Origin: an uncultured Thermomicrobiaceae bacterium
GTDB lineage: Bacteria > Chloroflexota > Chloroflexia > Thermomicrobiales > Thermomicrobiaceae
Reading direction: 5' to 3'
Length of the DNA: 64,000 nt
Assembly: GCA_938082375.1 (NCBI GenBank)
Contig: CALKCJ010000020.1
Coordinates: 62,001 to 126,000, forward strand
Within the stretch, counting starts at the first letter, position 1, and every line of letters begins with the position of its first letter. Below the pieces are notes generated by a model. The model was not told the DNA's origin. It saw nothing but the letters and a program-made list of their open reading frames with translations, and did no database searches. Shown one piece after another: positions 1 to 64,000 of the stretch. The position numbers were made by a program, and so were the translations under genes.

Positions 1-2
1 AG

Positions 3-920
3 ATCCGCCCTGCGCCGGATCTGGTGCGCCTCCCTCCCCGCTTCCGGGTCGAGGTTAAGAAGCATCGACTGATCGGGCTCGTCCTCGAGGAACTCGTCCG
101 CTATCGGGCTGACCTGCCGGTCGTGTTGAGCCGCCCGTGCGTCTACGGGGTGTTCTCCCGGCCGGTCGGCCGGCTGGCCCCCAAGGAGGAGCTCTGCGTC
201 GGTTGCCTGCGCTGCACCGTCCAGTACCCGGACGTGGTCCAGATCTACCCGAACCCGGAGCGGGAGCGCCTCGGCGACTCCTACCTGAAGCCCGCGTACG
301 TCGACACCCTGCTCTACGAGGCCCGCACCGGCCACGTGCCGGTTCGCGGGGCAGGCTATCGTGGCCCCTTAGGCGGCGCCGGCTGGGATGGCATGTGGAC
401 CGACATGTCGGAGATCGTCCGGCCGACCCGGGACGGCATCCATGGCCGGGAGTTCATCTCGACGGCGATCGACATCGGCGAGAAGCCGCCCTGGCTCGTG
501 TTCAACGAGGATGGAGAGCCGGTCGGCGCGCTCCCCAGATTGCTGACCATCCAGGTACCGTTCCTGTTCGACTGCCCGCCGCAGAGCGCCCGGCCGCGCC
601 TGCTCCTGGAGATCCTGGCGCGGGCAGCACAGGAGATCGAGACCCTGGCGCTGGTGCCGCTGGATCTGGTCGTCCAATTCGACCTGGCTGGACCACACGT
701 TGTCTCGGTCGTGGAGGAGGAGACCTGGCGCTGGCTCGCGCGGCTGAGTTGGTCGCCTCGCATGATCGCGCTCACGGGTTGGGAGCCGGGGCGCGTCGCC
801 GAGCTAGATCGTCGCTCCCCCGGGAGCACCCTTTGCACACGCGTCGACCTACTGGTCTATCGCAAGCCGGGAGACTCCGCTGAGCCGGCAAAGGCCGTTG
901 GATCAGGTCAGGCTCGCTGA
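3..920 (+). CDS. glutamate synthase-related Fe-S/FMN-domain N-terminal protein (5' end may lie outside window)
   Basis: The frame is open to the left edge; the first start candidate inside the window is GTG at 24 (298 aa). Near residue 58 there is a ferredoxin-like CVGCLRC motif, and near residues 125-150 a stretch containing IVRPTRDGIHGRE. That stretch is the signature of the beginning of the FMN domain in archaeal-type split glutamate synthases. The complete FMN barrel is not present: the protein ends soon after this section. It overlaps the next gene (amidotransferase plus GXGXG) by 23 bp, which suggests translational coupling and a joint role in a multi-subunit glutamate synthase-like enzyme. 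The barrel subunit is probably encoded to the left of the window (inference). The family assignment is good; the exact reaction is not shown. Confidence 0.7.
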   Translation: MRPAPDLVRLPPRFRVEVKKHRLIGLVLEELVRYRADLPVVLSRPCVYGVFSRPVGRLAPKEELCVGCLRCTVQYPDVVQIYPNPERERLGDSYLKPAYVDTLLYEARTGHVPVRGAGYRGPLGGAGWDGMWTDMSEIVRPTRDGIHGREFISTAIDIGEKPPWLVFNEDGEPVGALPRLLTIQVPFLFDCPPQSARPRLLLEILARAAQEIETLALVPLDLVVQFDLAGPHVVSVVEEETWRWLARLSWSPRMIALTGWEPGRVAELDRRSPGSTLCTRVDLLVYRKPGDSAEPAKAVGSGQAR

Positions 921-3036
921 GCGACTCATCGCCTCGCGGGGGCCGCTCGTCGCCGGGCAGGGGGTGCCGCTGCGCAAGGCTGAAGCTGAGGGTGGCTGCG
1001 GCGTCATCGGCATCGCCTCGAGCCAGCCGCTGGCCGGGAAGCACCTCCTCCAGGCCCTGATCCAGATGCGCAACCGCGGCAATGGCAAGCGCGGCGGGAT
1101 CGCGGCCGCCGGGCTGGATCCGACCTTCTTCGGGATTTCGCCCCGCCTGCTCCAGACCGACTATGTGCTGGCAGTCGCCTACCTCGACCGGTCGGTTCGG
1201 CCCGAGGTCGAAGCTGGATTCATCGAGCCGGTCTTCCTCGTCGACCACGTCCACCGGCTCCGCGCGCTGCCGGATTTTCGCACCGTGCCCAGCCTGGAGG
1301 TTCCCCCGCCGGAGGTGGTTTGCTACTTCGCCCGCGTCCGCCCCGAGGTTCGCGCGGCCTTCATGCGCGAGCACGGCATCTCGGAGCGGCACGCCGAGCC
1401 GGCGGAGGACGAGATCGTCTACCAGAGCACGTACCGGCTCAACCGTGCCTGGTATGCCGCGAGCGGGGAGAAGCGTGCTTTCGTCCTCTCGCACGGGAAG
1501 AACCTGCTGATCCTCAAGCTGGTCGGCTACGGCGACGACGTGGTGCGCTACTACCGGCTGGAGGATCTCCACGCCCACGTCTGGATCGGGCACCACCGCT
1601 ACCCGACCAAAGGAAAAGTCTGGCAACCGGGCGGCGCGCACCCCTTCCTCGGGATGCACGACGCGCTCGTCCACGACGGGGACTTCGCCAATTACGCATC
1701 GATCTGCGCCTACCTCGCCCAGCGCAACATCTACCCGCTCTTCCTGACCGACACCGAAGTGGCCGTGCTGGTCTTCGACCTCCTCCACCGGGTCTACGGG
1801 TATCCGCTGGAGTACGTGATCGAGGCGATGGCCCCCACGACCGAGCGCGACTTCACCCTGCTGCCGCAGGAGAAGCAGCGCATCTACGGGATGCTCCAGG
1901 CCGTGCACATCCACGGCTCGCCTGACGGCCCCTGGCTCTTCCTGATCGCCCAGTCGGTCCCAGCGAGCCGGGCCTGCCGGCTGATCGGGATCACCGACAC
2001 CTCGATGCTGCGACCGCAGGTCTTCGCCCTCCAGCAGGGGGAACTCTCGATCGGCTTGGCCGCCTCAGAGAAGCAGGCGATCGATGCCGCGCTGGAGAGC
2101 ATCGCGCAGGACGACCCTCGTGTCTGGCCGCGGGCCGACCTGTACTGGAACGCCCGCGGCGGCAGCCACACGGATGGCGGCGCGTTCATCTTCACGGTGC
2201 AGCTCGACGGGAGCGCCAGCGCGACGCTCACCTGCACCGACAAGTTCGGGCGCCGCATCGCCCCGGACCCGGGCAAGCGTCCGCTCGCCCGCACGGCGAG
2301 CAGCCCGGCCGCCACCCAGACGAGCGTTCCGCCCGGCATCGACCTGGATGTGCCCGCCGAGGAGCTCTTCGCCCAGGCGCGGGAACGGCTACCCGCCTGG
2401 GACTACGGCGAGGTCGCCGCGCTCCTGGCGGCGCTGGAGCGCCTGGCTACCGGGGACGACGAGGATCGCGCGCGGGCGATCGCGGTGCTGACACTGCTCA
2501 TCGACCGCCGCTACCCGACCGGAGCCATGAAGCGGAGCTGCGTGCTGGCGCTGGCCGATCGGAGCCTCACTGGCGTGGTCGATCAGATCCGGCGCCGGCC
2601 GACGCCGGGGTATGCCTGGATGGGCTGGGAGAGCCCGCTGCCGTCGCCGACCGATCAGCGCGCGACTCTGGTGATCGACGCCCGCGGCTTTCCGTCGGAG
2701 GGAGAACACTCGCTGGCCCGCGCGGTCGTCCACGCCTACCACTGCGGCTTCCGCCGGATCCTGGTGGCGAACGTCCGGGGCCAGCGCTTTCTCGGCTGTG
2801 GCCTGGGGCCGAACTCCCACGGCGTGCGGATCGACGTGTATGGCTGCTCCGGCGACTATCTCGCCTCGGGGCTGGATGGTGCCGAGATCGTGGTGCACGG
2901 CAGCGCCCAGGACCAGCTCGCCCAGATCATGAAGGACGGCGCCTTGATCGTCTACGGCGACGTTGACCAGACATTCGGCTACGCCGCCAAGGGGGCAGGG
3001 CATTCATCCTGGGCAACGCTGCCGGGCGGCCGCTGA
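898..3036 (+). CDS. class II glutamine amidotransferase + GXGXG (GltB-like), N-terminal part, frameshifted
   Basis: The N-terminal part is a class II glutamine amidotransferase domain, with GGCGVIGIA around the likely nucleophile Cys34. A propeptide of about 33 residues would have to be removed, as in GltB. The C-terminal part enters the GXGXG beta-helix domain that closes glutamate synthase large subunits (GCGLGPNSHGV, then repeated VHG and VYGD strands). The frame fails at about 2991: after YAAK it reads 14 unrelated residues and stops at 3036. The expected continuation is in another frame up to 3497. The start is TTG at 898, overlapping the upstream gene; GTG at 964 is an alternative. As written, the product lacks the end of the GXGXG domain. 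The cause may be a lost G in the run at 2991-2995, a sequencing error, or recoding. Confidence 0.8.
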   Translation: MDQVRLAERLIASRGPLVAGQGVPLRKAEAEGGCGVIGIASSQPLAGKHLLQALIQMRNRGNGKRGGIAAAGLDPTFFGISPRLLQTDYVLAVAYLDRSVRPEVEAGFIEPVFLVDHVHRLRALPDFRTVPSLEVPPPEVVCYFARVRPEVRAAFMREHGISERHAEPAEDEIVYQSTYRLNRAWYAASGEKRAFVLSHGKNLLILKLVGYGDDVVRYYRLEDLHAHVWIGHHRYPTKGKVWQPGGAHPFLGMHDALVHDGDFANYASICAYLAQRNIYPLFLTDTEVAVLVFDLLHRVYGYPLEYVIEAMAPTTERDFTLLPQEKQRIYGMLQAVHIHGSPDGPWLFLIAQSVPASRACRLIGITDTSMLRPQVFALQQGELSIGLAASEKQAIDAALESIAQDDPRVWPRADLYWNARGGSHTDGGAFIFTVQLDGSASATLTCTDKFGRRIAPDPGKRPLARTASSPAATQTSVPPGIDLDVPAEELFAQARERLPAWDYGEVAALLAALERLATGDDEDRARAIAVLTLLIDRRYPTGAMKRSCVLALADRSLTGVVDQIRRRPTPGYAWMGWESPLPSPTDQRATLVIDARGFPSEGEHSLARAVVHAYHCGFRRILVANVRGQRFLGCGLGPNSHGVRIDVYGCSGDYLASGLDGAEIVVHGSAQDQLAQIMKDGALIVYGDVDQTFGYAAKGAGHSSWATLPGGR

Positions 3037-3497
3037 TCAACGCGGTCGGCCGGCCACGCGTGGTGATCAACGGCACCTGCCTCGACTACCTGGCCGAGTC
3101 GTTCATGGCCGGCGACCCGCTGGACGGGGGCGGCTTCGCGATCCTCAACGGGGTGGCCTTCGACGAGGACGGGCGGCTGTACGAGCTGGACACGCCCTAT
3201 CCCGGCGGCAACCTCTTCTCCCTGGCCTCCGGCGGGGCGATCTACGTGCGTGACCCGCGGGGACTTCTCGAGGAGAGCCAGCTTAACGGCGGTGAGTTCG
3301 CCGCGCTCACGCCCGAGGACTGGGCGCTGATCCGGCCTTACCTCGAGGAGAACGAGCGTCTCTTCGGCATCCCGGTGGACGACCTCCTCAGCGTCGACGG
3401 GCGCCGGCTGCCGCCGGAGCAGGTGTACCGCAAGATCCGGCCGGCTGGTCATGAGGCGCTCATGCCCGAAGAGGCCTGGGTCAAGCGCATGGTCTAG
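2991..3497 (+). pseudogene. displaced C-terminal end of the GltB-like GXGXG protein
   Basis: This frame carries the missing end of the preceding protein. From 2991 it reads GGRAFILGNAAGRPLINAVG and continues without a stop through GGNLFSLASGGAIYVRDP to VKRMV. The AAK/GG junction sits at the run of five G at 2991-2995, and one extra G would join the two frames exactly. Translated alone it could start at GTG 3060 (145 aa), but there is no convincing ribosome binding site and the piece is only part of a beta-helix domain. It is best read as the 3' part of one gene spanning 898-3497. Confidence 0.75.
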
Positions 3498-3561
3498 CCA
3501 CGAGCTGCAGCACCATAGTCGAGCTCCGTGGCGATGACTACCGCGTGGCAGCCAGGTGAAC

Positions 3562-3601
3562 CCTGGAGCGTGGAGACAACCGTGGCTCCTCGCGCTCCAG
3601 G
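3562..3601. terminator. inverted repeat between convergent genes
   Basis: CCTGGAGCG at 3562-3570 is matched by CGCTCCAGG at 3593-3601 (9-bp perfect stem, 22-nt loop). It sits between the convergent GltB-like and PIG-L genes. There is no T tract, so its role as a terminator is an inference from position. Confidence 0.45.
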
Positions 3602-3604
3602 CTA

Positions 3605-4321
3605 TCACGACGGTGCGAGCCGGCGGAATCCCTCAGCCAGCCGGTAACCGCCTCGTCGCCCGAGCTCGCCGGTGATCCGCCGGAAGAGCGCTTCCTGCTC
3701 GGGCCGATCTCGCCCTTGCGTTACATGCTGCCGTAGGGCTTGCATTCGGAGCGTAAATACTGGCTCAATATCCACAAAGACATCAGGCTCCTGACTCATG
3801 ATGAGCATCAGCACCTCTGGGCGGTGTATCGGTAATCCCTTACGCACCTGCTCTGGCTCGCATAGCGGGCTCGGGGCACACAGGTAGGCAGCCTGGAAGA
3901 CAGTGAGCCCGAGCGTTGTGTGATCAGGATAGATCGCACATGCATCTCGTGAGCCGTTTCCCGGATAGGGGTCGTGCGTGATGATCGTGCTCGGTCGATA
4001 CTGCCGGATGAGCCGCGTTACATCGGCGCGAAGCTGAGGAACGTGGAAGGCAAGGTCGCCGTCGTCGTAACGCAAGAACGTGATGTCTGTGACGCCGACG
4101 ACCGCAGCCGCGGCTCGCTGTTCTGCTTCTCGGAGCTCAGCGAGGCGCTCGGCAGTCTTAGCCGGATCGGCTATGCCTCGATTGCCGCTGGTCGCCAGGA
4201 CATACGCCACCAGCCTCCCCTGGGCGACGAGTCGAGCAACGGTGCCAGCCCAGTGCACCTCGATATCGTCGGGGTGAGCAACGATCACGAGAACGGGGTC
4301 GGGGAACTGCTCGAGTGATAT
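3605..4321 (-). CDS. PIG-L/LmbE family deacetylase
   Basis: The protein starts with the PIG-L/LmbE zinc motif AHPDDIE near residue 15 and has a later THDP and a HTT motif, as in N-acetylglucosaminyl or bacillithiol/mycothiol-type deacetylases. The substrate cannot be told from sequence. The only conventional start is GTG at 4288 (227 aa), which would begin two residues before the AHPDD motif and cut the first beta strand. An ATA codon at 4321 lies 7 nt after a good Shine-Dalgarno sequence (AGGAGG, minus strand, near 4330) and gives a normal N-terminus, MSLEQFPDPVLVIVAHPDD, 238 aa. An in-frame TGA lies four codons further upstream, so no ATG, GTG or TTG is available. The coordinates use the ATA start. 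It stands alone and faces away from the MerR gene's promoter. Confidence 0.8.
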   Translation of the reverse strand: MSLEQFPDPVLVIVAHPDDIEVHWAGTVARLVAQGRLVAYVLATSGNRGIADPAKTAERLAELREAEQRAAAAVVGVTDITFLRYDDGDLAFHVPQLRADVTRLIRQYRPSTIITHDPYPGNGSRDACAIYPDHTTLGLTVFQAAYLCAPSPLCEPEQVRKGLPIHRPEVLMLIMSQEPDVFVDIEPVFTLRMQALRQHVTQGRDRPEQEALFRRITGELGRRGGYRLAEGFRRLAPS

Positions 4322-4494
4322 GCCTCGCCCTCCTCACGCTCGGCGGAGAGACCGATGGCCAGACGAAGCGCAAAGGATCTCCGACGAGCGTGTGGGCACA
4401 TCACAGGGCTACTCGCGACACGATGTATCGCTGCCCGAACGCCTCGGCAGCGTGTGATCCGGCATCACCGTACACCTTGACCTTCACGTCAGAG

Positions 4495-4950
4495 TCACGC
4501 GGCGCGTGCTGGCGCCTCCGGGATGCACGGGCACCCTGGTGAGAAGGTGGCACAGCAGTCGCAGCTCTGGGGAGTTCCCGACTGTGCGTCGCTTGCGGCT
4601 AAGCGCTGGACGGCGGCCTCGAGCACGGCTCTGAAGGCGGTGAGAGCCTGGATACGCTCGGTACAGGCCGCGATCTTCCGCTCGAGGAGGTTCCGGAGCT
4701 CGGCCTGGGTGAGGAGGCAGCGATCCTCTTCCGCGACGGCGAGGAGTTGCTTGATTTCAGCGAGGGTTAGGCCGAGCGCTTTCGCTCGCTGGATGAAGCG
4801 GAGTCGATCGAGATCTTCTGGTCGGAAGCATCGGTAACCGTTAGGGGACCGGGGAGCCGGTGGCGGGAGGCCGAGGGACTCATAGTAGCGCACCGTTCTC
4901 GGCGAGACACCGGCTTGGCGTGCGAGTGTCCCTACACGGAGATTCTCCAT
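4495..4950 (-). CDS. MerR family transcriptional regulator, metal-responsive type
   Basis: 151 aa. The N-terminal winged helix is typical of MerR (VGTLARQAGVSPRTVRYYES), followed by a long dimerisation helix with Cys near residue 79. A Cys-rich tail near residues 129-141 (CDCCATFSPGCPC) resembles the metal-binding ends of MerR, CadR, PbrR and ZntR-like regulators. This points to sensing of a soft or divalent metal by the dimer and activation of a promoter with an overlong spacer. No metal pump, reductase or copper chaperone gene is adjacent, so the target is unknown. The next gene upstream on the same strand (zinc alcohol dehydrogenase) ends about 107 bp away. Confidence 0.85.
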   Translation of the reverse strand: MENLRVGTLARQAGVSPRTVRYYESLGLPPPAPRSPNGYRCFRPEDLDRLRFIQRAKALGLTLAEIKQLLAVAEEDRCLLTQAELRNLLERKIAACTERIQALTAFRAVLEAAVQRLAASDAQSGTPQSCDCCATFSPGCPCIPEAPARAA

Positions 4951-5057
4951 GACGGCGCCCTCCGTCTATCTCAAGGCAAGGCTACCCGGCGCACTCCGGC
5001 ATGTGACGCCTGCCTGGCAAAGAGCTCTCCGGTCGAGGTTATACTCGGCACACCTTC

Positions 5058-6311
5058 TCAGGACGATGTCTTCACGACATCCGACGGCTCGAACGCGAAG
5101 ACAGCCTTGATCACCCCCGAGGAGCCCTTGCTGGTCACGGTCTCCAGCGCCCGCCGGTAGTTGACCAGCGCGAAGGTGTGGGTGACCAGCGGCTTGAGGT
5201 CGACGACCTTCTCCGCCATCAGGCGAACGGCCAGCCGCACCGCGTCGACCCGCTCGCCACGCAACTCCTCGCTTGCGTAGGCCACGGCGCCGCGGATCTC
5301 GACCTCGTGCAGCCAGACCGGCGTCCAGTCCACCCCGCTCGGTGAGCTGGCCAGCCCGACCAACACCACCCGGCCGCCGGCCCGCGCTAGCCGCAGCGCG
5401 TCGTCGATCGTGCGCCCAGTGCCGACGCAGTCGAACACGATGTCCGCGCCGCCCTGAACCAGCGGCCGGCCGATGACCGGCCTGAGCACCTCGGCGCCGG
5501 TGAGCTGCGCCACCTGCCGGTAGAGGTCGGCGCCGCGCCGGGCGCGCAGCACCACGTCGGCCCCGAGCCGAGCCGCGGCCTCGCCCTGGAACGGGTAGCG
5601 CGCAGTGACGATCACCCGCGCCTTCGAGCCGATCGCTCGGATCGCGGCCACGGTCAGCAGGCCGATAATGCCTGCCCCTAAGACCAGTACCGTCTGGTCG
5701 TCGCCAGGCCGGTTGCGCAGGACGGCGTGCAGCGCGACCCCGAACGGCTCGGCCAGCACCGCCTCTTCATCGGAGAGCGAGTCCGGCACCGGGATCACCT
5801 GAGATCGATGCGCGACGAAGCTCGGGCTCCAGCTCCCGCCGGTGTCGCGACAGAAGCCGATCATGGTGCCGGCCGAGACCGTGCCCAGGTGGAAGTGCAG
5901 GCAGAGGTTCGGCTCGCCGCGCGCGCAGTTGGGGCAGAGGTCGCGGAAGCCGCGAGCCACGCAGCCGAGCAGCGGGTTGACGACCACGCGCTGGCCGAGC
6001 TGGAAGCCGTCGACCGCGCTACCCACCTCGGCGATCACACCCACGTTCTCGTGCCCGAGGGTGAAGGGGAACGAGGTGACCGCGGACGTCGTGGTGCTAG
6101 CGTGGAGCTGGATCACGCCCAGGTCGCTGCCGCAGATACCACCGTAGCGGGTGGCTACGCGTACCCACTCGGGGGTCGGTAGGCGTGGCTCGGGCACCTC
6201 ACGGAGCTGGAGGCAGGCGAGGGAACTCCAATAGACCGAGCGGGTGAACCGGCCGAGCGCCTTGGTTAACCCATAGCGCGGTACGCTCTGGATGAACTGC
6301 ACAGCTTGCAC
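5058..6311 (-). CDS. zinc-dependent alcohol dehydrogenase (MDR family)
   Basis: 417 aa medium-chain dehydrogenase. The catalytic zinc ligands are visible as GGICGSDL and GHENVG. A structural-zinc Cys cluster follows (CVARGFRDLCPNC...C), and the Rossmann motif is VLGAGIIGLL. The family oxidises alcohols or polyols with NAD(P); the substrate is not predictable. The N-terminus is longer than usual, about 45 residues before the GroES-like core. The start is GTG at 6311, with AGGAGG about 10 nt upstream. It lies 87 bp downstream of a D-aminoacylase-type gene on the same strand and may be cotranscribed with it. Confidence 0.85.
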   Translation of the reverse strand: MQAVQFIQSVPRYGLTKALGRFTRSVYWSSLACLQLREVPEPRLPTPEWVRVATRYGGICGSDLGVIQLHASTTTSAVTSFPFTLGHENVGVIAEVGSAVDGFQLGQRVVVNPLLGCVARGFRDLCPNCARGEPNLCLHFHLGTVSAGTMIGFCRDTGGSWSPSFVAHRSQVIPVPDSLSDEEAVLAEPFGVALHAVLRNRPGDDQTVLVLGAGIIGLLTVAAIRAIGSKARVIVTARYPFQGEAAARLGADVVLRARRGADLYRQVAQLTGAEVLRPVIGRPLVQGGADIVFDCVGTGRTIDDALRLARAGGRVVLVGLASSPSGVDWTPVWLHEVEIRGAVAYASEELRGERVDAVRLAVRLMAEKVVDLKPLVTHTFALVNYRRALETVTSKGSSGVIKAVFAFEPSDVVKTSS

Positions 6312-6398
6312 CGCCCGTGCTCCCTCCTTCCTGTCGGCTCCCTAGCCGTGTGGGCTGCCAGCGGCGATGAGGAGCCGGCTAGCGCGCAGAACCGAGAG

Positions 6399-8027
<1,629 letters not shown>

Positions 8028-8249
8028 GCCCCCACTCCCTTCCGACTCGTGTGACGCGTCTAGCCGCTCAACTGCTCGCATCATACCGGAATCCGGCCGC
8101 TGACCAGGCGCTGCTGCCCAAGTCGTTTGCGGGAGCCTGCAGCTTCCTCAGACTGGCTGCCCCTCTCCGCCGTCGGCTCCTGGCACGACACCTGCGATGG
8201 CCTCGTCTTGACCTGGGGCGATGCAGGGTCTGCAGCAATATCGAGGTAC

Positions 8250-8255
8250 TATAGT
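8250..8255 (+). promoter_or_regulatory. possible -10 element (TATAGT) upstream of alpha/beta hydrolase
   Basis: TATAGT lies 64 nt upstream of the GTG start in the divergent intergenic region 8028-8318. No good -35 hexamer is present at 16-18 bp, so the promoter is weakly supported. Confidence 0.3.
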
Positions 8256-8318
8256 CCCTAAGCGACGCGCCCCGTGTGCTTGTCTGGCGGTGCAGCAGGC
8301 GGCGGAGAGGAGCGTACC

Positions 8319-9134
8319 GTGCCCTACGTCGAGGTCGAGGGCATCCGGCTCTTCTATGAGCGGACTGGAGAGGGAACCCCGCTGGTCCTCCATGCGCACC
8401 ATCACTCTGCCTGGATGGTCTACCAGGTACCCTACTTCTCGCAGTTCTACGAGGTCATCGTCTTCGACCGGCGGGGTACCGGCCGCTCCGACGATCCGCC
8501 CGGGCCGTGGACAGCGGCCGATCTTGCCGCCGATATCCGGCGGCTCATGGACGGGCTGGGGATCGAGCGCGCGGTCGTCGCGGGCAACTCGCTCGGCGGG
8601 GTGGTCACGGCGCAGTTCGGGCTCGATTACCCGGAGCGGGCTTTGGCGCTGGTAATCGGACATACCGTACCGTACCTCTGGCCGTTGGCGCGGGAGTGGC
8701 TCGAGGAGCAGGTCGAGCTCGCGCTGCGCGGCGAGCCGGCGGTGGTGTACCAGCCCCGCTCGTTTGCCTGGGAGGAGCAGGGTCCGCCGACGATCCGGCC
8801 GGGGTTCGCCGACACTGCCGAGGGACGGTACTGGGCAACCCTCGACCGCGCGCTGGGCCGAACCCCGGAGGGGCGGGTCAAGTCGCTGCAGGTGCTGGCG
8901 AGCTGGGACCTGCGCCCTCGCTTCCCGGAGCTGCAGTGGCTCTCCCAGCCGACGCTGGTGATCGTGGGCGGGAACGAGCCGCAGAAGACGATCGAGCTCG
9001 CCTACGAGTGGCACCAGCGGTATAGGAACAGCGAGTTCATCATCCTGCCAGAAACCCACCATGCCGCCGCCATCGAGAACCCGGTCGGCTGGAACCGGGC
9101 GGTCCACGGGTTCCTCCAGCGGCATGGCTTCTAG
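8319..9134 (+). CDS. alpha/beta hydrolase
   Basis: 271 aa alpha/beta-hydrolase fold. The oxyanion-side strand gives LVLHAHHHSAW, then VFDRRGTGRSD, the nucleophile elbow GNSLGG (Ser near residue 91), an acid in the VIVGGNEPQK region, and a terminal catalytic His in THHAAAIENP. Esterase, lactonase and C-C hydrolase activities are all possible; the sequence does not decide. The start GTG at 8319 is chosen because GGAGAGGAG ends 7 nt upstream. The earlier in-frame start at 8274 would add unrelated residues. It transcribes away from the D-aminoacylase-type gene. Confidence 0.85.
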   Translation: MPYVEVEGIRLFYERTGEGTPLVLHAHHHSAWMVYQVPYFSQFYEVIVFDRRGTGRSDDPPGPWTAADLAADIRRLMDGLGIERAVVAGNSLGGVVTAQFGLDYPERALALVIGHTVPYLWPLAREWLEEQVELALRGEPAVVYQPRSFAWEEQGPPTIRPGFADTAEGRYWATLDRALGRTPEGRVKSLQVLASWDLRPRFPELQWLSQPTLVIVGGNEPQKTIELAYEWHQRYRNSEFIILPETHHAAAIENPVGWNRAVHGFLQRHGF

Positions 9135-9205
9135 CCGCTCTCGGGCGCCCTTCCGGCCTGGCTGAAGGTCTAGATCAGCTCCGGCAGATCGGCCTGCACC
9201 GCCCA

Positions 9206-9226
9206 CCAGGGTGACTACCACCCTGG
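9206..9226. terminator. inverted repeat between convergent genes
   Basis: CCAGGGTG (9206-9213), loop ACTAC, CACCCTGG (9219-9226): a perfect 8-bp stem between the alpha/beta hydrolase (+) and the RraA-type gene (-). It could terminate both; no T tract is present. Confidence 0.5.
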
Positions 9227-9289
9227 ACTACGGTGCACGGCCGTCCAGCCGAAGGGTACCCCACGCGTGCCGCCACACGGCCGGCTGCG

Positions 9290-10027
9290 TCACGTGCCGC
9301 GCTTCCGTCGCCAGGCCTCGTACTCGAGGCGCGCCTCTTCGGAAAGTGGATAGTACTTCCGGAGATCGCCGCCGGCAGCCAGCATCTCGCGGGAGAACTC
9401 CTCCCACTCGGCGTGTGCTGTCGCCTCCGCGAGAACCTTCGGGGCCAACGCGGCGGGAATCACGACTGCGCCGTCGTCGTCGGCGATGATGATGTCGCCT
9501 GGCATCACCAACCGGTCGCCGCAGGCAATCGGTACGTTGACCGCGAACGGGACGATGTCCGTCTGGGTATGGAAGTTGGGTGTGACCCCGCGTAGCCAGA
9601 GGCCGAGGCCAAGGCCCTTGACCTTTGGGTAGTCGCGGATGCAGCCGTCGATAACGACACCAATGCCGCCCTTGGCCTTGAAGTAGGTCAGCATCATCTC
9701 GCCAAAGACGCCGCTGCCCATATGGCCGCGCGCGTCGACCACGACCACGTCGCCCGGCTGGGCGCGGTAGAGGACATGACGGTGGAGCTGGCGCTCCGGA
9801 TCAGCGTATTCCTCCAGACCGTACATGTCCTCGCGCTTTGGCATGAATTGCAACGTGAGCGCGGGCCCGATCACCTTCGTGCCAGGCGTCCAGCAGGTGA
9901 GGCCGCGCAGATGCGAGTCGCGGATGCCCAGGCGATTCAACACGCCGGTAGCCGTGGCGCTGCTGACCTGCCCGAGCGCAGCGATCAGCTCTCTGTCAGG
10001 CCGCTGGATATCGGGAATCTCGAACAT
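9290..10027 (-). CDS. RraA-type aldolase/decarboxylase family protein
   Basis: 245 aa. It resembles the RraA / 4-hydroxy-4-methyl-2-oxoglutarate aldolase family, with VVVDARGHMGSGVFGE, GVVIDGCIRDYPKV (the Mg-binding R-D pair) and DIIIADDDGAVVIP. Stand-alone members in catabolic contexts usually act as oxaloacetate decarboxylase or HMG/CHA aldolase rather than as RNase E inhibitor (known for the family). The C-terminal 35 residues are an extra helix. The ATG is preceded by AGGAGGAGG. The neighbours suggest a catabolic role, but the substrate is unknown. Confidence 0.8.
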   Translation of the reverse strand: MFEIPDIQRPDRELIAALGQVSSATATGVLNRLGIRDSHLRGLTCWTPGTKVIGPALTLQFMPKREDMYGLEEYADPERQLHRHVLYRAQPGDVVVVDARGHMGSGVFGEMMLTYFKAKGGIGVVIDGCIRDYPKVKGLGLGLWLRGVTPNFHTQTDIVPFAVNVPIACGDRLVMPGDIIIADDDGAVVIPAALAPKVLAEATAHAEWEEFSREMLAAGGDLRKYYPLSEEARLEYEAWRRKRGT

Positions 10028-10274
10028 CGTTCCTCCTCCTGGTCAAGATAGGCTCTTCGCCCTCGAACACGGGAGGCTCGGTCTCCCTCCGAAAGGTACG
10101 TCTGAGCAGCCGGCCTGTCGAGTTGGACACTGAAGCCGGGCCTGTGCGACATCCATGAGGGAACCGTGACTCTCTTCCCGACAGCGCTTGCCAAAACCGC
10201 TAGCAGCCTGTCAGGGACTAGGGGCGGCTCACCATGAGTCGTCCCGCCTTTACTGGACTGCGCCGCCCAGACTC

Positions 10275-11804
10275 TCAACTGCCCGTCGGTACTCCACCGG
10301 CCTGGCTGAAGGCCCGGATCAGTGCGAGCAGGTCCTCCTGTGACCAGTTCCCCGGCTCGGCCTCCAGGACGACCAGATGGTAGCGCCGGAGACCATCGTC
10401 CCAGACCGCCGCCTGCGGCCAGCCGTGCTCAGCGTCGGCCTGCCAGCAGACAGGCCCAGTACCCTGGAAGTCCTCGACGCACTCTGTCGCTCCGGCCAGT
10501 TCCAGCGGCCCCGGTCCGGAGAGGCCGACGCTGAGCCGGATGACGAGCGACTTGTGCCACAACGCCAGCCGCACCTGGTCTGGGCCAGCGCGGAACGCCG
10601 AGAGGACGACGAGTTCGCGCGGCAGGCGTTCTGGAGGCGGTAGCGGGAGCACTTCGTCCGGCGTACCAGCGATGGCCTGGAAGACGATGACCTGCTGAAG
10701 GTTGACGCCGTCGACCTGGATGGCATAGCAGCCAGGGCCAGGAAGGGTGATCGCTGTCGGCCAGGACGTCCACCCGGCCTCGTCGCGGGGTGCCTGCCCT
10801 TCGACCGCCGGTGGCAGGAGCAGCCCATCCGCTGCCTCGCTCGACTCCTCGCCGGTCAGGCGGAGCGTGCCGGAGCCGTCGAGCTGGCGACCGCGGATCA
10901 GCAGCGGCCCATTGTAGTCAGGGCTGACGAGCCAAGAGGACTTGAAGCGATAGGTGCCGTCTTCCTGCTCCGCTGCCAGCGGGCCGCCGAGATTGACCAC
11001 GCCATCGGGACTGATTGGCAAGTAGACGGGTCCTTCGCCGATCGCCAAGCCGAATGCCCAGGGTGACCTCGGACACTCACCGCTTGCCGAAAGCCCAGGC
11101 AGGCGGAGCGGGCGCTGTCGCAGCGCCCCCTCGAGCACTGCCGCGGGGCTCTCCGGCAAGACGTTGGAGGCGGAGTCGCCGATGCCCAGTGCGAGAATCT
11201 CCCGGTCCGGACAGGAGAGGCGAAGCTGGGCCAGTACCGGGCGTGCTAGCAAGTCTTGTGCCTGTCGAAGCAGAACCACAGTCACTGAGACCCGCTCGCC
11301 GCCAGTGCTGGTGGTGCCCAAAGAGCGGATATCGACGAACTCCAGCGGCTCCAGCCTCTCTCCTCGCTCGTGGCGCTGAGCGACGTAGCGCAGGAAGTCT
11401 TCAGGCGAGGTCGTAAAGGTGCCGGTGACAACCCCAGCCTCATCCCGGGCCACCACGGCATACCAAGACGATGGCAAGAGCTCTTCAGTGCTCGGCAAGA
11501 GGCGGCGAAGACGTTCCAGCTCTCCCAGATTAAAGGACGAGAGGTACTCATCGATGAGCTGGCTCACCTCCCCGACGGAGCACCCGGCCGGCAGGTCGAC
11601 TGGAGTCAACGACGGGGTCGGCATCGGATTGAGCGCCGGAGTAGGAGCCGAGGCCGGCGTGGCCGTCGCGGCCGAAGGCGGAGACGCAGTCCGCGACAGC
11701 GTAGGTGGCTCCGTGCCTGGCCCCAGCTTGCCCCTGAACGGACAGGCGATGGCGATCGTCGTGAGCACGATCAGCGCGAGGACACTTCGAACGCGGATGG
11801 TCAC
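10275..11804 (-). CDS. hypothetical secreted lipoprotein
   Basis: 509 aa. The N-terminus is a lipoprotein signal peptide (VLALIVLTTIAIAC, lipobox IAIAC, lipidated Cys near residue 21), followed by a Pro/Thr/Ala/Ser-rich linker to about residue 70. The rest is a mixed extracellular region with an NTF2-like look (VSQLIDEYLSSFNLGELERL) and beta-rich segments containing several Cys. No known domain is recognised. The start GTG at 11804 is chosen because GGAGG lies just upstream and the signal peptide begins there; an upstream ATG at 11861 would add a charged, non-signal stretch. A TATAGT -10-like sequence lies at 11853-11858 (minus strand). Confidence 0.7.
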   Translation of the reverse strand: MTIRVRSVLALIVLTTIAIACPFRGKLGPGTEPPTLSRTASPPSAATATPASAPTPALNPMPTPSLTPVDLPAGCSVGEVSQLIDEYLSSFNLGELERLRRLLPSTEELLPSSWYAVVARDEAGVVTGTFTTSPEDFLRYVAQRHERGERLEPLEFVDIRSLGTTSTGGERVSVTVVLLRQAQDLLARPVLAQLRLSCPDREILALGIGDSASNVLPESPAAVLEGALRQRPLRLPGLSASGECPRSPWAFGLAIGEGPVYLPISPDGVVNLGGPLAAEQEDGTYRFKSSWLVSPDYNGPLLIRGRQLDGSGTLRLTGEESSEAADGLLLPPAVEGQAPRDEAGWTSWPTAITLPGPGCYAIQVDGVNLQQVIVFQAIAGTPDEVLPLPPPERLPRELVVLSAFRAGPDQVRLALWHKSLVIRLSVGLSGPGPLELAGATECVEDFQGTGPVCWQADAEHGWPQAAVWDDGLRRYHLVVLEAEPGNWSQEDLLALIRAFSQAGGVPTGS

Positions 11805-11858
11805 GCGTACCTCCGGGCCACGCTTGCGGCAGGACCTGCTAGGCGACAGCCTACTATA

Positions 11859-12158
11859 CACGCCACACGCCTCGCAGGGGGCGCGTCCCAGCCAGATCGG
11901 TGTACAGCGGTATCCTGGAGTAGCTGGGCAGGCCCGAAGACAAACGGCTGCTCTGCCTCCGGAGGAAGAGAAGCCTGCCTGGGATGGAGCAGGTCCGAGG
12001 GGCCGATCGGCCGAAGCGCGTCATTCCCTACGAGAGCGTGCATCGTGGCCAGCTGAGTCACCGGAAAGCCGGGCGGATTACTGTTCCCAGCCATACCGTG
12101 CAGACTAGGGGGACGGCTTTAGGGTGTGTGGTTCGGAACCTATCGTCCGCGGCCTAAC
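11859..12158. other. 300-bp gap without a supported gene
   Basis: This stretch lies between the L,D-transpeptidase stop and the upstream region of the lipoprotein gene. Only poor-composition open frames run through it. No RNA gene or strong hairpin with a T tract was seen. Confidence 0.4.
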
Positions 12159-13394
12159 TCATGGGTGAATCCAGACCAACGTGCCGATCGGTGCCCAGTT
12201 GTACACCCACTCGGCCGCGCTCAGCGGGAGGTTTACGCAGCCGTGACTCATCACTCTTCCGAAGTTGTTATGCCAGTACGCGCCGTGGATAGCATAGCCT
12301 CGATAGAAGTACATGGTGTGTGGCACATTGGGGAGATCGTAATAGTCGATGCCTGGTGTTCCCCCGCGCATGTGCTCGTACCGGAGCTTGGCGTAGATGC
12401 GGTAGGTGCCGGGTGGAGTGGGGTACTGCGGCAGGCCGGTCGAGACGTACGTGCCGAAGACCAGCCGATCGTGCTCCCAGGCGCGCAGGTACTGGTCCGA
12501 GAGGTCCACCTCGATCCACTTCGACTCCTGGATGGGTGAGCCAGGCAGTGGTGAGCGGATGGCAGCCGGACCCAGGACGTGCCAGAGGCCCGGGTCGTAG
12601 TTCGGCACCTCGGGAGATGGCGGCCGCGGTGCGCGGTCGACCCGAGCGCGCTCCGCGGCGAGCGCGCCCAGTCGGCTGAGTTGGACTTCGTAAGGGGCGC
12701 CGGCGTGCTCCGGATGGTACTCGAAGCGGGCCCGCTCGAAGTACTGCACCGTGAGCCCGCCCTCGGTGAACTCCTCGCTGATCGGGAACCCGAAGATCCG
12801 TACGCTGCCGTGCTGCTCCCAAAAGGCCCGAAAGCCATGGCAAAGCCGGTGTCCCGTCTCGGGAAAGAACGTGCAGGTGGAATCGTTCGTCGCAAAGACG
12901 CGCCGGAAAGGCGGAGTACCATAGCGGCCGGCGGTGAGCTCGGCTCCGAGACGTCGAAGCTGCACCTTCCAGCCATCGGGCGCGTCAGGGTACCACTCGA
13001 ACACCGCACGCTCGAAGTACTGGACCGTGAGTCTGCTCTCGGTCAATTCCTCGGTGATCGGGTAGCCGAAGATCGCGAGGCCACCATTGTGCCGCCAGAA
13101 GTCGAGGAAGCCGTAGCTCAGGTAGTGACCGGCCTCTGGAAAGTAGACGCGGTTGGGCCCGCTGTCGTGCTCGGCCCGTACACGGATCGGCGTAACCGAC
13201 CCAATGAGCAGGACCGCGAGTACCGCGGCCAGCACGCGACACCACCGAGCACCTCCTACACCGGAATCGTTCGGGCCCCGATGTGGAAAGCTCGTGTCCC
13301 GCGACTCCTGGAACTGGCCAGAAAGGGTAGTACTCGACGCCCGGGTTGCCCGTTGGTTCGCCGTACCGGCTCTCACCCCACGTGTCGACGTCAT
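12159..13394 (-). CDS. L,D-transpeptidase (YkuD) with two LGFP-like repeats
   Basis: 411 aa from the chosen start. A hydrophobic export segment (VLAAVLAVLLIGSV) is followed by two homologous modules of about 75 residues. Each contains a YFPE/FFPETGH start, a GFxxFW core, IFGYPI or IFGFPI, and LTVQYFERA. The C-terminal YkuD domain has the catalytic set HGAYWHNNFGRVMSHGCVN, with the nucleophile Cys near residue 390. The family cross-links peptidoglycan (3-3 links) or attaches proteins to it outside the membrane. The repeats are probably wall-binding (inference). The start is uncertain: ATG 13394 has no clear ribosome binding site, the frame is open to 13508, and a GTG just before the export segment (CGC GTG CTG) is an alternative. 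Confidence 0.85.
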   Translation of the reverse strand: MTSTRGVRAGTANQRATRASSTTLSGQFQESRDTSFPHRGPNDSGVGGARWCRVLAAVLAVLLIGSVTPIRVRAEHDSGPNRVYFPEAGHYLSYGFLDFWRHNGGLAIFGYPITEELTESRLTVQYFERAVFEWYPDAPDGWKVQLRRLGAELTAGRYGTPPFRRVFATNDSTCTFFPETGHRLCHGFRAFWEQHGSVRIFGFPISEEFTEGGLTVQYFERARFEYHPEHAGAPYEVQLSRLGALAAERARVDRAPRPPSPEVPNYDPGLWHVLGPAAIRSPLPGSPIQESKWIEVDLSDQYLRAWEHDRLVFGTYVSTGLPQYPTPPGTYRIYAKLRYEHMRGGTPGIDYYDLPNVPHTMYFYRGYAIHGAYWHNNFGRVMSHGCVNLPLSAAEWVYNWAPIGTLVWIHP

Positions 13395-13583
13395 GTGATT
13401 TCTCGCATAAGGGTATTCTCTCGATGATTGGTTACCAGACTGATTGTCGCCAAGCCTCGGGGAACTGTCAACCTGACTGAGCCGCTGCGCCGCTTCCGGG
13501 AACGACACTCAACATGTTCGGCTAGGCTCGCTCAAACGTGGCACTGGAGTTGCCTCAGGATTCGCCAGCTCGGGGATCCGGTT

Positions 13584-13625
13584 CCCGGGGTAGTGGAACG
13601 TGAGCGAGTTCCCGTTTACCCCGGG
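13584..13625. terminator. large two-part inverted repeat downstream of pyrE
   Basis: CCCGGGGTA (13584-13592) pairs with TACCCCGGG (13617-13625). Inside it GGAAC pairs with GTTCC around an 8-nt loop. It lies just after the pyrE stop on the minus strand, so it is a plausible factor-dependent or structural terminator of the pyrimidine operon. No T tract follows. Confidence 0.5.
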
Positions 13626-13637
13626 GTACATATGGCA

Positions 13638-14237
13638 TCAGCTTGGCCTGTGATTCGGACTTGACGTGCCCGGCTTGACCAAAGGCAACCCTCTCCGGCA
13701 GAGGGGGCACTCGGCCGCGTCCCAGCTCGCGATCTCGAGCCGGGCCAGGGCGACGAGCGGCACGCCGAGTTCGACCGGGGCGGTGCTCCGATCGACCAGC
13801 ACTGCCGTGCCTGCCACCACCACCGGATACGCCTGCAGCGCCACGATCGTCTCGCGCACCGAGCCGCCGGTCGTCAGGATGTCGTCTACCACCAGCACCC
13901 GCGTGCCTTGCGGAAACGTCGTGCCACGGCGGAAGACGCGCCGGGCTGCGCCGCTCTCCGCACGCTCGGCATAGGCTGCCAGCACGCCGAGTTGCCGGGC
14001 AACCTCGTAGGCCAGAAGGATGCCGCCGGTCGTCGGGCCGGCGACGACGTCGATGTCTCGCCAGGGCAGCTGGCGGATCAGCTCGGCACAAGCGGCTTCG
14101 ACGAGCTTCGGACGGCGTAGCAGCTCGAACTTCTCCACGTAGCGGTCGCTGTGTCGCCCGGACGCGAGCAGGAAATGTCCAGTCTGAAGCGCGCCGATCG
14201 CTTCCAGCACTCGTTCCAGCACGAACTCACTCACCAC
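13638..14237 (-). CDS. pyrE: orotate phosphoribosyltransferase
   Basis: 199 aa. Converts orotate and PRPP to OMP, step 5 of UMP synthesis. The PRPP-binding motif VLVVDDILTTGGS lies near residues 113-125 and the family start GHFLLASGRHSDRYVEK near residue 20. It has a short Cys-containing tail (CPLCRRGLP) seen in the long PyrE form. It is the last gene of the pyrC-carA-carB-cax-pyrE run, 48 bp after cax. Confidence 0.93.
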   Translation of the reverse strand: MVSEFVLERVLEAIGALQTGHFLLASGRHSDRYVEKFELLRRPKLVEAACAELIRQLPWRDIDVVAGPTTGGILLAYEVARQLGVLAAYAERAESGAARRVFRRGTTFPQGTRVLVVDDILTTGGSVRETIVALQAYPVVVAGTAVLVDRSTAPVELGVPLVALARLEIASWDAAECPLCRRGLPLVKPGTSSPNHRPS

Positions 14238-14285
14238 ACGAACCTCCTGAGGCGCCGGTCACGCGGCCGGAAAGCCGCCTGGCAA

Positions 14286-15332
14286 TCAGGGAAGAAAGAA
14301 AAAGCCGAACCCGAGGGCAACGTAGACGACCAGGAGCTGCGCGCCCTCCAGCCAGTTCGATTCCCCATCTGCTGCGATGAAGGAGGTGATGAGCGCAGCG
14401 CCGACCAGGGCGATCAACTCGTACAGGTTGAAGACGAGTGACATCGGCTGGCCGAGCGCGAGACTGCCGAACACCAGCAGCGGCGCTACCAGCAGCGCGA
14501 TCTGCAGGCTCGACCCGTAGGCGATGCCCAGGCTGAGATCCATTTTGTTATCGGCTGCCACTTGAACGGCCACGAAGTGCTCGGCAACGTTGCCGACCAG
14601 CGGGATCAGAATCACGCCTAGGAAGAACTCGGACACGCCAGTCTCCTCGATGACCGGCTCGATAGCGGCCACGAGTACCTCGCTCATTACCACGACAGCG
14701 ATCGTTGATGCCACAAGGATCACTAACGCAGTGCGCGGGCGCCAGTGAGCGGCGGTCTCCATGGCCGAAGCCATATGGTGGCGACTCCGCTGGTACCGCG
14801 CGCTGTACAGCAGATAGAGCCCGTAGACGACGATCAGGACGGCCGAGACGGCCAGGCTCAGGAACTCGACCGCGGTCCCGTGGATCGGTCGAGGGCCGAG
14901 GGTGAACAGTCCGGGGACGACCAGAACGACGACCGCAAGTGTCATCATCGTGGCCGAAACACCGGCGACGTGCGCGTCGAACCGCTGCCGACCATGTCGC
15001 CAACCGCCGACGAGCAGGCTGGCACCCAGGACAAGCAGCAGGTTTCCCAGGATCGAGCCGGAGACGCTGGCTTTGACGAGCTCCGGCAAGCCGGCTCGGA
15101 TGCCAGCGAAGGCGATGATCAGCTCAGCCGCGTTGCCGAGCGTCGAGTTTAACAGCGCGCCGATCCACGCCCCAGCATGCGCCGCGAGCGCCTCCGTGGC
15201 TCGCCCGAGGAACGCGGCGAGGGGGATCAGTGCCACAGCCGAGCTGAGCAGCACCAGGATCGGGCTCGCGTGGAGCAGGTCGAGTACGATCGCCAGCGGA
15301 ACGAGCGCCAGGAGGGGGAGCAGCCAGCGCAT
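14286..15332 (-). CDS. calcium/proton antiporter (CaCA family, Cax type)
   Basis: 348 aa, about 11 membrane segments arranged as two inverted halves. Each half carries the conserved ion-binding alpha repeat: GNAAELIIAFAG near residue 67 and GNVAEHFVAV near residue 245, as in CAX exchangers. It is expected to export Ca2+ (or other divalent cations) using the proton gradient. It lies 10 bp after carB and 48 bp before pyrE on the same strand, so it is probably part of the pyrimidine transcript. That is an unusual partner, and no functional link is evident. Confidence 0.88.
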   Translation of the reverse strand: MRWLLPLLALVPLAIVLDLLHASPILVLLSSAVALIPLAAFLGRATEALAAHAGAWIGALLNSTLGNAAELIIAFAGIRAGLPELVKASVSGSILGNLLLVLGASLLVGGWRHGRQRFDAHVAGVSATMMTLAVVVLVVPGLFTLGPRPIHGTAVEFLSLAVSAVLIVVYGLYLLYSARYQRSRHHMASAMETAAHWRPRTALVILVASTIAVVVMSEVLVAAIEPVIEETGVSEFFLGVILIPLVGNVAEHFVAVQVAADNKMDLSLGIAYGSSLQIALLVAPLLVFGSLALGQPMSLVFNLYELIALVGAALITSFIAADGESNWLEGAQLLVVYVALGFGFFFLP

Positions 15333-15342
15333 CGACTGAACC

Positions 15343-18585
<3,243 letters not shown>

Positions 18586-18587
18586 GG

Positions 18588-19754
18588 CTACTCACTCCCC
18601 CCGGCAGTCGCCTGGGCGGCCAGGCTCAGGTGCGTCGCGCGTCGTCGCTCCCGGTATTCTCTGACGAGAGCAAGGAACTCGTCGAAAAGGTATTGGTTGT
18701 CCTGTGGCCCCGGCGCGCCCTCGGGGTGGTACTGCACCGATATCACCGGCAGGCTTCGGTGGCGCAGGCCTTCGACGGTGCCGTCGTTGACGTTGACCAT
18801 CCAGACCTGCCAGCCCTGGTCGGCCGGCAGGCTCTCGGCGTCCACCTGGTAGCCGTGGTTCTGCGAGGTCATGTGTACTGAGCCATTGAGTAGATCTTTG
18901 ACCGGGTGGTTCCCACCGCGGTGGCCGAACTTGAGCTTGCTCGTCCGCGCGCCAGCGGCCAGTGCAAGGAGCTGGTGACCCAGGCAGATGCCGAAGAAGG
19001 GCAGGCCGCTACGCGCGAGGTCGCGCACGGTGAACACCGCGGCTGCTGCGTTCACGGGATCGCCCGGACCCGGCGAGGTCAGCACGCCATCGGGGGCCAG
19101 CGAGAGGATCGCCTTCGCCGTGGTGCCGTATGGTACGACCGTGACCCGCACGCCCCGCCGGAGCAGCGACTCGATGATGTGTTCCTTGACGCCGCAGTCG
19201 ATGAGCACCACGTGTGGGGCGTCCTCTGGTCCGAGGGTTCGCGGCTGGCCCGCCACCGCTGGCACGACGTCGCTCGCGTTCGGCGTCCAGGCCTGACGGG
19301 CCAGTTCGCGCAGCTCCTCGTCGCTGCGGCCGGCCCGCTCCGACACCAGCAATGCCCGCATCACTCCGCGGGTTCGGAGGTGGCGGGTCAAGGCCCGGGT
19401 ATCGACCGAGTGCAGCGCTGGGATGCCATGATGCGCGAGGTAGTCGCCGAACGAACCGCTGGAGCGCCAGTGACTCGGCTCCGCACAGTACTCGCGCACG
19501 ACCATGCCGGCAATCCAGGGCTGGCGCGACTGGTCGTCCTCCGGGCAGACGCCGTAGTTCCCGATCAGCGGGTAGGTCATGCAGACGATCTGCCCGTAGA
19601 AGGAGGGATCGGTGGCGACTTCCTGATAGCCTGTCATCACGGTGGTGAAGACTGCTTCCCCTTCGGCATCGGTCTCGGCGCCGAAGGGCACGCCGGGGAA
19701 AATCTGGCCATCCTCAAGGACCAGCGCGCCGGGTAACTGCATCCGTATCGACAT
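18588..19754 (-). CDS. carA: carbamoyl-phosphate synthase small subunit
   Basis: 388 aa. N-terminal CPSase small-subunit domain ([15 protein letters not shown], then [16 protein letters not shown]) and a C-terminal class I glutamine amidotransferase with the nucleophile motif GICLGHQLL and the HxE pair in [11 protein letters not shown]. It supplies ammonia to CarB. ATG at 19754 has GGGAAGG 6 nt upstream. It overlaps the end of pyrC by 41 bp; an internal ATG at 19742 would shorten the overlap. Confidence 0.95.
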
Positions 19755-21057
19755 ACACTACCTTCCCATCCACCATGGTGAGCACCGCCCGGCCCTGGAG
19801 CTGCATCCCCAGCAGCGGGGTGTTGCAGCTCCGCGAGGCCAGCGTCGCTCGCTCGACCTGCCAGGTTGCCTCGGGATCGAACACCACAACATCGGCCGGG
19901 GAGCCCGGCCTGAGCGTCCCTCCAGGCAGGCCGAAGAGGGCGGACGGTCGGGTTGACAGGAAATCAAACGCCTCGAGCAGTGTGAGCTCGCCACGCGCCA
20001 CCAGCCGCAGCATGAGCGGCAACGCGAGCTCGAGGCCGACCATGCCGAACGCGGCACAGGCTAGATCGGCCGGCTTGTCGCGCTCGCTGTGCGGGGCGTG
20101 GTCAGTGGCGACCACGTCGATGCTTCCGTCACGCAGACCAGCGAGCAGGTCGACTGCGTCGAGTTCGGTGCGGAGCGGCGGGTTGACCTTCGCATTCGGG
20201 TCTGGGCAGGGGCCGATGATGACGTCAGCTTCACCAGCGAAGCGGCGCCGCCCGGCCACCCACTCGTCGCTCAGCAGGAGGTGGTGAGGCGTGACTTCGG
20301 CCGTGACCCGAATCCCCTCGACCTTTGCAGCGCGTACGAGCTGGCGACCGCGGGCCGTGGTGAGGTGCAGCACATGCAGCCAGCCATCAGTAAGGCGAGC
20401 CAGCTCCAGATCGCGCATCAAGACGATTTCCTCGGCGGCCGCTGGGATTCCCGGCAGCCCCAGCTCGCGCGAGACCTCTCCGTCGTGCATCACGCCACCC
20501 GCCGCCAGCGCGCGATCCTCGCAGTGCGCCATGATTGGCCGGCCGGAGCGGGCCGACCACGCAAGCGCCGCCCGCATCACCTGGCTATCGCGCGTGCTGT
20601 CGCCGTCGTCGGAGAAGCCGATGGCTCCGGCTTCGGCCATCCCTTCAAGGTCGGCCAGCTCAAGCCCCTGGCGACCACGCGAGATCGCGCCGATTGGGTA
20701 GACCCGCACTGGGAGATCCCGCGAGCGCGCCACGACGTCGGCGATCCGCTCCGGCGTGTCGAGCGGTGGCTCAGTGTTGGGCATGCAACAGATCGCCGTA
20801 AAGCCGCCCGCGGCCGCAGCGGCCGCACCAGTCTCCAGCGTCTCCTTGTCCGGGAAGCCAGGATCCCGCAGGTGGACGTGGACATCCACCAGCCCGGGGG
20901 CGACCGTGAGCCCTCGGGCATCGAAGACGGCGGCTCCGTCAGGCACCGCGAGACTCGAGCCGATCCCGGCGACTCGCCCAGCCACCACCAGCAGGTCGGC
21001 AACGTGATCGAGAAGCTGAGATGGGTCGATTACACGCCCACCTCGGATGAGCAACAC
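19714..21057 (-). CDS. pyrC: dihydroorotase
   Basis: 447 aa from GTG 21057. Class I dihydroorotase: metal motif DVHVHLRDPG near residue 58, ICCMPNTEPP, ITAEVTPHHLLL and the catalytic Asp in ATDHAPH. It closes carbamoyl aspartate to dihydroorotate, step 3 of UMP synthesis. The start is uncertain. GTG 21057 or TTG 21054 fit the family N-terminus (LLIRGGRVIDPS) but have no Shine-Dalgarno sequence. The frame stays open upstream through the leader terminator to ATG 21183, giving a 489-residue form with 42 extra unrelated residues. It is the first gene of the operon; aspartate carbamoyltransferase (pyrB) is not in the window. Confidence 0.92.
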   Translation of the reverse strand: MLLIRGGRVIDPSQLLDHVADLLVVAGRVAGIGSSLAVPDGAAVFDARGLTVAPGLVDVHVHLRDPGFPDKETLETGAAAAAAGGFTAICCMPNTEPPLDTPERIADVVARSRDLPVRVYPIGAISRGRQGLELADLEGMAEAGAIGFSDDGDSTRDSQVMRAALAWSARSGRPIMAHCEDRALAAGGVMHDGEVSRELGLPGIPAAAEEIVLMRDLELARLTDGWLHVLHLTTARGRQLVRAAKVEGIRVTAEVTPHHLLLSDEWVAGRRRFAGEADVIIGPCPDPNAKVNPPLRTELDAVDLLAGLRDGSIDVVATDHAPHSERDKPADLACAAFGMVGLELALPLMLRLVARGELTLLEAFDFLSTRPSALFGLPGGTLRPGSPADVVVFDPEATWQVERATLASRSCNTPLLGMQLQGRAVLTMVDGKVVYVDTDAVTRRAGP

Positions 21058-21074
21058 CCCATGCTGGGCCCATG

Positions 21075-21109
21075 AAAAAAGCCTCTGGGTTCGGCCTGAA
21101 CCCAGAGGC
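21075..21109 (-). terminator. intrinsic terminator / attenuator in the pyr operon leader
   Basis: On the minus strand: 12-bp perfect stem (GCCTCTGGGTTC / GAACCCAGAGGC, 21109-21081) with a 5-nt loop followed by six T (21080-21075). It lies between the promoter and pyrC, about 18 nt before the pyrC start, with no gene on this strand upstream that it could end. This is the layout of transcription attenuation. Confidence 0.85.
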
Positions 21110-21134
21110 CTGGCGCCGCCCGCGATGACAATTC

Positions 21135-21153
21135 CAGGGTTTCCGGTTCCCTG
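21135..21153 (-). promoter_or_regulatory. upstream leader hairpin, possible control element
   Basis: CAGGG (minus strand) pairs with CCCTG around a 9-nt loop AACCGGAAA. Its GAACC can also pair with GGTTC in the 5' arm of the terminator, which would make an antiterminator. It does not match the known PyrR loop consensus, so the effector is unknown. Confidence 0.4.
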
Positions 21154-21206
21154 CACGCTACCGTCCAGAGTGTCCGTACACATGCGCCCAGGTCACACTG
21201 CCGCTT

Positions 21207-21235
21207 AGTATACGTACGTCATGAGGCGTCGTCAA
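21207..21235 (-). promoter_or_regulatory. pyr operon promoter
   Basis: On the minus strand, TTGACG (21235-21230), 17-bp spacer, TATACT (21212-21207). This is close to the sigma-70 consensus. The expected start point near 21200 gives a leader of about 140 nt before pyrC that contains the attenuator. Confidence 0.8.
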
Positions 21236-21580
21236 GTCGCTTTCCGAGTCACGGGGTCGTGGTGGCTAGCGCTCTGTCGCTCCGACTGGAGCGTGCCATC
21301 CGTCTCGGTACTGGGTCGGCCGCGGGGCGAGTGGGCGCGTGCACGGGCGACGTGCCCGGCTCCTTGCCCTGTCCAGGCGCTGGGCCCATACTGGGATCGG
21401 TGGTCGTCCCCGAGCGGACAAGTGGTCGCGATCGGCTAAGAGGCTCGCAATGGTGACAGAACAGCCGCCACAGCGGAAGGTGCAGCCCGCGATGCCTGGC
21501 ATTCAACGAGAGGTCAGTCTGCACGTGGACGCTTTGCGTGAACTGGGGCCAGAATACAGCGATGCGGTGGCCGGTCGCTG
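21236..21580. other. 345-bp gap without a supported gene
   Basis: The stretch lies between the leftward pyr promoter and the small rightward membrane ORF. Open frames here are short and of poor composition. A GAATAC -10-like sequence near 21552 could serve the small ORF. Confidence 0.35.
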
Positions 21581-21802
21581 TTGGAGCGACTCGAGCCGCT
21601 TATCGAAGCCAAGATCGATGAGCGGCTGGGGAAGAGAGGTGCGCCGGGCAAGCTCGACCAGCGTCAGGTTGGCGCCCTGGCGATCACGCTCGGCCTGGCT
21701 ATCCCCCTGACGCCAGTTGCTGGTGGCATTGCCGGTTTGACCGGCATCGCTGTCGTCTGGGCGGCAATCCTCTTCATCCTCTGGCGCTTGAGGGTTCTCT
21801 GA
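21581..21802 (+). CDS. small putative membrane protein
   Basis: 73 aa from TTG 21581. A charged amphipathic N-terminal helix (LERLEPLIEAKIDERLGKRG) is followed by two hydrophobic stretches (ALAITLGLAIPLTPVAGGIA and VVWAAILFILW). The amino acid pattern looks more like a real small membrane protein than a chance frame. The start is not certain: a weak GGTGG lies about 10 nt upstream and a possible -10 near 21552. No family is recognised. It may equally be a fortuitous open frame. Confidence 0.4.
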   Translation: MERLEPLIEAKIDERLGKRGAPGKLDQRQVGALAITLGLAIPLTPVAGGIAGLTGIAVVWAAILFILWRLRVL

Positions 21803-21865
21803 CGCCACGACGTGGCTACGCGCGAGGCGGCCAGCCTGCCCGAAGAGCCGAGCCCTGTGCTGTCC

Positions 21866-22543
21866 TCACGACCCGGTTTCCAGTACGTGACTGGCGCGTG
21901 AGCCCGCGAACAGCGGGCAGCGCGCGCACTCGGGCGGCAAACGCTCTAGCGACAGGTTCCCGGTTATCCCGGCACGATCGAGCAGCTCGATCACCAGCAC
22001 CAGCGGCAGGCCGACCACGTTGCAGTAGCAGCCGCGGTACTCAGCCACTGGCCGGAAGCGCTCGTCCTGGATGGCATAGGCGCCCGCCTTATCGAAGGGG
22101 TCTCCCCGCTCGATAGAGGCGGCAATCTCCTCGTCGGAGTAGTCGCGCATCTTGACCCAGGTCACCGCATGGTCCAGGAGAACGCGTCGGCCTTGGGTTA
22201 GTGCGACCGCCGTGATGACCCGGTGCCAGCGGCCGCGCAACGTTCGCAGCATCGCCCACGCTTCCGCCTCGTCCACCGGCTTACCCAGCACTCGGCCGCG
22301 GAAGACGACGAGTGTATCGGCGGCGAGTACCGGAATTCTCGGGTGCCGAGCCCCGGCGGCAACTGCCTTCAGGCGAGCGAGCTGGTGGGCCACCCGCTCG
22401 GCTCGCCGTGCTTTGGCCGGGAGTTCCTCAGGGACCTCAGCCGGGTCGACGGTGAACGGCACACCGAGCCTTGCCAGCAGTTCATGCCGGCGTGGAGAAG
22501 CGGAAGCGAGGATGATCCCCTGCGTGCCGCGCGCGCTACTCAC
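21866..22543 (-). CDS. maf: Maf family nucleotide pyrophosphatase
   Basis: 225 aa. The Maf start [18 protein letters not shown], the catalytic region [22 protein letters not shown] and [22 protein letters not shown] identify the family, which hydrolyses dTTP/UTP or modified NTPs to monophosphates. Beyond the usual end it has about 25 extra residues with a Cys pair (ECARCPLF). GTG start overlapping the stop of the methyltransferase gene upstream by 4 bp (GTGA), so the two are coupled. Confidence 0.88.
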
Positions 22544-23721
22544 GCGAACTCCAGCGTCGCCACGGACTCAATGTGGTACGTCTGCGGGAACATGTCGAGT
22601 GGCGTGACGTCGCGCAGGCGATACCCTCCGTCGCACAGGTGGCGCAGGTCACGCGCCAGAGTCGAGGGGTCACAGGAGACATAGATCAGCCGCGGCGGCT
22701 TCAACGTCAAGACGGCCGCGAGCGCCCGGGGATGACAGCCGACGCGAGGCGGATCCAGGATCACCACGTCGGGAGCCACATCGAGTTCGCCCAGCACGTC
22801 CTCGACCTTGGCGCACACGTATTCGATGTTCGCGAACCCCTGGATATTGTGCCGGGCGTCCTCTGCTGCCGAGGGCGACTCTTCAATAGCCACGACGCGG
22901 TGGACAGCAGGGGCTAGCAACACTGCAAATGTCCCTACACCAGCGTAGGCATCGACCAGAACCTCGCCGCCGCTTGGCCGGATTCGCTCCCGTACCAGCT
23001 CCACTAGCCGTTCCGCTTGCCTCGTGTTGGTCTGGAAAAAGGACGAGGCCGAGACGCGGAACCGGCGACCGAGCAGCTCCTCCTCGTAGTATGGTTGCCC
23101 CGACGGAATCTCCGGAATCAGACGCGTCAGGTCAGGTTGCACCAGAAGCTGGCCGGTGTGCACGCCGCAGCGGATCACCACCTGGTGCTTCACGTGCGCC
23201 CTGCCCTGGGCCGCCGCCAGCACCTCGTTGATCGCCGGATGCATGATCAGGCAGCGGTCGATGCGAAGGAAGCGCCGGCCATGCCCTGGGCGCGAGACAA
23301 AGCCCAGGTTTCCCTCCCGGTCGACCGAGAAACGGGCCTGGTTGCGGTAGCCGTAGGGGTCGGGTGAGGGGACCGTTGGCGAGACCGGTGGATCAGGGAA
23401 CTTGCCGATCCGCCGGAGCTGCTCGCGCACGATGTGCCGCTTGAACTCGACCTGCTGCTCGTAGGCGATGTGCTGCCACTGGCAGCCCCCGCACTCGCCG
23501 AAGTAGGGGCAGGGGGGCTCGACGCGGGACGGCGCGGGCGTCTGCACCTCGACGACCCGTCCCTGGATGTAGTCGCGGCGTTCCCGCTCGACCTCGATGA
23601 CGACCTGCTCGCCAGGGATGCCGTAGTCGGCGAAGACGACGCGGCCATTCGCCCGGCCGATGGCCGCTCCCTCGAAAGCGATATCGGTCAACACCACCTG
23701 AAGCTGGCTCACGATGCCCAC
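22540..23721 (-). CDS. 23S rRNA (uracil-C5)-methyltransferase, RlmD/RumA type
   Basis: 393 aa. N-terminal TRAM domain ([15 protein letters not shown]), then the Fe-S cluster Cys group [13 protein letters not shown] near residue 70. A SAM-binding methyltransferase fold follows ([15 protein letters not shown]), with the motif DPPRVGCHP and catalytic Cys in [13 protein letters not shown]. The family methylates C5 of specific uridines in rRNA or tRNA; which site cannot be told. The start is GTG 23721; a second in-frame GTG nine bases downstream has the better ribosome binding site (AGGTGG). Confidence 0.88.
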
Positions 23722-23785
23722 CTGCCGCCATCCGTCACGTCCACAGCAAGTGTAGGCAGGGGCGGCGGCCCGGTGCCAGTCGGCC

Positions 23786-24901
23786 TCAACCCCTTGCCAG
23801 TCGGCGGTGTCGCCGCATCAGTTCCAAAGCCCGGTCGATGGGCAAGGCATAGAGGGTATTACCATCTCGCCCGATTGTCGTCGTCGCCATGAAGAGCGCG
23901 TTGATGACCGCCTCTTCGGTCGCTTCCACGGCCGCCTGGTAGACCGCGTCTAGCGATCGCTCGTGGATCGCCTCGACGCTGTACGCACGAGTCGTCGCGA
24001 CGTTGACCCGGTTGGCATTGGAAAACGCCAGCAACAGCTCGCCGCTGCTATTGGCGCCGATCGAGCCGACGCGCCCGAGCCCGAGGGCGGCGCGCTTGGC
24101 CACCTTGGCGAGCTGGGCACTGCTGAGCGGCGCGTCGGTGCCGACGATGACGATGCAGGAACCGCCGTTTCGATGTGCTCCCCAGTAGTCGGGGAGTTGG
24201 CCCTCCGGCATCAGGTCGGTAAGGTACCGCCCGACCGGCACGCCATCGATGGTGAGTAGCTCGCGTGCGCCCAAGTTCGTTTCGACCAGCACTCCCACGG
24301 TGTACTGCCGGTCGCCGATGGTCACGAGCCGCGAGGCGGAGCCGATGCCGCCCTTGAACTCGAAGCACTGCATGCCAGTGCCGGCACCGACACAGCCTTC
24401 TTCGAGCGGCCCACGGTGCGCTCCCTCCAGGGCTGCGAAGACGTGCTCCGGCTGCAGGTGAAAGGCCCGCGCGTCGTTGAGAAAGCTGTCGTCGCATTCG
24501 CCGACGACGGGGATGACCAGCTCACCGCGCCCCAGAGCCGGGTCGCGCGCGCACAGGTACTGGAGGGCAGCATGGTAGACGATTCCGACGTGCATCGTGG
24601 CGGTCAGCAGGATCGGCGTGGACACGACGCCCCACTCTGCGACCGCCGCGCGCCCAGTGATCTCTCCGAAGCCGGCGAGCACGAAGCTGCCCGCTGGCAC
24701 CGGCCAGCGCACCAGGTCGCCCGACGCGGGCCAGATCGCCGTCACTCCAGTGCGGGCAACGCCACGCTCGTCGGCGAAGCTGACCGTGGTGTGACCGACT
24801 CGCACGTCAGGCACGTCGGTCAGGCTGTTGGTCGGGCCCGTGGGCAGCGTGCCGATCACGATGCCCGCTTCGCGACACCGCATCCGCCGTTCCTCGCTCA
24901 T
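23786..24901 (-). CDS. P1 family (DmpA/BapA-type) aminopeptidase
   Basis: 371 aa. N-terminal-nucleophile hydrolase of the DmpA family: [16 protein letters not shown] at the start, [20 protein letters not shown] in the middle, and [13 protein letters not shown], where self-cleavage before Ser would create the active N-terminal nucleophile. Known members remove N-terminal D-, L- or beta-amino acids from peptides. The start ATG at 24901 has GAGGAG about 8 nt upstream. It follows the metallophosphoesterase by 22 bp on the same strand. Confidence 0.85.
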
Positions 24902-24923
24902 CGTGCCAGCTCCTCGGTCGCGC

Positions 24924-25922
24924 TCATCCGGAGACGAGCAGGTGCGACGCGACCTCGCCCTCTCTGAGCGTGATCAGCGCACCTCGCAAGATGCCTTCCG
25001 AATACTCGCTCCCAGCATTGACGCACAGCGTGCGGCCTAACCGCGCCACCCCTTTCGACTCGTGGATGTGCCCATGCAGGCTGAGGAGCGGCTGATACTT
25101 CAAGATCGCCTCGCGCACGGCGGTGGAGCCCACGGGTACCATCTCGACGCCTTGCGGACCGATGCGCGGCCGGAGCTCGTTGTCGAGCGCTGGCGCCAGG
25201 TCGAGCCCAGAGTTGAACGGGGGCACATGGATCGTAAAGATGCATGTCTGCACATGCTCGACTTGGGAAGCGAGCTCGTCGAGCAGCCGTGCCAGCTCCT
25301 CTTCCGGTACGTCGCGCGGGCACTCGAACGGCGTAGGGTTGGACAGTCCGAGGCTCACCATCTCATAGGTGTCGTCGAGACGGACGACCTTGCGGTCAGG
25401 ATTCACGATCTCGGAGGCCTGCGCCAGCAGGTCGTCCACCTCTGGGATATCGTCGTTGCCGGGCAGGATGTAACAGCTCACGGCCAGCCCGCGCAGCCGG
25501 TCGGCAGCGAACGCCAGCCACTCCTCTAACCGTTGCAGCATCAGTCGTCGAAACAGTGCCTCCTGGAGCGCTGGGTCAGCGCGAAAGGCCTCGTACTCCT
25601 CGGCTGAGAAGACGTTCGGGTAGACGCCCAGCGTCTCACACTGCTTGACGAACTCGCGGAGTTCCGCGGCAGTCGCCAGCTCCACCTCTCGCCCGAGCAG
25701 GTACGAGCGGTAGTGACTACTTTCCCGGATGACCGGCACGATCAGCTTGCCGGTGAGATCACCCCCCAGGATCAGGCAGTGCACTGGCTGACCGCGCTGG
25801 CGGTAGTACGTCGCAGCGTTAACGAACTTCTTGAAGCACGTCGTCGACCCGTGGACGTCGGAGCAGAAGAAGATTCCGAGGCCATCGGATCTCGTCTTCC
25901 TACGGAACCAGATCAACTGCAC
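24924..25922 (-). CDS. metallophosphoesterase
   Basis: 332 aa calcineurin-like phosphoesterase. Metal ligands appear in order: FFCSDVHGS, GGDLTGK, LPGNDD, FTIHVPPF and LHGHIHES. The substrate is unknown. About 90 extra residues between the second and third motifs (rich in Glu/Arg helices) distinguish it from small phosphodiesterases. GTG start at 25922 directly after GGGAGG, so the true start could lie slightly downstream. It may be cotranscribed with the aminopeptidase gene that follows. Confidence 0.85.
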   Translation of the reverse strand: MQLIWFRRKTRSDGLGIFFCSDVHGSTTCFKKFVNAATYYRQRGQPVHCLILGGDLTGKLIVPVIRESSHYRSYLLGREVELATAAELREFVKQCETLGVYPNVFSAEEYEAFRADPALQEALFRRLMLQRLEEWLAFAADRLRGLAVSCYILPGNDDIPEVDDLLAQASEIVNPDRKVVRLDDTYEMVSLGLSNPTPFECPRDVPEEELARLLDELASQVEHVQTCIFTIHVPPFNSGLDLAPALDNELRPRIGPQGVEMVPVGSTAVREAILKYQPLLSLHGHIHESKGVARLGRTLCVNAGSEYSEGILRGALITLREGEVASHLLVSG

Positions 25923-26013
25923 CCTCCCTGGTTAAGCAGGTCGCGATGGAGGGCTCGACTCATGGCAAGGCTCCCCCTACGCGGCCGCTGGTGAGCCGTC
26001 GGCGCCACGATCC

Positions 26014-27654
26014 CTACTCCGGCGGGATCTGCCCGTAGAGCAAGTTCAGGTCGATCCCCTGGCGCCGCCGCAGTGCGGCCGCCACGAAGTAGAGCAGCAT
26101 GCCGCTCACGTAGATGCCGAGCAAGAACGCGATGGCGATTGGCCCGACCGGACCACTGAACGCTGGCAGGGTGAACGACGAGTAGAGGATAACCGAGAAT
26201 AGCACGAAGTTCACCGCCCCGGCGATGCTCAGCAACGGGATCCCGAAGACCTTGCGCCGGACGTTCGGTGGCGCAGCCTCGAAGAGATCGCGCCGGCGAT
26301 ACGGCAGCAGGATCGCGGCGAAGCTGGTGATCCAGAACGCCACCGAAAAGATAGCGATGTAGTTGAACACGTAGTCGAACAGCGGGGTGAAGATCGAGGC
26401 CCAGAGCAGTACCCAGGCGAGCACTGCCACGACGATCGTCGCGACCCACGGGGCATGCGTCGTCTCGGTCACCTCGGTAAGCCGTATCGGCATGATATGG
26501 TCGAAGGCCCAGGCGAAGATGTTGCGGACGACGATGGTCACCATCACGAACAGCAGGAGATAGTGCCAGAGGAAGAAGCTTACGCCGATCAAGACGTTGA
26601 CCAGGACGTTGTCGGTGAGCACGCCAGCGAAGAAGTTCAGCACCCCGGCGACCGGGAGCGGGCTCTGGTCGGTGTTGTACTCGAGGTAGGCGGCAGCGTG
26701 ATTGAATTCCCGCCCGACCACGTTGAAATACGCCCACAACGCGGCCATGTAGAAGAGATAGCCGAATGCCAGCGCCGCCAGGATGGCACGCGTCTGCGTC
26801 CGCTGCGGTTCCTTAATCTCCCCGCCGATGTACGCGGAATAGGTAAAGCCGATGAAGACCCAGTAGCCCAACGGCAGCGCCAGGATGGCCGCGCCGAGCG
26901 ACTCGGGTGGGAGCGAGAAGCCGTTGGCCTGCGCGGTCGCGATGACGCTGGCATAGGCATCGCTCAGGCCCTGGGTGCTCTGCATGAACCGGTTGAACTT
27001 CTCGACGAATGTCTCGCGCGAGTTGGCGAGGAAAACGAGCAGTGTCGCCAGCGAACCCGCCACTGCGAGCACGAAGAAGGTATTGAGGAACCGCTTGAGG
27101 AAACGCATCCCCGCGAGCAGGACGACGACGACCGAGACCAGCACCAGGCTGCCGAGGAGAAAGCTCGGCCAGGGGCGGGAGATGAAGCTGCCGAAGTTGA
27201 CGAGCGCCGCGCTGCCCGTCGCATAGCCGATGGTTGCAGCTGAGACGGCGAGAGCATAGTTGACTGTCCACTGCGTGTAGATCCCAATGCCCAGCACCTG
27301 CGACCAGCTAAAACCCCAGTTCGACATGAAGCCGATCGCCGGGTGCAGGACCCGGCCGTTGTAGACGTACTCCCCACCGGAGCGCGGCATGGCCGCGCCG
27401 AGGAGCCCGTACGTCAACCCATTGAAGAGGGAGAGCAAGACGCCGAGTGTGAGCACGACATAAATGTTGGCACCCGGGAAGAGTGCCCCGGCGAAGAACG
27501 GGGTGACCGCGAGTACCAGTCCCAGGGCGTAGCCGATGACGTTAAAGGCGAACGTGTCGAAGAAGCCAAACTCCCGGATAAGGCCAGAAGCCTTGCGGAC
27601 GAACAGTTGTGGTCGCGCTTGCGCAGCAGCTTCACCGCGTTCCCTCGACACCAT
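26014..27654 (-). CDS. APC family amino acid permease
   Basis: 546 aa with about 12 hydrophobic segments. The first segment (FGFFDTFAFNVIGYALG) and the PRSGGEYVYNGR motif after the second are typical of the amino acid-polyamine-organocation superfamily. It imports or exchanges amino acids or similar solutes. ATG 27654 is chosen because GAAGGGGGG lies just upstream; the in-frame extension to 27840 is basic, not membrane-like, and lies in probable promoter sequence. The peptidase gene downstream makes peptide or amino acid use a reasonable context (inference). Confidence 0.88.
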   Translation of the reverse strand: MVSRERGEAAAQARPQLFVRKASGLIREFGFFDTFAFNVIGYALGLVLAVTPFFAGALFPGANIYVVLTLGVLLSLFNGLTYGLLGAAMPRSGGEYVYNGRVLHPAIGFMSNWGFSWSQVLGIGIYTQWTVNYALAVSAATIGYATGSAALVNFGSFISRPWPSFLLGSLVLVSVVVVLLAGMRFLKRFLNTFFVLAVAGSLATLLVFLANSRETFVEKFNRFMQSTQGLSDAYASVIATAQANGFSLPPESLGAAILALPLGYWVFIGFTYSAYIGGEIKEPQRTQTRAILAALAFGYLFYMAALWAYFNVVGREFNHAAAYLEYNTDQSPLPVAGVLNFFAGVLTDNVLVNVLIGVSFFLWHYLLLFVMVTIVVRNIFAWAFDHIMPIRLTEVTETTHAPWVATIVVAVLAWVLLWASIFTPLFDYVFNYIAIFSVAFWITSFAAILLPYRRRDLFEAAPPNVRRKVFGIPLLSIAGAVNFVLFSVILYSSFTLPAFSGPVGPIAIAFLLGIYVSGMLLYFVAAALRRRQGIDLNLLYGQIPPE

Positions 27655-27930
27655 GCTGCCCCCTTCCCAGTTCGGCGGTTGGACTGAACCGCTTCCGCAC
27701 GCTACGCCAGCGAGGCCCGGACTCCGCCCATCTCTGGCTGAACGATTGCCGGATCGGTAAATATATGTATACGTAAGTCTATCTTTCGGCTTTATCCGCT
27801 TCTTCCTAGTCATGGTAGGGCGTCCATTGGGCGCCGTCAAGGGGTTTGCACGCGGCGACGGTGGCGCCGGGGCGGTAGCTGACCTCGATAGGGATTCCAG
27901 ACGCCGACGCGAGGAGCGCGCCGGGCATGT

Positions 27931-28618
27931 ATGCTAAGAGCCGCACCGGTATCCCTTGGTTCCGTGTCTGCTCGAGAGCGGGCTGGTGTGATCAGGTTGG
28001 AGCTGTTGACCGGTAACGAGCGGCTGGCTGGCGAGGTTTCGCTCGATGAACTCGACACGCTTATCGCCGAGCCGCGCCACCTCCTCTGGATCGACCTCGA
28101 GGATCCCACTGACCGAGACTTCATGTTCTTGCAACGAGAGTTTGGCTTCCACCCGCTGGCGATCGAGGACGCGCGCCGGCGCCACGAGCGTCTCAAGCTC
28201 GATATCTATGAAGACTATCTCTTCCTCGTGTTCTACGCCGCGCGCCCCAGCGAGAGCGACCAGCTCTTCACGACTCAGGAGCTCTCGCTCTTCATCGGCA
28301 GGAACTATCTGGTCACTGTGCATCACGAGCCGTGTGCAGAGATCGACGCGATCGCCGAGCGCTGGCGGGAGCAGGCCCACCAGATCGAGGCGTCGAAGCA
28401 GCACGTGGCGCTGCACCTCTACACGCTGCTCGATACCATCGTTGACAACTATTTCCGTTGACAACTATTTCCCGATCCTCGATGCGCTCGCCGAGCGGAC
28501 GGACAGGCTGGAGGAGGCGATCTTCCAGGGGCGAGACCGAGGTGCACTGGAAGAGCTCTTCCAGCTCCGCAAGAGGTTGCTGGCACTGCGCCGGGTGGTG
28601 GGCGCGGTCGTACCCTGA
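27931..28618 (+). pseudogene. corA-like metal transporter remnant
   Basis: The frame from 27931 (or GTG 27988) encodes the N-terminal cytoplasmic domain of a CorA Mg2+/Co2+ transporter: LLWIDLEDPTDRDFMFL, FGFHPLAIEDARRRHERLK, DYLFLVFYA, LVTVHHEP. It stops at 28461 because a 16-bp unit is duplicated in tandem (28441-28472). In the shifted frame the homology resumes (DNYFPILDALAERTDRLEE, LRKRLLALRRVVGAV) and then hits a stop at 28618. The two C-terminal membrane helices and the GMN selectivity motif are absent from the following DNA. A soluble fragment could be made, but a working channel could not. Confidence 0.88.
28441..28472 (+). repeat. 16-bp tandem duplication inside corA
   Basis: GTTGACAACTATTTCC occurs twice head to tail (28441-28456 and 28457-28472). 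Sixteen is not a multiple of three, so the second copy shifts the frame. Confidence 0.97.
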
Positions 28619-28824
28619 ACTCGGGGTGCCGGTTGCCCGGCGTGGGCGAAGATACCGGGCGACAAGAGGATGGACACCAGGCGAGATAGGACGCATCGAC
28701 CGGCCGTGAGCGGCTCGATCCGCAGAGCGCCTCCGCCGGTGTCTGGGTGGCGGCCAAGCACCCGACGCCGTACCCGTTCGATCCCGACACAACTGTTGGT
28801 TGAGCTTTGGCTGGTGGCTGGAGC
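28619..28824. other. region downstream of the corA remnant without a supported gene
   Basis: No CorA membrane domain, terminator or other coding signal is seen here. The sequence may be the scar of a deletion that removed the end of corA. Confidence 0.4.
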
Positions 28825-28853
28825 TTGACGCTAGCTAGGCTCCCTGCTAAGAT
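28825..28853 (+). promoter_or_regulatory. promoter of the metallo-beta-lactamase-fold gene
   Basis: TTGACG (28825-28830), 17-bp spacer, TAAGAT (28848-28853). This is a good sigma-70-type match and gives a leader of about 115 nt before the start at 28974. Confidence 0.75.
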
Positions 28854-28973
28854 CTCGGCGAGGTTTAATGCACCAAAACGATTCCAGCGGATTGTGCATC
28901 TCTTGGAGTGTCCCTGCTCGACCACGTGCCGTGGAGTATCGGTTGGGTGAGTGACGAGAGGAGGGCTGAAGCG

Positions 28974-29789
28974 ATGAAGCTCTTCGTGTTGGATAACGGG
29001 ACGCTCGATCTTGACCTGGCCTGGCTCTACCTCATCCCGCATCCAGGGACGGTCGATAATCCCAACCCACCCGCAGAGTGGGTGACCATCCCCACGTACA
29101 CGGTACTGATAGAGCATCCCGATTTGGGATGGGTCTTGTACGACGCAACCTGCCACCCGGAATGGGATCGGCGGTGGCCGAAAGAGCTCCAGCCGGTCTT
29201 TCCCTATCGCTTCACTGAAAAGCAGCTTCTGCCCGCGCAGCTAGAGCAGCTCGGCGTGCGCTTCGAGGACATCGATGTCGTCATCATTTCCCATCTCCAC
29301 CTGGATCACTGCGGCTGCCTCGACTTCTTCCGAGGCACAAAAGCTGGCCGGCGAGGCATTATTGTCCATGAGGACGAGCTGGCACACGCGCTCAAGGTAA
29401 CCCACGTGGGCCCGCGAGACTTCGCTGGGGCATATGTTAAAGGCGAGTTCGAGCTACCCGGTGTTCAGTATGACTTGATGGTCGGCAACCATCTAGAGTT
29501 GGCGCCAGACTTGCACCTGTATCATTGGCCTGGGCACACTCCTGGGCTCATCGGTATGGTGGCTCATACGAAGCACTCTGGCACCTTCATTTTTACCTCC
29601 GACGCAATTTACCTGGAAAAGAACTTGACTGATTGGCACCTCTCCGGGATCGTCTACGACACCGTCGCCTATTTCAGGTCGATGTACGCGATCCGGCAGT
29701 TGTCACGGAAGTATCAGGCAGTCATTGGCTATGGTCACGATATGGAGAAGTTCCAGCAGTTGAAGAAGGCGCCGGAGTATTACGAGTAG
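28974..29789 (+). CDS. metallo-beta-lactamase-fold hydrolase, N-acyl homoserine lactonase-like
   Basis: 271 aa. The zinc motif HLHLDHCG lies near residue 106. Further ligands are HWPGHTPG, the Asp of FTSDAIY and the His of GYGHD at the end, as in AiiA-type lactonases of the metallo-beta-lactamase superfamily. Quorum-quenching activity is only one possibility; related enzymes hydrolyse other lactones and esters. The start ATG 28974 is preceded by GGAGGG; an upstream start at 28908 would add 22 unlikely residues. A strong promoter lies upstream. Confidence 0.85.
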   Translation: MKLFVLDNGTLDLDLAWLYLIPHPGTVDNPNPPAEWVTIPTYTVLIEHPDLGWVLYDATCHPEWDRRWPKELQPVFPYRFTEKQLLPAQLEQLGVRFEDIDVVIISHLHLDHCGCLDFFRGTKAGRRGIIVHEDELAHALKVTHVGPRDFAGAYVKGEFELPGVQYDLMVGNHLELAPDLHLYHWPGHTPGLIGMVAHTKHSGTFIFTSDAIYLEKNLTDWHLSGIVYDTVAYFRSMYAIRQLSRKYQAVIGYGHDMEKFQQLKKAPEYYE

Positions 29790-29881
29790 AGGCAACCGAC
29801 GAGGGGGCTGAACGAGCGTCGTTAGGGAGGGCGGTGCCCCCGTTGATCTGTCTCCGATAGCCTCGCAGAGGAGAATTGCGT

Positions 29882-31177
29882 ATGCCGCGCGACACCATGA
29901 TCCCCACCGAGACTGTCATCGCGCTTGACAGCGTGCCCATCCGCTTCGGGCTCGGCGCCTCGCAGGAGCTAGGCTACGAGCTGAACCGGCTCGGCGTCCG
30001 CCGCGCGCTGCTGGTGGCCGATCGGAACCTGCGGCAGTTCGGGCTGGTCGAGAAGCTGGAGCGGATCGTCCGCGATGCCGGGGCCGAGCTCGACGTGTAC
30101 GACGACGTCCACGTGGAGCCGACCGACCGCTCGATAAACGACGCGATCGCCTATGCCCGCAAGACGCAGCCGGAAGCGTTCATCTCGTTGGGCGGCGGTA
30201 GCACCATCGACACGGCCAAGGCGATGAACCTCTTCTCCACCCATCCGGGTGAGCTGATGGACTATATCAACAAGCCGATCGGCCAGGGGAAGCCGGTACC
30301 TGGCCCGCTCAAGCCGCACATCGCGCTCCCGACGACGTCGGGCACCGGCAGCGAGACGACCGCCGTCATCGTGCTCGACCTGCTGCAGCTTAAGGTTAAG
30401 ACCGGCATCTCCCACCGTTACATTCGGCCCACGCTCGCCATCATCGACCCACTCAACACAGTCTCTTGCCCGCCAATGGTGACGGCCTGCGCGGGCTTCG
30501 ACGTGCTCTGTCACGCGATCGAGTCGTACACGGCGCGGCCGTACAACGTAAGGCCGGCAATTGAGAACCCGGCCGAGCGGCCGATCTACATCGGCTCGAA
30601 CCCGATCTCGGATCTCTGGTGCCGCCAGGCGATCGAGTGGGGCGCGCAGTACCTGCGCCGCGCGGTGTTCAACCCGCTCGACCTCGAGGCCCGCAGCTAC
30701 ATGGCGCTGGCCAGCACCTTTGCCGGTATCGGCTTCGGGAACTCTGGCGTGCATATCCCGCACGCCATGTCGTATCCAGTAGCTGGCATGGTGCGGGATT
30801 ACTTCCCGCCAGACTATACCGTGGACGAACCACTTGTGCCGCACGGGCTCTCGGTGATCATCAACGCGCCAGCCGCCTTCCGCTTCACTGCGGCGGCCTG
30901 GCCGGAGCGCCACGCGGAAGTGGCGGCGATGCTCGGCGTGGACACGCGCGGTATGCCGGTACGCGAGGCCGCCGATGCACTGGCCGACGCTATCCAGCAG
31001 CTCATGCGCGACCTCGGCATCCCCAACGGGCTGGAAGAACTCGGTTACAGCGAGCGTGACCTGCCGGGGCTGGTCGACGGCACGCTGAAGCAGCAGCGCA
31101 TCTTGGTCGGCTCGCCACGCCCGGTGGGCGAAAAGGAGCTCGAGGGGATTTTCCGCGCCGCCATGCGTTACTGGTAG
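29882..31177 (+). CDS. iron-containing alcohol dehydrogenase, hydroxyacid-oxoacid transhydrogenase type
   Basis: 431 aa. Iron-ADH signatures: SLGGGSTIDTAKAMN near residue 100, PTTSGTGSETT near 150 and the metal-binding His set in AGFDVLCHAIES. The overall pattern, with LKPHIALPTTSGTGSE, RPIYIGSNPISD, FAGIGFGNSGVHIPHAMSYP and EPLVPHGLSV, follows ADHFE1-type hydroxyacid-oxoacid transhydrogenase. That enzyme moves hydride from 4-hydroxybutyrate to 2-oxoglutarate. Gamma-hydroxybutyrate dehydrogenase or another alcohol dehydrogenase remains possible. ATG 29882 has GAGGAG 8 nt upstream. It follows the lactonase-like gene by 92 bp, so the two may be cotranscribed. Confidence 0.85.
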   Translation: MPRDTMIPTETVIALDSVPIRFGLGASQELGYELNRLGVRRALLVADRNLRQFGLVEKLERIVRDAGAELDVYDDVHVEPTDRSINDAIAYARKTQPEAFISLGGGSTIDTAKAMNLFSTHPGELMDYINKPIGQGKPVPGPLKPHIALPTTSGTGSETTAVIVLDLLQLKVKTGISHRYIRPTLAIIDPLNTVSCPPMVTACAGFDVLCHAIESYTARPYNVRPAIENPAERPIYIGSNPISDLWCRQAIEWGAQYLRRAVFNPLDLEARSYMALASTFAGIGFGNSGVHIPHAMSYPVAGMVRDYFPPDYTVDEPLVPHGLSVIINAPAAFRFTAAAWPERHAEVAAMLGVDTRGMPVREAADALADAIQQLMRDLGIPNGLEELGYSERDLPGLVDGTLKQQRILVGSPRPVGEKELEGIFRAAMRYW

Positions 31178-31872
31178 GCGCTTGTCGAGGCGCGGGTTTA
31201 CATTGCTGGATGCTGGAACGTCGAACGGGCGACCGGCGCCGCGCTGAGTATGCGGCCGAGTGCACCGGTGGTGGAAGCTGCGCGGTGACGGGAGCACGCG
31301 TCACGGCTCTACAAGTTGCCGGAAGCATCGGTGGCCCGCTCTGTCTGCCTGCGGCACGCTGAGCACGGGTGGTAGCGGGTGAAAGTCGCAGCGAGCCCGA
31401 GTGGCCCAGGCGCTGCTCCCTGCTTCTTTTCGGACGCTGCAGGCGGCCTGCGTGCTCGATGCTCGCCGTCCGTACGCTACGCTGCCGCTCGTGAGCTCGC
31501 CCCTCGGGCTCCTCTGCGGAGATATCCAGCACGCCCCACGAAGGGGCGCGCTCGCGCTTCAGTGTACCGGTCTGTCTAGGGCCAGCCGGATCCTGGCGGC
31601 TGACACCGTGAGACCACGCTGACCGGCCAGGACACTCACCACCTTTAAAGTCGGCCTGGAGGCAGGGACTCGGCTTCCGTGGGGCGAGTCGCAGCGCGCG
31701 GGAGTGCAGTCGAATACCTGCCGCCATCCAAGATCTCATCATCGAACGGACAACCTAGAGTTCGGTTGTTTTCACTGGTGGCGCCTCGACTGGAGCGCGT
31801 CGGGGTGAGTGGCGGCTGGATCGCATGTGTACGGACGATCTGTACGAACGCTACATGGTAGACATAAGGATG
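31178..31872. other. 695-bp gap without a supported protein gene
   Basis: All open frames here are of poor composition. The first 250 bp contain several short inverted repeats and the motif GGGTGGTAGCGGG near 31369, which partly resembles a T-box. Three copies of TGTACG (31828, 31841, 31886) lie near the mraZ promoter. No RNA gene could be confirmed. Confidence 0.4.
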
Positions 31873-31901
31873 TTGCAGTCGGGGGTGTACGTATGTATCA
31901 T
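31873..31901 (+). promoter_or_regulatory. mraZ (dcw cluster) promoter
   Basis: TTGCAG (31873-31878), 17-bp spacer, TATCAT (31896-31901). The expected transcription start is near 31908, about 180 nt before mraZ. Confidence 0.7.
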
Positions 31902-31952
31902 TGTGGACAACGGTGGGGGACGGTGGGGATAAGTGGGGGGTGCTGTGGATAA
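31902..31952 (-). promoter_or_regulatory. DnaA-box cluster at the mraZ promoter
   Basis: Read on the minus strand: TTATCCACA at 31944-31952 (exact DnaA box), TTGTCCACA at 31902-31910 (matches TTRTCCACA) and TTATCCCCA at 31924-31932 (one mismatch). All have the same orientation, 20 and 22 bp apart. The first begins right after the -10 element. Confidence 0.55.
31914..31938 (+). promoter_or_regulatory. MraZ box (three TGGGG repeats, 10-bp period)
   Basis: TGGGG at 31914, 31924 and 31934. MraZ is known to bind direct TGGGN repeats separated by 5 bp in its own promoter; spacing and place here match. Autoregulation of the dcw cluster is expected. Confidence 0.8.
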
Positions 31953-32088
31953 CGAGCTGGTCGGGTGGGGAAGGGGTACCCCGCAGCCGCACGGCTCGTC
32001 GCGTGACGCGCTCTTCTGCCGTTTCAGCGGGCGGCGCACGCCGGTGGCCTAAGGCCGGCCGGTGAAAGAGAACGGGGCCTGACCGCGA

Positions 32089-32517
32089 ATGTTTCTTGGC
32101 CGATATAGCCATACGATCGACGACAAGGGGCGCCTGGCCATCCCGGCGCGGTTCCGCGATCTTTTCGGCGGGGAAGCGGTGCTGACCCGTGGGATCGACC
32201 GCTGCTTGACGCTGTACCCGATGGCGGCCTGGCGCCCACTGGCGGAGAAGGTCTCGGCACTGTCGATCAGCGATCCCGATGCGCGCACCTTCCGACGCAT
32301 GGTCTTCGCTGAGGCGACGATTGTGCAGTTCGACCGCCAGGGGCGCATCTTGCTCCCACCGGAGTTACGCGACTACGCTGGCTTAGAGCGGGATGCCATA
32401 GTGGTGGGAGTCAACACCTACGTCGAGATCTGGAGCCCTGCCGCGTGGTCGGCCCAGGCGGAGATGATCGAGCGCGAGGGCGCCTCGATTGCCCAGCGCC
32501 TCGCGACGCTGATCTAG
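32089..32517 (+). CDS. mraZ: transcriptional regulator MraZ
   Basis: 142 aa. Two AbrB-like double-hairpin modules: MFLGRYSHTIDDKGRLAIPARFR at the start and VQFDRQGRILLPPELRDYAGL near residues 79-99, containing the DxxGR motifs. The family represses its own operon by binding TGGGN repeats, which are present upstream. It opens the dcw cluster. No strong Shine-Dalgarno sequence precedes the ATG. Confidence 0.95.
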   Translation: MFLGRYSHTIDDKGRLAIPARFRDLFGGEAVLTRGIDRCLTLYPMAAWRPLAEKVSALSISDPDARTFRRMVFAEATIVQFDRQGRILLPPELRDYAGLERDAIVVGVNTYVEIWSPAAWSAQAEMIEREGASIAQRLATLI

Positions 32518-32587
32518 CGCGCTGTGCACGCCCGCGGGACGACGCCGTGGCACAGCGCGCCCTACTCCTCACTACGTGGGGTGAACC

Positions 32588-33574
32588 ATGTCTGAGCGAA
32601 CCACTATGGTGACCGACCCCAAGGGCTTCTCGGCTCGATCCGGCACCGAGCTGCGTCACCAGCCGGTACTCCTGCGAGAGACCATCGAATTCCTGGCTGT
32701 GCGACCGGGCGGCCGGTACATCGATGCGACCTTTGGTGGGGGTGGCCATACCCGGGCCATCCTCGAGGCAAGCGCGCCTGACGGCGTCGTCCTGGCGGTG
32801 GACGCCGACCCGGAGGCCATCGCGCGGGCAGAGGAGCTGGCTCGCGAGTATCCTGGGCGACTGATCCCCTGCCACGGTAACTTTGCCGCACTGGTCGAGT
32901 TAGCCCGCGCGCGCGGCTTTGCCGAGGTCGACGGAGTCCTCTTCGACCTCGGCCTCTCCTCCTTCCAGCTCGCCGCTCCCGAGCGCGGGTTTTCCTTCCA
33001 GCTCAGTGGCCCACTTGACATGCGTTTCGATCCGACGCGCGGACAACCTGCCTCAGTTCTGGTCAATACCTGGCCAGCTGAGCGGCTGGCCGAACTGATC
33101 GCCAGCTACGGCGAGGAGCCGCGTGCCAGGCAGATCGCTCGCGCGATTGTGGAGGCGCGACGGCGGGCACCAATCGAGACCTCCGAGCAGCTCGCGGAGA
33201 TCGTGAGCCGTGTCGCCGGGCGTCGTCGCGGCATTCACCCGGCGACACGGACGTTTCAGGCCTTGCGCATCGCCGTCAACCAGGAACTGGAAGCGCTGGA
33301 GAAAGGCCTCGCGGACGCCGTCGAGCTGCTTCGTCCGGGTGGCCGGCTGGTCGTTATCTCTTTCCACTCCTTGGAGGATCGTAGTGTCAAGCGATTCCTG
33401 CGGGCGGAGTCGCAGCCATGCCGGTGTCCGCCGGGGACGCCGATCTGTGTCTGTGGGCAACGGGCCAGACTCCGGATCCTGACGCCGAAACCGGTCAGGC
33501 CGAGCCCGGAGGAGGTCGCAGCGAACCCGAGGAGCCGGAGCGCGCGCCTGCGTGCCGCGGAGCGACTGCCATGA
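32588..33574 (+). CDS. rsmH: 16S rRNA (cytosine1402-N4)-methyltransferase
   Basis: 328 aa. SAM-binding GRYIDATFGGGGHTRAIL near residue 40, then DGVLFDLGLSSFQL, the GPLDMRFDP motif and VISFHSLEDRSVKRF. It methylates N4 of C1402 in 16S rRNA and conventionally follows mraZ. Two in-frame ATG codons (32588, 32606) are possible starts. It overlaps ftsL by 4 bp (ATGA). Confidence 0.95.
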   Translation: MSERTTMVTDPKGFSARSGTELRHQPVLLRETIEFLAVRPGGRYIDATFGGGGHTRAILEASAPDGVVLAVDADPEAIARAEELAREYPGRLIPCHGNFAALVELARARGFAEVDGVLFDLGLSSFQLAAPERGFSFQLSGPLDMRFDPTRGQPASVLVNTWPAERLAELIASYGEEPRARQIARAIVEARRRAPIETSEQLAEIVSRVAGRRRGIHPATRTFQALRIAVNQELEALEKGLADAVELLRPGGRLVVISFHSLEDRSVKRFLRAESQPCRCPPGTPICVCGQRARLRILTPKPVRPSPEEVAANPRSRSARLRAAERLP

Positions 33575-34080
33575 CCTCGACGCTGACCCACCGCCCGCAC
33601 GCCCGAGTGGTATCAGCCTGGCCGGAGCAGCCTCCGCGCGCGACTCGTGCCGTGCCTGCAGCTGGGGGGCTGAGCACCGTGGCGATCGCGGTGATCGTCG
33701 CACTCGCACTGGGTGGCCTGAGTGTGCTCTATCTGGTTCAGACCAGCCAGGTCGTCCAGCTCGGGTACGAGCTCACGCACCTCCAGGAGCAGCACGACAC
33801 GCTGGTTCTGGAGAACTCGCGCTTGCGCTATGAGATCGCTCGCTACCAGTCACTGGACACGGTGGAGCGGATCGCGCGCCGTGAGCTCGGTATGACTCCG
33901 GTGCGGCGTACGGTGTTTCTGGAAGTCGAGCGGCCAGCGTCGTCTGTGCTACCACCGGTTGCCGAGACGGGGCCACAGCCAGTCTCGCGCTGGCAGCGAC
34001 TCTGGGAACTCGTCTGGGGAATCGGCCGGGCCGCTGACGAGAGCGACTCTGCCGACGCGAGTGGGCAAGGAACCGAGTGA
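33571..34080 (+). CDS. ftsL: FtsL-like cell division protein
   Basis: 169 aa. Short basic cytoplasmic part, one membrane helix near residues 37-58 (TVAIAVIVALALGGLSVLYL), a coiled coil (YELTHLQEQHDTLVLENSRL) and the AxxELGM segment typical of FtsL/DivIC. It scaffolds the FtsW/FtsI synthase with FtsB and FtsQ at the septum. Sequence similarity in this family is low, so the call rests on topology and on its place between rsmH and ftsI. ATG overlaps the rsmH stop; the C-terminal 45 residues are a variable tail. Confidence 0.82.
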   Translation: MTSTLTHRPHARVVSAWPEQPPRATRAVPAAGGLSTVAIAVIVALALGGLSVLYLVQTSQVVQLGYELTHLQEQHDTLVLENSRLRYEIARYQSLDTVERIARRELGMTPVRRTVFLEVERPASSVLPPVAETGPQPVSRWQRLWELVWGIGRAADESDSADASGQGTE

Positions 34081-35807
34081 TGCAGCGGCCGGCAGGGGTC
34101 TCACCGAGACGGATCTACCTGCTCTACGCCTGTTTCGTGCTCTTCTCCGGAGCCGTGGGCTATCGCGTCTTCTCGTTCCAGGTGATGCAAGGGCCGGCGC
34201 TGGCCCAGCGAGCCGAACAGTTCCGCTACCGAGAAGATATGGTGCCCGCGCACCGGGGCGACATCCTCGATGCGCGCGGCCGGGTGCTCGCGACCGACGT
34301 GCCGGCTGATCGCGTCTCGGCAATCATCCAGGAAGTGGAGGATCCCCGGCGGACGGCCGAGCTGCTCGCGCCGCTGATCGGTCGAAGCCAGGAGGAGATC
34401 TATGCCGCACTGACACAACCAGGCAAGGAGTGGGTCGTACTCCAGCGCCGGCTCTCTGCGGAGACCTCGCAGCGCATCCGCGATCTCGGCCTTCCTGGTA
34501 TCGTGCTGGATCCGGAGCCTCGTCGGATCTACCCGATGGGAGCGGTCGCAGCACAGGTGATCGGCTTCGTCAACTGGGAGTACACAGGGGCCTACGGGAT
34601 CGAGGCAGCGTACGACAGCGTAGTCGGTGGCGTTCCCGGGCAGTTGATCGGGGAGCGCGACGCCGCGGGCAAGGTGATCGCGCTCGGTCACAGTGTCTGG
34701 AACCCGCCGCGCGATGGCGCGACACTGGTGCTGACCATCGACCTGGCGGTGCAGCGAATAGCCGAACAAGCGCTCAAGAAAGCGGTCGAGGAGCAGGAGG
34801 CGGCCGGCGGCACGATCATCGTTCAGAACCCGAAGACGGGTGCGATCCTCGCTATGGCCAACGTGCCGTCATTCGACCCCAACCATTTCGAAGATGTGAG
34901 CGATGCCTCGTTGTTCGGCAATCCCGCGGTGTCGGCCAGCTATGAGCCTGGCTCAACCTTCAAGGTCATTACAATGGCACTCGGCCTTGATGCGGGCGTG
35001 GTTTCGCCCGGCACCTCGGTCGATGGTGGCAGCTATCGCGAGCTGCCCGATGGCACCCGGATCTACAATGCGCTGCACCAGGAGTTCGGTGTCGAGACGA
35101 TGACGCAGGTGCTGGCGCACTCCAGCAATGTAGGCGCCATGTTCGTCGCTGACCGACTGGGAGCAGAGACCTTCTACCAGGGTGTGCGCCGCTTCGGCTT
35201 CGGGGAGCCCACTGGAATCGACCTGCCGGCTGAGGCGGAGGGGATCGTGCATGCGCCGGAGAGTCCGTTCTGGTCGCTGACCACCTTCTATACGAACGCT
35301 TTTGGCCAGGGATTAGCGGTCACACCGATCCAGCTGGTCAACGCCGTCTCCGCTATTGCGAACGGGGGAACCTTGATGCGCCCGTATGTGGTGCACGAGA
35401 TCCGTGGTGAGGGGGCGACGGTCACGCAGCCGCAACCGATCCGGCAAGTCGTGCGCCCGGAAACGGCACAGCGGCTCACGGAGATGCTCGTGGAGGTCAT
35501 GGAGACGGAGTACCGAGACAAGTTCGGGATCCCTGGGTACCGGGTCGCCGCCAAGACGGGCACGGCCGAGATACCGTCGCCGACCGGCGGCTATGAGTCC
35601 GGCCCCGGTTCGACGATCGCTTCAGTGGTCGGATTCGGCCCGGCCGAAGATCCGCAGTTTACCGTCCTGGTCAAGATCGACCGACCGGTGAAATCGCCCT
35701 GGGGCGAGCGGGCTGCGGGGCCAGCCTTTCGCACGGTGATGCAGGAACTCTTCCTGCTCTATGGCATCCCTCCCAGTGAGCCGGCCGAGCTCGACGCTGG
35801 ATCGTGA
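34080..35807 (+). CDS. ftsI: septal peptidoglycan transpeptidase (penicillin-binding protein, FtsI type)
   Basis: 575 aa class B PBP. One N-terminal membrane helix (LLYACFVLFSGAVGYRV), a PBP dimerisation domain (HRGDILDARGRVLATD), and the transpeptidase domain. The active Ser lies in PGSTFK near residue 293, SSN near 348 and KTGT near 491. It cross-links septal peptidoglycan with FtsW. There is no C-terminal PASTA domain. ATG 34080 overlaps the ftsL stop by one base (TGATG); GTG 34077 is equally in frame. In most clusters murE follows; here murF comes next. Confidence 0.93.
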   Translation: MQRPAGVSPRRIYLLYACFVLFSGAVGYRVFSFQVMQGPALAQRAEQFRYREDMVPAHRGDILDARGRVLATDVPADRVSAIIQEVEDPRRTAELLAPLIGRSQEEIYAALTQPGKEWVVLQRRLSAETSQRIRDLGLPGIVLDPEPRRIYPMGAVAAQVIGFVNWEYTGAYGIEAAYDSVVGGVPGQLIGERDAAGKVIALGHSVWNPPRDGATLVLTIDLAVQRIAEQALKKAVEEQEAAGGTIIVQNPKTGAILAMANVPSFDPNHFEDVSDASLFGNPAVSASYEPGSTFKVITMALGLDAGVVSPGTSVDGGSYRELPDGTRIYNALHQEFGVETMTQVLAHSSNVGAMFVADRLGAETFYQGVRRFGFGEPTGIDLPAEAEGIVHAPESPFWSLTTFYTNAFGQGLAVTPIQLVNAVSAIANGGTLMRPYVVHEIRGEGATVTQPQPIRQVVRPETAQRLTEMLVEVMETEYRDKFGIPGYRVAAKTGTAEIPSPTGGYESGPGSTIASVVGFGPAEDPQFTVLVKIDRPVKSPWGERAAGPAFRTVMQELFLLYGIPPSEPAELDAGS

Positions 35808-35897
35808 TGCCGCCAGGTGGCAATACTTTCCGGCTGGAGCGAGGTGGGCTTTCGATCATCGAGTCGCGGTGTGGCTCCGGGAATGGAGGGCGGAACC

Positions 35898-37298
35898 ATG
35901 ATCTCGCTCCGCGACGTCCTGGATGGGAGTGCCGGCGTCCTCCGCGGGAGCTCATCGACTGACCTCCTCCTGCGACACATCCGGCACGACTCACGCGAGG
36001 TGGAGCCGGGTGACCTCTTCGTCGCGGTCGTCGGGGAGCAGCGCGACGGCCACGACTTCGTCGCCGACGCGCTGGCCCGCGGCGCGGGCGCGGTGATGGT
36101 CGACCGGCACCACGCGCCGCGCTTCGAAGGGCTCTCCGTGCCGGTGGTCGTCGTCGAGGATACGGTTACTGGGTTGCGGCGGCTGGCGTCGTACTGGCGC
36201 TCGCTCTTCGACGTGCGGGTCATCGGGATAACCGGCAGCATGGGTAAGACGAGCACCAAGGAAGCCGTGGCCGCGGTCGTGTCCCAGCGCTATGCCGTGG
36301 TGCGCACCCGGCGGAGCTACAACACCGACATCGGGATCTCCCTCGGGCTCCTAGAGATCTCGCCAGACACCGAGGTCGTCGTGCTCGAGCTCGGAGAGGC
36401 ATACCGACTCAACGAGGTGCGCGAGCTCTGCGAGCTCGGGCGCCCATCGATCGGGGTTGTGACCAACGTGAGCTACTCACACCTGGGGCGGATGGGATCG
36501 ATCGAAGCGATCGCCGAGAGCATCGCCGAGCTGCCCGAATCGCTGCCGGAAGACGGCGTGGCGGTGCTCAATGGCGACGACTTTCGCGTTCGGGCCATGG
36601 TGGAGCGATGCCGCTGCCCAGTTGTGTTCTACGGGCTAGCTCACGACTGTGCGGTGCGGGCCGAGTCGGTCGAGAGTCACGGGCTGGCCGGCATCGCCTT
36701 CGACTTGCTCCTCGAGGGCCAGCGGAGCCGGGTGCGCTTACCGCTGCTCGGGCGCCACAGCGTGCACACGGCGTTAGCCGCCATCGCGGTCGGCCATGTG
36801 CTCGGTATGACGCTGGATGAAATGCTGCCCGGTTTTAGCGACCCGACCGTGCAGGTGCGACTGCTCACCGTGCCGGGTATCAACAGCTCAACCATCCTCG
36901 ACGACACGTACAACGCGAACCCGACCTCGTGCCTGGCGGCTTTGGCCCTGCTAGCAGAGATCCCAGCCAAACGGCATATTGCCGTCTTCGGGGACATGTA
37001 CGAGCTCGGATCGTACGAGGAGGAGGGACACCGGCTAGTCGGGCGACGAGCTGCGGCCGTGGTGGATCTGCTCTTCACGCTCGGGCCGCGCGCGCGGATG
37101 ATCGCCGAGGAGGCGGTGAGTGCCGGCTTGTCAGCCCTGGCAGTGATTGCGACGGAGGATCGGCGTGAGCTGATCGAGCTCCTGCGCGAGATGCTTGAGC
37201 CGGGTGACTTCGTCCTGGTAAAGGGAGCGCGTGGGATGCGCATGGAGGAGATAGTCGAGGCGCTGCGCGCGCCTCGGCGGGTGGAAGAGAAGCAGTGA
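35898..37298 (+). CDS. murF: UDP-N-acetylmuramoyl-tripeptide--D-alanyl-D-alanine ligase
   Basis: 466 aa Mur ligase. N-terminal uridine-binding domain (DSREVEPGDLFVAVVGEQRDGHDF), ATP loop GITGSMGKTSTKE near residue 111, central domain and the C-terminal motif DDTYNANPTS with GDMYELG. This pattern is MurF rather than MurE: no DNPR motif. It adds D-Ala-D-Ala to the UDP-MurNAc peptide. ATG 35898 is preceded by GGAGGGCGG; the upstream frame from 35817 is not Mur-like. About 90 bp separate it from ftsI. Confidence 0.92.
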   Translation: MISLRDVLDGSAGVLRGSSSTDLLLRHIRHDSREVEPGDLFVAVVGEQRDGHDFVADALARGAGAVMVDRHHAPRFEGLSVPVVVVEDTVTGLRRLASYWRSLFDVRVIGITGSMGKTSTKEAVAAVVSQRYAVVRTRRSYNTDIGISLGLLEISPDTEVVVLELGEAYRLNEVRELCELGRPSIGVVTNVSYSHLGRMGSIEAIAESIAELPESLPEDGVAVLNGDDFRVRAMVERCRCPVVFYGLAHDCAVRAESVESHGLAGIAFDLLLEGQRSRVRLPLLGRHSVHTALAAIAVGHVLGMTLDEMLPGFSDPTVQVRLLTVPGINSSTILDDTYNANPTSCLAALALLAEIPAKRHIAVFGDMYELGSYEEEGHRLVGRRAAAVVDLLFTLGPRARMIAEEAVSAGLSALAVIATEDRRELIELLREMLEPGDFVLVKGARGMRMEEIVEALRAPRRVEEKQ

Positions 37299-38335
37299 GA
37301 GAGCTGACAGAACTCGTCGCGGGAGTAGCGTCGTTCTTGAGCGAGCGGAGCGTACTCCCGCGCAATCCGGGAGAGAACCTTGCGCTCTCGCTGGCGCTCT
37401 CCGGGGTGGCTTTCATGATCACGCTGCTGATCGGCGCACCCTACATCCGATGGCTACGCAAGCACAATATCGGCAAACGCATTCGCATCGAAGGGCCAGA
37501 GGGGCATTTCTACAAGATGGGCACGCCGACGATGGGCGGCTTGATGATTACTGTGCCGGTGGTTCTGCTGACGCTGGCTTTCAACCTCGCGGGACGGCTC
37601 TCGATGCTTCTCCCGCTCGGCGTGCTCATCAGTACCGCGACCCTGGGCGCGGTCGATGACCGGATGAACCTGGTCGGTGGCTCGCGCAGCGGGATGACCG
37701 CCCGCTTCAAGATGGCTTGGCTGCTGCTCTTCTCGATTGTCAGCGCGCTGATCTTGCACTTCCCGCTGGGCCTGCGGAGCATCTACATCCCGGTCTTGGG
37801 AAAGTACGAAATCGGTTTGCTCTACGTGCCGATCGCGGTGGTTGCGATCGCTGGCACGGCCAACGCCGTCAACTTGACCGACGGACTCGACACCCTGGCT
37901 GGCGGAACCGCTGCCGTCGCCTTTACCGCCTACGGGATCATCGCCTTCCTTCAGGGGCAGATCCAGGTTGTGACCTTTTGCTTCACGATGGTTGGCTCGA
38001 TCCTCGGCTTCCTGTGGTACAACGCCCACCCGGCCCAGGTGTTCATGGGCGATACCGGCTCCCTCGCGCTCGGCGCGGCCTTAGCGACGGCCGCGTTCAT
38101 GACCGGCCAGTGGCTGCTCTTGCCGCTTATCGGCATCGTCTTCGTCGCGGAAGCGATCTCGGTTATGCTCCAGGTCACCTACTTCAAGTTGACGGGTGGC
38201 AAGCGGCTTTTCCGGATGACGCCGCTGCACCACCATTTCGAGCTGTTAGGCTGGTCGGAGACCCAGGTCACGCTGCGCTTTTGGCTGGTCGCCATGATGG
38301 CCGGTCTCCTGGGCATGGCGCTGGCCCTGATCTAG
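37295..38335 (+). CDS. mraY: phospho-N-acetylmuramoyl-pentapeptide transferase
   Basis: 346 aa, about 10 membrane helices. MraY signatures in order: GTPTMGGLMI near residue 72, the metal motif VDDRMN near 110, NAVNLTDGLDTLAGG, FMGDTGSLALG, and PLHHHFELLGWSE at the end. It transfers phospho-MurNAc-pentapeptide to undecaprenyl phosphate to make lipid I. GTG start overlapping the murF stop (GTGA). Confidence 0.95.
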   Translation: MRELTELVAGVASFLSERSVLPRNPGENLALSLALSGVAFMITLLIGAPYIRWLRKHNIGKRIRIEGPEGHFYKMGTPTMGGLMITVPVVLLTLAFNLAGRLSMLLPLGVLISTATLGAVDDRMNLVGGSRSGMTARFKMAWLLLFSIVSALILHFPLGLRSIYIPVLGKYEIGLLYVPIAVVAIAGTANAVNLTDGLDTLAGGTAAVAFTAYGIIAFLQGQIQVVTFCFTMVGSILGFLWYNAHPAQVFMGDTGSLALGAALATAAFMTGQWLLLPLIGIVFVAEAISVMLQVTYFKLTGGKRLFRMTPLHHHFELLGWSETQVTLRFWLVAMMAGLLGMALALI

Positions 38336-38344
38336 AGGTGTGAA

Positions 38345-39766
38345 ATGGGCGCCTACTCGATGCCCCTCGAACTCCGCGGCAAGCGTGTCCTGGTGATGGG
38401 GCTGGGCACTCGCAGTGGTGGGCTCGGGGTGACCCGCTGGCTGGTCGACCAGGGGGCCGAGGTCACCGTGACTGACCTGCGAACGGCAGAGGCTCTGCGC
38501 CCGAGCCTCGATGCGCTGGCGGGCCTACCCGTCCGCCTGGTGCTGGGAGAGCACCGCCGTCAGGAGTTCGAACAGGCTGAAATCGTCGTCCGCAACCCGG
38601 CCGTACCGGTCGACTCCCCCTGGCTGGAGCTCGCGCGGGCCGCCGGGGCACGGATCGAAATGGAAATGACGCTGTTTTTCCGCGCGTGCCCGGCGCCGGT
38701 CATCGGGGTGACGGGCACCAAGGGCAAGACCACGACAGCGACACTCTGTGCCGAAATCCTGAAGACCTGGCACCCAGGGACGATCTTGGCAGGCAACCTG
38801 GGACGCTCAGCGCTGGAGGCGTTGCCAGCGATCACGCCGGACACGCCGGTCGTCCTTGAGCTCTCGAGCTGGCAACTCGAAGGGTTGGCCGAGCACGAGA
38901 TGAGCCCGCACATCGCGGTACTGACCATAATCAGCGAGGATCACCTCGACCGCTATCCCTCGATGGACGCCTACATCGAAGCGAAGCGGCATATCGCTCG
39001 CTTTCAGCGATCGGGCGATTGGTTCGTCGTCAACCGCGACGAGCCTCGTGCCTGGGGCTGCCGCGGGGTCGGCGCCGGCCGCGTGGTACCGTTCGGTCGC
39101 GATACTGGCGAGCCGACTGGGGCGTTCCTGATCGGTGATTGGCTGGTCTGGCGCTTCGAGGGCGAGGAACACCGGATCTGCCGGCGAGAGGAGCTCCCGC
39201 TTCCCGGCGACCACGTGGTCGCCAATGCACTGGCGGCATTAGCCGCCGCCTGCCTGCGGGGCGCCCGGAGCTGGCAGGCGCGTGAGGGGTTGCTCCGGGC
39301 ACAGCCCGTGCCTCACCGGCTGGAACATGTCGCAACCTTAAGGGGCGTCGAGTTCGTCAACGACAGCGCGGCGACGGCGCCGGCCGCCGTGCAGGCCGCG
39401 CTCGCTACCTATCGGAATCGCTCGATCATCCTGATCGCTGGGGGTGCCGACAAGGGGGTCGACCTGCGCTCGCTCGCGCAGGAGATCGCAGCGAAGGCGT
39501 TCGCTGTCGTGCTACTGGCCGGCACCGCGACACCAGCACTGCACCAAGCGTTGCGGGAGACCGGTGTGCGCGCCCTTGGGCCGTGCGGCTCGATGGGCGA
39601 GGCGGTGACGCTCGCGGCGGCCCTGGCGCGTCCAGGGGATGTCGTACTGCTCTCGCCAGGCTGTGCCAGCTTCGGCCTGTTCCGGGACGAGTTCCATCGT
39701 GGAGAGGCATTCCGCGAGGCTGTGCGCCGCCTTGCCGCGAGCGAAGCGTTGGGGGAGGAACCGTGA
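38345..39766 (+). CDS. murD: UDP-N-acetylmuramoylalanine--D-glutamate ligase
   Basis: 473 aa. N-terminal Rossmann-like domain (VLVMGLGTRSGGLG), ATP loop GVTGTKGKTTTAT near residue 120, LELSSWQLEG, NDSAATAPAA and the Lys motif IAGGADKG, with LSPGCASFGLFRDEFHRGEAF at the C-terminus, as in MurD. It adds D-Glu to UDP-MurNAc-L-Ala. It starts 9 bp after mraY and overlaps ftsW by 4 bp. Confidence 0.94.
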   Translation: MGAYSMPLELRGKRVLVMGLGTRSGGLGVTRWLVDQGAEVTVTDLRTAEALRPSLDALAGLPVRLVLGEHRRQEFEQAEIVVRNPAVPVDSPWLELARAAGARIEMEMTLFFRACPAPVIGVTGTKGKTTTATLCAEILKTWHPGTILAGNLGRSALEALPAITPDTPVVLELSSWQLEGLAEHEMSPHIAVLTIISEDHLDRYPSMDAYIEAKRHIARFQRSGDWFVVNRDEPRAWGCRGVGAGRVVPFGRDTGEPTGAFLIGDWLVWRFEGEEHRICRREELPLPGDHVVANALAALAAACLRGARSWQAREGLLRAQPVPHRLEHVATLRGVEFVNDSAATAPAAVQAALATYRNRSIILIAGGADKGVDLRSLAQEIAAKAFAVVLLAGTATPALHQALRETGVRALGPCGSMGEAVTLAAALARPGDVVLLSPGCASFGLFRDEFHRGEAFREAVRRLAASEALGEEP

Positions 39767-41112
39767 GCCTGCGTGCGCTGCTGGCTCAGCCGTTTTCGAT
39801 CTTCCTCACCCCACCTGGGGAGCGACGTCGCCTGCACCAGCCTGACTGGTGGTTTCTGGCGACCCTGCTCGTACTGGTGATGTTCGGCACGGTGATGGTC
39901 TTTAGTGCCAGCTTCGCGCTCGGCGTCCGCCAGCCTGGGAGCAATGGGTACAGCTACCTGGTGCGCCATTTGATGTGGCTTGCGGTGGGACTTGCCGGGA
40001 TGACGGTGGCCTATAGTATCGACTACCGGGTCTGGCGTCGCGTCTCCCTGCTGGGCATGCTTTTGGCACTCGGTCTCCTGGGGCTGGTGCTCGTGCCAGG
40101 CATCGGCGTCGAGATCTGGGGCGCACAGCGGTGGATCCGCTTCGGGCCGCTCTTGGTGCAACCTGCGGAAGTCGCAAAACTGGCTCTGGTGGTCTATTTG
40201 GCCGACTGGCTTGCTCGGAAAGGGGCACGCGTCCGGCAGTTCAGCTACGGGTTCGTTCCGTTCACCTTGTTGATCGGCCTGCTGGTCGGCCTGGTGATGC
40301 TCCAGCCTGACCTGGGGAGCTCGATCGTCTTGGCTGCTATTGGAATCAGCATGTTCTTCGTCGCTGGCGTGCCACTGTTCCAGTTTGCTCTGCTGGTGCT
40401 CTCTGGGGCAGCGGCTCTTCTTCTGCTGGCGCTCAGTGCCCCGTACCGGAGAGATCGGCTCTTGTTGTTTCTGAGCCCCGATCGCGACCTACTCGATCCG
40501 GAAGGAAAGCTGCTTGGGCTCGGCTGGCAGATCGCCCAAGCGCGGCTGGCCTTCGGTAGCGGAGGACTGTTCGGCGTGGGTCTAGGCGCAAGCCGACAAA
40601 AGTTCTTGTGGCTCTTTGCTGCCCACAGCGATGCTATCTATGCCGTCATCGGCGAGGAGTTGGGCTTGGTCGGCTGCCTCTTCGTCATTGGGCTCTATCT
40701 CTTTCTCGCCTGGCGGGGATACCGGATCGCTTGCCGAGCGCCGGATAGCTTCGGCGCGCTCTTGGCCGTCGGAATCACCACCTGGGTGCTCGGGCAGGCT
40801 GCGATCAACATCGGTGGCATCACATCGACGATCCCCTTTACCGGTATTCCGTTGCCGTTTCTGAGCTACGGCGGCTCCTCGCTGGCGGTCACGCTCACCG
40901 CGATGGGCGTCCTCTTGAACATCTCTCGGGCGACACTCCCTACGCGCGAGGTGGCACTGGGCAAACAAGGGTCTCTCGTTGGGCGCACGGGATTCCATTC
41001 GCGGGCCGCGTCCGAGCTCGCCGTCAATGATCTCTTGGCTCGACGCAAGCGGGTGCCGCAGGGCGCGTTTGGTCGCGGCCGGCGACGCTGGGGTGGGAGG
41101 ACAGGGCCGTGA
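39763..41112 (+). CDS. ftsW: SEDS family peptidoglycan glycosyltransferase FtsW
   Basis: 449 aa, about 10 membrane segments. The SEDS signature IPFTGIPLPFLSYGGSS lies near residue 360, with GAQRWIRFGPLLVQPAEVAKLA earlier. FtsW polymerises septal glycan chains with FtsI. RodA is excluded by position. GTG start overlapping the murD stop (GTGA). The C-terminal 60 residues form an unusual basic, Arg-rich cytoplasmic tail. murG, which normally lies next, is missing. Confidence 0.93.
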   Translation: MSLRALLAQPFSIFLTPPGERRRLHQPDWWFLATLLVLVMFGTVMVFSASFALGVRQPGSNGYSYLVRHLMWLAVGLAGMTVAYSIDYRVWRRVSLLGMLLALGLLGLVLVPGIGVEIWGAQRWIRFGPLLVQPAEVAKLALVVYLADWLARKGARVRQFSYGFVPFTLLIGLLVGLVMLQPDLGSSIVLAAIGISMFFVAGVPLFQFALLVLSGAAALLLLALSAPYRRDRLLLFLSPDRDLLDPEGKLLGLGWQIAQARLAFGSGGLFGVGLGASRQKFLWLFAAHSDAIYAVIGEELGLVGCLFVIGLYLFLAWRGYRIACRAPDSFGALLAVGITTWVLGQAAINIGGITSTIPFTGIPLPFLSYGGSSLAVTLTAMGVLLNISRATLPTREVALGKQGSLVGRTGFHSRAASELAVNDLLARRKRVPQGAFGRGRRRWGGRTGP

Positions 41113-42500
41113 TACCGCATCGCCTGTCGACGCTCTCCTCGCTCGCGCCACCGGCTCATGTCCATTTCGTTGGCTTGGGCGGCATCGGCATGAGTGGACT
41201 CGCGCGCATGATGGCGCAAATCGGCTACCGAGTGAGCGGCTGTGACGCGGCCGATGCGCCGCTGCTGCACGTGCTGCGGGCTGAAGGCATCACGGTACAG
41301 GTGGGGCACGACCCGCGACATGTCGAAGACGCTGATCTGGTGGTGGTCACCTCGGCCGTGCGTGCCCACCATCCGGAAGTCGCGGCAGCGGCCGAGAGGC
41401 GGCGACCAGTGGTCAAACGGGCTGCGCTTCTGGGTTGGATGACCACCGGCGCAACCTGCGTGGCGGTGGCTGGGACACATGGGAAGTCGACGACTGCGGG
41501 AATGATCGCACTGATCCTGGAGCGAGCCGGTCTGTCGCCCTCGTTTGCCGTCGGGGCCGAGGTGCGTGACCTGGGCACCAACGCGCGGTTAGGCACGGGG
41601 ACGGCGTTCGTGGTGGAGGCCGATGAGTACGACTACAGCTTCCTGCACCTCGAACCGGCGGTCGCGGTCGTGCTGAATGTCGAGCATGACCATCCCGACC
41701 TGTTTCCGATGCCTGCCTTAGTCGAGGCCGCCTTCCGGCGCTTCACCGAGCGGGTTCGCCCGGGTGGGACGGTCGTCCTCTCCGGCGACGACCCCGGCTG
41801 CCAGCGACTGGCGCACTCGCTGCTCGAGCGCGAGCTCCGCGTTGTCACCTTCGGGATGAGTGGACAGGTCGACTGGCAAGTAACGGGCGAGGGTTCTCCA
41901 GCCCTCCGGGGGCCAGGAGGAGCGTACTGGCGCTTGGGCCTCCAGGTGCCCGGCTGGCACAATCGGTTGAACGCGGCCGCGGCCGTTGCCGCTGCCGCCG
42001 AGCTGGGTGTCGCGCCGGAAGCGAGTGTGAAGGCGCTGGAAGCGTTTTCAGGTGTGGGACGCCGCTTCGAAATCTGGGGGCAATCCTGTGGAGTGACAGT
42101 GATCGTCGACTACGCGCATCACCCCAGTGAGATCCGTGCCACCATCGCCGCCGCGCGCGAGCGGTTTGCTGGCACCCGGTTGTGGGTTATCTTCCAGCCC
42201 CATACCTACAGCCGGACGCGTGCGTTCTTCAGCGAGTTCGCGCGTGCCTTGGGGCTGGCCGATGAGGTGATCTTGACTCCGGTCTACGCCGCGCGGGAAG
42301 TTGACCCGGGCGACGTTTCGCTCGAGCGCCTGGCGCACCGCGTCGCGCCGGCCCCGGCTCGCCTGGTCGCCGATGCGCGCGCGGCTGCAGAGTTTGTCGC
42401 GGAGCGCGTGGCGCCGGGCGATGTCGTGCTGGTGCTGGGCGCCGGTGACATCTGGCAAGCCGCTCCCGTCTTGGTCGACTATCTGGGAGGCAATGCGTGA
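41109..42500 (+). CDS. murC: UDP-N-acetylmuramate--L-alanine ligase
   Basis: 463 aa. N-terminal VHFVGLGGIGMSGLARMM, ATP loop AVAGTHGKSTTAGM near residue 119, EADEYDYSFL, and C-terminal VIVDYAHHPSEIRAT with FQPHTYSRT. These identify MurC, which adds L-Ala to UDP-MurNAc. GTG start overlapping the ftsW stop; its own stop overlaps murB by 4 bp. Confidence 0.95.
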   Translation: MIPHRLSTLSSLAPPAHVHFVGLGGIGMSGLARMMAQIGYRVSGCDAADAPLLHVLRAEGITVQVGHDPRHVEDADLVVVTSAVRAHHPEVAAAAERRRPVVKRAALLGWMTTGATCVAVAGTHGKSTTAGMIALILERAGLSPSFAVGAEVRDLGTNARLGTGTAFVVEADEYDYSFLHLEPAVAVVLNVEHDHPDLFPMPALVEAAFRRFTERVRPGGTVVLSGDDPGCQRLAHSLLERELRVVTFGMSGQVDWQVTGEGSPALRGPGGAYWRLGLQVPGWHNRLNAAAAVAAAAELGVAPEASVKALEAFSGVGRRFEIWGQSCGVTVIVDYAHHPSEIRATIAAARERFAGTRLWVIFQPHTYSRTRAFFSEFARALGLADEVILTPVYAAREVDPGDVSLERLAHRVAPAPARLVADARAAAEFVAERVAPGDVVLVLGAGDIWQAAPVLVDYLGGNA

Positions 42501-43444
42501 CCACAGCGCGGGAGATCACCATCCCGACCGAAGAAGGGGTGTTAATGATCAGGCGTGACCAGCCGATGTCGCGGCACACTACCTTTCGGATCGGTGGGCC
42601 GGCCGACTTTCTGACCCGTGCCGGGTCGGAGACGGAGCTGCAGGCGGCGGTGGACTGGGCTGAGCGGCAGGCCCTTCCAGTCACCGTTATCGGGGGCGGC
42701 AGCAACCTGTTGGTCGGTGACCGCGGGATCCGCGGGCTGGTGATTCTGATGCGCGCGCCCAGCAGTTCTCTCGATGGCCGGGTCGAACTCGTGGAGGGGA
42801 GGGATGGGGCTAGGCTGACCGTCCCGGCTCAGGCGCCGATCTCGTGGCTGGGCCACTTCACCGCTTCCCGTGGATGGGCAGGGCTCGAGTGGGCAGCCGG
42901 TCTTCCCGGGGTCGTCGGCGGCGCCGTCGTCAACAACGCTGGGGCGCACGGCGGCGAGATGGCCGCGCACCTGGCCAGCGTCGAGCTCCTCGACCTGGTC
43001 GAGAAGCGAGTGGTGCGCTGGAGTGGCGACCGACTCGAAGCGCGTTACCGCTACACGGTGCTCAAGTTCGAGCCGCGTCCGCGACGCTGGATCGTACTCC
43101 GTGCGACCTTCGAGCTCCCGCGCGGGGAAGCAGAGCAGCTCGTTGCCCGAGCGGCGGCGTACGCGCAGTGGCGCCGCCGGGCGCAGCCGACTGGTGCCTG
43201 CGCTGGATCCGTCTTTACCAATCCCCCGGGGACATATGCTGGGTACCTCATCGAGCAGGCGGGCCTCAAAGGTCGCCAGGTCGGCGGCGTGCGCGTGTCG
43301 GAGTTGCATGGGAACTTTTTCCTCAACACCGGCAATGCAACTGCGGCCGACGTGCGTGCGCTGATTACCCTCATCCAAGAGGAGATCCTCCGTCGCTACG
43401 GCATCGAGCTCGTCCCCGAGATCGAAGAGATAGGAGATTCCTGA
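42497..43444 (+). CDS. murB: UDP-N-acetylenolpyruvoylglucosamine reductase
   Basis: 315 aa, type II MurB. FAD-binding strands with [20 protein letters not shown] near residues 64-83 and the pyrophosphate region [20 protein letters not shown]. The catalytic Ser lies in GSVFTNPPG and the Glu in the C-terminal domain. It reduces enolpyruvyl-UDP-GlcNAc to UDP-MurNAc with NADPH. GTG start overlapping murC. Confidence 0.94.
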
Positions 43445-43445
43445 C

Positions 43446-44564
43446 ATGTCGCGCAGGATTCGGGTCGGTGTCCTCTTCGGTGGCCGGTCGGGTGAGCACG
43501 ATGTCTCGCTGCGCTCGGCTCAGGCGATCATGCGCGCGATCGACCGCGAGCGGTTCGAGGTGGTGCCGATCGGCATCACGCGCGACGGGCGCTGGATGGT
43601 CGGCGGCGACCCGCTGCGGGCGCTGGCCGAGCAGTCACGACTGCCGCTGGAGCTCGACTCCGGCGCAGCGGATGGGTCGGGTCAAGCCAACCTGCCTGTG
43701 CAGGCGGGCTCCCAAGCGCTCGCAGTCACAGAGCCGACGTGGACGGGCACCGTCGATGTCGTCTTCCCGGTGCTGCACGGCCCGAACGGCGAGGACGGCA
43801 CAGTGCAAGGGCTTTTGGAGCTGGCGGATATCCCGTACGTCGGTTGTGGAGTGCTGGCTTCGGCAGTCGCGATGGACAAGCCGACGGCGAAGCGGCTTTT
43901 CGCTCAGGCTGGTCTGCCGATGGCACGCTGGTTCGCCTTCACCTGGCGTGAATGGGTTCGTGACCAGGCGGCCATCGAGCGTCGAGTCGCGTGTGAGCTC
44001 GGTTACCCATGCTTCGTCAAACCCGCGAATCTCGGCTCGAGCGTCGGTGTGAGCAAGGTGCGTCGCCCTGGTGAACTCCGGGCAGCGATCGAGGCCGCGA
44101 ACCGTCATGACCGAAAGATCGTGATCGAGGAGGCGATCGACGCGCGCGAGCTCGAGGTCAGCGTACTCGGCAACGACGAACCGGTCGCTTCAGTCGTCGG
44201 CGAAATTGTGCCGGCGCGGGAGTTCTACGACTACGAAGCGAAGTATATCGACGACCGATCGCAACTCTTGATCCCGGCACCGATCTCTGACGAGCAGGCG
44301 GCGACTGCGCAGGCGATGGCGATCGCCGCGTTCAAGGCGATCGACGGGGCGGGGATGGCGCGGGTTGACTTTTTCCTCGAACGCTCGACGGGACGGATCC
44401 TGATCAATGAGGTCAATACGATTCCCGGGTTCACCGCGATCAGCATGTATCCCAAGCTATGGGAAGCCAGCGGGTTGTCGTTCCGCGATCTCGTGACCCG
44501 TCTGATCGAGCTGGCGTTAGAGCGCCACGAGGAGCGGGCTCTCAGATGCCGGTCGTGGACCTAG
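43446..44564 (+). CDS. ddl: D-alanine--D-alanine ligase
   Basis: 372 aa ATP-grasp ligase. VLFGGRSGEHDVSLRSA at the start, GPNGEDGTVQGLLE near residue 116, the ATP-binding FVKPANLGSSVGVSKV and INEVNTIPGFTAISMYPKLW at the end. It makes the D-Ala-D-Ala used by MurF. It begins 1 bp after the murB stop codon and overlaps ftsQ by 19 bp. Confidence 0.95.
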   Translation: MSRRIRVGVLFGGRSGEHDVSLRSAQAIMRAIDRERFEVVPIGITRDGRWMVGGDPLRALAEQSRLPLELDSGAADGSGQANLPVQAGSQALAVTEPTWTGTVDVVFPVLHGPNGEDGTVQGLLELADIPYVGCGVLASAVAMDKPTAKRLFAQAGLPMARWFAFTWREWVRDQAAIERRVACELGYPCFVKPANLGSSVGVSKVRRPGELRAAIEAANRHDRKIVIEEAIDARELEVSVLGNDEPVASVVGEIVPAREFYDYEAKYIDDRSQLLIPAPISDEQAATAQAMAIAAFKAIDGAGMARVDFFLERSTGRILINEVNTIPGFTAISMYPKLWEASGLSFRDLVTRLIELALERHEERALRCRSWT

Positions 44565-45301
44565 AGACGCCTACCACTGTGACCCCCTCGCACCGGCGAT
44601 CGAGAGGGCGAGTTGGTCGGTTCCTGCGGCACGGGACGGTCACCGGGCGGCTGCCAGCCTTTGGCCTGGCGGTCGGCCTGAGCGTTCTGCTGGCCGGGTT
44701 TCTCAGCGCCGAAGACTACACGGTGCAGTCTGTGGTGGTGTACGGCAACCAGCTTGCGTTCGTTGACACCATTGTGGCTAGTAGCGGAGCGCTCGGGCAA
44801 CCGCTCTTCTGGCTCGACACGCAGGCTGTGGCAAGGCGTGTTGCCGACCATCCGGCTGTAGCTGGAGCCGAGGTGCGGGCCGTGTTTCCCGACACCGTCG
44901 TCATCGACCTCCGTGAGCGGGTGCCGATCGTCGTCTGGCAGCAGGGTACGCAAGCAGTGCTCGTGGATCGCGCGGGATGGGTGATTGCGGTGACCGATCG
45001 ACCCGACTTGCCGCATGTGGAGCAGGTGGAAGGGGCGCTGCCGATGCCGGGAAGCAGACTGCCGGCGTCTGTGGTGCAAGGGGCGGTCGTGTTGAGCCAA
45101 CGGCTCGGTCAGCGGGTCAGGGCACTGGAATACGAGCCCCGAACCGGGATCCGTGTCCACCTCGACGACGGCCGGGTCGTGCACGTCGGCGCAGCCGAGC
45201 GGCTGTCGGAGCAGCTGCGCGTGCTGGACGCGATAGAGCAGGCCGGGATGAAGTGGACGAATCTCGACGTGCGCGATCCGGATCGGCCGGTTCTGTGGTG
45301 A
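44546..45301 (+). CDS. ftsQ: cell division protein FtsQ/DivIB
   Basis: 251 aa. Basic cytoplasmic N-terminus, a membrane helix near residues 34-52 (FGLAVGLSVLLAGFLSA), a POTRA domain beginning YTVQSVVVYGNQLAFVDTIV, then DLRERVPIVVWQ and a beta domain ending LDVRDPDRPVL. It joins FtsL to the divisome. ATG 44546 lies within the end of ddl. It is the last gene before the gap that holds the ftsZ promoter. Confidence 0.9.
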   Translation: MPVVDLETPTTVTPSHRRSRGRVGRFLRHGTVTGRLPAFGLAVGLSVLLAGFLSAEDYTVQSVVVYGNQLAFVDTIVASSGALGQPLFWLDTQAVARRVADHPAVAGAEVRAVFPDTVVIDLRERVPIVVWQQGTQAVLVDRAGWVIAVTDRPDLPHVEQVEGALPMPGSRLPASVVQGAVVLSQRLGQRVRALEYEPRTGIRVHLDDGRVVHVGAAERLSEQLRVLDAIEQAGMKWTNLDVRDPDRPVLW

Positions 45302-45353
45302 GGACATAGCGGAAGGTCAGCACCCCGACGGCCACGGAACCGGAGGAGAAGGA

Positions 45354-45381
45354 TTTACACCCGGAGGAACTGTGCTATACT
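45354..45381 (+). promoter_or_regulatory. ftsZ promoter
   Basis: TTTACA (45354-45359), 16-bp spacer, TATACT (45376-45381), between ftsQ and ftsZ. The start point near 45388 would give a leader of about 270 nt. Confidence 0.7.
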
Positions 45382-45387
45382 GCGACA

Positions 45388-45660
45388 TATACCAGAGTAG
45401 GGGGATTGGGATACACGAGGAACCGGGCATCTCGTTTCCAGTGCACCCAGCCAAGCTGGTTCCTGGATTCGGGAGTGGGTGGAAGTAGGGCCTACCCCAC
45501 GAGACGATCTTTCCCGAGACGAGCAGGGGATCTGGCTACGCACGCGATGTGGCCCGTGCCGTACGGGTCGCCGGGTCGGGAGAGGCTGTGAGTGCGGAGC
45601 GGGGCCGCTGTGGCATCGGGCAGCAGCTGGAGGCGGGTTCAAGGGTAGTGGAGGTTGGGC
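45388..45660 (+). promoter_or_regulatory. long ftsZ 5' leader with hairpin
   Basis: The expected untranslated leader contains a nested hairpin: AGGAACC (45418-45424) with GGTTCCT (45458-45464), and inside it CCAGC/GCTGG around a 3-nt loop (45447-45459). The ftsZ ribosome binding site GTGGAGG lies at the end. No known riboswitch motif is recognised. Confidence 0.4.
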
Positions 45661-46764
45661 ATGTTCAGCGCGCACGATGATGAGTTCACGCCGAACAACT
45701 TTGCGCGAATCAAGGTCATTGGTGTTGGTGGCGCGGGGGGGAACGCCATCAACCGGATGATCGATGCCGGTATCGATGGCGTCGAGTTCATCGCTGTCAA
45801 TACCGACGCGCAGGCACTCCTGAACTCGTTGAGTCCGCTGACCATCCGCATCGGTGACAAGCTCACGAAAGGGTTGGGGGCAGGCGGACGACCGGAGGTC
45901 GGCGAACGGGCCGCTGAAGAAAGTGCTGAGACGCTGGCGGAAGCGGTTCGCGGCGCAGACATGGTCTTCATTACCGCTGGCATGGGCGGCGGAACGGGGA
46001 CAGGTGCCTCTCCGATCATCGCGCGCCTGGCGCGCGAGGCCGGTGCTTTGACCGTCGGCATCGTGACCAAACCGTTCGACTTCGAGGGGGCTAAGCGGCG
46101 GCGGATTGCCGACGAGGGGATCGCGGTCCTGCGCGAGCATGTCGACGCGCTGATCACTATCCCAAATCAGCGGTTGGTCACGTTCGTCGATCCGAAGACA
46201 CCATTTTCCGAGGCGTTCCGGATCGCCGATGATGTGCTGCGTCAGGGTATCCAGGGAATTTCCGAGCTGATCACGAAACCCGGGCTGATTAACTTGGACT
46301 TTGCCGATGTCAAGACCATCCTTCGCGACGCCGGTTCGGCGCTGATGGCGATCGGCCGGGGGAGTGGCGAGAACCGCTGTGTCGATGCGGCCCGTGCTGC
46401 TATCGAAAGCCCGCTTTTGGAGCTGGGCATCGATGGGGCGACGCGAGTTCTGTATAACATCACCGGAGGCCCGGACTTGTCGATGGCCGAGGTCAGCGAG
46501 GCCGCCGAGGTGATCCGTGCGACGGTCGACGAGGAAGCGGAGATCATTTTCGGGGCGAGTCCGGACGAGGCGATGGGGCGCGATGTGACGATCACACTGA
46601 TCGCTGCCGGGTTTACCGGTACCGGTCAGCAGCGGCGCGCACGGCCCGCCGAGCGGCGTTTCCGCGCCGAGGCCGCCCGCACATCGGCTCCGCCCCGCAC
46701 CCCGATCCTGCCGGACGACGAGTGGTCGGAGCCATCAATTCTTCGCTTCCTGCGCGAGCGGTAG
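45661..46764 (+). CDS. ftsZ: cell division protein FtsZ
   Basis: 367 aa tubulin homologue. [17 protein letters not shown] near the N-terminus, NTDAQAL, the GTP loop [12 protein letters not shown] near residue 105, the T7 loop [10 protein letters not shown], and a short C-terminal linker ending in a conserved-peptide-like [11 protein letters not shown]. It forms the Z ring. ATG 45661 has GGAGG 7 nt upstream. No ftsA is adjacent, so the membrane anchor must be another protein (SepF or an FtsA elsewhere). Confidence 0.96.
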
Positions 46765-46847
46765 CTTATCGCCCCGCCGCGCTCGATGACCGCTGCGTTG
46801 ATCGGAAGGCGGGCCGCTTGCCGGGCATCGAGAGTGTAGGGAGAAGC

Positions 46848-47321
46848 GTGCGCTGCCCGTACTGTGGTACTCGAGACAGCCGCGTCATCGACTCGCGCGA
46901 ACTGGGGGGCGGTGACAGCATCCGACGTCGGCGGGAGTGCCCTGCCTGCGGCCGGCGATTTACGACGTACGAGCGTATCGAGCCTGGCGGGTTGATGGTC
47001 ATCAAGCGCGATGGGCGGCGAGAGGAGTTCGACAGCCGCAAGCTGCGGGACAAGCTGCGCTTAGCTCTGACCAAACGACCTGTCTCGCAGGACGAGGTGG
47101 ATCGGATTGTCGCCACGGTCGAGCGCGAGCTCTTAGCCATGGGGACGACGGAGGTACCGAGCACGGTCATCGGCGAGATCGTGCTGAGGGAGCTCAAGGA
47201 GCTCGACGAGGTCGCGTACATCCGCTTCGCCTCGGTCTACCGGCGGTTCGCTGACCTCGAGGATCTCCGGCGTGAGATGGAAGCACTTGGCGGACGGCGC
47301 AGTGAGAGCCTCGGCGCCTAG
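46848..47321 (+). CDS. nrdR: transcriptional repressor NrdR
   Basis: 157 aa. N-terminal zinc ribbon (CPYC near residue 3, CPACGRRFTTYE near 31) and an ATP-cone domain (VIKRDGRREEFDSRKLRDKL). It represses ribonucleotide reductase genes in response to dATP/ATP. GTG 46848 follows GGGAGAA, and the zinc ribbon begins three residues later, so the in-frame extension upstream is not used. It lies 83 bp after ftsZ and probably shares its transcript. Confidence 0.95.
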   Translation: MRCPYCGTRDSRVIDSRELGGGDSIRRRRECPACGRRFTTYERIEPGGLMVIKRDGRREEFDSRKLRDKLRLALTKRPVSQDEVDRIVATVERELLAMGTTEVPSTVIGEIVLRELKELDEVAYIRFASVYRRFADLEDLRREMEALGGRRSESLGA

Positions 47322-47325
47322 GCAC

Positions 47326-48477
47326 ATGTTGGCTGTCCACCTGGTGACCGAGGACGGGCGCCCGCTGGAACGGCTCGCGTTCGGCAACGAGCGAGGAGGG
47401 CGATTTCAGTATCGCCCCGCACGGTTTCAGGTCGTGGCGGAGTTGGGCGATCTCTCACACCGTCAGGCCGTAGAGTGGCGGCTGTCCCTGCCAGCGAACT
47501 GGCTGGCACTGCCAGACCGGCGGCTCTCCGCGCTCGGAACGAGGCGAGTCGCTTGGCTGGTCTTTCCACAGGGATGGCCGCGCTGCTTCAAGTACCCGAT
47601 TTCGGTGACGGTGTTCGACCGGGGGCAGCAGGTCGCTAGGGCACAGCAGGCGCTCGGCATTGAGCTACATGGCGAAGGCCCGTTCGACCCGGCACGTGAC
47701 CGGCTTCCCTGGGCCAACCGCGCGAGCGAATTCGGGCCGGTCGAACCGGAAGATCGTCACTTCCGGGCCACTTTTCGGCTGGCGCTGTTCCCGAACGCGT
47801 TCCGTCGTAACCTTTATCGCATGGTGGTGCGGCTGTCGGACGACGCCAGCGACTCGCCGGGAGGGGTATGCACCGGCATGGCCCGGGTGGCCTTGGCGCG
47901 GAGCCTGGGAGCATTGCGGGCTGAAGGGGACGCGCTGCGAGACGCTGTGATCGTCCTCCACGGGCGGCAACTGACTGACCGGGCCTTGCTGGCCGGCGCG
48001 TCCTGGTTCTTCTGGCCGAGCCCCGCACGCGCCTACCGGCGCTTCGCTCGCGACCTCCTGCGGCGCGGCTGGAGCGACGTCTGCTTCGACGTCAATGTGC
48101 CCAAACCGTGGCGTCGCGATGTTGTCCGGGCGCTGCTCGGGCAGGGCCACACGGTGGTGCCATACGCGTTCCACCAGCGCAGCGCGGACGAGGCCGAGGT
48201 GTTGGTCTGGGATCCGAATCGCCCGGAAGCTGCAGGAGAGATGGCGATCTCGTTCGACCTTCAGCGTGACCGGTATCGCTACCCACCTCTCGTGGAGGAC
48301 GACGACCGCGTGACCATTGTGGCCGTCCGACAGCGCGCGTATCTGGCGGGTGGAACCGCGCTGCTCAGCAGTGCCGCCAGCCTGGTGCTGTACTCGCCTG
48401 CAGCGCGCCGCGCCCTGGTCGGTCTGGCCGTGGGTGTGCTCGGCGGCATAGGGCTCCTCAAGCTCGCTCGCCGTTAG
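47326..48477 (+). CDS. hypothetical protein with papain-like cysteine-peptidase fold signature and C-terminal membrane helix
   Basis: 383 aa. No close family is recognised. Residues 1-150 look like a beta-rich domain. A Cys motif GGVCTGMARVAL (Cys near 182), later YAFHQ (His near 283) and VLVWDPNRP (Asp near 296) are spaced and worded like the Cys-His-Asp triad of papain-like (C39/C70-type) proteins in which GGxCxGM starts the catalytic helix. One or two membrane helices follow at 345-380. It could be a membrane-tethered peptidase or transglutaminase-like enzyme (inference). It starts 4 bp after nrdR, in the same direction as ftsZ-nrdR. Confidence 0.6.
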   Translation: MLAVHLVTEDGRPLERLAFGNERGGRFQYRPARFQVVAELGDLSHRQAVEWRLSLPANWLALPDRRLSALGTRRVAWLVFPQGWPRCFKYPISVTVFDRGQQVARAQQALGIELHGEGPFDPARDRLPWANRASEFGPVEPEDRHFRATFRLALFPNAFRRNLYRMVVRLSDDASDSPGGVCTGMARVALARSLGALRAEGDALRDAVIVLHGRQLTDRALLAGASWFFWPSPARAYRRFARDLLRRGWSDVCFDVNVPKPWRRDVVRALLGQGHTVVPYAFHQRSADEAEVLVWDPNRPEAAGEMAISFDLQRDRYRYPPLVEDDDRVTIVAVRQRAYLAGGTALLSSAASLVLYSPAARRALVGLAVGVLGGIGLLKLARR

Positions 48478-48491
48478 AGGAGCCGAGGCTG

Positions 48492-48510
48492 TCCAGGTTG
48501 GAATCCTGGA
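48492..48510. terminator. short inverted repeat between convergent genes
   Basis: TCCAGG / CCTGGA with a 7-nt loop, between the papain-like gene (+) and thioredoxin (-). It has no T tract; weak. Confidence 0.3.
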
Positions 48511-48533
48511 TGGGCAGAGCGGGGAGCTGACGT

Positions 48534-48860
48534 CTAGCTCAGATGCTTTTCGATCTGCTGGAGCAAGCGCTGCTTCGGTTGCGCACCGATGATCCGCTCC
48601 ACCGGCTGGCCGTTCTTGTACAGGATCAGCGTAGGGATACTGCTGATCCCGAGCTGCATCGCGACACGCATGTTCTCATCGACATTGACCTTGGCGACCT
48701 TGAGCGATTTCCCCTTCTCTTCAGCGATCTCTTCGAGGATCGGGGCGATTATCCGGCAGGGGCCACACCAAGCGGCCCAGAAGTCGACGAGCACTGGTAC
48801 ATCGGACTGTAACACTTCTTCCTCGAACGTCTCATCACTGACGTTTACGGGCTTGGGCAT
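48534..48860 (-). CDS. trxA: thioredoxin
   Basis: 108 aa, a full-length thioredoxin. The active site WCGPC is at residues 31-35 (VLVDFWAAWCGPCR), the cis-Pro in SSIPTLILYKNG. It is a general cytoplasmic disulfide reductant. It is a single gene with its own promoter; ATG is preceded by GGAGGGAG. Confidence 0.95.
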   Translation of the reverse strand: MPKPVNVSDETFEEEVLQSDVPVLVDFWAAWCGPCRIIAPILEEIAEEKGKSLKVAKVNVDENMRVAMQLGISSIPTLILYKNGQPVERIIGAQPKQRLLQQIEKHLS

Positions 48861-48904
48861 CTCCGTGCTCCCTCCATCCGCCTCCCCGTCGAAGCTTGAC
48901 CTTC

Positions 48905-48934
48905 ACTATACGTGACCGTCGCAGCCGTCGGCAA
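48905..48934 (-). promoter_or_regulatory. trxA promoter
   Basis: On the minus strand, TTGCCG (48934-48929), 18-bp spacer, TATAGT (48910-48905), about 45 nt before the trxA start. Confidence 0.55.
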
Positions 48935-49118
48935 TCTCCCTCCCCAGCGACTGCGTGCTCAACGACCTCACCAATCTCTCCTGACTACCGTCTCATCTCG
49001 CTCAGAGGAAGGACGCGCTCGCGGTACGAGACCACGTCAGCAATCGGCACTCCACAGGGGGCAGCACGCCCTGCCGGCGTGCCCTGATGCTGGTTCCGTG
49101 ACTGGTGTGCGCGGCTGC

Positions 49119-49124
49119 TATACT
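49119..49124 (+). promoter_or_regulatory. -10 element upstream of the first glycosyltransferase
   Basis: TATACT at 49119-49124. The start point near 49131 would leave only a very short leader before ATG 49136 or 49148. No good -35 is seen at 16-18 bp. Confidence 0.45.
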
Positions 49125-49147
49125 CCCGCGCTGGTATGGAGCCGGGT

Positions 49148-50302
49148 ATGGAGCAAGAGCCGATCATTGCGCTCGACGGCGCGTTTAGCCGGGAACCCCT
49201 GACCGGGAGCGGACAGTACACGCTCGGCCTCTGGAGGCAGTTCTCGAGCGCGGTGCCCTGCCGCCGGGTCGTGCTGCTCCTTCCGGCGTCGGGCCAGACC
49301 AGGGCGCTCCAGACCCGTGTGGCGCGAGGCGGCAAGGCCTCGAAGGTCTGGTGGGAGCAGTGCGGTGTAGTCGAAGCTGCGCGCGCCGCCGGTGCCGCAC
49401 TGCTCCACGTCCCGTACTTTGCCGGGCCGCTCAGGTCGTCGCTGCCGCTCGTGGTCACCGTGCACGACGTCATCCCGCTGCTCTTTCCCGAATACCGGGC
49501 GAGCCTGGCGATGCGACTCTATCTGCGACTCGTCAGCCTTGTCGCGCGCCGAGCCGAGGCGGTCATCACCGACTCCGCGCACTCCAAGCGGGACATCGTG
49601 CGCGAGCTCCGCATTGCGGGGGATCGGATTACGGTTATCCCGTTGGCGGCTGATTCACGCTACCAACCGGCAACTGATCTGGCACGCCTGGCTGAGCTGC
49701 GGCGACGCTTCGCTCTACGCGGCCCTGTAATCTTCAATGTTGGCGGACTGGACGCGCGAAAGAACCTGCCAGCGCTGATCGAGGCCTTCGCGAGCGCATT
49801 CCCCCGGCTTGATCCGGAGACACGGCTGGTGATCGCCGGCCGGCCGCACTCCGAGAACCCGCGTCTTTACCCTCCGCTGGAGCCAGTGGTGCGCCGCTTC
49901 GGGCTCGAGCGACAGGTCGTCCTGACGGGCGCCATCAGCGAGGAAGACAAGCTCGGGCTGTACCAGCTCGCCGATCTCTACGTGTATCCGTCGCTCTACG
50001 AAGGGTTCGGCCTCTCGCCGCTGGAGGCGATGGCCTGCGGCACTCCGGTGATCGCGGCCAACCGGTCGAGCTTGCCGGAGGTGGTGGGCGACGGTGGGAT
50101 ACTGGTGGAGCCGGAGCCTGCCGCGCTGGCGCGGGCGATCGAGGAGGTGCTGATTGACGATCGGCTGCGAGCTGAGCTCGCGAGACGAGCGAGGAAGCGT
50201 GCAGCGCAGTTCTCATGGGAGCGCACCGCGCGGGAGACGGTAACGTTGTACCATCAGGTGTTGGGACAAAGGGCGGCTGCGCGGAGGGCTGGCGCCCGGT
50301 GA
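49148..50302 (+). CDS. glycosyltransferase family 4 (GT-B fold)
   Basis: 384 aa. N-terminal acceptor domain beginning [18 protein letters not shown]; then [13 protein letters not shown] and [14 protein letters not shown]. The C-terminal nucleotide-sugar domain has [20 protein letters not shown]-like strands and the E-x7-E motif in [18 protein letters not shown]. It is a retaining glycosyltransferase, probably for polysaccharide or glycolipid synthesis; the sugar is unknown. ATG 49148 has GGAG 6 nt upstream; ATG 49136 would be nearly leaderless. It overlaps the next glycosyltransferase by 4 bp. Confidence 0.87.
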
Positions 50303-51438
50303 AGGTGTTGATGCTTTCGAAGGCTCTGGTCAACGGGGTCTACCAGAAGAAGCTCGAGGAGCTCGCGAAGCTGCCGGAGATCGAGCTGCTGGCCATCGTC
50401 CCGCCGTACTGGCACGAGTCACGTGTTGGGGTGATTCAGCTCGAACGGCGCTACACGGATAGCTACGAGCTGGCGGTAGAGCCGATGTGGTTCAACGGGC
50501 ACCACCACATTCACTGGTATCCCGGCCTGGTGCGGCACGTGCGGCGCTTCCAGCCAGACATCCTGCATGTCGACGAGGAACCGTACAACCTGGTGACATT
50601 CCACGCGGCACTGCTCGGCCGGCTCTACGGGGCACGCGTTGTCTTCTTCACCTGGCAGAATCTCTATCGCCGCTACCCGCCCCCGTTCTCCTGGTTCGAG
50701 CGCGTCAACTACCGGTTTGCGGCGGCCGCTGTCGCTGGCAGTCAAGAGGCAGCTGCTGTCCTTCGCCGCAAGGGCTACCGCGGGCCGCTCGAGGTCATTC
50801 CCCAGTTCGGCGTTGATCCCGACCTCTTCCGTCCGATGCCGGTGGCACGATCGCTGTTGCCGACGGTCGGTTTTGTTGGCCGACTCGTACCGGAGAAGGG
50901 TGCCGACTTGCTCCTGCAGGCGCTCGCGCGCATGCGCGTCCGAGCCGTGGCCCAGATCGTCGGGAGCGGGAGCGAGCGCGCCCGGCTGGAACTGCTGGCG
51001 ACGAGCCTGGGTGTACGCGATCGCGTGACCTTCCGTGGCAGCGTGGCGCCCGCGCTGATGCCACAGACGCTAAATATGTTCGATGTGCTGGTGGTGCCCT
51101 CGCGCACGCGGCGGAACTGGAAGGAACAGTTCGGGCGCGTCATCATCGAGGCGATGGCCTGCGGCGTACCGGTAATCGGATCCGACTCTGGCGAGATCCC
51201 GCAGGTGATCGGCGATGCCGGGTTGGTCTTCCCGGAGGACGACGCGGAGGCGCTGGCTCGGGCGCTGGATGCCTTGCTCGAGCACCCGGCACGCCGGCAG
51301 GAGTTGGGTCGCCGCGGGCGGCAGCGGGTGCTGGAGCTGTTCACCCAGGCCCGCGTGGCCGAACGGTACTACGAGCTGTATCGGTCGCTCGGATCGGCTG
51401 GGCGCTCGTACGTCACCGCTGGCAGATTTGGCGGCTGA
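50299..51438 (+). CDS. glycosyltransferase family 4 (GT-B fold)
   Basis: 379 aa. VLMLSKALVNGVYQKKLEEL at the start, HVDEEPYNLVTFHAALLGRL in the acceptor domain, then TVGFVGRLVPEKGADLLLQAL and the acid pair region EQFGRVIIEAMACGVPVIGS. It is a different subtype from the gene before it, with which it overlaps (GTGA). The pair suggests successive steps in one glycan. No polymerase, flippase or nucleotide-sugar synthesis genes are adjacent. Confidence 0.87.
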   Translation: MKVLMLSKALVNGVYQKKLEELAKLPEIELLAIVPPYWHESRVGVIQLERRYTDSYELAVEPMWFNGHHHIHWYPGLVRHVRRFQPDILHVDEEPYNLVTFHAALLGRLYGARVVFFTWQNLYRRYPPPFSWFERVNYRFAAAAVAGSQEAAAVLRRKGYRGPLEVIPQFGVDPDLFRPMPVARSLLPTVGFVGRLVPEKGADLLLQALARMRVRAVAQIVGSGSERARLELLATSLGVRDRVTFRGSVAPALMPQTLNMFDVLVVPSRTRRNWKEQFGRVIIEAMACGVPVIGSDSGEIPQVIGDAGLVFPEDDAEALARALDALLEHPARRQELGRRGRQRVLELFTQARVAERYYELYRSLGSAGRSYVTAGRFGG

Positions 51439-51466
51439 TGGTGCCAGAGCTTGGCGGGGTAAGAAG

Positions 51467-52042
51467 ATGGCGAGCAAGTTGCCGCGTGATCCTCGGCAGG
51501 CCGCCAGGTTGCTGGAACCTGGCCCGGTCGTACTGGTGACGGTGCAGTTCCGCTCGCAGCCGAACGTGATGACGGCCGCCTGGGTCATGCCGCTCAGCCT
51601 CGACCCGCCACGGGTGGGCGTGGCGATCCATCCCTCGCGCTTCACGCACGAGCTGGTGACGCGCGGTGAGCTCTTCATCCTCAACCTGCCGACGCTGGAG
51701 CTGCTAGACGCGGTGCATCGTTGTGGGATGGTCTCTGGTCGCGATGTCGACAAGTTCGTCCAGGCTGGCCTCCACCCGGCTGATGCACTGGAGATCGACG
51801 TGCCGGTTATCGAGGAGTGCGTGGCTCACATCGAGTGTGGCCTCGCCGAGCGGCTGACGCTGGGAGATCACGACCTGTTCGTGGGTGAGGTGCTGGCAGT
51901 CTCTGCCGACGACGAGCTGTTCACCGACCACTGGCAGATCTCGGACGACTCACCGCTGATCCACCATGTGGCCTCAGACCTCTACGCGGGCTTGTCCCGG
52001 CCATACACTGCCCGCCTGGAGTGGGGAGAGGAAGCGACCTAA
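51467..52042 (+). CDS. flavin reductase-like (flavoredoxin-type) protein
   Basis: 191 aa. FMN-binding split-barrel of the flavin reductase-like domain family: LLEPGPVVLVTVQ, NVMTAAWVMPLSLDPPRVGVAI, FTHELVTRGELFILNLPT and the HIECGL strand. Members reduce flavin with NAD(P)H or carry electrons. ATG 51467 lies 28 bp after the second glycosyltransferase, so it may share the transcript, though no functional link is clear. Confidence 0.85.
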   Translation: MASKLPRDPRQAARLLEPGPVVLVTVQFRSQPNVMTAAWVMPLSLDPPRVGVAIHPSRFTHELVTRGELFILNLPTLELLDAVHRCGMVSGRDVDKFVQAGLHPADALEIDVPVIEECVAHIECGLAERLTLGDHDLFVGEVLAVSADDELFTDHWQISDDSPLIHHVASDLYAGLSRPYTARLEWGEEAT

Positions 52043-52078
52043 CGGGCAGATGCTCCTCTTCTGCTCACGCCGTGCTGA

Positions 52079-52105
52079 GAGCACCCGCAATCCCCTGCGG
52101 TGCTC
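52079..52105. terminator. inverted repeat between convergent genes
   Basis: GAGCACCCGCA pairs with TGCGGTGCTC (one bulged C, 6-nt loop). It lies between the flavin reductase (+) and the MqnA-like gene (-). No T tract. Confidence 0.45.
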
Positions 52106-52213
52106 GGTCATGACCTCCTGGCGAGCCTCCGGGCCGGCGACCGCCTCGCCGGATGGCCCCGCGATGCGTACGTCGAGGCATAAGCGAATCGACGAGGGCG
52201 CGCGACCGGAGGA

Positions 52214-53002
52214 TTAGCTCAAGGCCACGATCTCGACTCGATCCAAGCCGGGAACGCCGAGATCGTGGCCGGTGCGGTGGAGCAGCTCACGCCAGCCGGA
52301 GCGCGCGCGCTGGGTCAGCCGGTAACTCTGGTCGGAAAGCAGGGCTTCAAGCCGCTCTCTGTTCAACATGTGCTCGCGGGCAAGCTGCGTGACGACTTCC
52401 CGCCGCCGTGCCAGTGCCGCCTCACGTGCCGCGTGTAGTTCCGCGACCAGGTGCCGGAGCGCCTCGACCTGCTCGGCGACCATCCTTCGAGGCACGACCA
52501 GGACATGGCTGGGGAAGGGAAGCGAAGAGAGGACAAACCACGCCCGGCCCAGGTCGTGAAAACGCTCGGAGAGTGGCTGGGCGAGTGCTGCAGCGTCTTC
52601 GAGGACGAGAAGCGGGCCCACAGACACGCCCCGATCCCAGCCGGTGACGGTGATACCGTAGAAGGCCGTTATCGTCGCCCGGGCTAACGCCTCGGCTGTC
52701 AGGCCAACACCGTCTAAAGCGACCCTCACTTGATCCAGCACGTCCGGCCGCTCGCTGGTCTGCATCGCCACGCTACTGCTGTGCTGGCTGACCAGGGCGA
52801 CATCGGCGAGGACGACGAACTCGTCGGCGAGCCTCGCCGCCTCGACCGCGCCCAGCAGCGCAGGCATCCCACGCGACCGCACCCTCTCGGCGGTCAGTCG
52901 CTCCTCGAGCCTGTAGCGTGCGGCCGGCTCCAGCCAGCCCTGCGCGATGGGCAGGGAGTACACGGCGGTCGTGACGTTCTGCTCGATGAGACAATCAGGC
53001 AT
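52214..53002 (-). CDS. MqnA/MqnD-like (periplasmic-binding-fold) protein, tentative
   Basis: 262 aa. The second half, with RFHDLGRAWFVLSSLPFPSHVLVVP and a helix-rich end (SYRLTQRARSGWRELLHR), resembles the core of menaquinone-pathway chorismate dehydratase MqnA: DLGxxWxxLTGLPF, then YRLxxxxxxGL. ADVALVSQHSSSVAMQT would be the substrate-loop region. The N-terminal IPYLN motif of true MqnA is not present, so another member of this periplasmic-binding-type family is possible. It is a single gene, convergent with the flavin reductase. Confidence 0.45.
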   Translation of the reverse strand: MPDCLIEQNVTTAVYSLPIAQGWLEPAARYRLEERLTAERVRSRGMPALLGAVEAARLADEFVVLADVALVSQHSSSVAMQTSERPDVLDQVRVALDGVGLTAEALARATITAFYGITVTGWDRGVSVGPLLVLEDAAALAQPLSERFHDLGRAWFVLSSLPFPSHVLVVPRRMVAEQVEALRHLVAELHAAREAALARRREVVTQLAREHMLNRERLEALLSDQSYRLTQRARSGWRELLHRTGHDLGVPGLDRVEIVALS

Positions 53003-53101
53003 CTCATGCGCCTTCCGAGGATTCTACGCTCGTGAGTCCCTGTGGGGCACCGATCGCCCTGATGGTTTAGATCACGGCACCAGTCGGGTCTTCGCGCCGG
53101 A

Positions 53102-55579
53102 TCAGCTCAGGTCACCCGCACCAGTCTCCCAAAACCGCCGCACCTGCTCGCGTAACAACCGATGCTCCGGCTGGCGAAGCTCAGGATCGACCTCGATGAT
53201 CCGCTCGGCCTCCTGCCGGGCGTGCTGCAGTGTGACGACGTCTGCCAGGCTGGCAAAGCGAAGATTCGGCATGCCGCTCTGCCGTGTGCCGAGGAACTCG
53301 CCGGGGCCACGCATCTGCAAGTCGATCTCTGCCAGCCGAAAGCCATCGTAGGTCTCGACCAACGCCTCGAGCCGCTCGCGGGCCTCCTGGCCGTCCGAAT
53401 CCGAGATTAGGATGCAGTACGACTGTGCCGCACCACGGCCCACCCGGCCGCGGAACTGGTGAAGCTGGGCCAGACCGAAGCGATCGGCTCCCTCGATGAG
53501 CATGACGGTGGCGTTCGGCACATCGATCCCGACCTCGACCACGGCTGTCGAGACCAGGATATCGAGCTTCCGTTCTCGGAACGCGGTCATGACAGCGTCC
53601 TTCTCGGCTGGGCGCATTCGGCCGTGGAGCAGGCCGAGCCTCAGGTCAGGGAAGACCTCCCGTTGCAGTCGTTCGAACTCGGCGGTCGCGGCGCGTGCGT
53701 CGATGGCCTCGGACTCCTCCACCAGGGGGTAGATGATGAACGCTTGAAAGCCCTCGGTCACTTGCTTGCGGATGAACTGGTAGACGCGCTGGCGTACGCT
53801 GCTCTCAATGGCGTAGGTCTTGACCGTCTGCCGTCCCGGTGGCAGCTCGTCGATGATCGAGACGTCGAGGTCACCGTGCAGGACGAGTGCCAGGCTGCGC
53901 GGGATCGGCGTGGCCGTCATGACCAGCACGTGGGGGTTCTGGCCCTTGGCCCGCAGGGCGGCTCGCTGGAGCACGCCGAAGCGGTGCTGCTCGTCGATGA
54001 CCGCGAGGCCCAGTCGCTGGAAGTGCACCCAGTCCTCCAGGACGGCATGCGTGCCGATCAGCAGCTGGATACCCGCCTCACGGAGCCCGCGCTCGATCTC
54101 CTGCCGCTCGCGCTCGGGCGTGCTTCCGGTCAGCAGTGCGGCAGCAGGGCGATCGGGCTCCGGGAGTCCCGCGTAGAGGTTCCGGAAACTGTGGAAGTGC
54201 TGCTCGGCGAGGATCTCGGTCGGCGCCAGCACGGCCACCTGGTAGCCAGCGGCACTGGCCGCCAGCGCGGCGGTCGCGGCCACCACAGTCTTGCCTGACC
54301 CCACGTCGCCCTGGAGCAAGCGGCTCATCGGCCTCGGCTGGGCCATGTCCTCGAGGATCTCGTCCAGCGCCCGAGACTGTGCCGCCGTGAGCGCAAAGGG
54401 CAGGCTGCGCAGAAAGGCATCGATCCTCAGTCGGTCGATGGGGATAGCGTTGCTTGGCTGGGCCTGCCACTCAGCCTTGCGCCGCACCAGACCGAGCTGC
54501 AAGGCCAAGAACTCGTCGAAAGCCAGGCGGCGGCGTGCAGCTTCGGCCCGCTCGCTTGAGTCCGGAAAGTGGAGCTGCTCGAGTGCTTCGGGCAGCGGTG
54601 GCAGCCCATGTCGCTGGCGGATGGCCTCAGGCAAGGGATCGACCACCAGACGCAGGCTGGCGTCGAGCGCGGTGCGGGTGAGCTGGCGGAGCTGCTTTTG
54701 GTACAGGTTGCGGGTCAGCGGGTAGATCGGTACGATGCGGCCAGTATGCAGCAGATCCTCGTCGGCTGGCTCCCACTCCGGGTTGCGGAAGCAGACGACG
54801 GCCCGCTGGCGCTCCAGACGCCCACTTAGGGCGATGCGCATGCCAGGACGAAGCTGCCGGGCCACGTACGGGTTGAACCAGATAGCCGGGATGCTGCCGG
54901 TCGGATCACTGATCTCGGCCTGCACCAGACGTCGCCCGCTAGCAGTCTCCCGCTCGGTCAGCGCGGTGACCTCACCCATGACTGTGCAGCGGAGCTCCTC
55001 ACTCCCGGTGCGATAGAAGAGGTGGGCGATGCGACCGATCGGCTGTAGGCGCGTGTAGTCCTCGTAGCGGCGGGGGAGCAGGTAGAGGAGGTCGCGCACG
55101 GTGCACACCCCCAGCGCCTCAAGCTGGCGGGCTCGCTGGGCGCCGACACCGGGCAGCACGGTCACCGGGTCGTCGAGCGAGGTGACCACGGAAGCACGGG
55201 TGGCCCTTGCCGGGCGGTCAGCCGCCGGTGCGTTCTGGCGAGCGGACAGGACGCGACGCTCGGGAGCCAGTTGGTGGAGTGGCGGGCCTGGCGAGGTCAC
55301 AGTGGGAGCCCCCAGGAGCTTTCGGGCAGCTTCGATCCGCCGGGCACGCTCGACGGGAGACAGCGACGCGTAGTCGTCGAGGAGCTCCGACAAGCGTCGC
55401 AGCGTGGCCTTCAGCGACGGTTGAGTCGCGATCCAGGTGGCCGAGTTGCGGGCAAGGAGCGCGGCCAGCCCACCTGCGACGGCGGTGTCCTGGAAGCCCT
55501 TACGCTCCTCCAGCGCGAAGACCTTTGCGAGGAGCGCCACCGGCTCTTGCTTGACCAGATCGGATGAATGCACCAGCAA
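53102..55579 (-). CDS. recG: ATP-dependent DNA helicase RecG
   Basis: 825 aa, longer than the usual 690 because of an N-terminal extension of about 130 residues. It has an OB-fold wedge domain (VTVLPGVGAQRARQLEALGV, CTVMGEVTALTERE), then superfamily 2 motifs: LLQGDVGSGKTVVA (motif I), DEQHRFGVLQR (DEQH), VMTATPIPRSL and the C-terminal HQFRGRVGRG. It reverses stalled replication forks and branch-migrates Holliday junctions. Start TTG 55579 or GTG 55573, after GAGGACGGGG. Confidence 0.94.
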   Translation of the reverse strand: MLVHSSDLVKQEPVALLAKVFALEERKGFQDTAVAGGLAALLARNSATWIATQPSLKATLRRLSELLDDYASLSPVERARRIEAARKLLGAPTVTSPGPPLHQLAPERRVLSARQNAPAADRPARATRASVVTSLDDPVTVLPGVGAQRARQLEALGVCTVRDLLYLLPRRYEDYTRLQPIGRIAHLFYRTGSEELRCTVMGEVTALTERETASGRRLVQAEISDPTGSIPAIWFNPYVARQLRPGMRIALSGRLERQRAVVCFRNPEWEPADEDLLHTGRIVPIYPLTRNLYQKQLRQLTRTALDASLRLVVDPLPEAIRQRHGLPPLPEALEQLHFPDSSERAEAARRRLAFDEFLALQLGLVRRKAEWQAQPSNAIPIDRLRIDAFLRSLPFALTAAQSRALDEILEDMAQPRPMSRLLQGDVGSGKTVVAATAALAASAAGYQVAVLAPTEILAEQHFHSFRNLYAGLPEPDRPAAALLTGSTPERERQEIERGLREAGIQLLIGTHAVLEDWVHFQRLGLAVIDEQHRFGVLQRAALRAKGQNPHVLVMTATPIPRSLALVLHGDLDVSIIDELPPGRQTVKTYAIESSVRQRVYQFIRKQVTEGFQAFIIYPLVEESEAIDARAATAEFERLQREVFPDLRLGLLHGRMRPAEKDAVMTAFRERKLDILVSTAVVEVGIDVPNATVMLIEGADRFGLAQLHQFRGRVGRGAAQSYCILISDSDGQEARERLEALVETYDGFRLAEIDLQMRGPGEFLGTRQSGMPNLRFASLADVVTLQHARQEAERIIEVDPELRQPEHRLLREQVRRFWETGAGDLS

Positions 55580-55610
55580 CCCCGTCCTCGAGCGAACGCG
55601 CCGTCACCCA

Positions 55611-55639
55611 AGTGAACCGGCCGGCCAGAGCGGTGTCAA
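55611..55639 (-). promoter_or_regulatory. recG promoter
   Basis: On the minus strand, TTGACA (55639-55634), 17-bp spacer, TTCACT (55616-55611). The -35 is perfect and the -10 weak; about 30 nt before the recG start. The rest of 55640-55854 shows no gene. Confidence 0.55.
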
Positions 55640-55854
55640 GCGCGAATGGCTCGTCTCAGCCCGGCGCTCAGTCAAACAGTGCCCGCTCCGGGCTACGCTG
55701 CGCTGCGTCGAGGCGCCCTCACAGGGGATGGTGCTCGAGGCCCGTGTCGCTCAGATAGAAGTAGAAGGGCTATGACACGCTGACGCGAAGGCACTACGCC
55801 CGAGCTCTTGGCGGATAGCCGCCTTCGACGGTTTGGCGGTCGTTCGTGCGGACT

Positions 55855-58482
55855 CTACTCGGTAAGGCGGATAATCGCGAGGGCGACCTTGGGTAGGGCC
55901 AGCTCAGAGCGATAGACGAGGTAGCGCGGTTCCCAGTCCGGCTTGAACTTGTCCTTAAAGCTCCTCAGACCCTTGTAGGAGAAGAGCACGTTCAGGTGTT
56001 CGTAGGCTTGACGCAGCACGCGCTCGACGAACGGCGCATCCGGGTCGACGCCGACGTTGGCCAAGGGCGCCATTCCGAGCGAGAAGGCGTGAAACCCCTG
56101 CTCTTTCAAACTCTGAAACATCTTCACGAACAGGTACTCCATTACCCCAGATGGCTCGCGACGTCGGCGCATCAAATCGATGGTAGCTTCACCCTCCTTC
56201 CCATCCGGGATCAGGTTGGCGAAAGCGACGATTTCGCCCGCTGGTGATTCGACGGCGAAGATAGGCGAGACGCGGATGTAGTCGTCTTCGAAGCGCCCAA
56301 GGGTGAACCGGCGCTCCCGATGGCCGCCAATCGAGAGCCACTCATCTGAGACAGCGCGGAGCCGCTGGATCAAGTCGTTTGGCTGCGGGGGTGGAGAGAA
56401 AACGACATGGTAGCCCTCGCGCTCCAGTCGACGGACAAGGTAGCGCAGGTCTTTCATCGCACCGCCTTGCAGCGTGAAGCGGTCGAGGTCGACGATCGCC
56501 TCCTCGCCGATCTTGGCCATTAAGAGGCCGGCAGTCCGGTAGGCCTCCAGTCGCTTGGGGGTGGCCTGCAAGAATGCAGGTTCCCAGTCGTTGGTCTCGC
56601 ACAGGTCGAGGAACTCGCGCAAGGTCAGTGCGAAGTCGTCGTCGGAGGCGGCAACTGGATCACCGAGGGCCACCGCCACACCGTTGGCCAGCCCGAAAGA
56701 GGTCACGCCTCTCCCGTTGGAGGCGAAGAAGAACAGCTTGTCTTCCGCATACTTGAAGTAATCGAGCGACGAGTCACCGTACCTCGTGATGAGCGCGCGT
56801 GCCCGCTCATGCTCGCGCTGGTGTGTCGTTCGCCGCCACACGACGGGCCTTGCGAGCGACAGCACGGCGTAGGTCATCGAGACGGCGCCGAGAATCCGGA
56901 GCGAATCGAGGAACCAGCGAGCGTGGCGGGTGTGCGGAGTGAGCCCGCTCTCGCCGAGGTTGAAGAACGTGCGGAGCGTGACTGTCACCGCTGCGCGGGC
57001 ATCGAACTCGTGGCCAAAGGCGCGCTCCTCGCTCACGTAGAATCCGACGGTACCGTACACGAGCGCAAACAGCAGGCTGAGCCCGAACCGGAGCAAGCCC
57101 TGCCGTAGGGTCGGCGTGTCCTGGCGGACGGTGAACCACCGGCGCTGCCAGAGCAGGATCGCCAGGTTGACGATGGTTACGACTGAGAAGAGCTCATCAT
57201 GCCGCTTCAAAAGGTGCGCTACGACGAGGCTGGCGAGCAACACGACAGCGATCACCCAGGCCACCCGCTTGCGCCGCCAGAGGTTGTAGGCCAGGAAGAG
57301 CAGGAAAAACCCGGCAAGGAGCGTGAACGTCCGAGAGACGGCCGGAATTGAGAAGAGCCAGAACGGCTCGATCTGGTTGAAGCGGTGTTGTCCCCGCGGC
57401 AAAAGGAGCGAGACGACCGCGAGCAGCCCGGTAAGGCCGGTGAAGACGGCGGGGATCCGGTAGGCTGCTCGGTGCGTGAGCGAGCGGTCGCCCAGGTGGC
57501 TCAGGAGACCAACCGTAGCCGGGAGCCAGAGGGTCACGAGTCGAGCCAGGAGCGTAGCCGCCACCGCGGTCTCGTGCGGCAGCCCGAACGTCGCCAGGGT
57601 GGCAGCCGTGCCCAGCTCGACAAGCCCAGTACCGGAGAACCCGGGCGCGAGGATGACCGCGAGCGTCCCGATACTGTCTGCGACCAGGGCAGTTGCCAGG
57701 CTGGGGTGCGCCCCTGTCGCTCGCAGGCTGGCATACAGGACGGCTGCGGCGAGTACGTCGATGCCGAATACCAAGAGGAACGGCATAACGAAGTCGTTGG
57801 GCCTCAGGCCGTGTCGACGGGCGCGCTCGGCGAACGAGCGGAGGCGGCGGGGTAGGTGACTCTGCAGCCGGTCGGGCACAGCGGCACCGCGGAGCAACAG
57901 CCAGAAGAGCGCACTCATGAGGACGACGAATACGGCGAGCAGCAAGGCCGACACCAGGAGCAGCGGCGTGACCTGGTGCTGCAGCTCGAGGACGATCAAC
58001 ACCGGAACCATGAAGGTTAGGAACGAGACGAGCCCGAGCCCGTTGTTGAGCGCGAAAGCTAGAAGCGCGTCATCGACCGGAACACCGTGCCGGCCCAGGA
58101 CACGCGCAACGCCGTACGCGGCTGCCGGTGTGCTGACCGGCGAGATCGCTCCGGCCAACACGCCCTCGGTATAGGCCCGTCCGGTGGCTCGCCAGCCGAG
58201 CGGGTGACCGAGGCGTGCCAGGACCAGCCGGTAGGTCAGCGTGGCATCGAGCAGCATCACCACGCCGAGCACGAGCGCGAGAGCGAACCAGAGCCCCAGC
58301 GACTGCTGAGCGACCAGTACGGCACGGGAGACCGCCCCCCGCTCGCGTACGATGAAGACGGCGACCAGCGCGATGACGGTCAATGTCCACAGCGTCGCAC
58401 TGTGGCTGGCCGCCCAGCGGCGAGCCCGTGGCAGCGACGACCGGTTGATCAGGCCGGCTGCGGCCAGGTGGTGCTTGGTCAT
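55855..58482 (-). CDS. mprF: MprF-type bifunctional membrane protein (flippase + phosphatidylglycerol aminoacyltransferase)
   Basis: 875 aa. The N-terminal half has about 13 membrane segments of the UPF0104/flippase type; the C-terminal soluble half (from about residue 555) is a DUF2156 GNAT-like domain. Motifs include YFKYAEDKLFFFAS, ALGDPVAASDDD, PAGEIVAFANLIPDG and IDLMRRRREPSGVMEYLF. MprF adds lysine or alanine from aminoacyl-tRNA to phosphatidylglycerol and flips the product, lowering membrane charge. Which amino acid is used is not shown. It starts 26 bp after the PrsW-type gene. Confidence 0.88.
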   Translation of the reverse strand: MTKHHLAAAGLINRSSLPRARRWAASHSATLWTLTVIALVAVFIVRERGAVSRAVLVAQQSLGLWFALALVLGVVMLLDATLTYRLVLARLGHPLGWRATGRAYTEGVLAGAISPVSTPAAAYGVARVLGRHGVPVDDALLAFALNNGLGLVSFLTFMVPVLIVLELQHQVTPLLLVSALLLAVFVVLMSALFWLLLRGAAVPDRLQSHLPRRLRSFAERARRHGLRPNDFVMPFLLVFGIDVLAAAVLYASLRATGAHPSLATALVADSIGTLAVILAPGFSGTGLVELGTAATLATFGLPHETAVAATLLARLVTLWLPATVGLLSHLGDRSLTHRAAYRIPAVFTGLTGLLAVVSLLLPRGQHRFNQIEPFWLFSIPAVSRTFTLLAGFFLLFLAYNLWRRKRVAWVIAVVLLASLVVAHLLKRHDELFSVVTIVNLAILLWQRRWFTVRQDTPTLRQGLLRFGLSLLFALVYGTVGFYVSEERAFGHEFDARAAVTVTLRTFFNLGESGLTPHTRHARWFLDSLRILGAVSMTYAVLSLARPVVWRRTTHQREHERARALITRYGDSSLDYFKYAEDKLFFFASNGRGVTSFGLANGVAVALGDPVAASDDDFALTLREFLDLCETNDWEPAFLQATPKRLEAYRTAGLLMAKIGEEAIVDLDRFTLQGGAMKDLRYLVRRLEREGYHVVFSPPPQPNDLIQRLRAVSDEWLSIGGHRERRFTLGRFEDDYIRVSPIFAVESPAGEIVAFANLIPDGKEGEATIDLMRRRREPSGVMEYLFVKMFQSLKEQGFHAFSLGMAPLANVGVDPDAPFVERVLRQAYEHLNVLFSYKGLRSFKDKFKPDWEPRYLVYRSELALPKVALAIIRLTE

Positions 58483-58508
58483 CGCTGACTCGCCCCCCTA
58501 CTGCGCGG

Positions 58509-59348
58509 TTATGCTGGGGTCGGTGAGGCAGCAGCCTGCACGGCCTCGCGACGCGCCTCGCGGATACGACGGATCAACAGCGTCAAGCTCGCGAGGGCAA
58601 CTAAGAAGCTGAGAAGCTCCAGCCCCAAGAACTCGACGAACGTCACGCCTCGGAAGCCGTTGAACGTGTCCCACAGCGCGTGGAGGACGACGACCAGCAC
58701 GAAGGCGCCCACGATACGCAGGTTGAGCACCGGGTGTCCGGCACGCAGCCGCTCTCGCCACAGTACGGCGCAGACAATGCCTGTCCACGCCGCATGGCCG
58801 GCTGGGGAGAGCAACCCGCGCACCAGCAGGGTCTCTTCGAGGATCCCGATGCTCCCCCGCGACGCGAGCAGGGCGACGAACCCGTATCCCATCGTCTCCA
58901 GGGCGGCGAAGCCCATGCCGGAGGCGACGCCGAAGAGCAGGCCGTCCGTCTCCGAACGGTAGCGGCCCCGTACGTAGATCACGAGCGGCACGGCCAGCTT
59001 GGCGCTTTCCTCGATTAACCCGACGCCGAGCAAGGGAAGCACGCCGAGGCTGCGCAGTGTCTGGTACTCCAGAAACCCGGCGATGACGACGCCGACGATC
59101 CCACCCCACAGGAAGCTAACGGCCAGGGACGGCAGCGGGATATCGTGCACGGGACTGCTCTCGTACAGGTACATGACCATGGTCACCGGAACCAGGAAAG
59201 CGCCGAGGAGCAACACCGAGGGGACGAAGTTGGGGTTGTGGGTACTGCGCAGGAGCTTCTCCAGAGCATAGAAGAGCACAAGGCCGCTCAGGAGGATCTG
59301 AAACCAGGCCCGGCGCGGGACGCCGACCAATCGCTGCCACCCCCGCAT
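58509..59348 (-). CDS. PrsW-family intramembrane glutamic protease
   Basis: 279 aa, about 8 membrane helices. Conserved family motifs lie inside helices: GLIEESAKL (EExxK), SGMGFAALET, SPAGHAAWTG and HALWD. In Bacillus PrsW cleaves the anti-sigma factor RsiW. No anti-sigma factor or sigma factor gene is adjacent here. ATG 59348 follows GGAGGG closely; ATG 59384 would add 12 residues without a good ribosome binding site. It is transcribed toward mprF. Confidence 0.85.
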   Translation of the reverse strand: MRGWQRLVGVPRRAWFQILLSGLVLFYALEKLLRSTHNPNFVPSVLLLGAFLVPVTMVMYLYESSPVHDIPLPSLAVSFLWGGIVGVVIAGFLEYQTLRSLGVLPLLGVGLIEESAKLAVPLVIYVRGRYRSETDGLLFGVASGMGFAALETMGYGFVALLASRGSIGILEETLLVRGLLSPAGHAAWTGIVCAVLWRERLRAGHPVLNLRIVGAFVLVVVLHALWDTFNGFRGVTFVEFLGLELLSFLVALASLTLLIRRIREARREAVQAAASPTPA

Positions 59349-59436
59349 TCTCCGACCCTCCGCGAAAGCGAGCGTGCTGGCCATGCAAGGCTCGACGCGG
59401 TGACGATCCTACCCCTTGTCCAGCACGTCGGCCGCC

Positions 59437-60297
59437 CTAACCGGTGTGGCGCACCAGCCCGGCGAAGCCGAGTGTGCCTGGGCCGACATAGGTGCCGACC
59501 ACGGTTCCGATTTGGGAGAAGGGGATCCGGAGTTCCGGCTGCAGGGCCTGGATCCGGTCGCGCAGCTCGCCCGCTGGCCCCTCGGCGCCGAGGTGCAGCA
59601 CCGCGAGCCGGTCGAAGGGCATATGCTGTTGAGCCAGCTCGAACAAGCGCTCGACGCCCCGCTTGAACGTGCGCACGCGTTCGACCGGCTCGACGACACC
59701 CTCATGCACGGTAATGAGCGGCTTGATCTGCAGTGCCGAGCCGAGAAACGCCGCTGCTCGGCCGATGCGGCCTCCCTTCTGTAGGTACTCGAGCGTTTCC
59801 AGGACGGCGAAGAGCCGGATGTCCCGGCGACGGCGATCGAGATAGTCGAGGATGGCTCGGGGCGACTGGCCGGCTCGCGCGCGTTCCGCTGCCTCGATAA
59901 CGAGCCAGCCCAACCCCATCGAGACCGAGCCAGAATCGAAGAGGTGCACGCGCTGTGGATCGACAGCTTGGGCGGCGACGCGCGCCGAGTTGAGCGTGCC
60001 GGAGAGCGTGGCGGCGATGTGGATCGAGACGATGTCGTAGCCGTGTTCGAGCAGTTCCTGGTACACGTCTTGAAATGCTCCGGCCGACGGCTGCGACGTA
60101 CGGGGCAGCACCCCTTCGCGCAGCCTCGCAAGGAACTCTTCCGGGCTCAGGTCAACGCGATCGCGATAGCTGCGTCCCCCGATCTCCACGGTGAGCGGCA
60201 CGACGCTGATCGGTAGCCCATCAGTCAGCCCCGGTGGGAAGTCTGCAGTGCTATCGGTGACGATCCAGACCGGACGCGGTGTTTCCTCTGTTACCAC
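59437..60297 (-). CDS. DegV family fatty acid-binding protein (FakB-like)
   Basis: 286 aa. DegV fold: WIVTDSTADFP at the start, PRTSQPSAGAFQDVYQELL, SIHIAATLSGTLNSARVAA, and LEYLQKGGRIGRAAAFLGSALQIKPLI, which lines the fatty-acid pocket. FakB presents a fatty acid to FakA for phosphorylation. GTG 60297 has AGGAGG upstream. Directly downstream of fakA (62 bp) on the same strand, consistent with a fatty acid kinase pair. Confidence 0.88.
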   Translation of the reverse strand: MVTEETPRPVWIVTDSTADFPPGLTDGLPISVVPLTVEIGGRSYRDRVDLSPEEFLARLREGVLPRTSQPSAGAFQDVYQELLEHGYDIVSIHIAATLSGTLNSARVAAQAVDPQRVHLFDSGSVSMGLGWLVIEAAERARAGQSPRAILDYLDRRRRDIRLFAVLETLEYLQKGGRIGRAAAFLGSALQIKPLITVHEGVVEPVERVRTFKRGVERLFELAQQHMPFDRLAVLHLGAEGPAGELRDRIQALQPELRIPFSQIGTVVGTYVGPGTLGFAGLVRHTG

Positions 60298-60358
60298 AGA
60301 TCTCCTCCTCTCGCGCGACGATGCCGGTGGCGAGAGCCGGCCCGCGTCGTCGTGCGCT

Positions 60359-62059
60359 TCACTCCAAAGCCATCAGGAGCGGATAATGTGGTTGGCCGCC
60401 TGCCACGAGCTCGATTTCCAGGTGAGGCCAGCGCTTCCGGATCGTCTCCGCGAGTGCCTGTACCGTGTCAGTGGCCATTCCCTTACCGGTGAAGATCGTC
60501 AGGAGCTCGGCTGCCGAAGGGTCGGCCGCTTCCAGGAGGGCGAGTGCCGTGCCCGCGAGGTCGTCGGCCGCGACGACGACGTGGTCGTCGAGCAAGCCGA
60601 TAAATTGCCCCTTTTTGACTGCCACGCTGTTCACGGTGGCGTCACGCGTGGCCTGAGTGAGCGCTAACGAGCGGACGTGTTCCAAGGCCTGGCTCATCGC
60701 CGTCGCGTTCTCGTCGAGACCTGCCGCGAAGTTGAACGCGGCCAGGGCCGCGATACCCTGCTGCACGCTTCGCGAGGGTACGACTCGAACCCGCTTGTGG
60801 GCCAGCCGAGCGGCCTGCTGGGCTGTCGGCACAATGTTGGAATCGTTCGGGAGGATAATGACCTCTTCCTGCAGCAGTCGCTCGATCGCTGACAGAATGT
60901 CCTCGGTGCTCGGGTTCATGGTGGCACCACCAGGGACGACCGTCGCGCCCAGCCCCTCGAAGGCTCGGATCAGGCCCTCGCCGTTCGCAACCGCGACGAT
61001 GCCGATCGGGATCTCCGGGCGGTGCGCGCGTGCGGCCTCGCGTTCGGCCACGAGTTCGCGCGTCTGCGCGGCCATGTTGTCGATGCGGACGTCGTACAGC
61101 TCGCCGAACGTGAGCGCTGTCTCCAGTACCAGGCCGGGGTGCTGGGTGTGGAGGTGTACTTTGACCATGTGGCGATCACCGACGACGACCGCCGATGCTC
61201 CCAGTTCCTGGATTTGGCGCTTGAACTCTTCAACCGGGATGTCCTCGCCGCTCAGAACGAAGTTGGTGCAGTAGCCAAACGCCTCCTCGCCGTGCAGCTC
61301 GTGTAGGCGGTCGAGGAACTCCATCGCTTCGGCAATGTGCCCTTCGGCGACGTGCACCGCCGGTGCCTCGATCACCGGGGCGGTTCCGGTCGCGGACGCA
61401 GCGAGGGCATCGATGAGGACGGCGACGCCTTGCCCACCAGCGTCCACCACCCCCGCTTGCCTGAGGATAGGCAGCATCTCTGGCGTGCGCCGGACGGTCT
61501 CGATCGCCGCCTGCCGCGCAGCCACCAGCGCAGCCGCGATCCGTGGGTCGGACTCCACCGCCTCGGTCGCCGCCTGCGCCATTTCGCGCAGGACGGTCAG
61601 CATCGTTCCTTCCACCGGGTTCAGCACGGCCTGGTATGCCAAATGCGCTGCCCTCGTCAAGCCCCGCGCCAGCGCAGCGCCGTCGAGAATGGTTTGGTCG
61701 TCGGCTGCCTCGGAGAGGCCAGCGAAGAGCTGGTAAAGGATCACGCCGGAGTTGCCGCGCGCTCCCATCAACGCCCCGCGTGTGGCCTCATGCAGCAACC
61801 TTCCCACAGTTTCGGCATGGGCGCTCTGAGCGGCGCGGACTGCTGACTCGAGGGTCAGGAGCATGTTCGTCCCCGTGTCGCCGTCCGGTACCGGAAAGAC
61901 GTTCAGGGCGTTGATGCTGGCGACATGGGGGCGAAAGCGCTCGACCGCCGTCTCGAGCGCGCACAAGAGGAACGGGGCTGTCCAAATGATGTCGGCATGG
62001 CTTTCGATCGGCTCCGACCGCTGACCTGCCAGTTCAGTCGCCGGTTCACAGTGCTCCAC
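60359..62059 (-). CDS. fatty acid kinase FakA-like (DAK2/DegV-associated kinase)
   Basis: 566 aa. N-terminal DAK2/DhaL ATP-binding domain with NALNVFPVPDGDTGTNM near residue 52 and GARGNSGVILYQLFAG. A middle domain follows (DAGGQGVAVLIDAL, EEAFGYCTNFVL, VVVGDRHMVKVHLHT) and a C-terminal DegV-like domain (ILPNDSNIVPTAQQA, FTGKGMATD). The family phosphorylates fatty acids bound to FakB, feeding exogenous or recycled fatty acids into phospholipids. GTG 62059 with GGAAAGG upstream is chosen; the open frame to 62173 is a basic, non-homologous stretch. Confidence 0.88.
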   Translation of the reverse strand: MEHCEPATELAGQRSEPIESHADIIWTAPFLLCALETAVERFRPHVASINALNVFPVPDGDTGTNMLLTLESAVRAAQSAHAETVGRLLHEATRGALMGARGNSGVILYQLFAGLSEAADDQTILDGAALARGLTRAAHLAYQAVLNPVEGTMLTVLREMAQAATEAVESDPRIAAALVAARQAAIETVRRTPEMLPILRQAGVVDAGGQGVAVLIDALAASATGTAPVIEAPAVHVAEGHIAEAMEFLDRLHELHGEEAFGYCTNFVLSGEDIPVEEFKRQIQELGASAVVVGDRHMVKVHLHTQHPGLVLETALTFGELYDVRIDNMAAQTRELVAEREAARAHRPEIPIGIVAVANGEGLIRAFEGLGATVVPGGATMNPSTEDILSAIERLLQEEVIILPNDSNIVPTAQQAARLAHKRVRVVPSRSVQQGIAALAAFNFAAGLDENATAMSQALEHVRSLALTQATRDATVNSVAVKKGQFIGLLDDHVVVAADDLAGTALALLEAADPSAAELLTIFTGKGMATDTVQALAETIRKRWPHLEIELVAGGQPHYPLLMALE

Positions 62060-62181
62060 AGTCTGCCTTTCCAATCGTCGCCTTCGTCGCGGCTCCCGGC
62101 TCGACCTCGGCTGAGCGCGCTTGCCGTCCGGGGCTACTATACCCGGGTAGCGGCTGCACGGGACGCGTGGCACCGGGCCTT

Positions 62182-62210
62182 TTGCACCACTGCGACGCGT
62201 ATGCTAGGCT
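62182..62210 (+). promoter_or_regulatory. possible rpmB promoter
   Basis: TTGCAC (62182-62187), 17-bp spacer, TAGGCT (62205-62210), about 115 nt before rpmB. The -10 match is weak. Confidence 0.35.
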
Positions 62211-62323
62211 TGCCACGGTGCCGAAGCCGTGCGGCATACCGGCTCGTGGAGTCGGTTTCTGCGAGACCATTGTAGCGGAATGTACGCTCAGCCGCGACTC
62301 ATCGGCGTGGGGAGGAGCGAGCA

Positions 62324-62515
62324 ATGGCGACGTGTGAGTTGTGTGGCAAGAAACCCGGGTTCGGGCACAACGTGAGCCATTCGAACCGGAAGACGAACCG
62401 CAAGTTCAAGCCCAATGTCCAGCCGGTCACGCTTCTGGTGAACGGTGTGCGCCAGCGGATGCGCATCTGCACGCGTTGCCTGCGGACTCTCTACAAGGAT
62501 GCGCGGACGGCGTAA
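62324..62515 (+). CDS. rpmB: 50S ribosomal protein L28
   Basis: 63 aa. CELCGKKPGFGHNVSHSNRK, then RKFKPNVQ and RICTRCLRTL: the L28 family in its four-Cys zinc-binding (C+) form, with CxxC near residue 4 and CxxC near 51. ATG is preceded by GGGGAGGAG. It diverges from fakA and converges with prmC. Confidence 0.96.
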   Translation: MATCELCGKKPGFGHNVSHSNRKTNRKFKPNVQPVTLLVNGVRQRMRICTRCLRTLYKDARTA

Positions 62516-62560
62516 GCCGTACCCTTCGGCACAGCGAGCGACTTCCGCAGCCCTGTCCAG

Positions 62561-63436
62561 TCAAGCTCCCCTGCTTCTCGGACTCGGTAGTACCTCGATG
62601 GCAAGGTAGCGCTCACGCCCAGCAAGATCGCGCAGGATCTCGATGCGCGCCCCTCGGAAGAACTGCCGGGCGGTCTCGCAGGCGAGGTCGCGCTGGCTCG
62701 GATCGATCTCGCAGATCATGCCGGCCCCCGGGTGCAACCGCTCGGCTGCCTGGCGCAACAAGCGGCGATAGAGGGCGAAGCCACCCTCAGCAGCGAACAG
62801 CGCGTGGAGCGGCTCGTACACCAGCCCCCGGTGCACCTGTTCAGGCCGGAGATACGGCAGATTCGCCGTGACGAAGTCGATCGGGCCGCGACACCACTCC
62901 AGCAGGTCTCCGCACACCAGTTCCACGCGCCGGGGCGTCAGCCGATCGCGGTTCAGTCGCGCGACACGGAGTGCTGGCAGCGAGAGGTCACTCCCGACCA
63001 GCAGGCCAGGCCATCCTGATCCGAGTTCGTATGCCAGCGCGATGGCCACGGCACCACACCCAGTGCCGACATCGACGAAGACGCGAGAGGCGGGCTGCCG
63101 TCGAAGCCGCTCCGCCGCCCAGCTAACCAGGAACTCTGTCTCCGGGCGTGGGATCAGGACCGCTGGTGTCACGATGAAGTCGAGCCCATAGAACTCCCGA
63201 TGCCCCGTGAGATACGCGACCGGCTCACCACGGAGGCGCCGCTCGACCAGCTCGAGAAAGCGGTGAACCGCTGCCGGGGCGACCGGCTCCGAGAGCTGCC
63301 GGTACAGCCCGGCGCGATCCAGCCCCAGCACGTGCATCAGCAGGACTTCGGCGTCCAGCCGGGGTGTGTCGATCCCGGCGGCGCTTAACCGCTCGGATGC
63401 CTCCCGCAGTAGCTTCTGCGTCGTCAGAGGTTCCAT
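62561..63436 (-). CDS. prmC: peptide chain release factor N5-glutamine methyltransferase
   Basis: 291 aa. Helical N-terminal domain (SAAGIDTPRLDAEVLLMHVL, then GEPVAYLTGHREFYGLDF) and a SAM-dependent methyltransferase (VFVDVGTGCGAVAIALA). The catalytic motif reads NLPY rather than the usual NPPY. It methylates the GGQ glutamine of release factors. It starts 3 bp after the stop of prfA, its substrate gene, a common arrangement. Confidence 0.93.
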   Translation of the reverse strand: MEPLTTQKLLREASERLSAAGIDTPRLDAEVLLMHVLGLDRAGLYRQLSEPVAPAAVHRFLELVERRLRGEPVAYLTGHREFYGLDFIVTPAVLIPRPETEFLVSWAAERLRRQPASRVFVDVGTGCGAVAIALAYELGSGWPGLLVGSDLSLPALRVARLNRDRLTPRRVELVCGDLLEWCRGPIDFVTANLPYLRPEQVHRGLVYEPLHALFAAEGGFALYRRLLRQAAERLHPGAGMICEIDPSQRDLACETARQFFRGARIEILRDLAGRERYLAIEVLPSPRSRGA

Positions 63437-63439
63437 CGC

Positions 63440-64000
63440 TCATTGAATGCCGGCCGCGCGCAGCCGTTCGGCCTGCTCCAGCGCCTGGAGCTCGGACACA
63501 AATGGATCGAGCTCGCCGTCAAGCACGGCCGGTAGGTTGCTCACGCTGAGCTTGAGCCGGTGGTCGGTGACCCGATCCTGCGGGAAGTTGTAGGTTCGAA
63601 TCTTTTCCGAGCGCTCGCCCGTGCCTACCTGCGAGCGGCGCATCCCGACGCGTTCCTCCTCGAGCCGCTGTCGTTCGAGGTCGTACAGCCGCGCCCGCAA
63701 CACCGCCATAGCCTTCAGTCGGTTCTTGAGCTGGGAGCGCTCGTCCTGGCAGGTCACTACGATCCCGGTAGGCAGGTGGGTGATCCGGACAGCCGAGTCG
63801 GTGGTATTGACACTCTGGCCGCCGTGGCCGCTGGAACGGAAGACTTCGATGCGCAGGTCGTCCTCGTCGATGTGCACATCCACCTCTTCAGCCTCTGGCA
63901 GCACGGCCACTGTGGCTGTCGAGGTGTGGATCCGGCCACCCGACTCCGTCACCGGTACGCGCTGGACGCGGTGGACGCCGCTCTCGTGCTTGAGGTGACT
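63440..64000 (-). CDS. prfA: peptide chain release factor 1, 3' part (gene runs off right edge)
   Basis: The frame is open to the right edge (187 codons visible including the stop), starting within [14 protein letters not shown]. Domain 3 has the peptidyl-tRNA hydrolysis motif [17 protein letters not shown]; then [15 protein letters not shown] and the C-terminal helices. RF1 is preferred to RF2 because of [14 protein letters not shown] and the adjacent prmC. The codon-recognition PxT motif lies outside the window. Confidence 0.93.

Follow-up and report, generated by a model that had tools for sequence, protein, structure and literature searches.

The mraZ promoter of a Thermomicrobiaceae genome (G000; Chloroflexota) is predicted to hold an oriC-like array of three DnaA boxes interleaved with a three-repeat MraZ operator, and we put at roughly three in four the probability that this reading is right and that DnaA represses the promoter in competition with MraZ. 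It has long been asked how bacteria couple their division to replication. If the prediction is true, DNA replication may be wired directly to cell division in a heat-loving Chloroflexota order, the Thermomicrobiales. The array is fixed in the master division and wall promoter of 22 genera, where it was resolved to the single base, and sister families serve as a natural control. What the analysis established directly is the anatomy of the region and how it is conserved, that two motif classes separate, that the array matches oriC, and that the box-reading helix of DnaA is intact. The window referred to below is the whole 64-kb stretch analyzed from this genome, whose genus records include Thermalbibacter longus.

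Anatomy of the mraZ promoter

The initial annotation had described a -10 element followed by three TGGGG repeats with a 10-bp period, three DnaA-type boxes in one orientation about two helical turns apart, and an overlap of the middle box with the second repeat. Each of these features is present in the window at the positions listed in Table 1. The TGGGG repeats (starting at 31914, 31924, and 31934) lie 5' of mraZ at the 10-bp period of an MraZ box. The segment from 31902 to 31952 reads TGTGGACAA-N3-TGGGG-N5-TGGGGATAA-G-TGGGG-N5-TGTGGATAA and ends 136 bp 5' of mraZ. Counted from the first box, its units start at 0, +12, +22, +32, and +42; the DnaA-type boxes are 22 and 20 bp apart (42 bp in total), each step being about two helical turns, and the outer boxes are four turns apart. 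Because MraZ repeats and DnaA boxes have GTGG in common, part of the resemblance between them is built in. The mismatch of the central box, TTATCCCCA, falls at an important position, which counts against a DnaA reading of that unit.

Table 1. Predicted promoter elements, operator units, and genes of the mraZ region, in window coordinates
Feature	Position	Strand	Remarks
-35-like hexamer TTGCAG	31873..31878	+	17 bp 5' of -10; weak, 3/6 match to TTGACA
-10 element TATCAT	31896..31901	+	Read from sequence
Upstream predicted DnaA box TTGTCCACA	31902..31910	-	Overlies expected transcription start
MraZ repeat 1 (GTGGGG core)	31914..31918	+	Same 10-bp repeat period 5' of mraZ in E. coli
Central shared site: MraZ repeat 2 (TGGGG) and DnaA-like box TTATCCCCA	31924..31932	+ (repeat), - (box)	One mismatch in box
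MraZ repeat 3	31934..31938	+	TGGGG
Downstream predicted DnaA box TTATCCACA	31944..31952	-	Exact match
mraZ, first dcw cluster gene	32089..32517	+	PF02381, 131 bits, E 1.5e-38
Rest of near operon	32588..37298	+	Pfam matches
rsmH/mraW	32588..33574	+	Pfam
DivIC/FtsL-like protein	33568..34080	+	Pfam
FtsI-type PBP (class B PBP)	34077..35807	+	Pfam
Mur ligase	35817..37298	+	Pfam

An automatic sigma-70 scan did not list the TTGCAG/TATCAT promoter, because its -35 matches TTGACA at only three of six positions. In the aligned upstream regions of relatives, the -35-like position is occupied by TTGCGC, TTGCGG, or TTGTAC and the -10 by TATAAT, TATGCT, TATACT, or TATTCT, and the -10 either abuts the first box or has its last T in common with it. 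By their Pfam matches, the genes 3' of mraZ are a normal dcw cluster.

Separately, GTGTACGTATGTAT, between the -35 and -10 (window 31886 to 31899), is kept across much of family f1 (for example, in relatives L015, L026, and L022), and TTGTACGTACAC is conserved at the -35 in family f2. Either may mark a possible site for a further regulator near the promoter.

Two motif classes within the operator

Upstream regions of mraZ were gathered from 90 genomes of the class, with families f1 to f4 representing the Thermomicrobiales and f6 to f11 the sister families. Across the 38 aligned Thermomicrobiales loci, an AYAA tail follows the unit at 0 in 35, the unit at +22 in 35, and the unit at +42 in 28 (35 if the 7 further loci with AAAA are counted), and it is found in 0/38 at +12 and 0/38 at +32, though the TGGG-type cores of these MraZ-only units are kept. 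The first unit is TGTGGATAA (20 loci) or TGTGGACAA (14 loci) in 34 of the 38 upstream regions, the central unit is TGGGGAYAA in 35, and the unit at +42 is GTGGAYAA or GTGGAAAA in 34, with one more displaced by 1 bp. A strict search for two GTGGAHAA cores exactly 42 bp apart succeeded in 30/38 loci. MraZ repeat 3 is TGGGG in most genomes; in several from f3 it has decayed to TGGCG, TGGTC, or TGGCA, and the box that follows is kept there. That last unit stands 12 bp, not 10, after the third GTGG and is thus 2 bp off the MraZ phase. Because AYAA tails occur only at 0, +22, and +42 and because the off-phase last unit outlives repeat 3, this pattern indicates that these three units are read by something other than MraZ.

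The same observations bear on a simpler account, in which all five GTGG units are half-sites of an extended MraZ operator, the MraZ of this lineage prefers five of them, and DnaA is uninvolved. GTGG is indeed common to all the units, the GTGG of the upstream unit falls in step with the 10-bp MraZ repeats, in Patescibacteria GTGGATAA is likewise found as a repeat in phase, and Mollicute MraZ repeats take the form AAAGTG[T/G] (PMC8475190). We nevertheless regard this account as unlikely, given the absence of AYAA tails from the two plain MraZ units and their near-fixation at 0 and +22, the persistence of an out-of-phase last unit beside a decayed repeat, the three-repeat MraZ boxes of E. coli and the sister families, which do without these boxes, and the occurrence of the same triad at the oriC of the clade.

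Conservation in the order and absence from sister families

The motif TGTGGAYAA was present within 300 bp 5' of mraZ in 37/38 Thermomicrobiales loci and 22/22 genera, counts that are not phylogenetically independent, and in 3/4 loci of families f12 to f14. The window's own genus varies at the downstream box, which is TTTTCCACA in 2/4 genomes (G001 and G002). In families f6 to f11, TGTGGAYAA was found at 0/48 mraZ loci (31 genera), and GTGGGG repeats there follow immediately 3' of TATAAT. Since the MraZ repeats persist in these families, the DnaA-type boxes are a lineage trait and not a universal one, and the flanking boxes are therefore no part of what MraZ requires. Because the sister families lack the boxes, coupling of dcw to DnaA is also not needed for dcw control generally. 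The proposal that the boxes are functional had been exposed to their loss from close relatives that keep MraZ boxes; all sampled genera of the order have them, and such loss was seen only in f6 to f11.

The sister families have an element of their own. Directly 3' of their MraZ repeats (for example, at L097, L103, L122, and L099) we observed GAAC-N4-GTTC, in many cases at a distance of exactly 10 bp from the final TGGGG. It occurs in exact form in 11/48 loci and in loosened form in 27/48, compared with shuffle means of 0.1 and 1.2; the exact form is also present in 10/38 Thermomicrobiales upstream regions, mostly 5' of the promoter. The motif is of the Gram-positive LexA/SOS type and suggests that dcw may be linked to SOS where DnaA boxes are absent.

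Rarity of the boxes and the DnaA protein

Pattern searches of the window's genome (3.36 Mb in 61 contigs) found TTRTCCACA 22 times, as 12 exact copies of TTATCCACA and 10 of TTGTCCACA, and the three boxes of the mraZ promoter are 3 of only 4 sites within one mismatch of TTATCCACA in the window. From this density, about 0.004 same-strand pairs of exact boxes within 51 bp would be expected, and two were observed. The genome-wide count that had been proposed as a check thus shows that exact boxes are rare and that tight clusters are mainly those of oriC and mraZ. The other pair lies on a short 9-kb contig (C54, positions 312 to 362), where two exact TTATCCACA boxes are 42 bp apart; it was rejected as a second site because it belongs to a coding tandem repeat (VDKITPGQ/VDNITPGQ), and its spacing equals that at mraZ by coincidence.

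Given that TTRTCCACA occurs only 22 times in the genome, the mraZ array is not due to chance. This rarity weighs against the idea that the tails belong to the start site, the discriminator, or the leader RNA and match DnaA boxes by coincidence. Such an idea draws on the position of the first box at the expected start site and on a G-rich region that favors repeats; it is at odds with the equal conservation of the third box, some 40 bp into the transcript, with sister families that have the same -10 without a box, and with ordinary folding of the leader RNA (z -0.59). We consider it barely credible.

The DnaA of the window's genome matches PF00308 (246 bits) and PF08299 (90.7 bits), and its domain IV keeps GRDHTTVLHG and PRQVAMYL. 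Together with six relatives, it conforms to RDH[TS]T[VI][LM]HG with PRQ/PRH and AMY. Because this box-reading signature is intact, canonical reading of TTATCCACA is expected.

Likeness to the replication origin of the clade

The neighborhoods of dnaA in 30 relatives contain almost no boxes, which at first appeared to weaken the DnaA reading; the origin was found elsewhere by skew and synteny. In the Thermomicrobium roseum genome paper, too, the origin was assigned from GC skew and is not beside dnaA (PMC2615216). In a near-complete relative (G004), the GC skew changes sign around 2.37 to 2.72 Mb, and the intergenic segment 2,593,926 to 2,594,201 contains TTCTCCACA, TTATCCACA, TTGTCCACA, and TCATCCACA, of which the first two run on into TGTGGAAAT at 0/21/41. 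The candidate in the window's genome is intergenic (contig C17, 47530 to 47720; L004, L289), is not near dnaA, and contains six boxes that deviate by at most one mismatch. Next to it is an orthologue, 63% identical, of the origin-flanking gene of G004, and it has boxes at 0 and 21, the full triad being absent. By these features, it is the probable replication origin of the genome. The genome G042 has the triad TGTGGACAA/TGTGGATAA/TGTGGACAA at 0/21/41 beside the same flanking gene as in G004, and in G067 (f6, a single contig) a triad coincides with the sign change of a noisy skew profile.

A scan of 158 genomes of the class for two TGTGGAYAA motifs 15 to 45 bp apart matched in 75 genomes, compared with 2 for a reversed-pattern control. 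Most matches were a 50-bp triad; 51-bp matches were those at mraZ in the Thermomicrobiales and f14, plus C54, and few fell elsewhere. Skew or synteny identifies triads as oriC only in G000, G004, and G042, and less firmly in G067; the remaining triads of the class would be origins by their identical layout.

The array at mraZ resembles this triad in box sequences, substitutions, orientation, and spacing (0/22/42 versus 0/21/41). Several of its 9-mers match oriC boxes of the lineage, and its boxes are helix phased in a single orientation. The middle member of the triad is TGGGGATAA in G080 and G102, the same substitution as at mraZ, and GGTGGATAA in f3 triads (G033 and G057), which is also found at f3 mraZ. 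In contrast to the oriC triad, the mraZ array sits in a promoter and is interleaved with MraZ repeats. Nor is it placed as an origin: in G004, about 373 kb separate mraZ from the origin defined by skew, and in the window's genome the oriC candidate belongs to a different contig, C17.

An origin-like array away from the origin could also be a DnaA reservoir of the datA type, which would buffer free DnaA and its timing and for which the location at mraZ would be secondary. In favor of such a role are the oriC-like spacing of three boxes along one helix face and the standing of the G004 array as one of few tight TTRTCCACA clusters, far from oriC. However, there are just three boxes, one of them degenerate, and in 22 genera the array is locked to MraZ repeats and to a promoter whose -10 abuts the first box, an arrangement needless for a reservoir. 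We therefore find this role very improbable.

A proposed mechanism and its relation to known systems

The interpretation offered by the initial annotation, that DnaA and MraZ compete for or jointly control the start of the division cluster, is the best supported. We infer DnaA binding, repression over activation, competition with MraZ as opposed to joint control, and a cell-cycle meaning. In the mechanism that we propose, MraZ would read the three GTGGGG repeats with their 10-bp period just 3' of the start site, and DnaA would read the boxes at 0, +22, and +42, which share one orientation and one helix face and could carry a short oligomer of DnaA, closing the promoter. Because the -10 runs up to the first box or overlaps it by its last T, bound DnaA would cover the expected start and might block promoter opening or escape. 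Since the central box is also MraZ repeat 2, the two proteins would not occupy the center together, and DnaA there would exclude MraZ. DnaA is thus probably a repressor at the start site that has the central site in common with MraZ; it could still act as an activator at some level. Under a cell-cycle logic borrowed from other species, abundant DnaA-ATP would keep dcw low before initiation, and titration or hydrolysis of DnaA would release dcw afterward. More tentatively, and at a little less than even odds, we propose that the operator is a dedicated replication-to-division switch throughout the order, with DnaA and MraZ competing at its center, and that dcw-DnaA coupling, seen in varied layouts in other Chloroflexota families and perhaps in Patescibacteria, could be old and recurrent. 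A direct test of the hypothesis would take two purified proteins and 70 bp of DNA.

Regulation of division genes by DnaA has precedents. In Bacillus subtilis, DnaA was located by ChIP at the ftsL promoter region in vivo (Goranov et al. 2005, as reviewed in PMC8203912), and ftsL, rsmH, and pbpB are in one operon (PMC11019786). Both systems would put DnaA at a division-gene promoter, the placement in the Thermomicrobiales being predicted from sequence; interleaving with MraZ and an oriC-like 42-bp triad go unmentioned for ftsL in PMC8203912 and PMC11019786. In Caulobacter, DnaA controls ftsZ, gcrA, and mipZ (PMC8203912), which is like the control of division and cell-cycle genes proposed here; however, DnaA activates there, from separate promoters, and overlap with MraZ is undescribed. 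The Escherichia coli mraZ upstream region also has three GTGGG repeats with a 10-bp period, but its sole DnaA box within one mismatch is a TTTTCCACA 244 bp 5' of the gene. The DnaA boxes in E. coli ftsQA turned out to be irrelevant to the transcription of ftsZ (PMC8203912), a caution against inferring function from boxes alone; conservation distinguishes the Thermomicrobiales case. A search of the open-license literature, with subscription papers outside its scope, returned no published overlap of MraZ and DnaA sites, and a conserved, interlocked DnaA/MraZ operator appears to be new in that literature.

Other Chloroflexota and Patescibacteria

The exact composite pattern is also found 5' of mraZ in families f34, f37, f20, and f48. 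In 50 further Chloroflexota upstream regions (32 families), an exact box lies within 260 bp in 9 loci of 8 families, in differing layouts. Family f30 has its exact box 5' of the promoter, and f49 has related near-boxes.

The mraZ loci of 30 Patescibacteria (L209 to L238) have GTGG repeats with a 10-bp period and frequent GTGGATAA within or after them. Their upstream regions hold 11 exact boxes in 8.4 kb, compared with 6 in 80 kb of flanking sequence. In 11 loci, a downstream GTGGAYAA follows the last repeat by 11 to 14 or 22 to 23 bp. Perhaps a DnaA array occurs at the dcw promoter of Patescibacteria in varied layouts. We treat these boxes as a lead and not as a result, because GTGGATAA is also found there as a repeat in phase and the genomes are AT rich.

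Close tandem DnaA-like boxes (TTATCCAC and TTGTCCAC) were also observed 5' of the mraZ promoter, and not interleaved, at L264 (f30) and at L272 and L273 (f49).
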